A stretch of 64,000 nt of DNA from Lepus europaeus (lineage: Eukaryota > Chordata > Mammalia > Lagomorpha > Leporidae), in assembly GCF_033115175.1 (NCBI RefSeq), contig NC_084836.1, forward strand, positions 70,417,297-70,481,296, given 5' to 3'. This document shows, in pieces, positions 1-64,000 of this stretch (positions are counted from its first letter, which is position 1; each line of letters starts with the position of its first letter). The notes below the pieces were generated by a model, which saw nothing but the letters and a program-made list of their open reading frames with translations, was not told the origin of the DNA and made no database searches. The position numbers and the translations under genes are program-made.

Positions 1-483
1 CTGTGTAAGGAGTTAGCCACCCTGGGGCTGCCGTGCCTGGGTAAGTGCACAGTCAGCCATGCCCACCTGCCCGCCAAGGCAGCAGTCCTGTGCGGAATAA
101 GACATCTCAAAAGAGATTCTCTGAACTCAGCTGTCCCAGCTCCCAGCCGTTGGCGCGTTCCCACGCTCGGTCCAAGACCTCACAAAGCACACAGGCACCG
201 CTTCTGCACCCTGTGCCACTCCCTGATCCACAGACCCCAAGAACACAATGCGACAGTTGCGGTTTGACGCCACCAACTTGGAAGTTGCTCACTGAGCAGC
301 AACAGAATTTGGTACCCGGAAGTGAGGCACCTGAAACATTTATCACTGGCCTGGGGAATGGGAGACACGTGACAGACACACACACACACACCCTGCCATG
401 AGACGGTGGGAAAGTTGGAATGGCCTTGAGGAAACTTGAGAAGACTGGGGAGAAGTTGAAAATGTCACAGCCACATCTCAGGA
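1..483. other. Unassigned sequence at window start
   Basis: No exon or mobile element was recognised. A short CA run lies at 378-391. A neighbouring gene (FAIM2 by remembered synteny) could lie just outside, but nothing here supports it. Confidence 0.4.
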
Positions 484-700
484 CCTGGCTCTGACTCCTG
501 ACTCCAGCTTCCCGCTGACGTAGACCCTGGAAAGCAGCAGCAATGACTCAAGTATGGGGAGCTGCATTGGGTCTCACCTGGCTTTGGCCTGGCCCAGTCT
601 TGGCTGTTACGGACAGCCGAGGAATGAATCCGTGTCTGGGAGCGCTCGCTCTCTCTCGCTCTCTCTCACTCACTCTCTCTCTCTCTCAACATTGTTTAAA
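484..700 (+). mobile_element. CSINE, head missing
   Basis: The body starts at ACTCCAGCTTCCCGCTG and ends in the CT-rich tract, with no A-box or B-box head. Confidence 0.7.
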
Positions 701-733
701 GAAAGAAAATGTTATTGTAAATTTTTTTCATTG

Positions 734-764
734 TAAGATTCATTTATTTATTGGAAAGGCAGAG

Positions 765-814
<50 letters not shown>

Positions 815-1094
815 AGAGAAAGAAAGAGATCCTCTATCAGCTGGTTCATTCACCAATTGGCCACAACAGCCAGAGCTGGGCCGATCCAAAGCCAGGAGCC
901 AGGAGCCTCTTCCATGTCTCCCACGTAACCGGTTGCTGGAACCCAAGTATTTGGGCCATCTTCTGCTGCTTTCCCAGGCACATCGGCAGGGAGATGGATG
1001 GGAAATGGAGCAGCCAGGACTCAAACCAGCACCTAAATGGGATGCCAGCATCGTAGGGGGAGGCCCCACCCACTACACCACAGCGGCAGCCCCA
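734..1094 (-). mobile_element. CSINE, with long GA tract
   Basis: This is a full element in reverse. A run of about 42 GA bases lies at 771-812, from its CT-rich 3' region. Confidence 0.9.
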
Positions 1095-1313
1095 TTATTA
1101 GAAATTTGAGGAACACAGACTCTTGTTATATACCACAGTAATGTGAGAAATGAAAAAGTATCTAATTAACTGCTAGCGCTGGTTAGGAAGATTTTCAGGC
1201 AGTATGTTGGAAGTGTCACTTAGTTTATTTTGGATTTGTATAAAAAAGATACAGATAGTGAGAGAAAAGCTAAACAAGAAAGAAGCCCAGGACAACCTTT
1301 CTTTTTTTTTATT

Positions 1314-1388
1314 TTTTTAAAAAAAGTTTTATGTATTTATTTGAAAGGCAGAGTTACAGGGATGCAGAGGCAGGGAGAGAAAGACACA

Positions 1389-1437
<49 letters not shown>

Positions 1438-1694
1438 CTTCCATATGATGGTTCACTCCCCAGTTGGCCGCAATGGCCAGAGCTGCACCGCCGATCTGAA
1501 GCCAGGAGCCAGGAGCTTCTTCCTGTTCTTCCACGTGGGTGCAGGGGCCCAAGGACTTGGGCCATCTTCCACTGCTTTTCCAGTTCATAGCAGAGAGCCG
1601 ATCGGAAGAGGAGCAGCCAGGACTTGAACCAGCACCCATATGGGATGCTGTCACCTCAGGGCAAGTCATTAACCCACTGTGCCACAGCGCTGGG
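1314..1694 (-). mobile_element. CSINE
   Basis: This is a full reverse copy with CA and GA microsatellite near its tail (1384-1435). It abuts the partial copy that follows. Confidence 0.9.
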
Positions 1695-1838
1695 GACTTG
1701 GGCCATCTTCTGTTGCTTTCCCAGGCCATAGCAGAGAGCTGGATCAGAAGTGGAGCAGCCAGGACTTGAACCGACGCCCATATGGGATGCCGACACTGCA
1801 GGCGGTGGCTTTACCCACTGCACCACAACGCCGGCCCC
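1695..1838 (-). mobile_element. CSINE head half
   Basis: It starts mid-element at GGACTTGGGCCATC, directly after the previous head, and ends CCACAACGCCGGCCCC. The pair forms a 1.5-unit tandem. Confidence 0.85.
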
Positions 1839-1925
1839 AGGATAACTGTTCTAGAATCAGAGAATTCCCCAAGCAGCAGCAGCCTCACTGGGGAGCCCAA
1901 GACAGATCTCATATTTTCGTTTTGT

Positions 1926-2256
1926 AATAGATTTGTAAAATTTCTGTATTTATTTGAGAGGAAGAGAGATGAGACAGAGAGAGCGAGAGAGAAAGTGAAA
2001 GAGAGAGAGCTCTCACATCCACTGGTTCACTCCCCAAATGCCCACAATGGTAAGGACAGGGGCAGGCTGGGAACTCAATCCAGGTCTCCCACGGGGGTGG
2101 CAGGGACCCAACCACTTGAGCCATCCCTGCTGCCTCCAAGAGTCTGTATTAGGAGGAATCTGGAGTCAGGAGCCAGAGTCGGGAATGGAGCCCAGGTATT
2201 CTGATATGGGTTGTGGGCATCTCAGCCACCATCTTAACCACTAAGGTCTTGTCATA
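1926..2256 (-). mobile_element. CSINE, older and diverged
   Basis: It shows a GTATTTATTTGAGAGG tail and the SINE body, ending near ACCACTAAGGTCTTG. Confidence 0.75.
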
Positions 2257-2649
2257 AAGAGAATTATCAGTGTGGTTTTTTGTCTAATGGAATGATTCCT
2301 CAATAAGATTCATAGAAAAAAAAATAAAAACAGCGAGTTTTTAGAGTAATTGTGGTGGTAAAATCTCCACCAGCTTCAAATGAAAGCAGCAGAAGTGTAC
2401 AAAGGGAAAAGGTCCCGGGACTTCGGTGAGCAGAAAGTGGGTTGGGAAATGACTCAGCTGAAAATATAAGCTATTTCCTGTGGCAAAGCAAGGGAGGCTG
2501 GGAAGACAGAACCAAGAGCTGCAGAGAATCATTGCAGGGAGCACCTGGGGCCCTGATCAAAGAACTGGCAGCAGGACTCCCTGTTGCTTCTCCTTCCAAC
2601 AAGGGCACCCATTGTGGCGATCCTGTGTCTGCCCAACCATCGGGTGCTG

Positions 2650-2686
2650 GGTGTGTGTGTGTGTGTGTGTGGGTGGGTGGGTGGAA
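2650..2686. repeat. (TG)n(GGTG)n microsatellite
   Basis: A TG run of about 20 bases is followed by GGTGGGTGGGTGG. Confidence 0.85.
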
Positions 2687-3195
2687 GGAGTGGGGGCAGA
2701 AACCGCATCTCTAGCCCTGAAGTCTTCAGATTGAGGGCAGCCCTCTCCCAGCCAAACCAAGGAGCCTTGACCGTGGACCTCAAGTCTGAGGCTGGTGCAT
2801 GAGGCCGGAAAGCAGACTGGGGCCGTTTCAACCAAGGACCACAAAAATTCTTTGACCAGTGGAATGTGATGGAAGTAATACTGTGTGAGTTCCAAGACTT
2901 CCCTGGCCCTGCGACTCCAGCCAAAGTTCTGGTGGACTCTGTTTCAGAAGCTCTCCCCTGGGCCAATCACTCTGGTCCTGAGGTGGATGCACTGACCTGA
3001 TTGGTCCTGGGTCGCTGTGGTCACCTCGGCAGCTGCACTCTGCAGGAGCCAGGTGGTAGAGACGCTTCCCCAAAGGGGATTCACGAATGTGGTTCCCAGG
3101 GGGAAGGTACACGTGCCAAGCGAGCAAACACAGCATGTGTCCAGCACCCCAAGACAGAGACCTCATCCCCCAGAAACCCAGCAGAGAGGCCGGAG

Positions 3196-3270
3196 GCCTC
3201 AGGGGAGGATGTCATGTGGAGGATGTCAGGGGAGGATGTCATGTCAGGGGAGGAGCTCATGTCATGTGGC
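3196..3270. repeat. Short tandem repeats of GGGGAGGATGTCATGT type
   Basis: Four imperfect units of GGAGGATGTCATGT and related variants occur in 75 bases. Confidence 0.7.
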
Positions 3271-3321
3271 ATGAACTGCATTAGTGTAGCTAGGTGGGGA
3301 GGGCGGATAGAGAAGACTGCT

Positions 3322-3672
3322 GGGGCCAGTGCTGTGGTGTAGTGGGTAAAGATGCCGCTTGCAGTGCCGGCATCCCATATGGCCGCCCGTTTCAGTCCCG
3401 GCTGCACCACTTCCCATCTAGCTCTCTGCTATGGCCCGGGAAAGCAGTAGAAGATGGCCCAAGTCCTTGGGCTCCTGCACCCACGTGGAAGACCCAGAAG
3501 AAGTTCCTGGCTCCTGGCTTCAGATCGGCACAGTTCTGGCCGTTGTGGCTAATTAGGGAGTGAACCATCGGATGGAAGACCTCTCTCTCTCCCTCTCTCT
3601 CTCCCTCTCTCTCTCTGCCTCTCCTTCTCTCTGTGTGTAACTCTGACTTTCAAATAAATAAATAAATCTTAA
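3322..3672 (+). mobile_element. CSINE
   Basis: This is a full forward copy from GGGGCCAGTGCTGTGG to AAATAAATAAATAAATCTT. Confidence 0.92.
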
Positions 3673-4020
3673 AAGAGAGAGAGAGAGACTGCTCAGAGAC
3701 CTTGAAGCTTACTCTGAGTTGATGAGCAGATTTCACACAAGCAGAGACGAGAGAGGGGAGCAAATTGAAAAAGGCTGGGTGGTTGAGGTGTTCCACTGTT
3801 GGGGTGGCAAGTTGCTGGGTGCAGCTGGAGCACAGAGCAGAAGGGAGGAGTGGGGGAGAGGAGGCCGCCATGGGAGACAGGGGAGCACCTGCCACGTCAT
3901 GCCAGAGTGGGATTTGGATTCTGTGGGTGGCCAGGAGCAGTGACGAGGATTAGAGAGAGCTTTGGCAAGGTTGGATCTGTGTTCAAGGAACAACTCGGGC
4001 ATCCGAGTTGACAGCATTTA

Positions 4021-4311
4021 CCAAATGATTTATTTTTATTGGAGAGTCACACAGAAAGACAGACAGATCCAGATCTCCCACTGGCTGGTTCCCTCCCCCA
4101 AAGTCTGCAATGGCTAGAGCTAGGTCAGAAGCCAGGAACTCCATCTAGGTCTCCCACATGGGTGAGTGGGACTCAACCACTTGGGCCATCACCACTGCCT
4201 CCCAGGGTGCACATTAGCGAGAAGCTGAAGTCGTGAACTGGGACTTGAACTCCATAGGGAAGGCAAGCTTTCAAGCTGCCTCTTAACCGCTGAAGCAGAC
4301 GCCTGCTCCTC
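4021..4311 (-). mobile_element. CSINE, diverged
   Basis: This is a reverse copy with an eroded head (CTTAACCGCTGAAGCAGACG). Confidence 0.75.
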
Positions 4312-4601
4312 AAGTGCCTTGCAGGCTTGTACCCTTTGGCCCAGAAAACATATTTCTTGATCTTTATCCTAAGTAAATCACTGGACAAATGCCAAAAGGA
4401 TACAAAGACGTTCACTGTGATATTGTTCATAAGAGTGGAAGCTGGGAAAAATAAATATTAAACAATAAGGGATTGTTTAGCCACATTGTGATACATTGCT
4501 TCTACTAAATATTTGGAAGCCACTAAAGTGATTATATGGGTAAATATTTATATGAAGAACCATAATAGTGAATAATATTAAGTTAAATATCAAATTATAG
4601 G

Positions 4602-4932
4602 GATGGGCACAGCAGATTAAGCGGACATATGGAATGCCTACATCCCATAGCAAAGTGCCAGTTTGTTTGTGTTACGGCACCTCTGCTTACAAGCCAACTT
4701 CCTGCTAATGCATCCTGGAAGCTAGAAGCTCGTGGTTCAAGTGTTTTTGGATCCCTGCCATCTACGTGGAAGCCCCAGATGGAGTTCTGGGCTCCTGGCT
4801 TTGGCCTGGCCCAGACCCAGCTGTTGTGAGCATTTGGGGAGTGAGCCAATGGATTCAAGAGCGCTCTCTCTCTCTCTCTCTCTCTCTCTCACTTTCAAGT
4901 ATATGAAGATCAATAAATATTTTGTAAAAAGC
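4602..4932 (+). mobile_element. CSINE, diverged
   Basis: This is a forward copy with an altered head and a CT run before TCAATAAATATT. Confidence 0.75.
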
Positions 4933-4969
4933 AAATTACAAAGGATTATATAGAGGGTGGTCTTGATTT

Positions 4970-5278
4970 AAAAAAAAGATTTATTTATTTGAAAGGCAGA
5001 GCAACAAAGGGAGAAGGGAAGGGACAGAGAGAGAGAGGGAGAGAGATAGAGAGAAAGAGAGAGAATCTTTCCACCACTGGTTCATTTTCTAAATGGTTGC
5101 AACAATGAGGTCTGGACCAGGCCAAAGCAGGAAGCTAGAACTCCATCTGGGTCTCCCATGTGGATGTCAGGGGCCAGTACTTGGGCCATTATCCACTGCT
5201 CTTCCAGGTGCATTAGCAGGAAGCCAAATGTGGCACTGAAGGCAGTGGCTTAACCCACTATACCACAACACTGGCCTC
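4970..5278 (-). mobile_element. CSINE
   Basis: This is a reverse copy, AGATTTATTTATTTGAAAGG to ACACTGGCCTC. Confidence 0.85.
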
Positions 5279-5499
5279 ATGTGATCTCATTTTTATTTTT
5301 TAAAAATATTTTTATGGTTCTTCCTCATGGTAAAGTGCCAAGCCATACATGTAGAAAGAATTATATAATTCCAAAATTATCATTTTGCAATACTCCATAA
5401 TTTAGCCAGTCAAGAACTTTCAATGGATGCTGAAACTTTCAGGTGAAAGTGTAGCAGGAAACAATGTTTATATAGTTTCAACTTATCTCTATGTGGATT

Positions 5500-6240
5500 A
5501 CCCTTTTTCTCTTTGTGTAAACAGCTTTATTGACATATAAGTCACAAACCAGATAACGTGCCCATTTAAAATGCACAATTCACCAGTTTCTTTAGCATGC
5601 TCAAAGGGTTGTGCAGTCACCACCACTGTCTAACTCTAGTGGGGCTCCCTGGCCCCATCTCTGTGCCACCACTGTCTGATTCTAGAAGGTTCCCCCCCTC
5701 ATCTATGCCATCCGTAACCTCCTCTGGCAACTGCTAATCTAACTTCTGCTTTCCTGATTTCCTGCTCTTGAACATCTCCTAGAAACAGGATCACGCAATA
5801 GGTGGTCTTCCGGAACTAGCCCCTTTTACTTAGCATCATGTTTTCATATCATCCACATCTTGTCACACGTAGGTTCTTCATTTCTTTATCCTGCCAGATC
5901 ATATTCCACAGTTTATCCCTCCATGCTGCAGTGGGTGGACCTTTGGGTTATTTCCATTGTTGTCACTATGAATGATACTGCCATACACATTCATGTATGA
6001 GCTATTGTGTGGACATGTTCTCATTTCTCTTGGGTGTTTGCACAGGAATATAATTGTTGCATCCTAAGTAGCTGTGATTAACTTTTTGAGGAACTGCCAT
6101 TTTAGACTTCCACCAGCCATGGATAAGGGTTCTGATGTCTTCCCATCCTTGGGGCTATGAGGTGGAATCTCCCCATAGTTTTGATTTGCACTCCCTTAAT
6201 CAGTAACCGTGTTTAGTATTTTTTCATGTGCACAGGTTAC
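5500..6240 (-). mobile_element. Old antisense L1 fragment
   Basis: GCTTTATTGACATATAAGTC and TTGTGCAGTCACCACCACTG, with later CATTGTTGTCACTATGAATG, are reverse-complement L1M-type 3' sequence. It is heavily eroded. Confidence 0.6.
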
Positions 6241-6625
6241 TTTTTTCCCAGATTACTTTTGCATTACAAAGGAGAAAAATGATGCCTTTACAGCAGAGAA
6301 AGCTGGCAGAGTTCACCTTAATCATAAGCCAAGGTCAACACCACAGACCTGGCCACACATCAACCCTGGGCACCTTCCGGTGTGATGAGCTGAGAAGGGG
6401 GCACATCTCCCTAGCTAGCAGTTCTACCAAAAACTGCAAAGCCGAGTCTCATCACTAAGGACCATTACACAACACTAAATCAAGGCATATTCTACAGATT
6501 GAGCAGTCTGCATTCCTGAAGAATGTTCTGAAGGGTCGGCTGCTGCTACTATCCCCAGAGGAGGCCATTGCCACAGCTGTGTTTGAATAATACCAAAACC
6601 TTAATTTGTTTAATTTTTTAATATT
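6241..6625. other. Unassigned, probably old repeat
   Basis: This is AT-moderate text directly after the antisense L1. It looks like an eroded interspersed repeat, family not placed. Confidence 0.35.
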
Positions 6626-6944
6626 CATTTTTTTAATTTATTTGAAAGGCAGAGTTATAGAGAGGAGAGGCAGAGACAGAGAAAGATCTTCCATCTGCTG
6701 GGTCACTCCCCAAATGGCTGCAATGGCAGGAGCTGGGCCAATCTGAAGCCAGGAGCCAGGAGCTTCTTCCTGGTCTCCCATGTGTGTGCAGGGTTCCAAG
6801 GACCTTGCGCCACCTTCTATTGCTTTCCCAGGCCATTAGCAGAGAGCTAGATCAGAAGTGGAGCAGCTGGGTCTTGAACCGGTGCCCATATGGGATGCCA
6901 GCACTGTAGGTGGTAGCTTTACTGGCTATGCCACTGAGCCAGCC
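6626..6944 (-). mobile_element. CSINE
   Basis: This is a full reverse copy ending TGCCACTGAGCCAGCC. Confidence 0.9.
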
Positions 6945-7483
6945 TCACTATTTAATGTTGAAGTTCATATATATGTATACACACATATATTTTATATCAA
7001 CTAATGAATAGAAAAGAAACCTAAATAGACAGGCACCATCATGTTGCTTATGTTTATTGAAGATGATGACAAAAAGGAGATCTTTGCCTTTGGCCACTCC
7101 AGATGTACTAATTTCTGTATATTGAAAAGTTATATTGCTTGTATAGAATAATATATAGAAGACGCTGTAAAGGTAAGTTCAAAAAATAAACAAGTAGAGA
7201 AAAAAGCAAGACGTGAAGGGAGGAGAGAAGGCAGGCAGAGAGGAGGAGCAGGAAGATGGAACAAGAGCCAGCGGTTGGGTTGTCTCCTGTGCAGTGCAAT
7301 GTCCTTTTCCTGAGTATTAATTTCTGTCTCCCTCATAAAACTGTGACTTATCGAGAGCGCATTCCTTCTTCATGAAAGGAAGCTGCTTTCTTGACAGCAG
7401 CTACTAAACCTGAGGTGGGACCGATTTGGTTGCCAGGCGCCAGGCGCTGTGCCTTCAGATGCTGGGATGCAGACCAGACATAG

Positions 7484-7640
7484 GTCTGCGATTGTGATGC
7501 AGAGGGTTAAGTTGCTCCTTGGGGTGCCCACATCCCGTATCGGGGTGCCATTCTGAGTCTCAGTTCCCCCACCCCAGCGTCCTGCTAATGCACCTGGGAA
7601 GGCAGCCACAGATGGTTTGTGTGCTCCAGGAGCTGATCTC
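7484..7640 (+). mobile_element. CSINE fragment, old
   Basis: Head-like GTGATGCAGAGGGTTAAG is followed by the CATCCCGTATCGGGGTGCC body. Its 3' half is missing. Confidence 0.55.
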
Positions 7641-8559
7641 CATCCACTCCTCCCAGAACCCTCCTCCTGGCTTCTCCACCATCCCCTCCACCAGTCCTCC
7701 ACCCTCTGCCTCCCTTCCCAGACCTTGCCTTGCTCACACAGTCCTGAACACACCTCTGGAAAAAGAATTTCCCCTTAATGATAATTTATTTCATTCCCTT
7801 ACATAACACAAAGTCAGGAGAAAGAACTTCAGTGAAGTATAGATTTCTAAAAAAGGAGTTGTGGTACTCAAAATATAACAGCTTAAGTGAGAAGAGAAAG
7901 AACCTACCAAGTTCAGACAGGGCCCGGAGACTGGTCCTCACTCAGCACCATAAGCTGTTTCCATCCTGGAGAGAATAGTTCAGCAAGAGGGGCTGGACCC
8001 TCTCCCTCTCTTGCTGAGTTCTGTTTCTATGTTCAAGTTGATTACTTTGCATACCATATGTTCAGTCCCTAGTCAGAGGAGAGTAAGAACTGGCTCTCAC
8101 AGGCTTCCTCGTTTCATAAACCACCATGCAGGGAGTGCCTTCTCCACTTGTTCAAAATATTTGAGGCAGGAGAGCCCTTAGGGGCTAACTAGGATCTATG
8201 CAACGGTAAGGTTCCGTGGGCTCACGAAACACTTGCTTAGCTGACCTTGTAGAAGCCATTATGGCCAAGCAAGGCCATAGGCTACAAACATAAGGAGGCT
8301 CGAGTAACATTTGGAAAAATTCACAGGTGCCAAATCCCTGGTGGATTAGGAAGGGAAGCTGAGGGTGCTTGGAGACAGGCTCCCAACCTTTTCTTTGTGA
8401 TAGCCTGGACTGAGTTTTTCTGACTATAAAACTGTATATGTACATGATAGAAAATATGGAAAACACATTGACCTAAAGAAGAAAACCAAAGAGCAGTCCG
8501 GAGAAAAATCAGAGAGGATTAAAAACAAACTAGGAGAGGGAGAAATGGAAATCAAGGGC
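7641..8559. other. Unassigned intergenic sequence before the satellite
   Basis: No gene or known element was recognised. Confidence 0.5.
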
Positions 8560-9270
8560 ATACACACACACAAACATGTATATACATGCACACATACACA
8601 CATATACACATGCACACATCTGCACACATACATACACATTCACATATATGCACACATCCATGCACATGCATACAGTGCACACATACATACACATGCACAC
8701 ACATGCATAGATACATATGCATACATTACACACATGTACACATGTACACAATGTATGTGTGCATACACATATACTCATGCACATGCTGCACGAACACATA
8801 TTACATGCACACATATACACGTGCACACGCATGCACACACTCACACACGCATACACATGCATGCATGCACATATACACACATGCACACAGGCACTAACAC
8901 ATATATCTACACATGCACACACATATACATGCACACACATATACACATACACACATTTATACACACATATATACACATGCACACACATATATGCACCTGC
9001 ACATACATACATGCACACACATACACATACACGCAGTGTGCACATACATACATGCACACGTATATGCACATGCATGTATGCATGAACACATATACATGCA
9101 TGTGCACACATATATGCACGTGATACAGATGCACACATGTATACACATGCATGTGTGCACGCACATATACGCGTGCACACACATATACACAGACACATAC
9201 GCATGCACACACATATACACAGACACATACGTGTGCGCACACACATACACACACATGCACACACACATCT
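8560..9270. repeat. Alternating purine-pyrimidine satellite (AC/AT/GC mix)
   Basis: About 710 bases are built from ACAC, ATAC, ATGC and ACGT steps. Purine and pyrimidine alternate almost without a break. Such tracts can form Z-DNA. The long open frames across it on both strands come from the composition, not from coding. Confidence 0.9.
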
Positions 9271-10192
9271 TCCCATTCCCTCCCACCACCCCAACCTCTT
9301 CTTACTGATTGTGGATTGATCCATATTTGAGGTGCATGTTATCGAGACTCTAAACCCTGCTGCTCCCAGAACTATGCAGCCATACATGAATACTCCCCGT
9401 GTCTCACACAATGCTTTGCTTTTCTGGAAGATAATTGTTATTGTTGTTGTTCACTCGTTTGCTTAATTGTCTGCATCTTTATTGCTAGCTCAAATGTAGC
9501 TCTCGTCTAAGTGGGTAAATGTCCTCTCCGTATATCCAGACACATTTTCTATCAGGGTCATCTCTCCTGGGCGTCCTCCCCTGCTCTAACCTGTTCCAGT
9601 TGCACTGAAGATCTGGCCATCAGCAGATGCCCAGGAATCTCCCAGCAGCTCCTTCCCAGGGACCCCCTTCGCCACTCCCCTCTTCTGGAAGCCTACTTCC
9701 TACTTTCCAGGAACTTCCGCTTTGTGATTTGATTTTCTATTTCCTTTTGGTGGGAAACCTTCTTGAGAGAGCACCCACGGGAGGTCTGGAAAGGTCTTCT
9801 TCTGTCTTCTAAAAACGTGGCTGTGCATAGCATGAGAGACGGGGCATCTTTTTCCTTTGGAATTTCCAGCGCCTTGTTCCATGGTCTTCCAGCTGCCCAT
9901 GGGACTCCTGAGCAACCAACCACTGTGATGGGCCTCCATCCTTTGTCTGAAATCTGACTGGACTGTCAGACTTCCTAGGCTGGGCTCTGCCATTGCCTCG
10001 TTTCCTTTAAATCATGGAAGATCATCTCAATCTTATCTTCCAGCTGTTCCATGGAGCATTTTGCTTTTCTGTTATGTCTTTAATTCCCAGTAGGGTTTTT
10101 TTTCCTTTCTCCTGTAAATGTTCTCCTCCCCCCAATAATTTATTAGAAAGGTTTCTAAATATATAGAAATAATTTTTCAGGAAACACCATAT
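9271..10192. other. Unassigned intergenic sequence
   Basis: No coding or RNA gene was recognised. It could contain old L2-like text, which I cannot confirm. Confidence 0.4.
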
Positions 10193-10488
10193 TGAGTGTT
10201 TGAAGCAGAGAAAGACAGAAACAGGAAGAAAAAGAGAAAGGTCCCCAAAAGCTTGCCGCCCCAGCTGGGGTTGGGCTGGGGTGAAGCTGGGAGCCAGGAA
10301 CTCAATCCAGGTCTCCCACATGGGTAGCAGGAACCCAATGACTTGAGCCATCACCACTACCTCCTGGGGTCTGCATTGGCAAGAAGCTGGAATCAGGAAC
10401 CAGAGCCTGAAACCAAACATGGGTACTCCTGTGTGGAATGTGGGTGGCTCAACTGGTGGCTCCACCAGTAGACCAAGCATTGGCCCCG
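10193..10488 (-). mobile_element. CSINE, old variant
   Basis: This is a reverse copy of the older variant body (CAATCCAGGTCTCCCACATG) ending near GCATTGGCCCC. Confidence 0.7.
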
Positions 10489-10639
10489 TGAGTGTTCTTT
10501 GTATAGCTTTCTATGGGTGCATTATCTCTTCAAAGAAATATCAATATTTCAAGATTTTTTATGTTTTCTTCTATGTAGCGTTTGCTGGTCTGACTTTCTG
10601 GTTTTTAGGCATTTTGGACCTGTCCTTCATCTTTTTCTT

Positions 10640-10970
10640 TTAATATTATTTATTTATTCGAAAGTCAGAGTTACACAGAGAGAGAGGAGAGGCAGAGAGA
10701 GAGAGAGAGAAAGGTCTTCCGCTGGTTCACTCTCCAGTCGGCTGCAACAACTGGAGCTGCACAGATCAGAAGCCAGGTGCCAGGAATGTCTTCTGAGTCT
10801 CCCATGCGGGTGCAGGGGCACAAGGACTTGGGCCATCTTCTACTGCTTTCCCAGGCCACAGCAGAGAGCTGGATTGGAAGTGGAACAGTTAGGACTTGAA
10901 CCGGCACCCATGTGGGATGCCGGCACTGCAGGCAGTGGCTTTACTCGCTACACCACAGCCCCATCCCCCG
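10640..10970 (-). mobile_element. CSINE
   Basis: This is a full reverse copy ending CTACACCACAGCCCCATCC. Confidence 0.9.
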
Positions 10971-10974
10971 CTCT

Positions 10975-11383
10975 CTCTTACCCTTCCCACTTTGATACAT
11001 CTTATATAATTATCATGTGTTGCCCAAACTGAGAAATTCCCATTGCTACACTGTGTGTATAATTTTGTGACACTGACTCACGCAGGCAGATTCTTGTAGT
11101 CGCCACTACAATTAAGATCCAAAATTGTTCCATCATCTCCACTGAGCCACCTCTTCACTGTCACACCCACCTCCCCACCATACCTAACTCCCTACGCATA
11201 TTTTCACTTCCTATTATTTCGCTGTTTTTAAGTGTTATATACATTGAATCATACGGTATATCCTTGTGAGATTTTTTTTTTTTTTTGCCTCCATGTAGTG
11301 ACTCTGAGATCCATTCAAGCTGTCGCACAAATAAGTATTTCATTCATTTCTTTTTACTGTTGAATGCTAGTTCAGGTATGGGC
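10975..11383 (-). mobile_element. Old antisense L1 fragment
   Basis: Text around CATTGAATCATACGGTATAT and GAGATCCATTCAAGCTGTCG matches the antisense L1M 3' region. It resumes after the SINE at 11521-11575 (TGAAGGACATTTTGGTTGTT). Confidence 0.55.
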
Positions 11384-11520
11384 CATCTTCCGCTGCCTTC
11401 CCAGGTGCAGTAGCAGGGAGCTGGATTGGAAGTGGAGAAGCCAGGACTTGAACTGGCGCCCATATGGGATGCCAGCATCACAGGCAGCGGCTTAACCTGC
11501 TATACCACAACACTGACCTC
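11384..11520 (-). mobile_element. CSINE head half, at palindrome edge
   Basis: This reverse 5' half is inserted in or next to L1. Its last 19 bases belong to the left palindrome arm. Confidence 0.8.
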
Positions 11521-11575
11521 TACCATTAACTTACTGAAGGACATTTTGGTTGTTTCTGATTGGGGGATACTACAA

Positions 11576-11750
11576 AATGTATGGTTTGATGTGCTTTGTC
11601 CCCTAAACGTTCATGTGCTGGAAGCTTGGTTCCCACTGTGCTGATGTTAAGAGATGGTGGGACCTTTAAGAGGTGTGGGTGGGAGGTGGTTAGCTGCTTC
11701 CTCTCCAGACGCCCCTGCTCTTGCAATGCTTCCCAAAATCATGGCTAAGT
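11576..11750 (+). mobile_element. MaLR-like LTR fragment (left copy of palindrome)
   Basis: TATGGTTTGATGTGCTTTGT at the start and GGTGGGACCTTTAAGAGGTG further in resemble MaLR/MST-type solo LTRs. The family name is from memory and uncertain. Confidence 0.35.
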
Positions 11751-12036
11751 GGGCCAGCGCTGTGGCATAGCGGGTAAAGCCGCCGCCTGCAGGGCCAGCA
11801 TCCCATATGGGCACCAGTTCAAGTCCTGGCTGCTCCACTTCTGATCCAGCTTCCTGCAGAAATTGACCCAAGTGCTTGGGCCCCTGCACCCTCGTGAGAG
11901 ACATGGAGGAAGCTCCAGGCTTCATATCAGCCCAGCTCTGGCTGTTGCGGCCATCTGGGGAGTGAACCAGTGGATGGAAGACCTCTCTCTGTGTCTCTGC
12001 CTCTGTAACTCCACCTTTCAATAAAAGAAATAAATA
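11751..12036 (+). mobile_element. CSINE, internally deleted, left of palindrome centre
   Basis: This is a forward copy. About 35 bases are missing after TCCAGCTTCCTGC, and the tail ends at the palindrome centre. Confidence 0.88.
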
Positions 12037-12363
12037 GTTTTTTAAAGATTTATTTATTTTATTTGAAAGTCAGAGTTACACACAGAGAGGAGAGGCAGAG
12101 AGAGAGACAGAGAGAGAGAGAGAGTGAGAGATTTTCATCCACTGGTTCACTCCCCAAATGGTCCAAACCCAGGAGTCAGGAGCTTCTTCTGGGTCTCCCA
12201 CATGGGTGCAGGGGCCTAAGGACTTGGGCCATTCTCCACTGCTTTCCCAGACCATAGCAGAGAACTGGATCAGAAGTGGAGCAGCCGGGACTCGAACCGG
12301 CGCCCATATGGGATGCTGGCCCTGCAGGCGGCGGCTTTACCCTTTATGCCACAGCGCTGGCCC
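12037..12363 (-). mobile_element. CSINE, right of palindrome centre
   Basis: This is a reverse copy placed tail to tail with the previous one. Confidence 0.9.
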
Positions 12364-12535
12364 ACTTAGCCATGATTTTGGGAGGCATGGCAAGAGCAGG
12401 GGCGTCTGGAGAGGAAGCAGCTAACCACCTCCCACCCACACCTCTTAACATCAGCACAGTGGGAACCAAGCTTCCAGCACATGAACGTTTAGGGGACAAA
12501 GCACATCAAACCATAGCATTTTGTAGTATCCCCCA
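12364..12535 (-). mobile_element. MaLR-like LTR fragment (right copy of palindrome)
   Basis: This is the reverse-complement copy of the left fragment, lacking 19 bases. Identity with it is very high. Confidence 0.35.
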
Positions 12536-12577
12536 ATCAGAAACAACCAAAATGTCTTTCAGTAAGTTAATGGTAGG

Positions 12578-12638
12578 GGTCAGTGTTGTGGTATTAGCAC
12601 TGCAGGCGGCGGCTTTACCCGCTACGCCACAGCGCTGG
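12578..12638. mobile_element. Two rearranged CSINE head pieces
   Basis: A forward head scrap (GGTCAGTGTTGTGGTAT) is fused at 12594/12595 to a reverse head scrap (TAGCACTGCAGGCGGCGGC and on). This is the right breakpoint of the inverted duplication. Confidence 0.75.
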
Positions 12639-12739
12639 TATTAAATCATATAACTTAATAACTTTAGTATAATTTTCCATCTACTTGCAAAGCAGATTGA
12701 CAGAGATCATGGTTCATTCCTCGGGGACATCAAAAGGAC

Positions 12740-13260
12740 CAGGAAGGGGGTTCAGGTTGTGGAGCGTGGCGGGAAAAAGTCCGCCCAAGCCCTTTCATCC
12801 CCCGGCGGCACCCTCAGCGTCAGGTGCACACGGACTGCAGAGCTGGGGGCTGGGAAACGTGCAAGGACAACGGCAGCGCGGGCACGACCAGAGGCTCACG
12901 CCGAGAGCGGCGTCGACCACAGCTTTCCCCGACGTTCACGCCCCGCCGCCTCTCCCGCTTCCCGCACGGACGCTGGCCGCGGCGCCCCCACAGCCCTGCC
13001 GGCTTCCCCGCCGCTGGACGCCGCCCCGCGGGGCCCGCACCGCGCCGGCTCACCGGCGCCAGGGCGCATGCGCGGCCTTCCCGCTCGCGCGCCGGCTTCT
13101 CCTCTCCCGTCTGCGGCTGCGCACGCTTCGCCGCCTCGCTGCGAGCGCCCGGGAGATGGGCGCGGCCTTCGAAAGTTCGCGAAGCCCCGAGGAGCAGGAC
13201 GCCCCCGCCCTAGCCACAACGGCCTGTGGCTCCGGAAGAAATAAGCCTTTTCCCCGGGAG
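12740..13260. promoter_or_regulatory. Orphan CpG island
   Basis: About 520 bases of dense CpG have no coding exon attached. They contain a perfect palindromic NRF1 site GCGCATGCGC at 13064-13073 and an ETS-like CCGGAAG near 13231. On the minus strand, a consensus donor (GCCG followed by GTGAGCC, the intron side beginning at 13053) lies just past the NRF1 site, which suggests a minus-strand noncoding transcript. The island sits 5.5 kb upstream of BCDIN3D. Its promoter role is inferred. Confidence 0.55.
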
Positions 13261-13371
13261 TCACTGGGATTTGGGGGTTGGTTGGTAGTGCGCCTAGCCC
13301 ATGCGTGTTTTATGGAAAAACTGCCTTACCTCCCAGGTCTCCGTTTCTTCATCAGAAAATGAGGGGTTAGG

Positions 13372-13632
13372 AACAGGGTCTGGGGCGCAGCGGGTAAAGC
13401 CAACGCCTGCGGTGCCGGCATCCTGTAGGGACGCCGGTTCGAGTCCCAGCTGCTCCACTTCCCATCCAGCTCTCCACTACGGCCTGGGAAAGCAGCAGAA
13501 GATGGCCCAAGTCCTTGGGCCCCTGCACCCATGTGGGAGACCTGGAGGAAGCTCCTGGCTCCTGGCTTTGGATCAGCTCAGCTCTGGCTGTTGCAGCTGT
13601 TTGGAGAGTGAACCACCAGCAATGGAAGACAC

Positions 13633-13674
<42 letters not shown>

Positions 13675-13703
13675 CTCTCTAACTGCCTTTCAAATAAATA
13701 AAC
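13372..13703 (+). mobile_element. CSINE
   Basis: This is a full forward copy with a perfect B-box GGTTCGAGTCC at 13436 and a CT run near 13638. Confidence 0.92.
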
Positions 13704-13737
13704 ACACATACACACACACACCCCTCCACAACCGCAG

Positions 13738-13932
13738 GGCAGAGGACATCCACAGCATATGAGCCAAGTGCTTGGATCCCTTGGCACCCATGTGGGAAGC
13801 CAGGATGGAGTTCCAGGCTCCTGGCTCTGGTCTGGCCCAGCGCCAACCACTGTGGCTGATTAGTAAACCAGAGGACGAAAGATCCCCCAACCCACCCACC
13901 TCGCAACTCTGCCTTTCTAACAACGGACTCTA
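13738..13932 (+). mobile_element. CSINE 3' half
   Basis: It starts mid-body at GAGCCAAGTGCTTGG and ends in an eroded tail. Confidence 0.75.
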
Positions 13933-14625
13933 AAAGGACTAACCGTAGAATTTCTCGACTGTAATACAGACAGAATTCCCTGGGTATAGATGGGTTGTGC
14001 TCCTCAAGGTTGAGTCCCTTGTTGCTTACGAGTCGTTCTAAAGTCGGTATTTCCACTTCCTGTCACTGCCCCTTCCCTTGACCTGTGCTCGGGCAGGAGC
14101 TCCAGGCAAGGGCAGAGGTGGAATTTACTGTGAAGCTAAGGCAGCTCCAAGTTCAAGGGCCTGCCTTCCTTCCAGGCAGGACCCACCCAAGGCCCTAGCA
14201 ATGTGTTCACAGGCCACTGGCTTTTGGCAAAATTTGAAAAAGTGAGCTGTTTTCACGTCAGTGGGTTGACGACCTCCTCTGCATTTCTCCTGTTAGATGG
14301 CACTGCAGTGGCCATGAGCATTTTTGGGCTCCACCTAAGGAGTTTCGGCTGGGAATACACTCCATCTGGGATCTGCTCCGATGGTTTACGGTCACCTCCA
14401 CGAAGTGATCACTCACCACCCAGGTGCAGGAATACCTTCCAGAAGCACATGCTGCTGCGCCTATAGGTGCAAGGCCAGAGTTCAAATAAGATATAAATGT
14501 GCCCACAGGGCCACCACCTGTGACACCGGCATCCCATACGGACGCTGGTTCGAGACCCAGCTGCTCCACTTCTGATCCAGCTCCCTGATAATGCTCCCTG
14601 GGGAATGCAGTAGAAGATGGCCCAA

Positions 14626-14938
14626 GGCTGACACCGTGCCTCAACAGGCTAATCCTCCGCAGCGGCGCCAGCACCCTGGGTTCTAGTCCCGGTCGGGGCA
14701 CCGGATTCTGTCCCGGTTGCCCCTCTTCCAGGCCAGCTCTCTGCTGTGGCCTGGGAGTGCAGTGGAGGATGGCCCAAGTCCTTGGGCCCTGCACCCCATG
14801 GGAGACCAGGAGAAGCACCTGGCTCCTGGCTTCGGATCAGCGAGATGCGCCGGCCACAGCGGCCATTGGAGGGTGAACCAACGGCAAAAGGAAGACCTTT
14901 CTCTCTGTCTCTCTCTCTCACTGTCCACTCTGCCTGTC

Positions 14939-14979
<41 letters not shown>

Positions 14980-15059
14980 GGAAGAAGAGGAAGAGGAAGA
15001 GGAAGAGGAAGAAGAAGAAGAAGAAGAAGAAGAAGAAGAAGAAGAAGAAGAAGAAGAAG
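14626..15059 (+). mobile_element. CSINE type B with GAA tail
   Basis: The type B head is present (CAGGCTAATCCTCCGC, with GTTCTAGTCCCGG at the B-box), and the A-tail is replaced by GAA repeats. Confidence 0.9.
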
Positions 15060-15060
15060 A
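14939..15060. repeat. GAA/GAG triplet repeat grown from a SINE tail
   Basis: An uninterrupted all-purine strand of about 121 bases, made of GAA units with GAG variants in its middle, directly follows CTGCCTGTC, the end of a type B SINE. Sibling SINE copies carry a plain A-run at this place. Confidence 0.9.
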
Positions 15061-15630
15061 CCCAAGTCCTTGAGCCCTTGCACCCAAATGGGAGACTTGG
15101 AAGAAGCTCCTGGCTCCTGCCTGGCCCAGTAATGGCTATTGAGGCCATCTAGGGAGTGAACCAGTGGATGGACAAACTGTCTGTTGTCTCTCTGTCACTC
15201 TGCCTTTCAAGTAAAATAAATAAATCGTATATATATGTAGGAAAAGAAAAAATATGAAGGCAGAACTTAGCCTGAAATAATTCTTCCAGCCATGCAAAGT
15301 TGTCAGAAGATTCTCTCCCATACTGACAGCAGTCAAAACAAGTTTTGTCCTGTGAGCAACCTACTCTGTAACACAGTATCTGTAATTATATGTAAATGTA
15401 AATATATTAAATGCATCGGATTTTTTCTTTTTTGATGGGAATTGTCCAAAATATAATTCTTATGTTTAAATTTTTTGATGACTTGACAAACAATTGACAC
15501 CAAATGCAAAAAATTTTTAAAAACCTCATAATTCACCATTCGTAATGAGTCTTTCAAAGACAAATTGGCTAATGAGTACAGTCAGTTGTAAGAGAAGATC
15601 TCAGATCAGTCATGGCATAAGAAAATTGGA

Positions 15631-15887
15631 GGGGCCAGTGCTGTGGCATAGCAGGTAAGGCTGCTGCCTGCAGTGCCAGCATCCCATATGGGCACCAGTT
15701 CGAGTCCCGGCTGCTCCACTTCCCATCCAGGTCTCTGCTATGGCCTGGGAAAGCAGTGGAAGATGGCCCAAGTCCTTGGGCCCCTGCACCCATGTGGGAG
15801 ACCTGGAGGAAGCTCCTGGCTCCTGGCTTCGGATCAGTGAAGATCTGGCCGGTGCGGCCATCTTGGGAGTGAATCAGCAGATGAAAG

Positions 15888-15923
<36 letters not shown>

Positions 15924-15955
15924 CTGCCTTTCAAACAAATAAATTAATTTAAAAA
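15631..15955 (+). mobile_element. CSINE
   Basis: This is a full forward copy flanked by AAGAAAATTGGA and AAGAAAGTTGGA, a 12-base target duplication with one change. Confidence 0.92.
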
Positions 15956-15959
15956 AAAA

Positions 15960-16403
15960 AAGAAAGTTGGAGAAGCTCTGAAATCTTACAGCTCATAAAT
16001 GAAATTTGAATAAGGCTCTTCCCCAATTTGATAACAAACCTGAAAATTTACATAACATTGACCATAACAACTTGTGAACCTGGAAGAAACTACTTAAAAC
16101 TATCAAATAATAAATGGCAAATTTGAGACTGAGCTATTTTTCTACATTTCCTCTCGAAAGCAGTAATCAAGTTAGTGGCAGATGAAGAAGCAAACATCGC
16201 TTCTTGGCCTTTGGCGAAGGTCAAGTGAAGAAGCAAAAAGAGTATGCAGTCAAAAGTGTGAGAAAAAATAATATTCAAGTATGACTGTCATTTAATTAAA
16301 CTATCATGAGGATTTTTGTGTTTGTGATACATATCAGTTTTTAAATTTTGTGGGTTTTTTGAAACTTACTACTTTAAAAATTCTATTTCATACCTATTTC
16401 CAT
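15960..16403. other. AT-rich intergenic sequence
   Basis: Nothing was recognised. Confidence 0.5.
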
Positions 16404-16724
16404 ATTTGTGGCACAGCAGGGTAAGCTACCGCTTGGGGGTGCCCGGGTCCCCTTCTGGAGCGCTAGTTTCAGTCCTGGCTACTCTGCTTCCAATCCAGCT
16501 TCCTCCAAATGCATCCCAGGAGGTAGCAGATGTTGGCTTAAGTACCTGGGCCCCTGCCACCCAAGTGGGAGACCCAAATAGAGTTCCTGGCTCCTGGCTT
16601 CCACCTGCTGGCTCAACCCAGGCTGCTGCAGATATTTGGGGAGTGAATCGGGATGGAAGCTCACCCTCTCTCTTTCTCTCACTCTGTTGCTCTACCTTTC
16701 AAGTAGGTGAACACAAATAAAAAT
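16404..16724 (+). mobile_element. CSINE, diverged
   Basis: This is a forward copy with an altered head, ending near ACACAAATAAAAATA. Confidence 0.8.
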
Positions 16725-18388
16725 ATACACATGCATTTGTCATTTGATGGGGTTTTTTCCCTCCCATTGTCCCCCACCCCTGAACTGTGCGATCATTGAG
16801 CCCCACAAAGCCTGGCTGATGGAACTGCAGAGTGAACACTCAGGTGCTGTCCCTGGCTGTGTGCTATGTGGCCACGGCCGCTCACTTAGGCCACAGGGCC
16901 AGAGCTGAACATTTTCAGGTCATCCGGGCTGATGAGGCTCTGAAAAATGGGCACAGGTTAGAAAAGTCACCAGAGTGGATCAAATTAAAACGCCTCTTAA
17001 TGGGGTCATCTTAGGTCATCAGGAACATGGCCAGGACCACACCTTTGCTCCCAAAAAGAACCCACAATCAGCAAGAACCTGCCATTTGCTGCCTGGGTCT
17101 GCTGCCCCATTGTTCTTCTGGGACTGGTGTGTCCAGAACTCAAAAACATGCCCATGTCCAACTGGGAAAAACATCCTGTGTTTAAACAAACAAACAAAAA
17201 GAGCTTACAAAAGCAAGGTGATTCGCACCTTCAAAATGACAGGTTATTAAGTGCGTCCGCTGGCGCCACTTAGTGACGAAAAGGAGTAAGCGCAGCTCAC
17301 CAAAATATGTCAAAACAGGGAAGGGGTGCGGCTTCCCCTATTCCCCCTTTTCTGGAAGGGTAGAGTACTGGAGTTCACTCCATTCCACTGTGATTTGGGG
17401 TCATTAGTACCCGGGTGAATTTTTTTAAAATCTATAGCACACTAATTTTTTTTTTAAAGATTTGTTTATGTATTTGAAAAGCAGAGTTACAGAGAGAGAG
17501 AGAGAATATTCCATCTGCTGGTTCATATGCTGGGCTGTCCTGGCTTCTGCTCGAACCTGCTGCCTAGACCTACTCCTCAGCTTCCCTCCTAATCAGCAAT
17601 TTTTCCCAGCCTCTGGCTAAGCCCACATCTTGCCTAGCTGCCTTCTACCTTGTCCGTTTCAGCTCTCTCCCTTTCTCCCTCCCTTTTTAGTTTCCCCCAC
17701 AGCAGACCTGGGTTTTATATCTGGAACCCCTTCGTGCAAGGAAGTGCCGACCCAAAGCTGAGACTCATCCCCAGTGTTGCGAGCACATCCGGGGCAGCCA
17801 AACTGCCTGGGCTTGGATCCCAGCACTGTCACGGCTCAACGTGCAGCCCTGAACAAGGAGTGGTAATCCTAGTCCTGTCCTCCCCGGGGTTAGCGTCGGG
17901 GGCTTAGAAGCTGAGCAGCAAACACTCTACCAGGGGAGTCTCAACTCCCGATCCTGCGTCTGCAGGAGCACAGCGCTCAGCTGCCCTGCCCACCTGGCCT
18001 CTCCTGATAGGCAGGGCTATGGAATCTTCTGGCACCTCAAGTAACCTGTGGCTCCTGGCCACCCTCCAGAACCAGGAGCAAGTTCCTATGCCACAGATGC
18101 ACCAGGCGGCACCGCCCACCCCACCCCCGCTCAGGGGATAAGTAATTTCTCTTCCGTGGGTCTTGCTTTGTACGATTATGAAGAAACGAAGCTGGCCTAA
18201 AATTGGTTTCCAAGATCCCAACAAATCCCTAGTTCAGGGATCAAGGAGCTCAAGTTTATTTTAAAAACTTAAAAAAAAAAAAAAAAAAGAAAAGAAAAAA
18301 CACCCTAACACCCTCATGTTTCAAATTACGTCAGTTTGACCAAGATCTTAACTTCTGAGCGCCTGTTTCCTGCCGGTAAAGAGTGGAT
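16725..18388. other. Intergenic sequence upstream of BCDIN3D
   Basis: It has one SINE tail fragment (17445-17526) and an A-run at 18271-18288. No exon was recognised. Antisense noncoding RNA from the BCDIN3D promoter is possible but not visible. Confidence 0.45.
17445..17526 (-). mobile_element. CSINE tail fragment
   Basis: Only the reverse tail and GA region remain (AAAGATTTGTTTATGTATTT). Confidence 0.7.
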
Positions 18389-18580
18389 GCTAGGGGACGG
18401 CGCTGTGGGAGTAAACCAGTGCTGGTCATCCCGTATGGACACTGGTTCGAGTCCCGGCTGCTCCATATCCGATCCAACTTCGGCCGTGTTTGCGGCCATT
18501 TGTGGAGTGAACCAGCGAATGGAAGATGGATCTCCCCCATCCCCTTAAATAAATCTTAAAAAAAAAAAAAAAAAAAAAAA
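18389..18580 (+). mobile_element. CSINE, internally deleted
   Basis: The head and B-box (GGTTCGAGTCCCGG) are joined to the 3' end with about half the body missing. A 20-base A-run ends it just before the BCDIN3D CpG island. Confidence 0.85.
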
Positions 18581-18599
18581 GTGAATGACATCGCTAAAA

Positions 18600-19090
18600 A
18601 CCGACCCGCTGGGGATGCGGCTAGGGTTCGGTGAGGCAGGCCCGCACGTCAGCAGTGCGCAGGCGCACACAGGCCGCGCCCACCCGGCCGACCTCGCCCC
18701 CCCCGCGCGCGCACGCGCACGCGCACGCGCACTGGCGCCGCGACGGCCCTCGCCGGCCGCGGGGGCCTGGCTTCCGGTTCCGCCTCCCGGGACTGATGGC
18801 GGCGTCCGCGGAGCTGGCCGGAGGGGGCGTTCGGGAAGCCGCGGGCACGGTGGAAGAACGAGTTCTGGAACCCGGAGCCGCCCCGTTCGGCAACTTCCCT
18901 CATTATTCCCGCTTCCACCCTCCGGAGCAACGGCTCCGCCTCCTGCCCCCGGAGCTGCTTCGACGGCTCTTTCCTCCCGAGGGTCCCGAGAAGAGGGCGA
19001 TCCTGGGGCTCGACGTGGGGTGTAACTCCGGGGTGAGTGAGCGGGCGGGATCGGAGCTCCGGGAGCCTGGTGGCTGACTGCCTCCGTGTC
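18600..19090 (+). promoter_or_regulatory. BCDIN3D: CpG-island promoter of BCDIN3D
   Basis: This is a dense CpG stretch covering the first exon. Visible elements are an NRF1-type site TGCGCAGGCGCA at 18656-18667, an alternating GCGCAC tract at about 18703-18731, an ETS-type CTTCCGG at 18771-18777, and a YY1-like GATGGCGGC that overlaps the start codon at 18795-18803. There is no TATA box, which fits a broad housekeeping promoter. The motif calls are by eye. Promoter identity is inferred from position directly ahead of the coding start. Confidence 0.75.
18796..19032 (+). CDS. BCDIN3D: BCDIN3D exon 1 (RNA 5'-monophosphate methyltransferase, N-terminal part)
   Basis: This exon encodes residues 1-79 of the Bin3-family SAM-dependent methyltransferase BCDIN3D. 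The enzyme is known to methylate 5'-monophosphate ends of RNA, cytoplasmic tRNA-His best and also reported for some pre-miRNAs. The exon holds the family-typical PFGNFPHYSRFHPPEQRL stretch (about residues 31-48) and ends exactly in the SAM-binding motif I, GLDVGCNSG (71-79). The ATG at 18796 was chosen because its product begins MAASAELAGG and matches the family's N-terminus; the frame stays open upstream to 18631, but that part looks like CpG-island sequence, not protein. The exon closes in phase 0 at GGG followed by GTGAGT. The N-terminal 25 residues are the least conserved part of the family as I remember it. Confidence 0.93.
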
Positions 19091-20253
19091 CACTGTGGGC
19101 CCTCCTGGGCATGACGTCACACCCCGAAGCTTTCTCAAAGCCTGACTGTGGTCACCAGGCTCCGGCCACCATCTCGCCTAGGACTCCTGCTGGGGCGGGG
19201 GTTGGGGGGATCCTCGACCACATTCTATATTCCTGCTTCGCCGCCCCTCGGGGCCAGACCCCAGGTGGAAAGGACTTCCGGAGACCCACGTTTGGGGACT
19301 GCGTGGCGGGTGGGATGAACCAGGGGTGACAGAATCAGGCCGGCCGTAAAGACACGTGTGTGTGTGCAGGACGGAGCCCTGAGTCAGGTGCATATTTATT
19401 AAAAAAAAAAAAGCAGTGAGTGGACGGACGGTGGAGAGGATCCAAAAGGAAAATACCGCAGGGAGGCATTGTCACCCTTACCGCAAAGTGTTCTTGGCCC
19501 TGTAATGGTTATAGTCAAACCACATGCAAAATAAGGAAATGTCTCTTTCACACCTGTTCACCGCTGTTGACCACAGCGGATCCCCTAGCGGAGCAGCCTG
19601 GCCCTATGAACGCAGGCGCTGTTATAAGCTCCGTCTTTCCAGCCCCGGAGCGGAGGGGAGGTATGCAGAATTTTACTACGTTGATGGCCTTTGGCAGGAG
19701 AGACTTCAGCGAAAGGTTCAAGACCTTGAGAGACACGTGGCTGTAGTCTGGGATGAGCTGATAGGTGGGTGCCCCGGGGGGAGGGGGTCCCTGCAAACAT
19801 GTCTCTACTGTGATGATGGAGGGAGCCAGAGGAGGAAGGTTCCAGAAGATAAACTGGAGGCTTGGGTTTTCTTAGCAAGGCATGAAGATACCAGCAGAGA
19901 GATGAAACGTATGAGTAATCCAGTTAACCAAGGCAGTGCTTCCCAGACCTGTGTATTTACAGAGCTCTCAATTTTCTATTACCAAAAACAAAAAAAAGTT
20001 TGCCCTGGATAAAGTAAACAAATTCAAAATACAAAAGTGTTACATAGTAGAAAGTAAAGCCTCTACTTGCAGCCGTAAATCTTCCTTTTTCCCCACACAG
20101 TGGCCCACTGTGGTTTCTGGGTATGCGCCCTGCATGTGTAAATATCCCCTCTTCTAGTTTTAACAGTTTAGCACACAGTTTTTCACTTTGTTTTTTTATT
20201 TAATCATTTGCATATCAGCATTCTTTAACAGCTTCATAATATTGTGTTGTATA
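19033..20253 (+). other. BCDIN3D intron 1, first non-SINE part
   Basis: This is intron sequence after the GTGAGT donor, without interspersed SINEs. It includes an A-run at 19402-19413 and an unexplained sense open frame (19524-20012). A splice-acceptor-like site ends at 19576 and a donor-like GTGGGT begins at 19765. No family was recognised for the open frame. Confidence 0.5.
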
Positions 20254-20268
20254 GCCATGCTATAATTT

Positions 20269-20583
20269 TTTTAAAGATTTATTTATTTATTTGAAAGGCG
20301 AGTTACAGAGGCAGAGAGAGAGAGGTCTTCCATCCGCTGGCTCACTCTCCAAATGACTGCAACAGCCAGAGCTGGACTGATCTGAAGCCAGGAGCCAGGA
20401 GCTTCTCCTAGGTCTCTCACTTGGGTACAGGGACCCAAGGACTTGGGCCATCTTCTACTGCTATCCCAGGCCACAGCAGAGAGCTGGATCGGAAGAGGAG
20501 CAGCTGGGACTTGAACCGGTGCCCATATGGGATGCCAGCACTGTGGGCGATGGCATTATTCACTATGCCACAGCGCCGGCCCT
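20269..20583 (-). mobile_element. CSINE in BCDIN3D intron 1
   Basis: This is a full reverse copy with a perfect 15-base target duplication GCCATGCTATAATTT at 20254-20268 and 20584-20598. Confidence 0.95.
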
Positions 20584-20855
20584 GCCATGCTATAATTTGT
20601 TGGTACTTTTTTTCAAATTGTAAAAACTCCGAGGCCCCCGCACTAGACCTACTGAGTCAGGATCTCGGGGAATTGAGGATGGAAAGGGTGAAGGGATGTG
20701 GGGAGGAGGGATTGATGTGAAGTGACCCGTCAGAGCTGGGCCACACCCAGGACCAGAGGGGAGGAAGGTGGCCAAGAAGTAAACAGAGACTCAGAGAGAA
20801 GTGGCGACAGCACAGCACAGGTGCTATCCATGGTCGTGGGGGTGGGGGGTGGGAT

Positions 20856-21155
20856 GGGGGCTGCATTGTCTCGTAGTGGCGAAAGCTCCCACCTTTGACC
20901 CCAGCATCCCATGTGGGTGTCAGTTCATGTCCCAGCTGCTCCACTTCCAGTCCAGCTCCCTGCGAACTGCCTGGGAAAGCAGCAAAAGATGGCCCAAGTG
21001 TTTGGGCCCCAGCCACCCACGTGGATGAAGCTCCTGGCTCCTGGCTTTGGCCTGGCCATTGCAGCCATCTGGCCATTGTAAACCAGTGTATGGAAGATCT
21101 TTCTGTGTTTCTCTCTGTGTGTAATTCTGACTTTTCAGATAAATAAATAAATCTT
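20856..21155 (+). mobile_element. CSINE
   Basis: This is a forward copy with an eroded head, ending AGATAAATAAATAAATCTT. Confidence 0.85.
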
Positions 21156-21167
21156 CATTTTTTTTTC

Positions 21168-21458
21168 AATTTCCACTTTATTTTGAAAGATAAAGACAGA
21201 GATCTTCCCACTTGTTCATTCCCCAAATGCCTGTAACAACCAGAGCTGGGCTAGGCCTAAGCCAGCAGCTGAGAACTCAATCCAGGTCTCCCACGTGGAT
21301 GGCAGGCACCCAAGTACTTGAGCCATCACCATCTACTTCCTAGGTTGCACATTAGCAGGGAGCTGGAATCAGAAGCAGAGCCAAGACTCAAACTCCGACA
21401 CTCCAGTATGAATTGTAAACACCCCAACCGGAACCTTAACCACTGAGCCAAATGTCTC
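21168..21458 (-). mobile_element. CSINE, old variant
   Basis: This is a reverse copy, tail to tail with the preceding one. Confidence 0.75.
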
Positions 21459-22635
21459 AGAGTTTTATGGAACCAATTTTACCGTAATTTTTAAAATAGA
21501 GTTTTTCTGTGAACACCACCACACATATAGAAAAGAGCATTAAACAAATCTACATTTTAGGAGTTACAAGCACCTTTATGAGCACTGTGCAGGTCAAGAA
21601 TAAAACATTGTCCCCACCCCGAAAGCCCCCCAATATGCTTTTTCCTGTTCATAGAGTACCCCCTCTCCACCCAGAGGTAATAAGTAGCCTGACTTGTATA
21701 TTTCCTGCCTTTTCTTCATAGCTTACTATTTTTTAAATCTATAAACTGTCAGTTTTCATTTTTAAAACTTCATTGAAGTAGAAACTTGCCATCCATTATT
21801 CTTTGTGACTTAGCTTTTTACTCAGCGTCATGTATTTGTATGAGTCATCCATGTTCTCGCACTGGGCTGAATTCCTTCATTGTCCACTGCTATCTAATAC
21901 TCTGTCTCAATGGCCGTATCACATTTATTTCTTCATGCTGTGCCTGTTCTTCACCTGCACAGAAGACATAAATATATTCCTGACACAGTAGCAGATGAGG
22001 AAGTAATTGGGCAAATTTCTTGACAAAACTATAGGGTAACAAATTTGAGATTGAATGGTTATGGAAATCCAAGTCAGCCAAAGGAGATGGTGGCTTGACT
22101 TTAGAAGCAGAAGGAGTCTCAGGAGAAGGGGGTGAAGTGAAAGGCAGTAAAATGTGGCTGGAGAGTAAAGTCTGAATAAGGACTTAGAAATGGGTTTTTG
22201 TAAAGATAGTGCCTGCTGTGTCCCTCACCTTCCAGGTCACAGACACTCTATGTCTCTGGACCCCTATCCTCCTTGGGGTTTGAGATACCCAGAAAAAGAT
22301 AGCGAATTGGCCATGGTATCACCTAACCTGGAAGATACTGCTTGCTTAAGGCTCATTGGTTACATCTTCTGGGCTGTAACTTTGAACCAGACACACACAA
22401 CCCAATCTTCCAAAGTCAGGAAAAATCCAGGATGCATTACAGCCTGTGGCCCCTGGAGGGCGCTAAGAGCCCGCGCTGGAAAATTGACCCGCCCTCTTTA
22501 GGTCATGGTTTGGGAGGCTGGTATGCCATAGAGCCAGGTTAAATGGCAGCCTCCTTGGGAAAAGAAGAGATGGAGATTTCTCTTCCAGTCGCTGGTGGAA
22601 AACTGCAATGACAAAGCTCTTTTGGGTTCCTCTAG
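21459..22635 (+). other. BCDIN3D intron 1, last part
   Basis: The first 500 bases (about 21480-21965) are AT-rich and resemble an eroded antisense L1 3' region. The remainder is low-complexity-free intron with no recognisable gene, ending at the exon 2 acceptor. Confidence 0.45.
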
Positions 22636-23202
22636 GATCTGAGTGTGGCTCTGTACAAACACTTCCTTTCCTTGCGTGACGGGGAGACCTGCTCAGATGC
22701 CTTAGGAGATCTCCGTCTCCTCTGCTGTGACATAGACCCGGTGCTGGTGGCGCGAGCTGAAAAGGAGTGTCCTTTCCCGGATGCCTTGACCTTTGTCACC
22801 CTGGACTTCATGAATCAGAGGACCCGCAAGGCTCTCTTGAGTTCTTTCTTAAGCCAGTTTGGACGTTCGGTTTTCGACATCGGCTTCTGCATGTCCGTAA
22901 CCATGTGGATTCACCTGAATCACGGGGACCGTGGCCTGAGGGAGTTCCTGGCCCATCTCGCCTCCCTCTGCCGCTACCTCCTTGTGGAGCCGCAGCCCTG
23001 GAAGTGTTACCGGGCCGCCGCGCGGCGTCTGCGAAAGCTGGGACTCCATGACTTTGACCACTTCCAGTCCCTCACCATCCGAGGAGACATGGCCGGGCAG
23101 ATTGGGCAGATCCTGACCCAGGAGCACGGCATGGAGTTGGTATGCTGCTTCGGCAACACCAGTTGGGACCGCAGCCTCCTGCTCTTCCGGGCAAAACCAT
23201 AG
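22636..23202 (+). CDS. BCDIN3D: BCDIN3D exon 2 (catalytic core; early stop)
   Basis: This exon follows the acceptor TCCTCTAG and adds 188 codons (residues 80-267), completing the Bin3 methyltransferase fold. Visible motifs are CDIDPVLV (110-117), the acidic-loop residues of the SAM pocket; LDFMNQRTRK (135-144); FDIGFCMSVTMWIHLNHGD (159-177); and the late LLVEPQPWKCYRAAARRLRK block (194-213), typical of Bin3 proteins. The predicted protein is 267 residues, about 25 short of the roughly 290 I recall for mammalian BCDIN3D, because TAG at 23200-23202 follows FRAKP. The frame after that stop stays open for another 22 codons and still resembles the family tail. The catalytic core is intact, so the gene looks functional with a shortened C-terminus. 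There is a single intron of 3.6 kb. Confidence 0.94.
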   Translation, partial: DLSVALYKHFLSLRDGETCSDALGDLRLLCCDIDPVLVARAEKECPFPDALTFVTLDFMNQRTRKALLSSFLSQFGRSVFDIGFCMSVTMWIHLNHGDRGLREFLAHLASLCRYLLVEPQPWKCYRAAARRLRKLGLHDFDHFQSLTIRGDMAGQIGQILTQEHGMELVCCFGNTSWDRSLLLFRAKP

Positions 23203-24150
23203 ACTCATCCCACCCAGGATGTCCGGGAGAAGGGGGAGAAAAGGAACAGATTGAGATTCTGGAAGCACTAAGATGGGAGGGCAGGAAGACCCAAGACAGA
23301 GACAAGAGAGTTTTTATCCGGGGAATTGTGGCCGCTCTCCTTAGCCGTCAGGCAGCCTGGCAGAAGATTTGGCGGCAGTTCGAAGGTCTTTTTGATCAGA
23401 GGAATCGGTCTGTTCCTGTTGCTATGGAGGAGGATGAATCCATGAGACACTGAGCTGGGAAATCTAGATTGTGATAGCCCAGAAAGCGGTCCTAGTTGTA
23501 GAATATGGAAGACGCTGCTTTGGGGGTTCCTTATTTATAAAGATCAGAGCAGGGCTAGCCTTAGAACGTATCCATTCCTTGGATTCCTTAGATCTGTTCT
23601 GGATTTGCTAAGCCCACCTTTGGGCAGAACTTCACAATGGAACCTAGAACAAAGGGTCAATGGCCTGGCTGAAGTCAGGGTTTAGTAGGAAAAGAGTCTG
23701 ATCTTTCTAGAGCAGGTCGTCAGGCCCCTCCCGTACCCAGGCTTGCCACAGCAGTTACAGACAGTAGACAAGGTGCGTTGACTGGCATTTAAAAAGATAT
23801 TCCAGGGGCCAGCTCTGTAGTGCAGCAGGTTAAAGCCCCACTCTGCAGCATCATCATCCCATATGGGTGCTGGTTCGAGTCCCAGCTACTCCACTTCTGA
23901 TCCAGCTCTCTGCTATGGCCTGGGAAAGCAGTGGAAGATGGTCCAAGTGCTTGGGCTCCTGCACCCATGTGGGAGACCCAGAGCAGGCTCCTGGCTTTGG
24001 AATGGCTCAGCTCTGGCCGTTGCAGCCATCTGAGGAGTGAACCAGTGGATGGAAGACCTTTCTCTCTGCCTCTGCCTCTCTGTAACTCTACCTTTCAGAT
24101 ACATAAATAAATCTTTTAAAAATAAATAAAAATAAAAAGATATTCCAAAG
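23203..24150 (+). other. BCDIN3D: BCDIN3D 3' UTR, probable, ending in or near a SINE
   Basis: This sequence lies downstream of the BCDIN3D stop. The first 66 bases (23203-23268) still read as coding-like family tail. I found no AATAAA or ATTAAA between the stop and the SINE at 23805; the first AATAAA on this strand is at 24106-24111 in the SINE tail, followed by more in the A-rich tail. The true 3' end cannot be fixed from sequence alone. Confidence 0.5.
23805..24133 (+). mobile_element. CSINE downstream of BCDIN3D
   Basis: This is a full forward copy. The target duplication AAAAAGATATTCCA at 23791-23804 and 24134-24147 is perfect. Its tail supplies AATAAA at 24106. Confidence 0.95.
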
Positions 24151-24194
24151 ATTTAAATTGTGAACCCAAAGACAGTGCTTCAGGTCAGAGTAGG

Positions 24195-24300
24195 GCTTAT
24201 ATTGTTTTACTGGCGTAAAATGTTGAAAACATAAAGTTGACCATTTTTAATCATTTTTTCAGTATGTCATTCCGTGGCATTAAGTACATTCACAATGAGG
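24195..24300 (-). mobile_element. Short antisense L1 fragment
   Basis: CGTGGCATTAAGTACATTCA and its upstream context are typical of eroded antisense L1 3' sequence. Confidence 0.45.
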
Positions 24301-24689
24301 AATCTGCATTCACCAGGCACCGCAGGTGCATAGGCGGAAGTGGAGACACTGAGGGCTGATGGTTCCATCCCAGCGCCTCTCCATACTCTTGCTTGGGTGA
24401 GTTCTTCCACTCCCGTGCCTGTCACCAGTAGCTATATGCTAATGACCCCCCAAATGAATTTGGATTCCCATCTTCATGATTTTAGACTAATATTTTTCCT
24501 GTTTTATAATCCTAGCCACTCGAGAATTTTTTAGACATCTCAGCTTCAGCAGAGCTCCATAGCAAACTCATTACCCTCATTCTAAACCCAGTCGAAATCT
24601 CAGTTGATGGCATCCACTCCTGGTTCAGGCTGGAACCCTCTCTTGACTCTAACTTATATTCCTCATATGGAAGTAGAAAGTCCAATGAT

Positions 24690-25996
24690 TTCTACCAATG
24701 ACAAGTAAGCCCCATTGGTTTCAATCACGTCCCAGGGATCCGGTCCCTTCTCTGCCTTGCACCCAGTGTTTTTTTATCTGTGTGGCTGAAGGAGTAACAT
24801 CTTCCTGTTTCCGTGTCTGAATGAGCTAACAGACGTGAAGGTGTTTTGCAGAGTGTGGAGTGTTCAACAAACCTAAGGCCATACGAGTGACCGTAGAGGT
24901 CACAGAGTAAAGGTAGGCTCTCTGGGGATCTCAGTGGAGGAACACGTTGAGACCTGGTGACCCTGCTGAGTGTATTCTAATGTCACCCGCCACCAAGGCA
25001 GTGGACAAAGCACTGGGCTGGATCCCAGTGCCCCGAGGCATCTACAATTCCAATCTCGAGGAACCTGTCAGTGTTACCCTGAATAGCAACACTGGACTCT
25101 GCTGATGGGATTAAGAATTGAGGATGGTTAGATGAACCTGGATGAACCCTCACTGCAATCACACGTGACCTTGGAAGAGGACAACAGAGGGAGATTTGGC
25201 CACGGAAGTAGATGGGAGACAGAAGCAAGAGGCTGGGTGATGTGAGGAAGGGTGGCTTGCCAAGGGGTTCAGGAGGCTTCTGGAAGTTACAGGAAATGCA
25301 TTCTCCCCTGGGACCTCGCAGAAGGCACACAGCACCTGGCCTTTACACGGTTGACCTTGAGAACTTTCAGAGAATAGATCTGTGCTCTTTGAAACACCCC
25401 TGGGTTTGTGGTGTTCTGTTCCAGCTGTAACAGGAAACACAGGAGCTCAGGCCAAACTACATACCTGGCAGAAAATGGCCCCCAGTGACCAAAAGACACT
25501 CAGGGGCTCCATCTGTGTGATTAACCAAGAAATCTCTAGCCACCAACAGCTTTAAGAGATGATTCAGTATGGAGCCTGACCTGCTCCCTAGTAGCATTCT
25601 ATTGGCTGAGCAGTTACCTGAGCTGTTGGGAAAAGCTGCCGCTTTCCAAGTCTGCGACAGTTAATTCTGAAGATGAGTAACCCTCACACACTGGCCCATG
25701 AGAGCCCTTGGAGACAGAATATCTTTGGCTCCAAGCAAAGATCATCTTACTTATCTTGAAACCAGCCTTGTTTAGGAGCCAAACCAAGCATTATAGTCCT
25801 GAAAATATGTCAGCTTTTTAAAAAATATACCTTATGTAATCCACATATATCCAAAATATTATCATTTCAATGTATGGCCAATATAAAAATGACGCATAAA
25901 AATTATTCTCTTAGGCTAAGTCTTACCAGGTCTGCATTTTCCACCTAGAGCTCATCTCAACTTGGAGCAGCCACACTTTAGATGCTCATGTGGCTC
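24690..25996. other. Intergenic, with a probable ancient repeat at 24960-25445
   Basis: Phrases such as GGGAGATTTGGCCACGGAAG and GGTTTGTGGTGTTCTGTTCC resemble a common old placental interspersed repeat whose family I cannot assign. The remainder is unrecognised. Confidence 0.4.
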
Positions 25997-26009
25997 GTGC
26001 ATGTATTTT

Positions 26010-26342
26010 ATTTTATTTTTTTTTTTGACAGGCAGAGTGGATAGTGAGAGAGAGAGACAGAGAGAAAGGTCTTCCTTTGCTGTTGGTTCACCCTCCAATG
26101 GCCACTGCGGCCGGCACACCGCGCTGATCTGAAGCCAGGAGCCAGGTGCTTATCCTGGTCTCCCATGGGGTGCAGGGCCCAAGGACTTGGGCCATCCTCC
26201 ACTGCACTCCCGGGCCATAGCAGAGAGCTGGCCTGGAAGAGGGGCAACCGGGACAGAATCCGGCGCCCCGACCGGGACTAGAACCCCATGTGCCAGCGCC
26301 GCAAGGCGGAGGATTAGCCTATTGAGCCGCAGCGCTGGCTTT
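26010..26342 (-). mobile_element. CSINE type B
   Basis: This is a full reverse type B copy with a perfect target duplication GTGCATGTATTTT at 25997-26009 and 26343-26355. Confidence 0.95.
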
Positions 26343-26380
26343 GTGCATGTATTTTGATAGTGAATCAGGAAGTATTTTGT

Positions 26381-26680
26381 CAGGGGTAGATGTTATGGTA
26401 CAGTGGCTTAAGCTGCCACTTAGAAAGCTGCATCCCATATCCGTGTGCCCGGAATAAAGTCCCACCTCTGCTTTAATCCAGCATCCTGCTAACGTTCCTA
26501 GAAAGTAGCAGAGGATGGCTGAAGTGGCTAGGCCTTTGCCACCCAGGTGGGAGACCCAGCTGGAATCCCTAGCTGCTGGCTTTGGCCCGGGCCAACCGTG
26601 GCTGTTTCAGGCATTCAGGGAGTGGACCAGAAGATGGAAAATCAATCATGTCTCTGTGTTTCAAATAAATAAATAAGAAG
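26381..26680 (+). mobile_element. CSINE, diverged
   Basis: This is a forward copy from GTAGATGTTATGGTACAG to CAAATAAATAAATAAG. Confidence 0.82.
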
Positions 26681-26837
26681 CATTTTATCAAATGCCTTCC
26701 ATATACCCAGCATGCTTTTAGCAGCTTTGGGAGTTAAGGGAAGGGTAGATTAAACAACCCCAAACTTCTGAAGGTTGTGTTTGACTTATTCAGCAAATAC
26801 TCAGATGTTAAGGAGGAAAAGAGCTTTCAAAAAAAGC

Positions 26838-27135
26838 CTGGCCAGTGTTGTGGCACAGCAGGTTAAGCCACCAGCTGTGATGCTGGCATCCCATATGAGT
26901 ACCTGTTCCACTTTTAATTCAGCTCCCTGTTAATGCACCTGTGAAAGCAGTGGAAGATGACGCAAGTGCTTGGGGCCCCTGCCACCCATGTGGGAGACCC
27001 AGATGGAGTTCTTGGCTCCTGGCTTCCAGCCTAGCCCAGCCCTGGCTGTTGCAGCCATTTGAGAGTGAACCAATGGATGGACAATCTCTCACCACCCCCT
27101 CTCTGTAACTCTGCCCCTCAAAAATAAATCTCAAA
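26838..27135 (+). mobile_element. CSINE
   Basis: This is a forward copy from CCTGGCCAGTGTTGTGG to a short AAAAATAAATCTC tail. Confidence 0.87.
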
Positions 27136-27805
27136 AAAGAACAGTCTGTGTGGACATGGAAGAGTTTTGGGGGATGTGGGCCTTAAGCTGTCTCTAAAAG
27201 AAATGTTGCTTTGGGAACAGTGGAGAAAAAGAATGGAGCATCCCTGTGAGCCCAGGCACCTGTTGGCAAGGCACGTAGGCGTGGACGCTTTGTACACTGA
27301 GAACAGTCAGCAGTGGCTGGCCCAAAACAAGGACCTCATGCTGGGCAAGAGAAGTAGTGATGAACTTTGCCACTTACGTAGATTCTAAGTAGGATATTTA
27401 TCAGCAAAGAGGAAGCTATAAGCAGACCAAAGAATAAAAGTAATTTTTTTAAGATGGACTAGTTTCCAAGGAAGCAAAAAAAAAAAAAAAAGCCCAAAGT
27501 GATAAGCAAAAACAAACAAAAAAATGACTTTGACTGCACAAGGAAAAACAACCAAAAGCCAATGAAATTGCATGACAGACTGCCATCCAGAAAAAGTGTG
27601 TGTGAATCGTGTGACAAAATGGCTAATTTCATCATAGTAAAGACAAACTCATAAAAGTATCAGAAAAGAAGACATTCACAGGAACCAGTGGCATATAAGC
27701 ACCTGAAAGGTTGTCTCTTCTTATTTCTTAACTACGCGCATATAAAAATAATGAAAGCATTTCATCACTTAATTCAGTATTCATAGATTACTTCAACAGT
27801 AATGA
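27136..27805. other. AT-rich intergenic sequence
   Basis: It has an A-run at about 27477-27491. No gene was recognised. Confidence 0.5.
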
Positions 27806-28448
27806 TGGGTGAGGGCAGACTAGTACAGTGGTTAAGATGAGATGCTGCATCCCATATTGTGGTGCCTAGCTTTGAGTTCTGCTTCTACTTTTTTTTTTTT
27901 TTTAAAGATTTTATTTATTTATTTGAGAGGTAGAGTTACAGACAGTGAGAGGGAGAGACAGAGAGAAAGGTCTTCCATCCATTGGTTCACTCCCCAGATG
28001 GCCACAATGGCCGGAGCTGTGCCGATCCAAAGCCAGGAGCCAGGTGCTTCTTCCTTGTCTCCCAAGCAGGTGCAGGGCCCCAAGGACTTGAACCATCATC
28101 TACTACTTTCCCAGGCCACAGCAGAGCGCTGGATTAGAAGAGGAGCAGCCAGGACTCGAACCGGCATCCATATGGGATGCCAGCACTGCAGGTGGAGGAT
28201 TAACCTGCTGCGCCACAGCGCCGGCCCCTGGCTCTACATCTGATCCCAGCTGTCTGCTAATGCCCTCTCTGGGAAGCAGCAGGTGATAGTGCAAATGCTT
28301 GGGTCCCTGCCATCCACATGGAAGACCTGGATTAAGCGCTACACTCCTACCTTCAGCCTGGCCTAGCCCCAGCTCTGCACGCATTTGGAGAGTGAACCAG
28401 CAAATGGAAGTTCTCTCTGTCTCTCTCTGCTTTGCAAATTAATGAATT
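27806..28448 (+). mobile_element. CSINE split by a reverse CSINE
   Basis: The head at 27806-27888 and the remainder at 28228-28448 (CTCTACATCTGATCCC and onward) form one older forward element. Confidence 0.82.
27889..28227 (-). mobile_element. CSINE nested in another CSINE
   Basis: This full reverse copy ends CTGCGCCACAGCGCCGGCCCC and interrupts the outer element. Confidence 0.92.
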
Positions 28449-28573
28449 GTTTCTAAATTGGTGACGAGAATACAGGAAAATAGATATTCTTGTACCTTGT
28501 TAGTGGGAATGTAAATTAGTATGGCTGTTTTGAAAGGTCATTTGCCAGTACTCATCGAAATGTATACTGTAGT
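28449..28573 (+). mobile_element. Short sense L1 ORF2-end fragment
   Basis: TTGTTAGTGGGAATGTAAAT and the following bases match the L1 ORF2 3' end in sense orientation. It is interrupted by the next SINE. Confidence 0.5.
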
Positions 28574-28892
28574 GATGGGCAGTTAGCCTAGCAGTTAAGA
28601 TGCTTGTGTCAGTGCTGGTGTGGTGGTTAAGCTGCTGTTTGCGACGTTGGCATCCTTTATCAGAGTGTCAGTTTGGGCCCCAGCACCTCCACTTGTGATC
28701 CAATATTCCTGCTAATGGCCCGGGAAGACGGCAGAAGATGGCCCAAGTACTTGGGCTCCTGCTACCCATGTAGGAGACCCGGATGGTGTTCTGGGCAGGC
28801 ATTTTGGGAGTAGACCAGTGAATGGGAGAGCTCTGTTTCTATCCCTCTCTCCCCCCAACACATTTCAAATAAAGTAAATTAATTTAAAAAAA
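28574..28892 (+). mobile_element. CSINE with doubled head
   Basis: A head scrap (GGGCAGTTAGCCTAGCAG) precedes a second head at about 28606 and a full, diverged body. Confidence 0.78.
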
Positions 28893-29002
28893 TAAAAATA
28901 AAAATATACATAGATGGTAATAAAACAGCTAAAAAAACCCCAAAGAATTGAGAGTATAAACATATCTGGCAATATCAAAGGATAAATCAAAAAGTTAGAA
29001 TG

Positions 29003-29180
29003 GGATCAGGAATTTGGCACAGCGTTCAGATGCTGCTTGGAATGCCCGCATCCCATATCAGAGTGGCTGGGTTCAAGTCTCAACTCCACTCGGGATTCCA
29101 GCTTCCTGCTAAGACACACCCTGGGAGGCTGGTGATCGCTCACGTAGCCCTACCCCAATGGGAGACCCGGATGGAATGCT
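29003..29180 (+). mobile_element. CSINE, 3' truncated
   Basis: This is a diverged forward copy that ends after GGGAGACCCGGATGGAATG. Confidence 0.72.
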
Positions 29181-29861
29181 CCAATCTGCTTTGTACCTCT
29201 TTCTCACAATCCTTCAGAATCGGGTTTTGCCACAGCCTCCCGTGATGTGTGGCCACAGTCAGCAGGGACATCCTTGTGCTGGTCCAGCTGGACCTCAGCA
29301 GCACTGGGAACTAGCTAGTCCTTTTGGTCTACTTGGTCTTTCCCAGTCTTTGGTGACAGCGTTTCCTTTTCTTTCTCCAGAGTTGGTGCTCCTTGGACTG
29401 TTCCAGTCCTTTTCCTTGTCTCCATGAATGATGATAACCACTGCCTGGCTTCTGTGAGCACCAGTGCTCTGACGACTCACCCAACACTTCTCTCTAACCC
29501 AGCCTTCACCTACACCATGCATTTCCACCCCCTGCGCGCAGAAAACGATGACGTTTGCTGTACCGCAGGAGGCAGTCCAGCGGAACCAAGGCTGCCGTGT
29601 TTCCTAGGGAGCACGCACTGCCCTGAGAACTGAAAGGGCTGATAAGCAGTGGGCACAGCTGTGACCGCCCTGGGCACAACAGTTGGGGAGCTCTGACCTC
29701 TTTCTGCCCGGATGCCCTCTGGGCATCTCAGTGTGAACATGTTAAGAAGGTAGCGCGTCACTTCCTCCAGTGGTTTTCTATTTCAGTGAGTAGTCCTACT
29801 GTCTCAGGCCTCTGCTTTCCTCCACTTCTTATCCCAAGATCTGTTGTCTCTACTTTTTATT
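29181..29861. other. Unassigned intergenic sequence
   Basis: Nothing was recognised. Confidence 0.5.
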
Positions 29862-30196
29862 TTTTTTAAAGAGTTATTTATTTGAAAGGCAGAGTTACAG
29901 AGAGGCAGAGGCAGAGAGAGAAAGAGAAACAAAGAGATCTTCCATCTGCTGGTTCACTCTCCAGATGGCTGCAATGGCCAGAGCTGGGCTGATCTGAAGT
30001 CAGGAACCAGGAACTTCTTCCGTGTCTCCCACGTGGGCAAAGAGGCGCAAGGACTTGGGCCATCTTCCACTGCTTTCCCAGGCCATAGCAGAGACATGGA
30101 TAGGAACTGGAGCTGCTGGGATTTGAACTGGCGCCCATATGGGATACCGGCACTGCAGGAGGCAGCTTTACCTGCTACACCACAGCACCAGCCCCT
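29862..30196 (-). mobile_element. CSINE
   Basis: This is a full reverse copy ending CACCACAGCACCAGCCCC. Confidence 0.92.
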
Positions 30197-30706
30197 CTAC
30201 TCTTATTTATATCATGAAGTCATCCCTTCTCCATTTACCAGACCACATAGTTTCTCCTTTTCGCCCTTAGTTGCTGCAAAAACTGACGTCAATCCTGCTC
30301 TTTCTTTTCTCCATACTGCAACCACAGCAGTCTGTAAAATGAAAATACGAGTATGCCACCCGCCTGCTTAAAACCACCCAAAGTCCCTGCAGTCATGTGC
30401 AATATGATCTTCCCACTGCTGACCTTTCCAGTCACTGCTCAGCCTACCCCAGGTGAGCTCCACACTGAGTGCAGTGCCCTGGGTAACACTCAGTAAAATG
30501 TAGATGATGGAAAGGGAATTTAAAGGGGGGGGGGGTTTCAAGGAGTTGAGCAGATCCATTGTGTTTGTGCCCACGTAGGGGTTTTCAGAGCACGTGTTGG
30601 CAGTGCTGTCAGAATCCAAGGAACATGGCCATCCCATGTAGACTCAAGCAGTGGGGGCAAGGATCGGTTCTCATTCAGCAAACAGATCAAACATTAACCA
30701 GCCCCA

Positions 30707-31068
30707 GGGCCGGCACTGTGCCATAGTGAGTTAAGCCACCACCTGCAGTGCCAGCATCCCATATGGGTGCCAGTTCAAGACCCAGCTGCTCTATTTCTGA
30801 TCCAGCTCTCTGCTGTAGCCTGGGAAAGCAGTAGAAGATGGCCCAAGTCCTTGGGCCCCTACACCCATGTAGGAGAACCGGAAGAAGTTCCTGGCTCCTG
30901 GCTTCAGATCAGTACAGCACCGGCCATTGCGGCCAACTGGGGAGAGAACCAGTGGATGGAAGACCTGTGTGTGTGTGTGTGTGTCTGTCTGTCTGTCTGT
31001 CTACCTCTCTTTGTAACTTTGTCATTCAAATAAATAAAATAAATCTCTAAAGATTAAAAAAAAAAAAA
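30707..31068 (+). mobile_element. CSINE with TG and TCTG microsatellite
   Basis: This is a full forward copy. Its CT region has become (TG)n followed by (TCTG)n at 30966-31001. TTAACCAGC flanks both sides. Confidence 0.92.
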
Positions 31069-31136
31069 TTAACCAGCTCCTTTCCTCCTCTTCTGGAGCA
31101 TGGAAGGCATCAGGACTTCACTCATGACTCAATCCA

Positions 31137-31447
31137 GGGGCCGGCGCTGTGGCGTGGTGGGTAAAGCTGCTCCTTGCCACCCCAGGATCTCATTTTGGAG
31201 TGCTGGATTGAGTCCTGGCTGTTCCACTTCTGGTCCGAAGGCAGCAGAGGATAGCCCAAGTACTTGGGCCTCTGCCACCCACCCATGTGGGAGACCAGGA
31301 TGGAATTCCTGGCTCCTGGCTTCAGCCTGGCCCAGAGATGGCTGTTGTGGCCATTTGGGGAGTGAACCAGCAGATGGAAAACCTTGATTTCTGTCTCCCT
31401 CTCACTCTGTCACTCTGTGTTTCAAATAAATGAATTTTTAAAATCTT
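31137..31447 (+). mobile_element. CSINE
   Basis: This is a forward copy from GGGGCCGGCGCTGTGG to CAAATAAATGAATTTTT. Confidence 0.9.
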
Positions 31448-32420
31448 TTTTTAATCCCACCTGGGGATTAGTAAAATGTTTTAAGAGTCCAGTTACCATC
31501 TTTAATATCTGATTCAGGAGTTCCAACTTTGAGTCAGTCGATCCACCAGTGTAAACACAGTGGCTACAGGGTCAGCCTCTGAGGAATGAAGATGCCTCAA
31601 ACTGTATGAATGACCCCATAGTCTGGATGCACTGATGTGAGCCGTGTGGGGGTGGTTCTCTGAGCTCATCCACCTGTCACTCACCAGCGCTACATGTACA
31701 GTACTGGCTCGCTACCAATAGCTTGCAGCTACCAAACATCTAAGAGGCCTCACTGGTATTGTAACAGCAGAGACAGTTCAAGTGAAGAACAATGTATGAT
31801 TTGTGGTATGCACAAGGGTGGAGATTCAACTCGGGGACTTGTGCGGAAGTTTTAATGACTTAAGAGAATACTAGCACTGGGAATGAAGCCTCCTCTGAGA
31901 CAGAAGAGGAGCTGGGGAGCAATGGTAACTACACTTCTTTCACCTCGTGCCAGTGAGGATGAAGGTCGTGGAGCATAGAGAATCTGCCAGAAATCTAAAT
32001 GCCTAAGCCAGCAAGTGTGCAAGAGCCTAGTGCAGAGATCCCGGCTATGTTTGTTAACCAAGGCTAAACATGAATGAAAAGTTAAAAAAAAAAAAATACC
32101 CAATGTTCTGTGTGCTTCAAAAGACCTGTTATTGGAAAATACCCCAAAATAGTTAAATGCCTAGCAGACTTGTAAGGCTTTTCCACCCCAAGGCCTGGGG
32201 GGGTGCAACAGCTGCAATGAAGTGGTATTGGTCTTCCAAACCTTCTGAGGAAATTGTGTAATTTTTGTCATAACCCCAGGACTGGGCCACTGATTCCTAC
32301 TCCACGAATCAGAATGATCGAATGAACAAGTATCAATGCTGTAGGCTTTTGGAGATGCCACTGTCATTAGGAAATATGGGGTGGGGGGAAGAGAAATGGA
32401 AACGTAAATGATTTCCACCA
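31448..32420. other. Unassigned intergenic sequence
   Basis: A 13-base A-run at about 32082-32095 could be the tail of an unrecognised retroposed sequence. Confidence 0.4.
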
Positions 32421-32720
32421 GGGGTGGGCACTTGGCCTAATGGTTAAGATGCCTGCACCCGTATCAGAGCGCCTGAGGCAGTGCCCGGCTCTGGCTCCTG
32501 ATGGAAGCCTTCTTGCATTAGCACACTCTAGGAGACAGTGGTGATGGCTCAAGCAGTTGGGTTCCTGCCACCCACGTGGGAAAACTGGTTTGAGTTCCTG
32601 GCTCCTGGCTTTGGCCTGGCCCAGCCCCAGCTGTCACAGGCATTTTAGGAGTAAACTAGTGATGGGTGCTTTCTCTTTGTCTCTCTGCCTCTCAATTTGT
32701 TTCTTTCTTAATAGACTCAT
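32421..32720 (+). mobile_element. CSINE, old variant
   Basis: This is a diverged forward copy starting GGGTGGGCACTTGGCC. Confidence 0.75.
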
Positions 32721-32789
32721 CTTCTTATCTCAAATAATGGTCCTGTCTTTACAATCTTACATTGTCTCCTGATGGTGTCATCATTTTTA

Positions 32790-33024
32790 AAAGTGTTTAC
32801 TTACTCACTTTTATGTATTTGAAAGGCAGTGAGAGAGAGACACAGAGAAAGAGACAGAGACAGAGACAGCGAGAGAGATCTACCCATTGGTTCATTCCTC
32901 AAGTGCCTACAACAGCCAGGGCTGGGCCAGGTTGAAGCCAGGAGTCAGGAACTTCACCCTGGGCCTCCCATGTGGATGGCAGGGAACCAAGCAGTTGGGG
33001 CATCCTCTACTGCCTTCATCCTCA
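32790..33024 (-). mobile_element. CSINE, head missing
   Basis: This is the reverse tail and body, ending near GGGGCATCCTCTACTGCC. Confidence 0.78.
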
Positions 33025-33889
33025 TCTCCACACAAAATCTCCCATTAACTTCTGCTTCCCAGCCCTCAAGGGTGATTTGTTCACCGTCCCATACCAATAG
33101 CAATAATCTGTTCTTTCCTGCTTGAGTCTCTTTGTGTCCTCACTCTGCCTGAATCCTCTCTGACCTTCAAACCCCATTTTAAATAAGAAGCCTCCTTCAG
33201 AGACAAACTTAACCAACCCTAGCCAGTCTGAACACCTTATGTTCCCTGAGTTTCTGTGTTCCCTCTGCGGACGAACACACTTTAAATCACATCCCGTGAA
33301 CACCCGCAACAGAAGCAAGTTTAATACAATGGGCAGACCGTGCCCAGGGATCCCTTGTATTTTCCTGTGGAACCCAGTTCAGAACCTGCACTGCCTAACC
33401 TGTAGGTACACTGCATGTCGGTCGGGACATTATGGTATCCAAAGATGCTTAGGAACAAATGAGAATGGGATGCAGGGGGCCTCCGAAAGGGGCCTTCGTG
33501 CGCTTCTGGTTTTCTGCAGGTGGTTGGGACTGGTCCCCCACTGCTATAGAAACAAGGCTGCATCCTTTTTCTGCCCAGCCCTCCCCCCCCAAAGCAGCGA
33601 GGACACGGCCAGCAGAGCTCTCGGAAGAGCGGAGCCTGATCCTAGCGCCCCGTTTTCCACATTACTCCGGGAAGACCCAATCCTCGCAGCGGAACAAGGA
33701 GGCGGGAGCGTTTAAGGCCAAGGAGGCACTCCAACCTCTTCCCCAGGATTTACACCCAACACGTATGCAGGAAGGCAAATTACCAACACTACAGACACAC
33801 GTGCACGCCCAGCCCCACAGAGGCAGACGCGCATGCCTGCGTGCCCACCCGCCCCGACTTAGTTTGCTTTGCTCTGGACGCCCCCGTTG
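33025..33889. other. Sequence upstream of the NCKAP5L CpG island
   Basis: GC content rises toward the island. No exon was recognised. Confidence 0.5.
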
Positions 33890-34900
33890 CGCCCCCGCTC
33901 TGCGTCCCCTCCCCCAGCCGAGGAGGTGCCCCAGGCCCCGCCAGGCCGGACGGGAGCGCTTCTCCACAGGGGGAGGGGAGGTCCTTCCCGCCCGGGCGGA
34001 AGCGCCTTGCGCCAGCCGGGCAGACTTCACTCTCGTCCTGGGAACATCTGGAGCGGGCTGGGAGGGGCGCGCACCCGGGGCGGGCGCGGATTGGCTGCGC
34101 TGGAGGAGGGAGGCGGGGCCAGGGCGAGGGGCGGGGCTCACTGGCCCCTTTAAAGCCTTGACATCAAGAGGCGGCTCCGGCACCCCCTTCTCTGCCCCCC
34201 GCCCCCGAGCCGCGGCCATGGACCCGGCGGATCCGGCCTGCCCTGGCCCCGCTGGACATCTGATTTCTGTGAGTTCCGGGCCGACTTGGGATTTAAAGGG
34301 CGACGATGGGGCGGTGGCGGGGGGAGGGGGGGCGGTCTGTAAGCTCCGGGCGGAGCCTGGGGGTGTGGAGGGTGAGGCTCTGGCGGCAGCCGTGGGTCCG
34401 AGGGGGCGCCACGGCTTTCTGCTCGCACCTCGCTGCGCGCCCCTCCCTCCCGCCGCGCTCTCCTCCCGCCCGGGTCGGGGGGGGGGTCCCCGCTGCGACT
34501 CGTCCGCCCCCACCCCACCCCCGCCCGCCCCCCGCGCTATCCTCGCGCACACTCCGTGGCCCCGGAAGGGAAACTTTCGGGAGTGGGGGATGTTCCGGGG
34601 GCCGGCCGCCCTCCCTCTGTGAAAGACTGACCTTGCCCCAGCCGCGCACCGCGCCCCACCCGCATCCCACCGTCCGGTACCGCTTAGCGGAGCCGGGTTG
34701 TGCGTGTGCGCGCGCGTGTGTGTGCGTGTGTGTGTGTGTGTACGCGGGTGGGGAGGTGCTGTCCCCAAAGCGCAGGCGCGGGAGCGAGCCTGGGGCTCCT
34801 CTTCGCACTCCTTCCAGTCCCCGTGGCCTGGGGCGGTAGGGCGTGGGGGAGGCGGAGAGAGGCGGAGAGACCGGGAGTCCACGCGTAACCCTGCCGAGGT
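33890..34900 (+). promoter_or_regulatory. NCKAP5L: CpG-island promoter of NCKAP5L
   Basis: This CpG-dense kilobase has an inverted CCAAT box (GATTGG, 34089-34094), GC boxes at about 34111-34120 and 34131-34139, and a TATA-like TTTAAA at 34149-34154. That arrangement would place transcription start near 34180. A downstream tract alternating GTGTGCGCGCG and TG lies at 34698-34743. It is assigned to NCKAP5L because it is the only CpG promoter on the correct side of the gene's coding exons. That link is an inference across 24.6 kb. Confidence 0.65.
34180..34268 (+). other. NCKAP5L: Probable NCKAP5L first exon (5' UTR or alternative N-terminus)
   Basis: The start is approximate (from the TATA-like element); the end is set by a donor, CT followed by GTGAGT at 34269. 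It contains GCCATGG at 34218, a strong start context, and 17 open codons (MDPADPACPGPAGHLIS) ending in phase 0. Joined directly to the exon at 58910 this would read in frame into the standard NCKAP5L start, through GLTSEA. Whether it is translated or only leader cannot be told here. Confidence 0.45.
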
Positions 34901-35474
34901 TTTGCGGGGCTGCACGCCGAAGAGAAGCTGAGGGAGGGAGGCAGGCAGGGACGGGGCAGCGCCTGGAAAACAGGCCCTCAGGTCCTGGCTGCCTTGCTGG
35001 AAGAATGCAGAGAATGTATCTGTGCCCGGCACTGCCTTGGCTCAGCCCCGCTAGGAAATCGACCCCAGCTCCCCTCTCCTTCCCCAAAGCCCTGGCACTG
35101 CCCCAAGGGCACAGAGCGCCCTCACCTCCCACGGGCCTGGTTTTCCAGGGTGCTCAGGCCTGCATCACTGAACCCACCCAAGCCTGGACGCTGCTGCTTG
35201 CTAGAGGCCGGCCGGCCTGCCTGGGGAACCAGGGTCCCCTGGCTGGAGAGGCGATCTCTGTGTTCTCGCCTCGCTACTCAGCCCCCAGCCCGGGGTGGGT
35301 CCTCCCTGCCAGCCAGAGGAAGTGGTTTGCAGCAAGAGGTCCGGGAGAGGCAGTGACGGGGTCAGCGTCTAACCATTGTGTGACCAGTTCTTTGGGGAAA
35401 ATGAATCTAATGCCGGTACTTGGCTGCAGACAGACCGTGACTTGTAGGTGTTAACGCCTACTGGCTCCCCCCTC

Positions 35475-35523
35475 CTTTTTTTTCTTTTTCTTTTTTTTTT
35501 TTTTTTTTTTTTTTGTGTGTGTA
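35475..35523. repeat. T-rich run with GTGTGTG end
   Basis: About 40 T-rich bases lie in NCKAP5L intron 1. No SINE body is attached to either side. Confidence 0.8.
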
Positions 35524-35963
35524 GACCCCTTTTCCGGCAGGAAGATCCCTTCTCCCACTTTCCCGCCCTCCCCTCCACAGTTTGGGATTAGTGGTTTCTT
35601 AACCCCCAGAAGAAAACCAAGTGCATTCCTGTCTGGGGAGATGGATACTGTCCTGTGTAGTTCAAGTTTGTTTTCCAAGTCTGTGGTCTGCGTCTGGGGT
35701 GGCTTCAGCCCTCCCAGTGTCCTGAAGTTCAGTGCTTCCTGGGAGACAGGGGAAGACCAAGAGGCCCCTGCCCTGGGCTGCAGGCGCTAAGGCTCTGTTT
35801 CTCAGCAGCACGACTCCGCAGAGGCAGGCGGAAACGCACGTGTTTGGGTACAAAGCTGCTGTCAGTTCAGGCTGAGTCAGGAGCCCGAGCTTGCTGTGTG
35901 ACTTAGCCACCACGGTCTCCCTCTCTGGGGCTCAGTTGCGTTCATTGTTAAAACCCAGCATCT

Positions 35964-36293
35964 TACTGGCGCTGTGGCTCACTAGGCTAATCCTCCACCT
36001 GTGGCGCTCACACCCTGGGTTCTAGTCCCGGTTGGGGCACCAGATTCTGTCCCGGCAGCTCCTCTTCCAGTCCAGCTCTCTGCTGTGGCCCGGGAAGGCA
36101 GTGGAGGATGGCCCAAGTGCTTGGGCCCCTGCGCCCACATGGGAGACCGGGAGGAAGTACCTGGCTCCTGGCTTCGGATCAGCACAGCGCGCTGGCCGTA
36201 GCAGCCATTTGGGGGGTGAACCAACGGGAAAAGGAAGACCTTTCTCTCTTTCTCTCTCTCTGCCTGTCAAAAAACAAAACAAAACAAAAAAAA
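35964..36293 (+). mobile_element. CSINE type B
   Basis: This is a full forward type B copy with an (AAAAC)n tail. CAGCATCT flanks both sides. Confidence 0.92.
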
Positions 36294-36301
36294 CAGCATC
36301 T

Positions 36302-38275
36302 GGACTAGAAAGCACCTCCCTTCCACACCTTGGCGTTGAATGGCCGCCCTGATGGTTGGATGCAGGGGTGAGAAAAGTCTTCTGGAACGGTGGCTCCCCT
36401 CGGAGGGATTGGGGTGTTGGGTGACGTGCATGCATCTGAAATCACAGTTGGAATGAGAACTTGGGGAGACTCTGCCCCTGCCCGAGAACACTCGCTGTCC
36501 TACTCTAGCCTGGTGCCTTGGGATATGAACTGCTGGCTAAGGTTTAGCCCACCCATCAAGGCCCTGGAGAGACATCCTGACCCAGCCAGTCTTTGAATTG
36601 GGCCTTTGGGGAGGGGTTGAGAGAGGAGGAGGCAGCCAGGGGCCAGCAGGGTAAGCAGATTCCCAGGAGACAGTCTGCATCTCAGCTGTTGGGACTTGTT
36701 TTAGGATCTGGGCCAGGGAACATAGCACACTCATCCACCCTCTTAGGAAAGGAGGGCCCCACTGCTCTTGCCCATCCCACACCCTGGCCCTACCCAGCTC
36801 ACCTCTGCACTCACAGCCCCAGCGCCCAGGCCAGGGGCCCTCACCCAGGCCGGCCGGCCTGCTAGGTACTGCAGCCCCACCGCAGCCAGGAGAAGCGGCC
36901 CCTGCCCCTCCTGTGCCAGCCTGCTTCCTGCAGGCTGGGACTTGCTTTCCAGCCCAGGAGCCAAAGACCTTCACTGCTTTGTTTGCATCCTTGGTCCCGC
37001 AGGTGAGGGGGGAGGTGGTTAGAGAGGCCCCGGGGTTGGTTACCTTTTCCTCTATTGGCTCTTTGGGGGAAGGCCTGCTGCCTATGGGGGTGTGTAGGTT
37101 AGACCCAAGGAAGCGGCCCTCACAGCTGTGAGCTCTCAGGGTGGATAATGGAAGCTCCCAGAAAGTAGTTAATGGTGGAGGATCACCTGTTGCTAGGCAG
37201 AGCTGCCGTTCCCTGCTGGGGTGTGGCCCTGAGGCTAGCCAGCCAGAAGCCCCATTAGAAGCAAGAGGAGAAAGGACTCTCGCCTGACAGCTGGAGCGGG
37301 GTTCCTGGCCCCGTCACTCCTGGATCGTTGGAGCTGTCTCTCCTTGCATGGATGGCATGTCCTTTCTTGCTCCTGTTTCTCCCAGCCCCTACCCCAGTCC
37401 ACCACCAGTACCACCAGCCGGCCGTCACCCCTACCCAGCAGGCTCCTCCAGCCCTCAGTCTGGCTGCACTAATGGACTGATTGGATTTTCTATCCTCGGA
37501 GCTTGGGATTTCTGATTGAACATGCAAATTTATGTAAATCAGTCTGGGATCTGCCACTACATCAGAACAACCTCGAGCCACAGGCTGGAAGGGATCCTGG
37601 AGACAGACTCTACCGCCCTTGTGCTAAGAATGGAGGCGCTGCAGGCCAGAGAGGGAAGTGATTCACACAGCAGTGAGCGTCGGAGGCAGGACTGCTGACT
37701 GCGGCCTGTAGTTTCACGTGGTGCCAGTCTGCCTTAAGTTTTCATTCATGGGGGAGGTTTGGCCGAATGCACAGTCTGCAGTTGCAGAGAGCTGAGCTCT
37801 TGGAGGGTCAGAGTGTTTCCCAGGGCCCCCAGGAGCGCTGTCAGCTGTCTAACATGCTCGAGGAAACCAACTTCAAATCCCTTAGGACAAGACCCTTCAT
37901 ATTTGCCCCAGACAAGTATGAAGGCCAAGGTCATTGCTTTGCTGCCTGGTTTGGCCCTTAGGGTTCCCCAGGGCTGAGCATGTGTCTGTCCCCACCATCT
38001 GTCACAGAACCAGGCGCATGGTAGGTCTCGGGTGGATCTGCACTTCAGCGCCTCCACCCGCTGCTCCTGTGTGGCCACAGTGGCGAAAGATCTCTCGCCT
38101 CCTGCGACTCTGTGCCTATCATGGCCAGCCCTCTCTGGGGATATCGGCCAGCCGGGCCTCCTGCAGGAGTGACCAGACAGGAGAAGGATCTCATGATTCT
38201 AGGATCAGTGCCAAGGATAGAAGAGGTTTGCAAAGACAGGCTGGGGTCTCCAAGAAGCAGTCTTCCAGGTCTTTT
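36302..38275. other. NCKAP5L intron 1, SINE-free stretch
   Basis: Almost 2 kb without SINEs. Nothing coding was recognised. Conserved regulatory sequence is possible. Confidence 0.4.
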
Positions 38276-38538
38276 TTTCTTAATTAAATTTTTAAAAAGA
38301 AATTTACGAGAGAGAAAGAGGAGTGTTCTTTCCTCAAATACCCACAATGCCCCTGGCCCAGGGCTGAAGCTGGGAGCCAGGTCACTCCAGATCTCCCACT
38401 TGGGTAGCAGGAACCACTACCTCTCAGATTCTGCATTAGCAAGAAGCTGGAGTCTGGATGGAACTGGACATCGACCCAGGCCATCTGATATGGGACCCAG
38501 GTGTCCTGACTACAGGTTAAATGGCCACCCCTTCCCCA
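38276..38538 (-). mobile_element. CSINE, old variant
   Basis: This is a diverged reverse copy ending GGTTAAATGGCCACCCC. Confidence 0.72.
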
Positions 38539-38539
38539 C

Positions 38540-39178
38540 TTTTTTTTTTTTTTAAGATGTATTCATTTATTAGCCGGCGCCGTGGCTCAGTAGGCTAATC
38601 CTCCGCCTTGCGGCGCCGGCACACCGGGTTCTAGTCCCGGTCGGGGCACCGATCCTGTCCCGGTTGCCCCTCTTCCAGGCCAGCTCTCTACTGTGGCCAG
38701 GGAGTGCAGTGGAGGATGGCCCAAGTCCTTGGGCCCTGCACCCCATGGGAGACCAGGAGAAGCACCTGGCTCCTGCCATTGGATCAGCACGGTGCGCCGG
38801 CCGCAGCGCGCCTACCGCGGTGGCCATTGGAGGGTGAACCAACGGCAAAAAGGAAGACCTTTCTCTCTGTCTCTCTCACTATCCACTCTGCCTGTCAAAA
38901 AAAAAAAAAAAGATGTATTCATTTATTAGAAAGGCAGAGTGATGGGGCAGGGAGGGTGGATCTTTCCTCAAATGGCCCAGGGCTGGGCCAGGCTGAAGCC
39001 AGGAGCCAGGAACTCCGTCTGAGCCTCCCACGTAGGTGTCAGGGTCGCCAGCATTTGGGCCATCCTCTGCTGCCTTCTCAGGCACATTAGCAAGGAGCTG
39101 GATCGGAATCGGAACAGCCAGGAATCAACCAGCATTGTAAGCAGCAGCTTAACCCGCTGCACCATGACAGCAGTCCTT
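38540..39178 (-). mobile_element. CSINE split by a type B insertion
   Basis: The reverse tail at 38540-38572 and body at 38911-39178 are one element. The duplicated AGATGTATTCATTTATTA marks the insertion. Confidence 0.88.
38573..38910 (+). mobile_element. CSINE type B, nested
   Basis: This is a full forward type B copy with a plain A-tail. The perfect 18-base target duplication is at 38555-38572 and 38911-38928. Confidence 0.97.
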
Positions 39179-41274
39179 CCACCCTGCCGCCCCCCCACCC
39201 CCGACTTTTTTCTTGATCTGAGCCACCTACCTGGCTGCAAGGGCCCCCCACAGTCCCCCCACTCATGGACTGTGCCTGTGGCATGGCGCTGCTTGAAGGG
39301 CTGAGTCCTCCCTTGCCTGGGCTCCTGAGCACACAGTGGAGACTGAGGCCTGCCCAGGCAGCTGCTGTGCAACCCCTTGGGACCTGGGTGCGTGAGCTCA
39401 AGAACTCCCAGCCCGATTGCCGCAGCCTGGGAAGGAGGCTTGGGACACATATGTGGAGCCTCTCCTCACCTTCTCCCCAAGCCCAGGTCTGGATGGCTCT
39501 GGAGCGTGTATCCCTGTCATCAACATCTTCCCAACACACAGCAAGTGTGGAGCCGGTCCCTTGGGGTTCCCACTGCCCGGCAGCCCTTGGCACTCATAGC
39601 CTTAGATCCGTGTGAGGGGAACTGCTTCCCCCCCGGGCCTCAGTTTCCCAGCCAATGCTCACATCACTGGGGTGTGGCAGCCACTCAGTAATTACGGTTT
39701 TCTCAGCTCTGGGAGTTACGCAGATGAAAGAGGCCTGGGGAGGCCAGGCTGTTATTAAGGTGAATTATCATTGCTGTTATTACTGATTTCTGAAAACCCA
39801 GCAGCTGCTGGGAAGAAGCCAGTCGGCCACAGCACCCTGAACCTTCACGCCAGTCCTTGCACTCTTTGGAGTGCTCCGGCACTCACCGTGCTGTTAGACA
39901 AAAATGTATAGAGATTTTAAAGAGACAGAAGCCCTGGCCGCTGCATCTGCTGCGGCCTGCAGGGGTAGGGGCCTGGGCTTCAGCTCTCACTCTCCTGTAG
40001 CTCTGTGGCCCCAGGGGCCCTCCGGGTAGGGGGTGAAATTTTCCTAGACAGGGCTGTGAGGGGCCCCTGGAACTCCTGGAGTGTGGCCCAGGGGTTTAAC
40101 AGCTGCAGCTCCCAGGGTCTGGTCCCCACCCCCTGCCCATCCAGCTTGATGTGGGGCCTGTAATTGGGCCTTTTGTGCAACTGTCTGCTGAGACACCCCT
40201 AGAACCTGTCCACAGCAGCCGCAGGCACTTGCAGGAGTCATTCACCCTGCCTCACCCCTACCCGCCCCTACCATCCCCCTTCCGCCTCTGCCCTTAACTT
40301 GGTCCCCGTCCCCAGGGAGGTAGAGGGACCCCAGCTGTCACCCCGGCAGAAGCCACTCCGACCCACTCCTGACTAGTGGTGAGGCCCACACCACAGCGTG
40401 GGGGTAGCAGGGCTTCACTCTCAGCCCGGGGTGAGGTCTCAGGGAAGAACCGGAGTGGAGATGGTGGCGGTGTCCCCCTGGTTGGAAGCTATGTGCCTCT
40501 GGCCACACCCCCTCAACGGCTCTCTTGTCCCAGGGCCCTGTCCCCACCACCTCTTGTAGGAAGAGGATGGACATCCACAGCTGGGAGCCTTCCAAATCTC
40601 CGGGTTGGGTGGTTTAATTTCTTTAAGGTTTTATATTTTTTTCCACTGGATCATTTTTTAGATTCTTTAACATAGTGCAGAAATTAAAATGATATCAAAA
40701 GGCATGCACTGAGAAACACATTCCCACCAACATCCTCCCCATCCCCATCGCTAACCACTTATTGTTTTCTTCTGTGTCCCTCCAGTTTCTTTACACAAAG
40801 CCAAACAAATACAGCTATGGACTCTTTTTCTCCTAGTCTATCCAAAGCACCACACAGTCTGTCGCCTGTCTGTTGGCAGCACCCAGCTGTGCACGGATCT
40901 TTTCCGCAGCCCCTGTCAAGTCTCCGGTTTCTGGCTGTCTTCTTTTCAAGCCGCCGTAACAAAATACCATAAATCGGTGGCTTCTAAACAGCCGACACTG
41001 ATTTCTCACAGTTTTGAAGGAGGAGAAGTCCCAAGATGAAGGCACGGGCAGCTTGGATGTCCGTGATGGCTCACAGACAGGTGCCAGAGCTGGTTCACTG
41101 GCCTCCTCTGACGGAAGGAGTGAGGGTCTCTCGGGCACAGATTTCATTCATGGATGGGCAGGGCGCCGTCCCCACGATCCAGTCACTTCCCATATGAGTT
41201 TTGGGGGGGCAGATGCATTCAGACCATGACGCCAGACTCACCACCTGTCCCCAGACTCCCCAAGCTGATCCCAA
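39179..41274. other. NCKAP5L intron 1, mostly SINE-free
   Basis: The region near 40930-41230 (GCCGTAACAAAATACCATAA and onward) resembles an old interspersed repeat common in placentals, family not assigned. The remainder is unrecognised. Confidence 0.4.
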
Positions 41275-41292
41275 TAAATAAATAAATCTTCA

Positions 41293-41344
<52 letters not shown>

Positions 41345-41357
41345 GAAAAGAAAAAGA
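41275..41357. repeat. AAAT, CA, A and AAAAG simple repeats
   Basis: An orphan SINE-like tail is followed by (CA)n, an A-run and (AAAAG)n, side by side. Confidence 0.88.
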
Positions 41358-41367
41358 ATCTCCTATG

Positions 41368-41705
41368 TGGGGCTGGCACTGTGGCATAGCGGGTAAAGCC
41401 GCCTGCAGTGCCAGCATCCCATATGGGCGCCAGTTCGAGTCGTGGCTGCTCCACTTCCGATCCAGCTCTCTGCTGTGGCCTGGGAAAACAGTGGAAGATG
41501 GCCCAAGTCCTTGGGCCCCTGCACCCACTTGGGAGACCTGGAAGAAGCTCCTGGCTCCTGGCTTCGGATCGACACAGCTCTAGCCGTTGCGGCCAACTGG
41601 GGAGTGAACCAGTGGATGGAAGACTTCTTTCTCTGCCTCTCCTTCTCTCTCTGTGTAACTCTGAGTTTCAAGTAAATAAAATAAATCTTTTTTTTTTTTT
41701 TTTTT
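41368..41705 (+). mobile_element. CSINE
   Basis: This is a full forward copy. AAGAATCTC lies on both sides as a short target duplication. Confidence 0.93.
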
Positions 41706-41963
41706 AAGAATCTCTTCTGTGTCAGTCTCTAGGGATATAATGGTGACCCAAAAGGTCGCTCACTAATCAAGTAGTTAGACAGCTCAGAACTGCAGCTGTG
41801 ATAGGGCCGCAAGGAAAGAACACGTGCTGCATGAGTGCTCTGAGAAGCTGCCCCACCTAGGGTATGTGCACATGTGAGGCGCGTGGCACGGCGCACCCGG
41901 GCTCGGGGCTGGAGTCGACAGTGCCACGTGACCTGGAACGCTGCTGTTTCTCAGCCTGACTTC

Positions 41964-42277
41964 TTTTTTTAGACTTATTGATTTAATTTGAAAGGCGGAA
42001 TTAGAGAGAGGAGAGGCAGAGAGAGAAAGAGAGAGAGACAGAGAGGTCTTTATCCGCTGGTTCACTCCCCAAATGGCCGCAATGGCCGGAGCTGCGCCGA
42101 TCCGAAGCCAGGAGCCAGGTGCTTCCTTCTGGTCTCTCATACATACGGAGACTTGGGCCATCTTCTGCTGCTTTCCCAGGCCATAGCATAGAGCTGGATC
42201 GGAAGTGAAGCAGCCTAGACTCGAACCGGTGCACTGCAGGCGGCGGCTTTATTGGCTATGCCACAGCGCCAGCCCCT
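41964..42277 (-). mobile_element. CSINE
   Basis: This is a reverse copy with a small deletion in the head, ending ATGCCACAGCGCCAGCCCC. Confidence 0.9.
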
Positions 42278-43269
42278 CAACCTGATTTCAGTGGTTTCTC
42301 TCCCATCTCCAACCCCCAACCCCGCCTGCAGTTTGTGGGATGTGCTGGGGGGGTCTTGAGTTTTATTGCATCTAAAACAAGAGGACCCCCACCTTTCTCT
42401 GCCCCAGGGCAGCTAATAATGCCTTCGCCCTAACCCCCACCCCCACCCCCACCGTACTGCCTTCCGGGCCTGGGACCTCCTCCTGAAGCTGGAGCCTTGC
42501 TCTCCACTCCACCGAAGGGAAGTTGGGGGAGAGTGCTGGCTTCTCATTTCCCCTGTAGACTGCACCTCACTTCCTGTCCCCAGGCGAGAGAAGAAGGCTA
42601 AGGCTCTTGGCTTCGCTGTCCCTTCCTCTCTCCTCCCCCACTGGCTTCCTGGGAAGCCTGCAGGCCTTGTGTGAAAGGCAGCATCAAAGCCAGGAGCTCC
42701 TCTCCATTGGCTCCGCTGGGCTCTGCACCCTGGCGGGAGAGAAGCTTGGAGGAGTGGGTACTGGGAGCAGGCGTTGGGGACTAGGAGAGTATCTGCCCAG
42801 ATCTGAGCCTGCAGGTGCAGCCCGACAGGCCACAGGCCCTTTTTGGATCTCAGCTCTGAGAGCAGGTAGCTGAAGCTCCAGCCGACGCCTCTCCCGTCCG
42901 GCCTCTACAGACCCTCTGCCCAGACTCTACCGTGGGACCCAGCAGCTAGCCCTGGTTATACCTAGAACGTGGAGAAGTTGTGGGAGCCCTGACTCCACCA
43001 GGGGATAGGAGAGGAAGGAATACTGGCTCCAGCCATGGAGCAGGAAGCACTCACCTTGAAATGCCCTCAGATCCCGCTGTCCTGAGTCACTGTGTTTCCA
43101 TGACAACCCGTGGTTTCTGCCTCCTTTTTCTGTGTCTGCCTTTCCTTCTGTCTGGAGTGGCCCCTTCCGCTTTCTCGCACAAAGATCTAAACCCTGTCTT
43201 TCTGTAAGGGCTCTGTTTCCTTCCCGATTTAAAAAATCCTCCCAATGCCTGCCTTTGTAGAACTTCCCT
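42278..43269. other. NCKAP5L intron 1 spacer
   Basis: It has a C-rich (CCCCCA)n patch near 42433-42453. Otherwise nothing was recognised. Confidence 0.45.
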
Positions 43270-44162
43270 TACAGTACAGCTCTTTACTTACATGTCCTTT
43301 TTTTCTTAAATTGACAAACATTGTGTATATTTACATATATATGTTGATATTTTGATATAAATGTATGTGTGTATCGTACAATGGCTAAATCAAGCTAATC
43401 CACATAATAACATCTATTCTCTCATATACTTTTTTGTGGTGAGAATAGGGAAAATTTGTTTGTTGGCAATTTTCAAGTGTCTTCCACATTCACTGTGCTC
43501 ACCATGCTGTGCGTTGCATCTCTTGAACTTACCTCCAATTGAAAGTTTGTGGCCTTTGACCAATGTCTCCCCCATCTGACTGCCAGCCTCTGGCGACTGA
43601 CTGTCACTCTGCTCTCTTCTGAGGCTGAATTGGGCTTTCGTGGATATGTAAGTGAGATCGTGTAACCAGTATTTGTCTTATTTTCTTTTTTATCTATGCT
43701 GTCACAAAGGACAGGATTGCCTTCTTTTTAAAAGCTGACCAGTATTCTCTGAGACATGTATACCACATTTTCTTTCTCCATCTTCTGTCAGGAGGCACTT
43801 AGGTTGGTTCCCGTGGTGTGAATGATGCTGCCTTGAACATGGGACTGTAGATATCTCTTTGACGTACTGATTCCAATTCCTTTGGATGTATACCCAGTAA
43901 TGGGGTTGCTGAGTCATATGTTCTGAGGAGCTTCCATATTTTTTCCCATAATGGCTGCTTTAATTTACATTCCCAATAACCATGTGCAAGCGTTCCCTTT
44001 TCTCCACATTCTTGCCAACAATTATCTTTTGTCTTTTTGTTGATAGCTCTTCAAACAGGTGGGAGGTGATGTCTCATTGTGGTTGTAATTGATTTCTCTA
44101 GTGATTAGGCATGTTGAGCTTTTTTTTTTCTTACAGCTGTTGGCTATTTGTTGTGTTTTTCT

Positions 44163-44470
44163 CTTTTTTAAAATTTACTTTATTTATTTGAAAGGGGAAG
44201 AGAGAGGGAGAGAGAGAGATATCTTCTATCCACTGGTTCACTCCCCAGTTGACTGCGATGGCCTGGGCTGTACCAGGCTGAATCCAGGAGCCAGGAACTT
44301 CCTCCAGTTCTCCCATGTGGGTGCAAGGGCAAAAGCACTTGGGCCATCGTCAGCTGCTTTCCCAGGTGCATTAGCAGGGAGCTGGATAGGAAGTGGAGTA
44401 GCCGGGACTCAAACCAGCATCCGTATGGGTTGTCAGCCTCCCAAGCGACAGCTTTACCACAATGCAAGCC
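44163..44470 (-). mobile_element. CSINE inside antisense L1
   Basis: This is a reverse copy. L1 text resumes at GTTTGTTGTCTTTTGAG. Confidence 0.87.
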
Positions 44471-44866
44471 CTGTTTGTTGTCTTTTGAGAAATGTCTATA
44501 GTTCAGGTTCTTTGCCCATTTTTTAAATTGGGTCATTTGATTTATTGCTATTGAGTTGAGTTCCTTATATAATGTTGACTGTTAACCGTTTATCAGATGT
44601 GTGGCTTGCAAATATTTTCTCCCATTCCACAGGTTGTCTCTTCACCTTATTGATTGTTTCCTTTGCTGTGAAAAAAGCTGTTTGGTTTGAGATAATCCCA
44701 CTGGTCTATTTTTGCTTAGTGCCTGTGTTTTGGGGGTCATGCCAGTATCATGGAATATTTCTCCTATATCTTCTTCTAGTAGTTTTACAGTATCAAGTCT
44801 TATTCTTAAGTCTTTAATCCATTTTGAATTCGTTTTTTGCATCTGGGTATCCAGTTTTACCAACAC

Positions 44867-45150
44867 TTTATTTTTATGTATTTGAAAGACAGAGAGACAG
44901 AGACAGAGAGATCTCCCATCTGCTGGTTCACTCCCCATAAGTCCACAACAGCCAGGGCCGGGCCAGGCCAAAGCCAGGAGTCAGGATCTTCCCTGTAGGT
45001 AGCAGGGACCTAGCCCTCACTTGCTGCCTCCCAGGGTGACAGTTAGCAGGAAGCGGGAATCAGGAACTGAACCAGGACTCACATCCAGGCTCTCCCTCAC
45101 GTGAGATAAGGGCATCCCAGGTGGTGACTTAACTGCTACACCAGATGCTC
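44867..45150 (-). mobile_element. CSINE inside antisense L1, old variant
   Basis: This is a reverse copy. L1 text (CCCAGCACTGTTTGTAGAAG) resumes after it. Confidence 0.8.
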
Positions 45151-45256
45151 CCACCCCCAGCACTGTTTGTAGAAGAGACGGTTCTTTCCCCATTGTGTAT
45201 TCTCGACATTTCTGTTCAAGATCAGTTGAATGTAGATGTGTGTTCTGTACTCTTTT

Positions 45257-45583
45257 TTTTTTTTTTTTTTTTGGACAGAGTGGACAATGAGAGAGACAGA
45301 GAGAAAGGTCTTCCATTTTTTCCATTGGTTCACCCCCCAATGGCTGCTACGGCCGGCTCACCGCGCTGATTTGAAGCCAGGAGCCAGGTGCTTCCTCCTG
45401 GTCTCCCATGCGGGTGCAGGGCCCAAGCACTTGGGCCATCCTCCACTGCACTCCCGGGCCACAGCAGAGAGCTGGACAGGAAGAGGAGGGACCGGGATAG
45501 AATCCGGCGCCCCGACCGGGACTAGAACCCAGTGTGCTGGCGCCACAGGCGGAGGATTAGCCTATTGAGCCACAGCACCGGCC
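45257..45583 (-). mobile_element. CSINE type B inside antisense L1
   Basis: This is a full reverse type B copy flanked by TTCTGTACTCTTTTT on both sides (from 45242 and from 45584). Confidence 0.95.
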
Positions 45584-45748
45584 TTCTGTACTCTTTTTCA
45601 TTTGCCTTGTCTGTTTTTATGCCAGCACCATGTTGCTTTGATACTGTAGCTTTGTACGAGACTTCAAATCAAATAGTATGATGCCTCCAACTTTGTTGTT
45701 TTTGCTCAAGATTACTTTAGCTGTTTGGGGTCTCTTATGGTTCTTATG

Positions 45749-45814
45749 AATTTTTTTTAAAAAAGATTTATTTATTTATTTATTTGAAAGGCAGAATTAC
45801 AAAGAGGAGGAGAC

Positions 45815-45852
<38 letters not shown>

Positions 45853-46102
45853 TCCATATGCTGGTTTGCACCAAGTGGCCCAAGGATTAGGTGTAGGCCA
45901 GGCCAAAGCCAGGAGCCAGGAACTTCTTCTGGGTTTCCCACGTGGATGCAGGAGCCCAAGGACTTGGGCTACCTTCTGCTGCTTTCCCAAGTGTGTAAGC
46001 AGAGAGCTGAATTGGAGGTGGGGTGGCCAGAAAACGATCCAGAACCCATATGGGATGCTGACCTCACAGGCTTAACCCATTATGTCCCAACACCAGCCCC
46101 AT
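45749..46102 (-). mobile_element. CSINE inside antisense L1
   Basis: This is a reverse copy with a long GA tract. L1 text resumes at ATTCCGTATAAATTTTTAGG. Confidence 0.87.
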
Positions 46103-46395
46103 TCCGTATAAATTTTTAGGAATTGTTTTTTCCATTTCTGTGAAAAATGTCATGGGACTTTTGACACAACCTGAATTGAATCTGTAGATTGCTTTGGATA
46201 GCATGAGTATTTTAACAATAATAAGTTTTCTAATCCATGAAGATGGGATATCTTTCTTTCTTTGTGTCCTGTCCAATTTCTTTCATCATTCTGTTACAGT
46301 TTTCAATGTTGAGATTTTTTGCCTCCTAGGTTAAATTTATTTCTCAGTTTACTATTACTTTGTAGCTATTTTATATGGAATTTTCTTAATTGCTT

Positions 46396-46729
46396 TTTTT
46401 TTTTTTTTTTTTTGGACAGGCAGAGTGGATAGTGAGAGAGAGAGAGAGAGAAAGGTCTTCCTTTTTGCCGTTGTTTCACCCTCCAATGGCCGCTGCGGCC
46501 GGCGTATCTCGCTGATCCGAAGCCAGGAGCCAGGTGCTTCTCCTGGTCTCCCATGCGGGTGCAGGGCCCAAGGACTTGGGTCATCCTCCACTGCCTTCCC
46601 GGGCCATAGCAGAGAGCTGGCCTGGAAGAGCGGCAACCGGGATAGAATCCGGCGCCCCAACTGGGACTAGAACCTGGTGTGCCGGAGCCGCAAGGCGGAG
46701 GATTAGCCTGTTAAGCCAAGGTGCCGGCC
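46396..46729 (-). mobile_element. CSINE type B inside antisense L1
   Basis: This is a full reverse type B copy. CTTAATTGCTTTT flanks it (46385 and 46730). Confidence 0.95.
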
Positions 46730-46797
46730 CTTAATTGCTTTTTGAATAGTTCATTGCTAATGTATAGGGAATGCTACTGATTCTTTTCTCTTTCCAA

Positions 46798-47112
46798 ATT
46801 AAAAAAAATTAGAGAGAGAAAGCTCTCATCCACTGGTTCACTCGGGGGTGGGGGGAGACAAAGCTCTCATCTACTGCTTCACTCTCATCTATTGGTTCAC
46901 TCTCCAAAGGCCCGCAGTGGTTGGGGTTGGGGGGGCTGGGCCAGGGCCAGGAGCCAGGAACTCAGCAACCCAGTTACTTGAGCCCTCGCAGCTGCCTCCC
47001 AGAGTCTGCATTAACAAGAAGCTAGAATCCTCAGCGGGAGCCAGTACTGTAACTCAGACACTCCGGCAGCGGATATGGGTGTCCCAAACAATGTCTCAAC
47101 ACTGGCTCAGAT
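46798..47112 (-). mobile_element. CSINE, rearranged
   Basis: This is a reverse copy whose CCACTGGTTCACTC section is repeated nearly three times near 46828-46905. Confidence 0.72.
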
Positions 47113-47998
47113 GCCTGCACTGAAATACTACTGATTTTTTTTGTACCTGCCTGTCTTAGTCCCTTACTAGACTGAAAGCTCCAAGAAACCAAAAAAGAGC
47201 TGCCCCTTCGCTGAATTGCTCCCTGCACCAACACCCAGCATTGTAGCTCATATGGGCTGTTTGTCCAGGAATATTTGTAGAATGGGTAAATTAGTCCTCT
47301 TTGCCTATCTAGGAGACACCACAGGACGGTCAGCAAGGTGTGGGAGTGGGTGAACAGCTTCAAGAAGGCCATCTCAGTGTCAATGACAGGTCTGAAAATG
47401 TCCCGTGCCCGTCCCTCAGCCTGGTCGTCATGGGGGGATGACTGGGGACCTCTAGGAGGGCCCCGTGAGCCCACTGTGTCCTCTTAGCTGTCCCGTCTTC
47501 CTGTTTGTTTGTTTTTTTTTTTCTGGCTTGAATGAAAGCAGATCACCCATCTCTGGGCGGGGCAGGGGAAGAGGGACGCGGGGCAGGGGAAGAGGGACGC
47601 GGGGCAGGGATCTCTGGGCCTCAGCCTCCTTGTCAGGACTGGTGCACTGGCTGGCACAGTGCATCCGAAAATACAGACGGCGTTTTTCATGGAGCTCCCA
47701 TATAGCATGCCTTCCGCTTTGAAACGCAGGTCCTACAGGCACTTGGAGAGGAGAGATCTGTGTGCTTTGCCTGAGTCCAGGAAAGCTTTTGTGAAAGAAT
47801 CGTTCTGGGGTCAGACCACAGTGAGACTTCTTGGTCACTCCCAAACAGTAGGAGGTCTCAGATGATTGAAGTCAGAGGGACACAATCAGATCAATAGTTT
47901 TAGAAGTGTGCTCTGGTAACACTCCTTGGTAGAGTGGTTATGGCAGAGAAAACACAAGCTAAGCATGGAATATCTTATGGTGTCAGAAAGCAAGGACT
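47113..47998. other. NCKAP5L intron 1 spacer
   Basis: It contains the 21-bp tandem repeat. No gene was recognised. Confidence 0.45.
47559..47612. repeat. 21-bp tandem repeat, 2.6 copies
   Basis: The unit GGGGCAGGGGAAGAGGGACG plus C occurs twice exactly, and then in part. Confidence 0.85.
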
Positions 47999-48303
47999 AG
48001 GGGTCAGCGCGTTAAAGCCCCAGCCTGCAGTACTGGCATCTCATAAGGGCGCCGGTTCAAGTCCCGGCTGCTCCACTTCCAATCCAGCTCCCTGCTAATG
48101 TACCTGGGAAAGCAGTGGAAGATGGCCCAAGTACTTGCATCTGCATGGGAGACCCGGAAGAAGCTCCTGACTCCTGGCTTCTGATCAGCCCAGCTCTGGC
48201 CATTGTGGCCATTTGGGGAGTGAACCAGCGGATAGAAGCCCTCTCTCTGTCTCTACCTCTCTCTGTAACTCTGTCTTTCAAATAAATAAAATAAATCTTA
48301 AAG
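47999..48303 (+). mobile_element. CSINE
   Basis: This is a forward copy with the B-box GGTTCAAGTCCCGG, ending in AAATAAATAAAATAAATCTT. Confidence 0.9.
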
Positions 48304-49322
48304 AAAAGAAAGTAAGGACGCACTCAGGCGACAGTGGAGATGCCTGAGAAGCGCACGGAACCGATCTGAACAAATTCCCAGTGGCCACAGCTGGAATTCA
48401 GGCCATGAAATAAGTGATGACAACATTGGGTTATCAACAGAATCCATATCCAGTGAGTCCATGCTAATATGAATGTCTAATCAAATGGACAGAGGTCGAG
48501 GCACAATTCTTCCTTACAGAAAACTTCCAGTTTGCAAATGTAAAAGGAATGGGGGAAATGGAAAATTATCATTAGCACACTGACGGTAGTTGCCACCAGC
48601 AAGATCCACGGATGAATCCTAAAATTAGCGGGTAGAAATTGGAGAAGCAAGATACCTGCACGGTCTCAAAGTATTGCCCCTCAAAATATGTGTTAGTTAC
48701 AGAAGGAAAAACAGTAAACTTGACAATGGCCAACCCCATGGGAGACACCTCCCAACAAGGATCACCGGTAATCCGCTGTCTTGACATCATGGGTGTCCCC
48801 GGAGAGGGAGGGGGAAGGGCACCGCTTCACCTCCGTGCTAGTCCCCCCTTCCTGCCCCCAGAATCCATAACCTCAGACTTGAACTGGACCACATTCTCCA
48901 AAATGCCAACAAGTTCCCTCCAGCAGCATCAAGTTGATGGACGTCGAGAGAGTTGGGGGACTGTCATGAATTCATGTTAGGAGACCAAGGAGACCTGGGG
49001 ACCGTACAATGTGGCATCCTGGATCTTGGAACAGAACTTCAGTGGAAAAAGCTGCTAAGATCCAAATAAAGTCTATGGCTTCATTTTCTAAAAATGGTTC
49101 TGCTAAAGAAAGATGTAGAACAGGGAGAAGGACATGCTACTGTGTTCCTTCAAGTGTGTGCATGTGTGTGTGTATACAGAAGGGTGATGTTTGGGTAGAC
49201 ACCTCCAAGGGATATAGATCCATTATTTGCTCAACATCCTGGGTCATCAGAACCAGTAACCCCGCAGTGAAATGCCACTTGGCACTTACTGGGGTGCCTG
49301 GAATCAGAAAACCAGGCAAATA
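48303..49322 (+). mobile_element. Probable ancient L1ME-like 3' region
   Basis: GAACAGAACTTCAGTGGAAA then AAATAAAGTCTATGG near 49028-49078 resemble the end of old L1ME elements. The earlier part is too eroded to place firmly. A TG run lies near 49158-49172. No gene was seen. Confidence 0.4.
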
Positions 49323-49862
49323 GGGGTTGGTGTCATGGCGCAGTGGGTTAAGCTGGCACTTGCCACACCAGTACTTCATATCAGAGCACTGGTTTGAGAC
49401 CAGGCTACTCTGCTTCTGATCCAGCTCCCCACTAGTGCACATAGGAAGACAGCAGAAGATGGGCCCGAGTGCTTGGGCCCCTGCACCCACGTGGGAGACC
49501 CAATGGAGTACTTCACTCCTGAAGTTGACTATGGTGATGTTGTTGTGCATGTGTATTTCCATTGACACTCAAACCCCCTGAACTGAACTGTTGGCTTCAG
49601 ATGGGAGAATTGTCTGCATTGTTAGCTATATTGCAAGGCTTTCTGCACAGTCCACGATACAGTGGCCACTTAACGCCTGAGAACAGAAAGCTATTGCTTG
49701 GGTTTACCGCCTGCGTGAGAGCCTGGATCGAGTTCGTGGCTCCCAGCTTCAGCCCAGCCCAGCGCCAATTAATTCTTGGGGGGCATTTGGGAAGTGAGCC
49801 AGTGGAAGGAAGTTCTCTGCCTGTCCCCTAGCTCTGCCTCTCAAATAAATTAATTCATTTAA
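49323..49862 (+). mobile_element. CSINE in two parts
   Basis: A head half lies at 49323-49525 and a 3' half at about 49700-49862. Between them is L1ME-like text (TTGACTATGGTGATGTTGTT). These may be two separate truncated copies. Confidence 0.65.
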
Positions 49863-49875
49863 AAATGGTTTTAAG

Positions 49876-50192
49876 GGGCCGTGCTGTGGTGCAGTGGGTT
49901 AAAGCCATGGCCTGAAGCACCGGCATCCCATATGGGCGCCGGTTCTAGTCCCAGCTGCTCCTCTTCTGATCCAGCTCTCTGCTATGGCCTAAGAAAGCAG
50001 AAGATGGCCCAAGTCCTTGGGCCCCTGCACCCATGTGGGAGACCTGGAGGAGGCTTCTGGCTCCTGGCTTTGGATTGGCACAGCCAATGGATTGCGGCCA
50101 TCTGGGGAGTGAACCAGCGGATGGAAGACCTCTCTTTCTGGCTCTTCCTCTCTTTGTAACTCTGTCTTTCAAATAAATAAAGTAAATCTTTT
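49876..50192 (+). mobile_element. CSINE
   Basis: This is a full forward copy starting GGGGCCGTGCTGTGGTGC. Confidence 0.93.
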
Positions 50193-50278
50193 TAAAAAAT
50201 GGTTTTAAAAAAATCCAGAGGAGTTTGTCTTTGGAGGACAGAAGACGACAGTATCTAGAGAAACGTCACAGGATGATT

Positions 50279-50603
50279 TTTTAAAAAGATTTATTTATTT
50301 GAAACTCAGAGTTAAACGTAGAGAGAGAGAGAGAGAGAGAGAGAGGTCTTGCATCCGCGGGTTCACTCCCCAATTGGCCACAATGGCTAGAGCTATGCTG
50401 ATCTGAAGCCAGGAGCCAGGAGCTTCTTCGGTTCTCCCATGTGGGTGCAGGGGCCCAAGGACTTGGGCCATCTTCTACTGCTTTCCCAGGCCATAGCAGA
50501 TAACTGGATTGGAAATAGAACAGCTGGGACTCGAACCAGCACCCATATGGGATGCCGGCACTGCAGGCGGCGGCTTTACCCGCTGCGCCACAGCGCCGGC
50601 CCC
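50279..50603 (-). mobile_element. CSINE
   Basis: This is a full reverse copy close to consensus. CAGGATGA flanks it. Confidence 0.95.
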
Positions 50604-51304
50604 AGGATGACTGCTTTCAAGGTGAGAGATGCCTGAGAAGTTACGGCGAATGGCAGAGACCCCTTCTCGGGGTGGAGACCTCCGTGGAGAAGGGAGGTCT
50701 GGGGCAGAGGAGCTGGCCTTGGCTGCGGCAAGGGCAACTCCCTGCAGTCATGAGAGATGAGCGAGGGGTAGAGGGCCCGTGGAGGGTTGGGGATGGTGGC
50801 AGGAGGCTGGAGGGGTTCCCATCAACTGGCCATGTACCTCTGGGGGAAGCAGGAAGGGCTCTGGGAAGTTTGAGGACAGTGGAGAAGGGTGCAAGAGAGC
50901 CACTGTCACAGAAAGCCATGGGAGCCAGGTGGGCGGGGTGGGGTGGGGCCTTTCCCCTGGTGCAGAAGAGAGTGAGAAGCAGTGTTCAGCCCAGTTCGGT
51001 GTAGACAGCTGCATGTGGCTTTCCAGAGCTCAGTCCCCGCTTAGACTAGCCACATTCCAGGTGCTCAGTAGCCACGTGTAGCCCCTGGCCGCCACACCGG
51101 CCAGAGACCACACGCTTCATCAGCACAGAAAGTTCCGTGGACAGCCCTGTTCTAGAAGAGCAATTCTTAAACTTTGTTTCCGTGTCTCAGACTTACAGAC
51201 CTAAGCTGGAACTGAAGAGTTTCCAACAACTAGTAAATTCGTTTAAAAGTACCAATCAAAAGGCCCGTTGCACTTTAACACATTTTATGAAAAGCATATT
51301 TATT
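50604..51304. other. NCKAP5L intron 1 spacer
   Basis: GC-rich, with nothing recognised. Confidence 0.45.
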
Positions 51305-51594
51305 TTCCGGGATAGGTGTTTGGCATAGCAAGGAAGGAATACCTGCGTCCCAAATCAGAGCGCTTGGGTTTGAGTCCCGGCTCCACTCCCAATTCCAGCT
51401 TCCTGCTAATGCGCACCGTGGACAAGGCAACAGATTCAAGTCTTGGGTCCCTGCACCCACGTGGGAGACCTGGCTGGAGTTCCTGGCTCCTGGCTTCAGC
51501 CTGGCCCAGCCTTGGCTGTTGTGGCCATTTGGGGACTGAACCAGTAGATAGGAGACCTTTGCTTTCTGTCTCTCTGCCTTTCAAATAAATACCT
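51305..51594 (+). mobile_element. CSINE
   Basis: This is a forward copy, old-type head, ending CAAATAAATACC. Confidence 0.85.
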
Positions 51595-51688
51595 ATAATA
51601 TAGATTTTATATAAGTAAATATATACATGTATTTTCCAAAACCAAAATGAAGACGTGAGAAGACCATCACTACTCTTCATTTTGTTGT

Positions 51689-51999
51689 TGTTTTTAGGAT
51701 TTATTTTATTTATTTGAAAGAGTTACAGGGAGAGAGAGAGAGAGAGGTCTTCCATCTTCTTGTTCACTCCCCAGATGGCCACAATGGCTAGAGCTGAGCT
51801 GACCTGATCCCAAGCCAGTAGCCAGGAGCTTCCTCCGGGTCTCCCACGTGGGTGCAGGGGCCCAAGGACTTGGGCCATCTTCTACTGCTTTCCCAGGTGC
51901 ATTAGCGGGGAGCTGGATTCAAAGTGGAGAACTAGTGCCCACATGGGATGCTGGCACCGCAGGCTAGGGCTTTAGCCCACCGCGCCACAGCGTAGGCCA
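51689..51999 (-). mobile_element. CSINE
   Basis: This is a full reverse copy ending CGCGCCACAGCGTAGGCC. Confidence 0.92.
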
Positions 52000-52360
52000 C
52001 ACTGCTTTTCATTTTTTGCTTTTCATTTTTGCAAATCTTCCCTGTCTGACTGAGCAGAAGGTGGCCGGCTGGATTCTGGCGTTTGCTTCTGTATTGCTAC
52101 TTGTGTTGTCACAAAACACAGCCTCTGTGCATTGATGCACAAGGCCGATCATTTGGGCCCCACTTTGGGAAACGTGGTTCCAGACCAGCCTCCCCCTTGG
52201 TCAGAGCCTGAAGGGACTGAGCCATGGGCCGGAAGTCACACCAGTCGCGACAGATGGCAGTTAGGACTTAGATGCTAGGGCCTCTGCCTTCTCAGTCCCC
52301 TAGGCTGGGCTAAGATGGGCTGGCTGGGCGGCTGGGCTGCAGAGCCCCTGGTGTGGGGCC

Positions 52361-52370
52361 CTATAAATAA
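52361..52370 (+). promoter_or_regulatory. TATA-like element, possible alternative NCKAP5L promoter
   Basis: CTATAAATAA is set in GC-rich, repeat-free sequence within intron 1. No initiator was confirmed. It could be chance, though the surrounding 2 kb carry no SINE insertions. Confidence 0.2.
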
Positions 52371-52940
52371 ACCCATTGTATCAGAGCCCTTCCCCTCTCC
52401 CCACCCCAGCAGCTGCTATGTTTGTGGTTGGATCATGCTGTGGACAGGGAATGGGAGGGCTTAGCGAGGGGACCTGGAAACCTGGAAGGCTCTAGGGGCA
52501 CAGCCACAGCCCAGAAGGGCAGGGGACAGGTCTTTGCGGGTTGGGACAAACCCACACCGCAGTAACCCAGGTTCCTGGAGTGCCCGCAAAGAGGAAGTTG
52601 CAGGAGTGTGCAGCTGGCCCCTTCCCCAAGACCCCTGCCTCTCTCAGAGGGGCTATTGTGTCTCCCAGGGCCTGCTGGAAGGAAGGAGATTATCCACGGC
52701 CCTCCCTCCCTGTGGGGTGGAGACAGCTGGAATGCTTAGGGCTGCTGGGATGCCCTGGGCCAGGGATTGAGTGGCTGGGCCGCTCCCAGGCCCTGGGAGC
52801 CTTTGCACCCCTCCCCGCAAGCCCAGGGCTGCTCCTGGCTACGAAGTTGGATGTGGGCGCAGAAGTTGCTGTTTACAAGTGCACTCCTGGGTGTGACAAC
52901 CCTGGGACCTGGACGGGAGCAGAGATTCCAGAAGGCAGCT

Positions 52941-52980
52941 GGGGAGGGGAGGGGAGGGGAGGGGAGAGGAGGGGCTGGGG
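52941..52980 (+). repeat. GGGGA tandem repeat, G-quadruplex-prone
   Basis: Five GGGGA units in a row are followed by two more G4 runs on the + (non-template) strand of NCKAP5L intron 1, 45 bases before the candidate microexon. Confidence 0.75.
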
Positions 52981-53024
52981 CTGCCTTCCACAGCTGCCCG
53001 TCCCTCCCCCACCCCTGCCCCTAG

Positions 53025-53046
53025 GAAACTCTAGGGAGAACAGCTG
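53025..53046 (+). other. Candidate 22-nt 5' microexon of NCKAP5L
   Basis: A long pyrimidine tract ending CCCCTAG is followed 22 bases later by a consensus GTGAGT. It lies 0.7 kb downstream of a TATA-like element, in a repeat-free island of intron 1. Splice-site quality is the only evidence. Confidence 0.2.
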
Positions 53047-54121
53047 GTGAGTGGGGCTCCTAAGGGGCCGGAGGAGCTGGGAGGGGGCGATGGCAGGGGA
53101 CAGACTTACTGGCTGTTGTGTCCCTGGACTCTTGTTTCAGGGAGGGGTCTTGCCTGTGCCCTGGCTGGGGGGATGGAGCTGCAGACCCCCTCTTTCTCAG
53201 CTGGCTGCCTGAGACCCTGGAAGCTTCTGTCCCTTCCTGGCTTAAGGGGGAGGGGCAGCGGGGCCTGACCCGGCGAACTGAGGGCGGCCTGAAGGTCCCC
53301 TCAGCACTGAGGTCACCTCCCTGTGAATCAGGCCTTGGCGGGGGAGGGGCCCCGCGGCGCTGTGGCTGGGAGAAGCTTCCAGGCAAGGGGAGCCCTGTAG
53401 CCCCTCAGCCCTGCGCACCCTGTCTGGGGTCCTGTGTTTCAGACCCAACGTGTGAGGTGTGCAGGGCAGACTCCTGGAGCCCGGGGTCTGCCGAGCACGG
53501 AGACTGTGAGTAGGAGGAGTTGGGGGTCCCCGGGGAGGAAGAGGGTGCTGGGCCTGGGAGGGGTGCCCACATCCGTCAGGACAGCCGTGGTGCACCTGGC
53601 CTGGGGCTGCCGGCTCCCAGCCAGGGAAGGGCCAGATTCCCGCTGGGGTCGGGTCTGGAGCTCCAAGGGGCGGTGTCCTGGCTGTGGGTGCTCCCTGGAG
53701 GAGGACCCAGGAAGTTGTCTTTGAGCCACCAGGAGCCCACCCTCGGGCCCCGCCTCTCTCCTGTGAGCCCAGGCTGCCGGCCGGGGGCAGCGCTGCACAC
53801 ACAGGCAGGGCGAGGGCCTGAGTCACAGCTTTCCCTCAGCAGGCTCCGCCCGGAGGGGCTCCCCTAGTTGTGGGGTTCTGCATGTCAGGGCGCCAGTGTG
53901 GGCTTCCATCCTCAACACAGAACCGCTCCGAGCAACATCCGTGGTCCCTGCCAGGCCTCAGGGTCCAGGCCTCCCTCCCAACTGGATGCCTTGCCATTTC
54001 TTAAAATTATTTTTAAACCATGCTCACACTTTTTTTTTCTTTCTGGTTTTGAGTGAAGAACACAGAACCTCGGGCTCCCCCTACCTTTATATGTGTGTGT
54101 GTGTGTGTATGTAATGTTTCT

Positions 54122-54358
54122 CCAAATTTCTGTTTATTTATTTAAGAGCCAGACAGAGAGGGAGGGTTCACTCCCCGCGTGCCCCCAACAGTCAGGGTTG
54201 GACTGAGCCAGGACCTAGGAGAAGGAACACAGTGACCTGAGCCTCACTGCTGCCTCCTGGGGTGCAGATGAATAGGAGGCTGGAATCCGGTGCCAGGGCT
54301 GGGACTCAAACCCAGGCACTAGGATGTGGGATGGGGCGCCTTAACCACCAGTCCTGCT
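54122..54358 (-). mobile_element. CSINE, old variant, shortened
   Basis: This is a diverged reverse copy ending TTAACCACCAGTCCTGCT. A short TG run lies just upstream. Confidence 0.75.
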
Positions 54359-54425
54359 TCCCCCTCCCCTAGCCCGCCGCCACCGCTTCCCCTACCCACT
54401 CACACCCTCTCCCCATCTTTATCTT

Positions 54426-54753
54426 TTTTTTTTTTTTGCCAGGCAGAGTGGATAGTGAGAGAGAGAGAGAGAGAAAGATCTTCCTTTTTGCCGTTGGTTC
54501 ACCCTCCAATGGCCGCTGCGGCCGGCGCATCTCACTGATCTGAAGCCAGGAGCCAGGTGCTTCTCCTGGTCTCCCATGCGGGTGCAGGGCCCAAGGACTT
54601 GGGCCATCCTCCACTGCACTCCCGGGCCATAGCAGAGAGCTGGCCTGTAAGAGGGGCAACCGGGACAGAATCCGGCGCCCCGACCGGGACTAGAACCTGG
54701 CGTGCTGGCACCGCAAGGCGGAGGATTAGCCTGTTAAGCCATGGCGCCGGCCT
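54426..54753 (-). mobile_element. CSINE type B
   Basis: This is a full reverse type B copy with a perfect target duplication CCATCTTTATCTT at 54413-54425 and 54754-54766. Confidence 0.96.
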
Positions 54754-55120
54754 CCATCTTTATCTTGGTCCTGCTCTTGGCCATGCACCTTGTGCTGCTC
54801 ATCCCAGACCCTGCCCTCCAGCTTTTTCCTCCCCCTCCTCCACAGCACCCCCCACACACCTCACCCCGGCCACCTCCTTCCCTCCCTGGAAGTTTCCATT
54901 AGGGAAATAAATGTTGAGGGATTGAGGGGAAAGCTAGTGGTCAACAGGGGCAGCCGCTGCCCGGGCAGGGGGCCGGGGAAGCCCCGGCAGGGGTTAGGGT
55001 GATGGCAGCACGCAGAGGTCAGAGTTTAGGGTGCCGATGGTGGCGGGGAGCTGGCTAAGTGTGGGGAGGTAACCTAAAGCCACTTTTGGTTTAACCCCTA
55101 TTTGTGTGTTGGAAGGAGAA

Positions 55121-55440
55121 TTTTTTTAAAGATTTATTTTATTTATTTGAAAGACAGAGTTACAGAGAGAGGTAGAGACAGAGAAAGAGGTCTTCCATTC
55201 CGTTGGTTCACTCCCCAAATGGTCAGAGCTGAACCAATCCAAAGCTAGGAGCCAGGAGCTTTTTCCGGGTCTCCTACGCGGGTACAGGGGCCCAAGGACT
55301 TGGTCCGTCTTCTACTGCTTTCCCAGGCCAATAGCAGAGAGCTGGATCGGAAGTGGAGCAGCCAGGACACGATCTGGCGCCCATATGGGATGCTAGCGCT
55401 GCAGGCTGGGGCTTTAACCCACTGCGCCACAGCGCTGGCC
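55121..55440 (-). mobile_element. CSINE
   Basis: This is a full reverse copy ending TGCGCCACAGCGCTGGCC. Confidence 0.93.
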
Positions 55441-56515
55441 TCAAGGAAGGAGGATATTTCTTCAATGAGTTCATTTTCCAGGCCTGTGCATTTCTAAACG
55501 TGTCAAACACGATCAGGTTGTGAACACACACCAAGTTGGGCATGACACATTTTTATGATGTTAAAATAACAACGGACTTTGGATTGTTGTGGAGTGGTAA
55601 AAGTCAGCCTCGCACAGTGTCTCCTCCAACGATTGTTTTCAGAACCCCCACCCCATGCCACCGTGCTCCTCACACCGGGAAGAAGTGCTCCCCCTTTGTC
55701 ACCTCTGGTCTCAGGATCTCCAGCTGCTGCACCCCCCACCCCCACCCCGTAGGGTGGGAGGCAGAGGGCAGAGAAGGCTGGGGTTGGCCCTGGGAGCTGG
55801 GGAGTTGGGGGGTGCTGCCAGGACAGAGCAGGTGGGGCGCACGCTGAGATCCTCAGCCGCCCCTGCAGCGAGACCCCTTGCAGCTGAAGGCGTGAGACCC
55901 CTGCAGGTGAGAGGGCCCGACGCATAGTCCACCTGCGCATGAGCAGAGCCAGCGATGGCAGGCTCGCCGCACCCACTCCGCAGGCTCTGAGTCTGTGGCC
56001 GCTTGTGCTCGTGCGACAGGGCTCCGATCATCTCGCTTCATCCTTCCGCGGCGCTCTGCACTACGTATTCTAATCCCTAACTTCAGAGTCAAGGAAAGAG
56101 AAGCGGGATTCTAACCCTGACCGGTCCACCTGCAAAGCTCCGGGGAGCCTGCGCCCGGGCTCTGGAGCACACGGAGCTCACCGCGCACGGGGCAGGGGGA
56201 CAGCCGGGCCTGTCCAGTGTGCTGAGTGATCCCATCCTGGGACTGGAGCAGTGTCTTTTGCCTCTCGGGTCTGCTCTTCACCCAGGCCAGGGCTCCCCTT
56301 TCCAAGGGTGTTAGAGGAGAGTTGGACGCGATGGAGAGGAAGAAAGTGCACTCGGGACACGGCCGTTGTGTGGGAGAGGCAGCTTCCTGTTCCTCTGTTT
56401 CCTCGTGCAGGATGTGGACGTTGGCCTTTGCATCTGTGGCTGGGAGACTACATTCTCATCTGTACCCTGTTGGCTCCGGGCTGGGCTGGCTTTCTCTGCC
56501 TTGCCTGGTTTTCTT
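55441..56515. other. NCKAP5L intron 1 spacer
   Basis: SINE-free with modest CpG content near 55900-56200. No exon was confirmed. Confidence 0.4.
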
Positions 56516-56803
56516 TTTTCTTTTTTTTTTTCTTTTTTTTTGCCGTTGGTTCACCCTCCAATGGCCGCTGCAGCCGGCGTATCTCGCTGATCTGAAGCCA
56601 GGAGCCAGGTGCTTCTCCTGGTCTCCCATGCGGGTGCAGGGCCCAAGCACTTGGGCCATCCTCCACTGCACTCCCCGGCCACAGCAGAGAGCTGGCCTGG
56701 AAGAGGGGCAACCAGGACAGAATCCGGCGCCCCAACCGGGACTAGAACCTGGCGTGCCGGCACCGCAAGGCAGAGGATTAGCCTATTGAGCCACGGCACC
56801 GGA
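56516..56803 (-). mobile_element. CSINE type B, CT region missing
   Basis: This is a reverse copy. A T-rich run joins directly to TGCCGTTGGTTCACC, so the usual CAGAGTGGATAGTGAGAG part is absent. Confidence 0.9.
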
Positions 56804-57128
56804 CTCTTTTTTTTTTTTTTAAGAATTTATTTATTTATCTGAAAGAGTTACAGAGAGGCAGAGGCAGAGACAGAGAGATGTCTTCCATCCACTGCCACTC
56901 CCCAGATGGCCACAACGGCCAGAGCTGGGCTGATCAGGAACCAGGAGCTTTTTCCTGGTCTCCCACATGGGTGGGCCATCTGGGTCCTTGGGCCATCTTC
57001 TACTACGTTCCCAGGCCACAGCAGAGAGCTGGATTGGAAGTGGAGCAGCCGGGACTTGAACCGGTGCCCATGTGGGATGCCGGTACTGCAGGCAGCAGCT
57101 TTACCCACTATACCACAGCGCTGGCTCT
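56804..57128 (-). mobile_element. CSINE
   Basis: This is a full reverse copy immediately following the type B copy, ending ACCACAGCGCTGGCTC. Confidence 0.92.
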
Positions 57129-57249
57129 GCCTGCTTTTCTAATTACGGGATTTCACCAGGACATCACCTCTGCCTAATTGTCACTTCACAGCTGAGGGTT
57201 TGTCTGCCTTGCACAATGGAGTAGAAGCCTCGTAAAGGCAAGGCTCGCG

Positions 57250-57290
<41 letters not shown>
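57250..57290. repeat. (TC)n microsatellite
   Basis: A GCGCGCGC step is followed by about 38 bases of TC. Confidence 0.85.
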
Positions 57291-57291
<1 letters not shown>

Positions 57292-57385
57292 TGTTGACCC
57301 CATGTCCCAGCGCTTGGCTCGGCAGGAGCCAGGTCAGTGCCTGTGCAATGCCTGCCTGATGTCATCCCCCTCTGTGTCTCCGCAG

Positions 57386-57447
57386 GCCAGGTGACTGTTC
57401 CGGCTGTGGGAGTGAGCACGTCAGCCTGGGGCAGGGGGCAGAGACAG
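57386..57447 (+). other. Candidate noncoding 5' exon of NCKAP5L
   Basis: This 62-bp interval has a strong acceptor (CCCCTCTGTGTCTCCGCAG) and a consensus donor (ACAG followed by GTGAGG). It lies 1.5 kb ahead of the first standard coding exon, on the gene's strand. No coding match was recognised, so a 5' UTR exon is the natural reading. Confidence 0.3.
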
Positions 57448-58222
57448 GTGAGGGGCTTCGGGCCCATGCGTGCTGGTGGCAGGGGCTGGAGAGAGGGTGG
57501 GGGTGGGGGAGGCATCCCCTGCACCCCTCTATGGAGTCTGAGCAGTGCGTGTTCAGATCTGAGCCATCAGCTGCTTGGGGCCCACCTTTCCCGTGGTCCA
57601 GAAGCTCTGTCTAGTGGGGGCAGGTGGCAGGGAGCCGCCCCTGACCCACCCTTGACCTGGAGCCCTGAGAGATACACAGGGGCCAGCTATCAAGGAGGAA
57701 GGGTGGTGTCTGAGACTCCAGCACAGAGACTCCATGCACAGAGAGGGGTCCAGTATATACAGGGCGAGATGAGGCCCAGGAGGCGGGGGAGGGGCTGTGT
57801 CCTGAGCTGCGGGCAGCAAGGGAGCATGGGAAGCAGGCCTCAGCCACAGCTCTACACATGCGCGAGTCACAGCAACAGCACTTGAGCTGCCGGTTTGCAG
57901 GGCGCTCTCCTGCAGGTGGCCACGCCTCCCTGGGTAGTAAGACTCCTTCTGCCCATTTCTCAGAATTGGGAAACCGAGGACCGGTTGGTTGACTGAGTGA
58001 GTGAATGAACTAGCCAGGCAGCCTTTCCTCTGTCCGCTGAGCTCCCTGCAGACAGCCAGGCCGAGGCTCGGTGCAGAGCCAGGGCTTTGTCTGTTTGCCT
58101 CCACCACTTAAATAGTGCCCCTGGCCAAGGCAGGGACCACAGGTCATCAGCACGGAATCCCAGTGGGTTTCAGCTATTCCTACTGCTTGAACAGTAATAG
58201 TCTTGTGTCTTAAGTAATTTTT

Positions 58223-58541
58223 ATTTTTTTCAAGATGCATTTTATTTATTTGAAAGAGAGGTAGACACACGCACAGAGAGTGGGAGAGGTCTTCATCCAC
58301 TGATTCATTTCCCAAATGGCCACAGCTGCTGGAGCTGGGCTGATCCGAAGCCAGGAGCTTCTGCCGGGTCTCCCATGCGGGTGCGAGGACCCAAGCACTT
58401 GGGCCATTTTCTGCTGCTTTCCCAGGCACGTTAGCAGGGAACTGGATTGGAAGTGGAGCAGCCAGGACTCGAACCGGTGCCCATATGGGGTGCCAGAGCT
58501 GCAGGCCAAGGCTTTACCCCACTGTGCCATAGCTCTGGCCC
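58223..58541 (-). mobile_element. CSINE, last one before NCKAP5L coding exons
   Basis: This is a full reverse copy with the perfect target duplication CTTAAGTAATTTTT at 58209-58222 and 58542-58555. Confidence 0.95.
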
Positions 58542-58691
58542 CTTAAGTAATTTTTTTCAAATTTTTCCAAATCACTTTTGCATACAGAGTCTGTGTGCAA
58601 AACGTTGAGTGAGATTGGGTGATGCTTGGGGGAGGCCCACAGCCACCTGCAGGCCTTGGAGGCCAACCCCAGCAGAGAAGTCAGGGCAGTT

Positions 58692-58692
<1 letters not shown>

Positions 58693-58745
<53 letters not shown>

Positions 58746-58753
58746 TGTGTGTC
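58693..58753. repeat. (TC)n(TG)n microsatellite
   Basis: A TC run passes directly into a TG run, about 60 bases. No SINE body is attached. Confidence 0.9.
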
Positions 58754-58909
58754 CTGTGCCTGGAGCTTCCCAGCCTGTCCCTGACTTGTTACAATGTCCG
58801 TGGTCCCTGTGTCAGCAGATCTAAAGTCCCAGGACCCTAAAGAGTTTCATCTGTGTCCTTCTCCCCTGCCCCGGAGTAGTCTTCCAGGGCCTCTCTTGCT
58901 TTTCCCCAG

Positions 58910-59038
58910 GGCCTGACATCGGAGGCCATGGAGCAGCTGGCCACAGGCCCTGGAAACCCAAGGCCAGAAGAGAGTGGTGATGGCAGCATGGAGTCAGGCA
59001 CCTGTCAGGAGCTGCTGCACCGCCTGCGGGAGTTGGAG
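58910..59038 (+). CDS. NCKAP5L: NCKAP5L first standard coding exon (coding part from 58928)
   Basis: NCKAP5L (Cep169) is a large centrosomal and microtubule plus-end protein of about 1,330 residues that stabilises microtubules and works with CDK5RAP2. The exon opens after the acceptor TTTCCCCAG, has 18 leader bases, and starts at GCCATGG (58928). It encodes residues 1-37, MEQLATGPGN and onward, ending HRLRELE. This is the start of an N-terminal coiled coil that runs on through the next three exons. The donor is GAG followed by GTGCGG, less than ideal but consistent with the join to AENSALAQ. The start was chosen for its match to the family N-terminus and its Kozak context. Confidence 0.93.
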
Positions 59039-59380
59039 GTGCGGCCCAGGGCGGGGGTGGGGGGCAGTGTCCCTTCCCTCTGGGCTCAGTGGGGGCCTGG
59101 TGGGGGCGGGCAGCCTGTCCTCTCTGCCTGCTTGGCCAACCCAGAGAATTCAGCAGAATTCTGAGAAAGCCCTCTTTCCTCGCTGGTCCCGAGGGTGGAA
59201 GGGGTCGGATGACCTGGAGCCCAGGAGTTGAGCGGTGTAAATTATGTGGGTCAGAAACCCTGCCTGTCTCAGCCCTGCCTTCCTGATGTTCTAGAAGATT
59301 CCTTGCCACCCAAGCCCGGGATGAAACGTGCCCAGGGGAGGGGGACAAGCTCTTGCCTTCTTCCTCCTTTGCTCTTGTAG
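59039..59380 (+). other. NCKAP5L intron
   Basis: This is a GC-rich spacer of 342 bases between coding exons 1 and 2. It has no repeats and nothing else recognisable. Confidence 0.8.
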
Positions 59381-59449
59381 GCAGAGAACTCGGCGCTTGC
59401 CCAGGCCAACGAGAACCAGCGGGAGACCTATGAGCGCTGTCTGGATGAG
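59381..59449 (+). CDS. NCKAP5L: NCKAP5L coding exon 2
   Basis: It encodes residues 38-60 (AENSALAQANENQRETYERC then LDE), continuing the N-terminal coiled coil. The acceptor is GCTCTTGTAG. The donor is GAG followed by GTTTGC, weak but phase 0, and the flanking exons only join in frame here. Confidence 0.92.
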
Positions 59450-59561
59450 GTTTGCAGGATCGTCAGCGGGGGGCTGGGCTGAGAGCAAGGGGGCAGGGTG
59501 GGGGCCGTGGCTGCTGCCCGCAGAAGCTGGGTGGTCTGACAGTGGGGGCTTTCTGTTCCAG

Positions 59562-59600
59562 GTTGCAAACCACGTGGTACAGGCCCTGTTGAACCAGAAG
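59562..59600 (+). CDS. NCKAP5L: NCKAP5L coding exon 3 (39-nt exon)
   Basis: It encodes residues 61-73, VANHVVQALLNQK, in the coiled coil. The acceptor is CTGTTCCAG and the donor is AAG followed by GTGAGC. It is only 13 codons long and in phase 0, so skipping it would keep the frame. Confidence 0.92.
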
Positions 59601-60150
59601 GTGAGCGGCCAGAGGAGACGGGTTCTCACCCCAAGCCCAGATGCCTCGGGAGAGCCCTCCTGGGGCCCCTGCACCTGCTCAGCTAAGCTTTCCCTAGGGC
59701 GAGAGGTAGAGGAGGGGCTTGATGCCCCTGTGGGCCTGGGGCAGATTCCTGCAGTTCTACCTGGAGGCGGGGCAGGGAGGGGCTTAGGGAGGACCAGGTC
59801 CTGTAGCGGTGGGAACCAGGACTTGGGCTCGAATGTTCTCTTTGCTTTGGCCCCAGCCGGTTCCCCTGGGTTGTGATGCCCCCCTGAAGCCTAAGTGGCA
59901 TCCCACTGTCCGCTCCCACCTGCAGGGGCCACTCTGACCCCAGGGTCAGAAGGAAAGGTGGCAAAAAGAGAAGGGACTTGCTCCGGGCAGGGCTGGGGAG
60001 CTCTGGAAGCCTTGCCAACCCCAGAGATGCCAGCGCTGCACGTGCGGGCAGTCCCGTGCCTCGCCAGAGGAGGGCGCAGGAGATGGGTGTCCCCTGGCCG
60101 CTCCATGGCCGGGGGAGCTGCTCATTCCACTCTCTCTGTCCTGCCCCTAG
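59601..60150 (+). other. NCKAP5L intron
   Basis: This is a GC-rich intron of 550 bases with GTGAGC and CCCCTAG ends. No repeat or RNA gene was seen. Confidence 0.8.
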
Positions 60151-60270
60151 GACCTGCGGGAAGAATGCATCAAGCTGAAGAAGCGGGTGTTTGACCTGGA
60201 ACGGCAGAACCAGCTGCTGAGCAGCCTGTTCCAGCAGAGACTGCAGCTCACCACAGGCTCCCTCCCGCAG
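60151..60270 (+). CDS. NCKAP5L: NCKAP5L coding exon 4
   Basis: It encodes residues 74-113, from DLREECIKLKKRVFDLERQN to LTTGSLPQ. The heptad-like leucine and charge pattern (LKKRVFDLERQNQLLSSLF) marks the end of the coiled coil. The acceptor is CTGCCCCTAG and the donor is CAG followed by GTGGGC. Confidence 0.94.
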
Positions 60271-62277
60271 GTGGGCACAGCGCCTCCCGCTCCATGCTGG
60301 GGACTGACCATCCCGGCAAGGCCTGTCCCTGCCTTGCAGTGCCCCTCACCCAGCTGGCCTCCCTTCTCGCCGCTCCTGTCCGTGTTGGGAGATGGGTGGA
60401 GCTGCGAACGCAATTATTTCAAGTTCCCAAGAGACCACTGGGCCACTGACATGGCCTCTTCTTGGCCAGGGCCAGGGGCGCGGCCGGGAAGAAGGCAGCC
60501 CAGGGCTGGGTGTCACTGAGAGGTCAGGCCCTTCACTCCCAGTTGCTGTGTATGTGTGGGCAGTGCGCTGCGCGCGCACCCACCACCAGCGCACTTGTAT
60601 GCACAGACTGTCGTCCCTGCAGCTGGCTCTGATTCCTGCCTCGGCCCAGAGGCTGAATCCTGGCCTGAGCTAAGATGTCACTTGAGGTCACTCTATTGGG
60701 AACCCCCCAAGGAGGAGGTGAGACGTGGCTTCTGGAAGGAGCAGGAGGAGCAGGTGCCTGCACTGAGCCCAGGGCTACTTCTGAGGGCAGCCAGCTCCTT
60801 CCCTTCCTTGGGAGAGACGAGAGGCGCTTTCCGTGTATGCGTGTGAGTTTGTGTCTGTCTGATGGAGCCAGGCCCCCAGGATGCCCCTTGGCGTATGGCT
60901 TCCGGAGCCCGCGTCTCACCGAGCTGGTGCGGTGCTGGTCTGAGTTGGCGGTGGTGACAGCAGCCCCTTACGCCACGTCTGTGCCCGCTGCCCAGGGCTT
61001 CACCTTGGACTCTCAGAGGCCTAACCTCGCCGCCACACCCTTGCTGGTGACCGCTGGTCACGGAGGAGCTCAGCCTGCTAATTCACTTGTTCTGTTACCT
61101 AAATGAATTTCAGGGCCTCTTGGGGCCCAAGGGGATGGATCTATCTAGTTGTGGGACCTTGGGGAAATTGTTCAGCTTTGCAAATTACAGCTCCTTCTTT
61201 ATCTAAATCTGGGGCTGCTGGAGCTGAGGTGACTCTGCTGCCCAGGGTGGGGAGAGGCCAGCAGAGACGGGCTGGGGAAGATGCCCTGAAAGAGATGACT
61301 TGGACCTGGGCCTTGATGGGTGGGAGATTTAAGAAGAGTGGATTCCCTGTGGACAACCGCATAGGAAAGGCACCAGTGCAGAGAGGCTTGGCTGGAGCAG
61401 AGGATGTGTGGGTGAGATGGAGCCAGGGACAGTGCCAAGAGAAGAGCTGGCTGCACCCACAAAGGAGTCTGGCCTTGTTTCCATGTTTGGTGGGCAGGCC
61501 AAGGAAGCACTTGAGCTCAAAGGTACCCTAGGAAGAGCAAAGAGACAGGGTCATATAGGCTGCCTGGTGTGTGGCGAGCAAAAGGCCTCCCAGCCGGGTC
61601 TAGGAGACCAAAGGAAATGCTGAGCCCGAGGTAGGGAGATCTGGCCCAAAGGAGCTGCTGCAGGTGCCCAAAGGGGAGCCCTGGGCTGCAGGGTCGAGAC
61701 CCAGGGCGAGGCCCAGGGAAAGCCGACTCACAGCTGGTGGAGATGCCAGGGAGAAGGAACTTGGCGTTCTCAGGGCCTGAGAGAGAAGTGGCCCAGGTTT
61801 AAATCGCACTTGTGCAGTCCCCAGAGTGGATGTTTCCCCTGAGACTGGGGGAGCAGAGACCGAGTGATGACTCCTGCTGGTCCCTTCTCTAAGACTCAGC
61901 CATCCCCACCATCCTCAGACCCCCTGTGGGTGGGGCCGGAACAGGAAGAGACCTTGGAGGTAGCCTCTTTGGAGAAGGGGAGGAAGCCCCACAGGAAAGT
62001 GAAGCAGGCCGAGAGCTGAAAGGGTACCCCGGGTTAAGGCTGCCGTCTGCCCCTCAACAGGGCACTTCTCTTTCTCCAAAGCCCACCGGCAGTGGGTGCC
62101 CCCTCTGCCCCCGGTTTGCACTGTGTTCCAGCTGTGCCATGGGTTTGAGGCTCCTCTTGCCAGTGTGTGGGGACACAGCAGCTTGGCCACACCCACTCCA
62201 GCAAGAGAAGTCTCTTGGGAGCTGGGCGCCGCTCCCAGGCAGCTGCTGTGCTAAACTCTGCCTCTCCCACCCCACAG
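60271..62277 (+). other. NCKAP5L intron
   Basis: This 2.0 kb GC-rich intron contains no SINEs, in strong contrast with intron 1. Open frames inside it have no coding character. Nothing else was recognised. Confidence 0.75.
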
Positions 62278-62391
62278 ATACCTCTCACTCCGCTCCGGCC
62301 GCCAGCCGAGCCCCCAGCCTCCCCGGCCCTAAGCTCCGCCGAAGAACCAACCACCTCGCTGCCCCTGGGACACTGCACTGGCCAGAGAGAG
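62278..62391 (+). CDS. NCKAP5L: NCKAP5L coding exon 5
   Basis: It encodes residues 114-151, IPLTPLRPPAEPPASPALSS and onward to GHCTGQRE, a proline- and serine-rich disordered linker. The acceptor is CACCCCACAG and the donor is GAG followed by GTAGGA. All splice phases in this gene are 0 up to here. Confidence 0.93.
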
Positions 62392-63033
62392 GTAGGAGGG
62401 CCGGGCATGGTGGGGAGCTGCTCTGTCCCAAGTGCTGGGGCGGGGGGAATGCTCCCAGCACAGCGACCACGCTGGACGCAGGCGCAGGAGCCCTCGGGGG
62501 CCTGGGAGCTAAACTTCCATGGGCTGACTGCAGAGGTAGCCAGTCTGCAAGACTATCCTGTCTGTGAGAAGGTTCTGGATCACAGCAGGGGAGGGCTGCG
62601 TGGTCATCTCAGTCCCCTGCTCCTGCTCGGCTGTCTGCCCTGGGGAGGCCATGGCTGGCTGGCAGTGACGGAGCGCGGCCCCTTCTTGAATTTCCGTGTT
62701 CTTTCTGGAGGCTGAAAAGTGGACGGGCCTTCCTGTCCTCCCCTGGGATGAGCACAGGCGTCAGTTGTCAGTGGTCGGCCCTGCTAACAGTGGACTAGCC
62801 GAGAGGGGGAAGGGGATGGAGACTGCCCACCCCATCCCAAGTGCACCAGACAGACGAACTGGGCTAACCACGCCTCAGTCACCTTGGAGGACGCTGGGCC
62901 TTCCGGTCCCAGGAGCTGTGAATTCCGTGGGGACAGCCATGTCCAGACCGGTCGTGTGCCTGGCATTCCTCAGCTAAGGGCCTGGAACAAGATCCCAGCT
63001 GCACTGTCTCCTTACACCATTCCTCCCCTCCAG
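62392..63033 (+). other. NCKAP5L intron
   Basis: This intron of 642 bases is GC-rich and repeat-free, with nothing recognisable inside. Confidence 0.75.
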
Positions 63034-64000
63034 GTGTGCTGGGAGCAGCAGCTACGGCCAGGAGGCCCGGGCCCCCCCGCCGCACCGCCCCCGCCCCCAG
63101 CCCTGGATGCTCTGTCCCCATTCCTTCGGAAGAAAGCCCAGATACTGGAGGTGCTGAGAGCCCTGGAAGAGACGGACCCCTTGCTTCTTTGCTCGCCTGC
63201 CAGCCCCTGGCGGCCTCCAGGTCAGGGGTCCGGCTCCCCAGAGCCCATCAATGGTGAACTCTGCGGCCCCCCTCAGCCTGAGCCCTCGCACTGGGCTCCC
63301 TACTTACTGCCAGGCCCCGGCAGCCTGGGAAACCTGCTGCACTGGGAGCGCCTCCTGGGGGGCCCCGGGGAGGAAGAGGGCGCTGGGCGTCCCTGGGGTC
63401 CTAGCAGGAGTGCCCCCCAAGCCCAGGGCCCCAGTGCTGGCCCACACTGTGTCCCTGGCAGCAGCTCCTCATCTTCATCTGATGAGACGGGCGAGCCCAA
63501 CGAGGCGCCCAGCCCCGACACCCTGCTCGGGGCGCTGGCTCGCAAGCAGCTGAACCTGGGCCGATTGCTAGAGGACACGGAGTCTTACCTACAGGCCTTC
63601 CTGGCCGGGGCCACGGGCCCGCTCAACGGGGACCACCCCGGGCCTGGGCAGCCGCCCTCCCCAGACCAGGGCCCCCCGCAGGCATCCAAGTCCAAAGGCA
63701 CCCCCAGGTCAGCCTGGGGTGGGGGTAGCCCAGAGGCCCACAGGCCGGGCTTTGGTGCTACCTCAGAGAGCCGGGGGCCACTCCCTTTCTTCAGCATGTT
63801 CACGGGCGCAGGGGATGCCCCACTGGGCTCACAGTCTGGCCACCCCCACTCCTCATCTCAGGTCAAAAGCAAGCTCCAAATTGGGCCCCCTTCCCCTGGG
63901 GAGGCCCAGGTACCCCTCCTTCCCTCTCCGGCCAGAGGTCTCAAGTTTCTAAAGCTGCCTCCCACCTCAGAGAAGGTCCCCAGCCCGGCCGGCCCCCAGC
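63034..64000 (+). CDS. NCKAP5L: NCKAP5L large coding exon (cut by window end)
   Basis: It opens with VCWEQQLRPGG after the acceptor CCCCTCCAG and stays open for 322 codons to the last base (residues 152-473 and onward). It is low-complexity, rich in Pro, Gly and Ser, and probably largely disordered. More ordered-looking islands are LSPFLRKKAQILEVLRALEE near residues 181-200 and a LLGALARKQLNLGRLLEDTE block near 318-337. A serine run (SSSSSSSDE) is present near 299-307. A GT in CCCAGGTCAGCC at about 63705 is read as coding, since the frame continues as family-like sequence beyond it. Roughly two thirds of the protein lies outside the window. Confidence 0.93.
   Translation, partial: MCWEQQLRPGGPGPPAAPPPPPALDALSPFLRKKAQILEVLRALEETDPLLLCSPASPWRPPGQGSGSPEPINGELCGPPQPEPSHWAPYLLPGPGSLGNLLHWERLLGGPGEEEGAGRPWGPSRSAPQAQGPSAGPHCVPGSSSSSSSDETGEPNEAPSPDTLLGALARKQLNLGRLLEDTESYLQAFLAGATGPLNGDHPGPGQPPSPDQGPPQASKSKGTPRSAWGGGSPEAHRPGFGATSESRGPLPFFSMFTGAGDAPLGSQSGHPHSSSQVKSKLQIGPPSPGEAQVPLLPSPARGLKFLKLPPTSEKVPSPAGPQ

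Follow-up and report, generated by a model that had tools for sequence, protein, structure and literature searches.

The window, which is the whole 64-kb stretch of DNA analysed here, contains at positions 11502-12594 a near-palindrome of ~1.1 kb made of two inverted arms flanking two SINEs, and we consider that it was probably produced by a single fold-back copying event (probability of about 0.7). The sequence has an inverted copy of a nearby stretch with an identity far above the background, and the inverted repeat that could have primed the copying, a pair of SINEs here called A and Z, is still in place.

The left arm (11502-11753, 252 nt, plus strand) contains ~17 nt of the head of a third SINE, C1, and a stretch that we call U, and is taken as the donor. 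The right arm (12361-12594, 234 nt, minus strand) is made of the inverted copy of U and a scrap of the C1 head (about 12578-12594), and has a 19-nt deletion. As had been claimed in a preliminary description of this DNA, the arms are nearly identical reverse complements with few differences. When the right arm was aligned as its reverse complement (input 12358-12594, of which the 3 bases at the SINE side that remained unaligned are SINE sequence), 229 of the 233 aligned bases were identical. The four substitutions were found at 11519 (T in the left arm, C at 12577 in the right), 11539 (G, A at 12557), 11725 (A, C at 12389) and 11730 (T, C at 12384), together with one indel of 1 nt and another of 19 nt. 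The GGG at 11751-11753, with which the left arm ends, may already belong to the beginning of SINE A. For comparison, SINE pairs in the window have mean identities of 66-79%, depending on the stretch compared. The arm sequence is probably L1-like and LTR-like, in agreement with the preliminary description.

A BLAST comparison of the window against itself, after masking 72 SINE hits with margins of 12 nt (31% of the window), listed these arms as the sole inverted pair at an E value of 1e-4 (E 2e-61), plus one direct pair of 44 nt with 84% identity. No copies of U beyond the two arms were found when it was used as query against the whole window, and the arm flanks gave only short or weak matches in it. 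With DNA parameters, the region 11502-12594 folds as a single long hairpin of -538 kcal/mol, while 20 random windows of equal length gave values from -122 to -240 and two other tail-to-tail SINE pairs -219 and -166 kcal/mol, bearing out the hairpin potential previously suggested. The inverted arms are thus a real feature, well beyond chance.

As already described, the arms run into two tail-to-tail SINEs, one on the plus strand at about 11754-12043 (SINE A) and one on the minus strand at about 12044-12360. The latter appears to be composite. Its larger part, the body of Z, would extend on the minus strand from 12044 to 12301 (SINE consensus column 56) or to ~12264 (column 93) according to a one-switch likelihood, and the rest (12302-12360 with the first of these ends, minus strand) would be an inverted copy of the head of A, with the junction somewhere in columns 50-93. 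Accordingly, the first 50-93 consensus columns of A would be within the copied block. To the left, C1 (11379-11518, minus strand) is a partial SINE of ~140 nt, with an nhmmer hit at 11379-11513 covering profile positions 2-136, and 113 of 133 positions equal to the consensus of the window; the copied block reaches as far as its head. This element has neither its 3' half nor its tail, perhaps due to an older deletion, and such an absence is unusual for a retroposed SINE; the sequence at either side of it is presumably one old L1 fragment. To the right, the head of Z (12597-12638, minus strand) was identified by an nhmmer hit and by alignment as consensus columns 1-39. The right edge therefore has two opposed fragments of SINE heads (about 12578-12594 and 12597-12638), as the preliminary description had it, but they are not directly fused at 12594/12595, as two bases (12595-12596) lie between them. 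These SINEs probably belong to the rabbit C-repeat family. Their divergence from the consensus is 12% for A, 9% for the present minus-strand SINE and 15% for C1, within the range of 41 other SINE copies (median 15%, range 8-31%). C repeats have been reported as the commonest SINE of the rabbit (PMC5568218).

The limit of the copied block inside the SINEs was located by comparing A with the minus-strand SINE. From 36 near-full-length SINE hits we set aside these two and made a consensus with the other 34. As reference we used 41 further copies that extend to profile position 130 or beyond, of whose 820 pairs 731, 661 and 657 had enough overlap in the three stretches considered. In columns 1-56 the two SINEs of the locus are identical at 54 of 56 positions, a value reached by none of the 731 other pairs, and in columns 57-93 at 33 of 37, reached also by 38 of 661. 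In columns 94-250 they match at 82 of 107 positions, slightly under the mean of the other pairs, 448 of 657 being as high or higher. The outcome was the same with a multiple alignment and when the comparison was repeated with pairwise alignments to the consensus. The high-identity block thus includes the heads of both inner SINEs, which amends the preliminary description, and runs past the arms to about 11812, or to 11849 with the later junction described below.

The one-switch likelihood, with the copied part set to 2% divergence, made the copied block stop after column 56 (50-56) when all columns were used. Masking of six columns (57, 60, 65, 71, 86 and 87, chosen with the alignment already seen) shifted this first junction to column 93 (81-93). 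In four of them A has A or T for a CpG base kept in the minus-strand SINE, and in the other two both SINEs have TG. Since the masking moves the optimum, we give the junction as columns 50-93 with no firm choice; a junction at column 56 implies a copied piece of 311 nt, and one at column 93 a piece of 348 nt. The short segment 11813-11827 accumulates, within 15 nt, four CpG-type bases changed in A and kept in the minus-strand SINE, which may either mark the junction or result from decay in a cluster.

At the other side, the head of Z ends at column 39-40 and the departure point was estimated at columns 50-56, or 81-93 with the six columns masked. The closeness of column 39-40 to 50-56 indicates a return near the departure point, with the two pieces of Z nearly meeting. 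The minus-strand head and body likely come from a single SINE, Z, interrupted around column 40, although with a head of just ~40 nt this identity is likely rather than proven. Column 37 agrees with this reading: G is found there both in A and in the minus-strand SINE but in just one of the 34 other copies, and the head of Z has T, the commonest base. In the simplest reading, about 10-17 nt of Z were lost at the opening, or about 41-54 nt with the later junction at column 93, with which the Z pieces fit less neatly. The second junction, where the new end would have been captured (12595-12599), shows by eye a match of 3-4 nt, TGC or TGCT, common to Z and C1, with 1-2 extra bases; such matches are common by chance.

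Two features indicate that the right arm is the derived one. C1 runs on beyond the edge of the left arm, while on the right it is cut after ~17 nt where it meets the opposed head of Z, so the right arm would be the copy. Besides, the left arm has two TTAAGAG repeats (11647-11653 and 11666-11672) 19 nt apart and the right arm only one, and a gap placed in this way between repeats of the left arm is what a 19-nt deletion in the right would produce.

The divergence between the arms is 1.7% in total, and the 95% Poisson limits for four changes (1.1-10.2) correspond to 0.5-4.4%. Compared with the 9-15% that separates the SINEs from their consensus, this indicates that the event is much younger than the SINEs themselves. 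Assumed substitution rates of 1.7-3 x 10^-9 per site and year would place the event at about 0.8-13 million years ago, a span only, as four changes are too few for dating. For reference, the split between Oryctolagus and Lepus has been put at 12 million years (in a title cited in PMC10435986) and the leporid ancestor at around 18 million years (PMC10435986).

In the sequence of events that we propose, the ancestral elements lay in the order C1(-), U, A(+), Z(-), the tails of A and Z facing each other. A 3' end would then have arisen within Z, around column 50-56 (or 81-93), either by a break or from a stalled nascent strand, and would have paired on the same strand with the part of A that mirrors it. 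Such pairing would be feasible because the two SINEs are tail to tail, with nearly no spacer, and ~77% alike. In yeast single-stranded DNA, fold-back between inverted Alus was reported to be suppressed only by heterology above 25% (PMC10164571). Extension would then have copied the A head, the whole of U and ~17 nt of C1, after which the new end would have detached and joined the remaining head of Z at the 3-4 nt match. The product would be an inverted copy of U within Z, that is, the present 1.1-kb near-palindrome. At yeast breaks, fold-back gives smaller templated inverted insertions whose capturing end shows a match of 0-5 bp, and the same steps have been proposed for them with genetic support (PMC11724301). 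The trigger may have been either a break or a stalled fork.

Of the three options offered in the preliminary description (recent copying, gene conversion between the arms or an assembly artefact), recent copying is the best supported, as identity falls inside the SINEs near where the pieces of Z would meet. An older inverted duplication with arms homogenised by gene conversion could overlay a fold-back origin, so that its odds and those of fold-back are not exclusive, but we find it improbable. The substitutions are located towards the arm ends (11519, 11539, 11725 and 11730) with a middle free of them, which speaks for homogenisation, but both indels are in the middle of the arms, four changes are too few for a judgement, and the drop in identity is found where a model with one event places the junction. 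Gene conversion is in any case not needed as explanation. Palindromes have been described as a serious obstacle to most sequencing approaches (PMC4057610) and a fold-back or chimeric read, or a misjoin, could create a structure of this kind. An artefact seems nevertheless very improbable because each arm has differences of its own, with four substitutions and two indels between them, one a tidy deletion between 7-nt repeats; moreover, the window contains no N.

The closest competitor is serial template switching at the level of the replication fork (of the MMBIR or FoSTeS type), in which synthesis would have passed from Z to C1 and U by microhomology and returned through SINE homology. The product would be identical to that of fold-back, made in the opposite direction and without any same-strand fold-back. 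The TGC or TGCT match at the far junction suits this route, and a template switch between Alus of opposite orientation has been described at PLP1 (PMC6902434). However, it must begin on 3-4 nt, while fold-back begins on a long SINE pairing, and we regard it as unlikely, even if sequence alone cannot separate the two. Against fold-back, in turn, counts the length of the copied piece, as both 311 and 348 nt exceed the lengths in the sets of PMC7954356 and PMC11724301. Two further origins were rejected, a retrotransposed inverted piece (by reading, there is SINE sequence on both sides and no tail) and an inverted triplication by ODIRA (U has two copies, the third being absent within the 64-kb window).

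A motif AAATCAT is found at 11736-11742, to the left of A, and at 12643-12649, to the right of Z (shuffle p about 0.01). This pair may be the decayed trace of a target duplication made by A, into whose tail Z would have inserted. A similar test in three other tail-to-tail pairs gave p values of 0.045, 0.64 and 0.72, and the signal at A and Z has to be considered weak since another pair reached 0.045.

Regarding the setting, the window has 18 adjacent tail-to-tail SINE pairs, of which 4, this locus included, are separated by spacers no longer than 50 nt. Only at this tail-to-tail pair did the search of the masked window give an inverted repeat; none is listed in it for the pair at 38577-39168, whose spacer measures 3 nt. 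A CpG-rich stretch (12701-13450), a possible promoter, starts about 60 nt to the right of the head of Z, and further CpG-rich stretches are located at 18451-19150, 22851-23150, 33601-35000 and 55851-56250. No gene was identified, since the 10 ORFs compared with Pfam, out of 143 of at least 110 aa, gave no family, and nothing was seen at the locus as a sign of function.

We see the locus as most likely a true, well-preserved and mid-sized fold-back insertion, a known kind of mutation; precedents were sought in the open-access literature, and we do not present such a size as new. Since the donor, the repeat taken as primer and the two junctions are all preserved, it shows how a close inverted SINE pair may become a kilobase palindrome. 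Among full-length human Alu pairs with spacers of up to 24 bp, an inverted-to-direct ratio of 0.076 has been reported (PMC3215922), and fold-back events are one fate that close inverted SINE pairs could meet. That tail-to-tail SINE pairs act as recurrent fold-back primers in the germ line, each event giving a kilobase palindrome with a copied piece several-fold above those in the template-switch catalogue of PMC7954356, is a tentative and rather doubtful generalisation. If true, SINE-dense genomes would gain palindromes through recurrent fold-back priming at SINE pairs.

Among the most similar systems described are the fold-back insertions of yeast (PMC11724301), in which an inverted repeat also primes on the same strand, leaving an inverted copy at the break and a 0-5 bp match at the far end. 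Those reported there are experimental, of 2 to about 150 bp, with a 10-bp imperfect repeat as primer, whereas the one proposed here, from one genome, would be of about 311 or 348 nt and primed by most of a SINE. The four-point template-switch model (PMC7954356) shares the departure, the copying in reverse orientation, the nearby return and the creation of an inverted repeat. The copied pieces in its gold-standard set from great apes have a median of 12 and a maximum of 128 nt, and in contrast to that set the first switch is here inside an inverted repeat formed by two SINEs. A piece of several hundred bases is thus found where the sets of PMC7954356 and PMC11724301, as described there, contain mostly tens. 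Template switching with SINE-SINE or microhomology junctions, reported in genomic disorders (PMC6902434; for MMBIR, PMC2621351), likewise joins on one side through a chimeric SINE and on the other through a short match, but those cases are copy-number gains of genes, whereas here the insertion is local and spans a few hundred bases. ODIRA (PMC10766186) also combines inverted repeats and strand switching to give palindromic junctions, although it predicts an inverted triplication and a replication origin, in contrast to the two copies of U found in the window.
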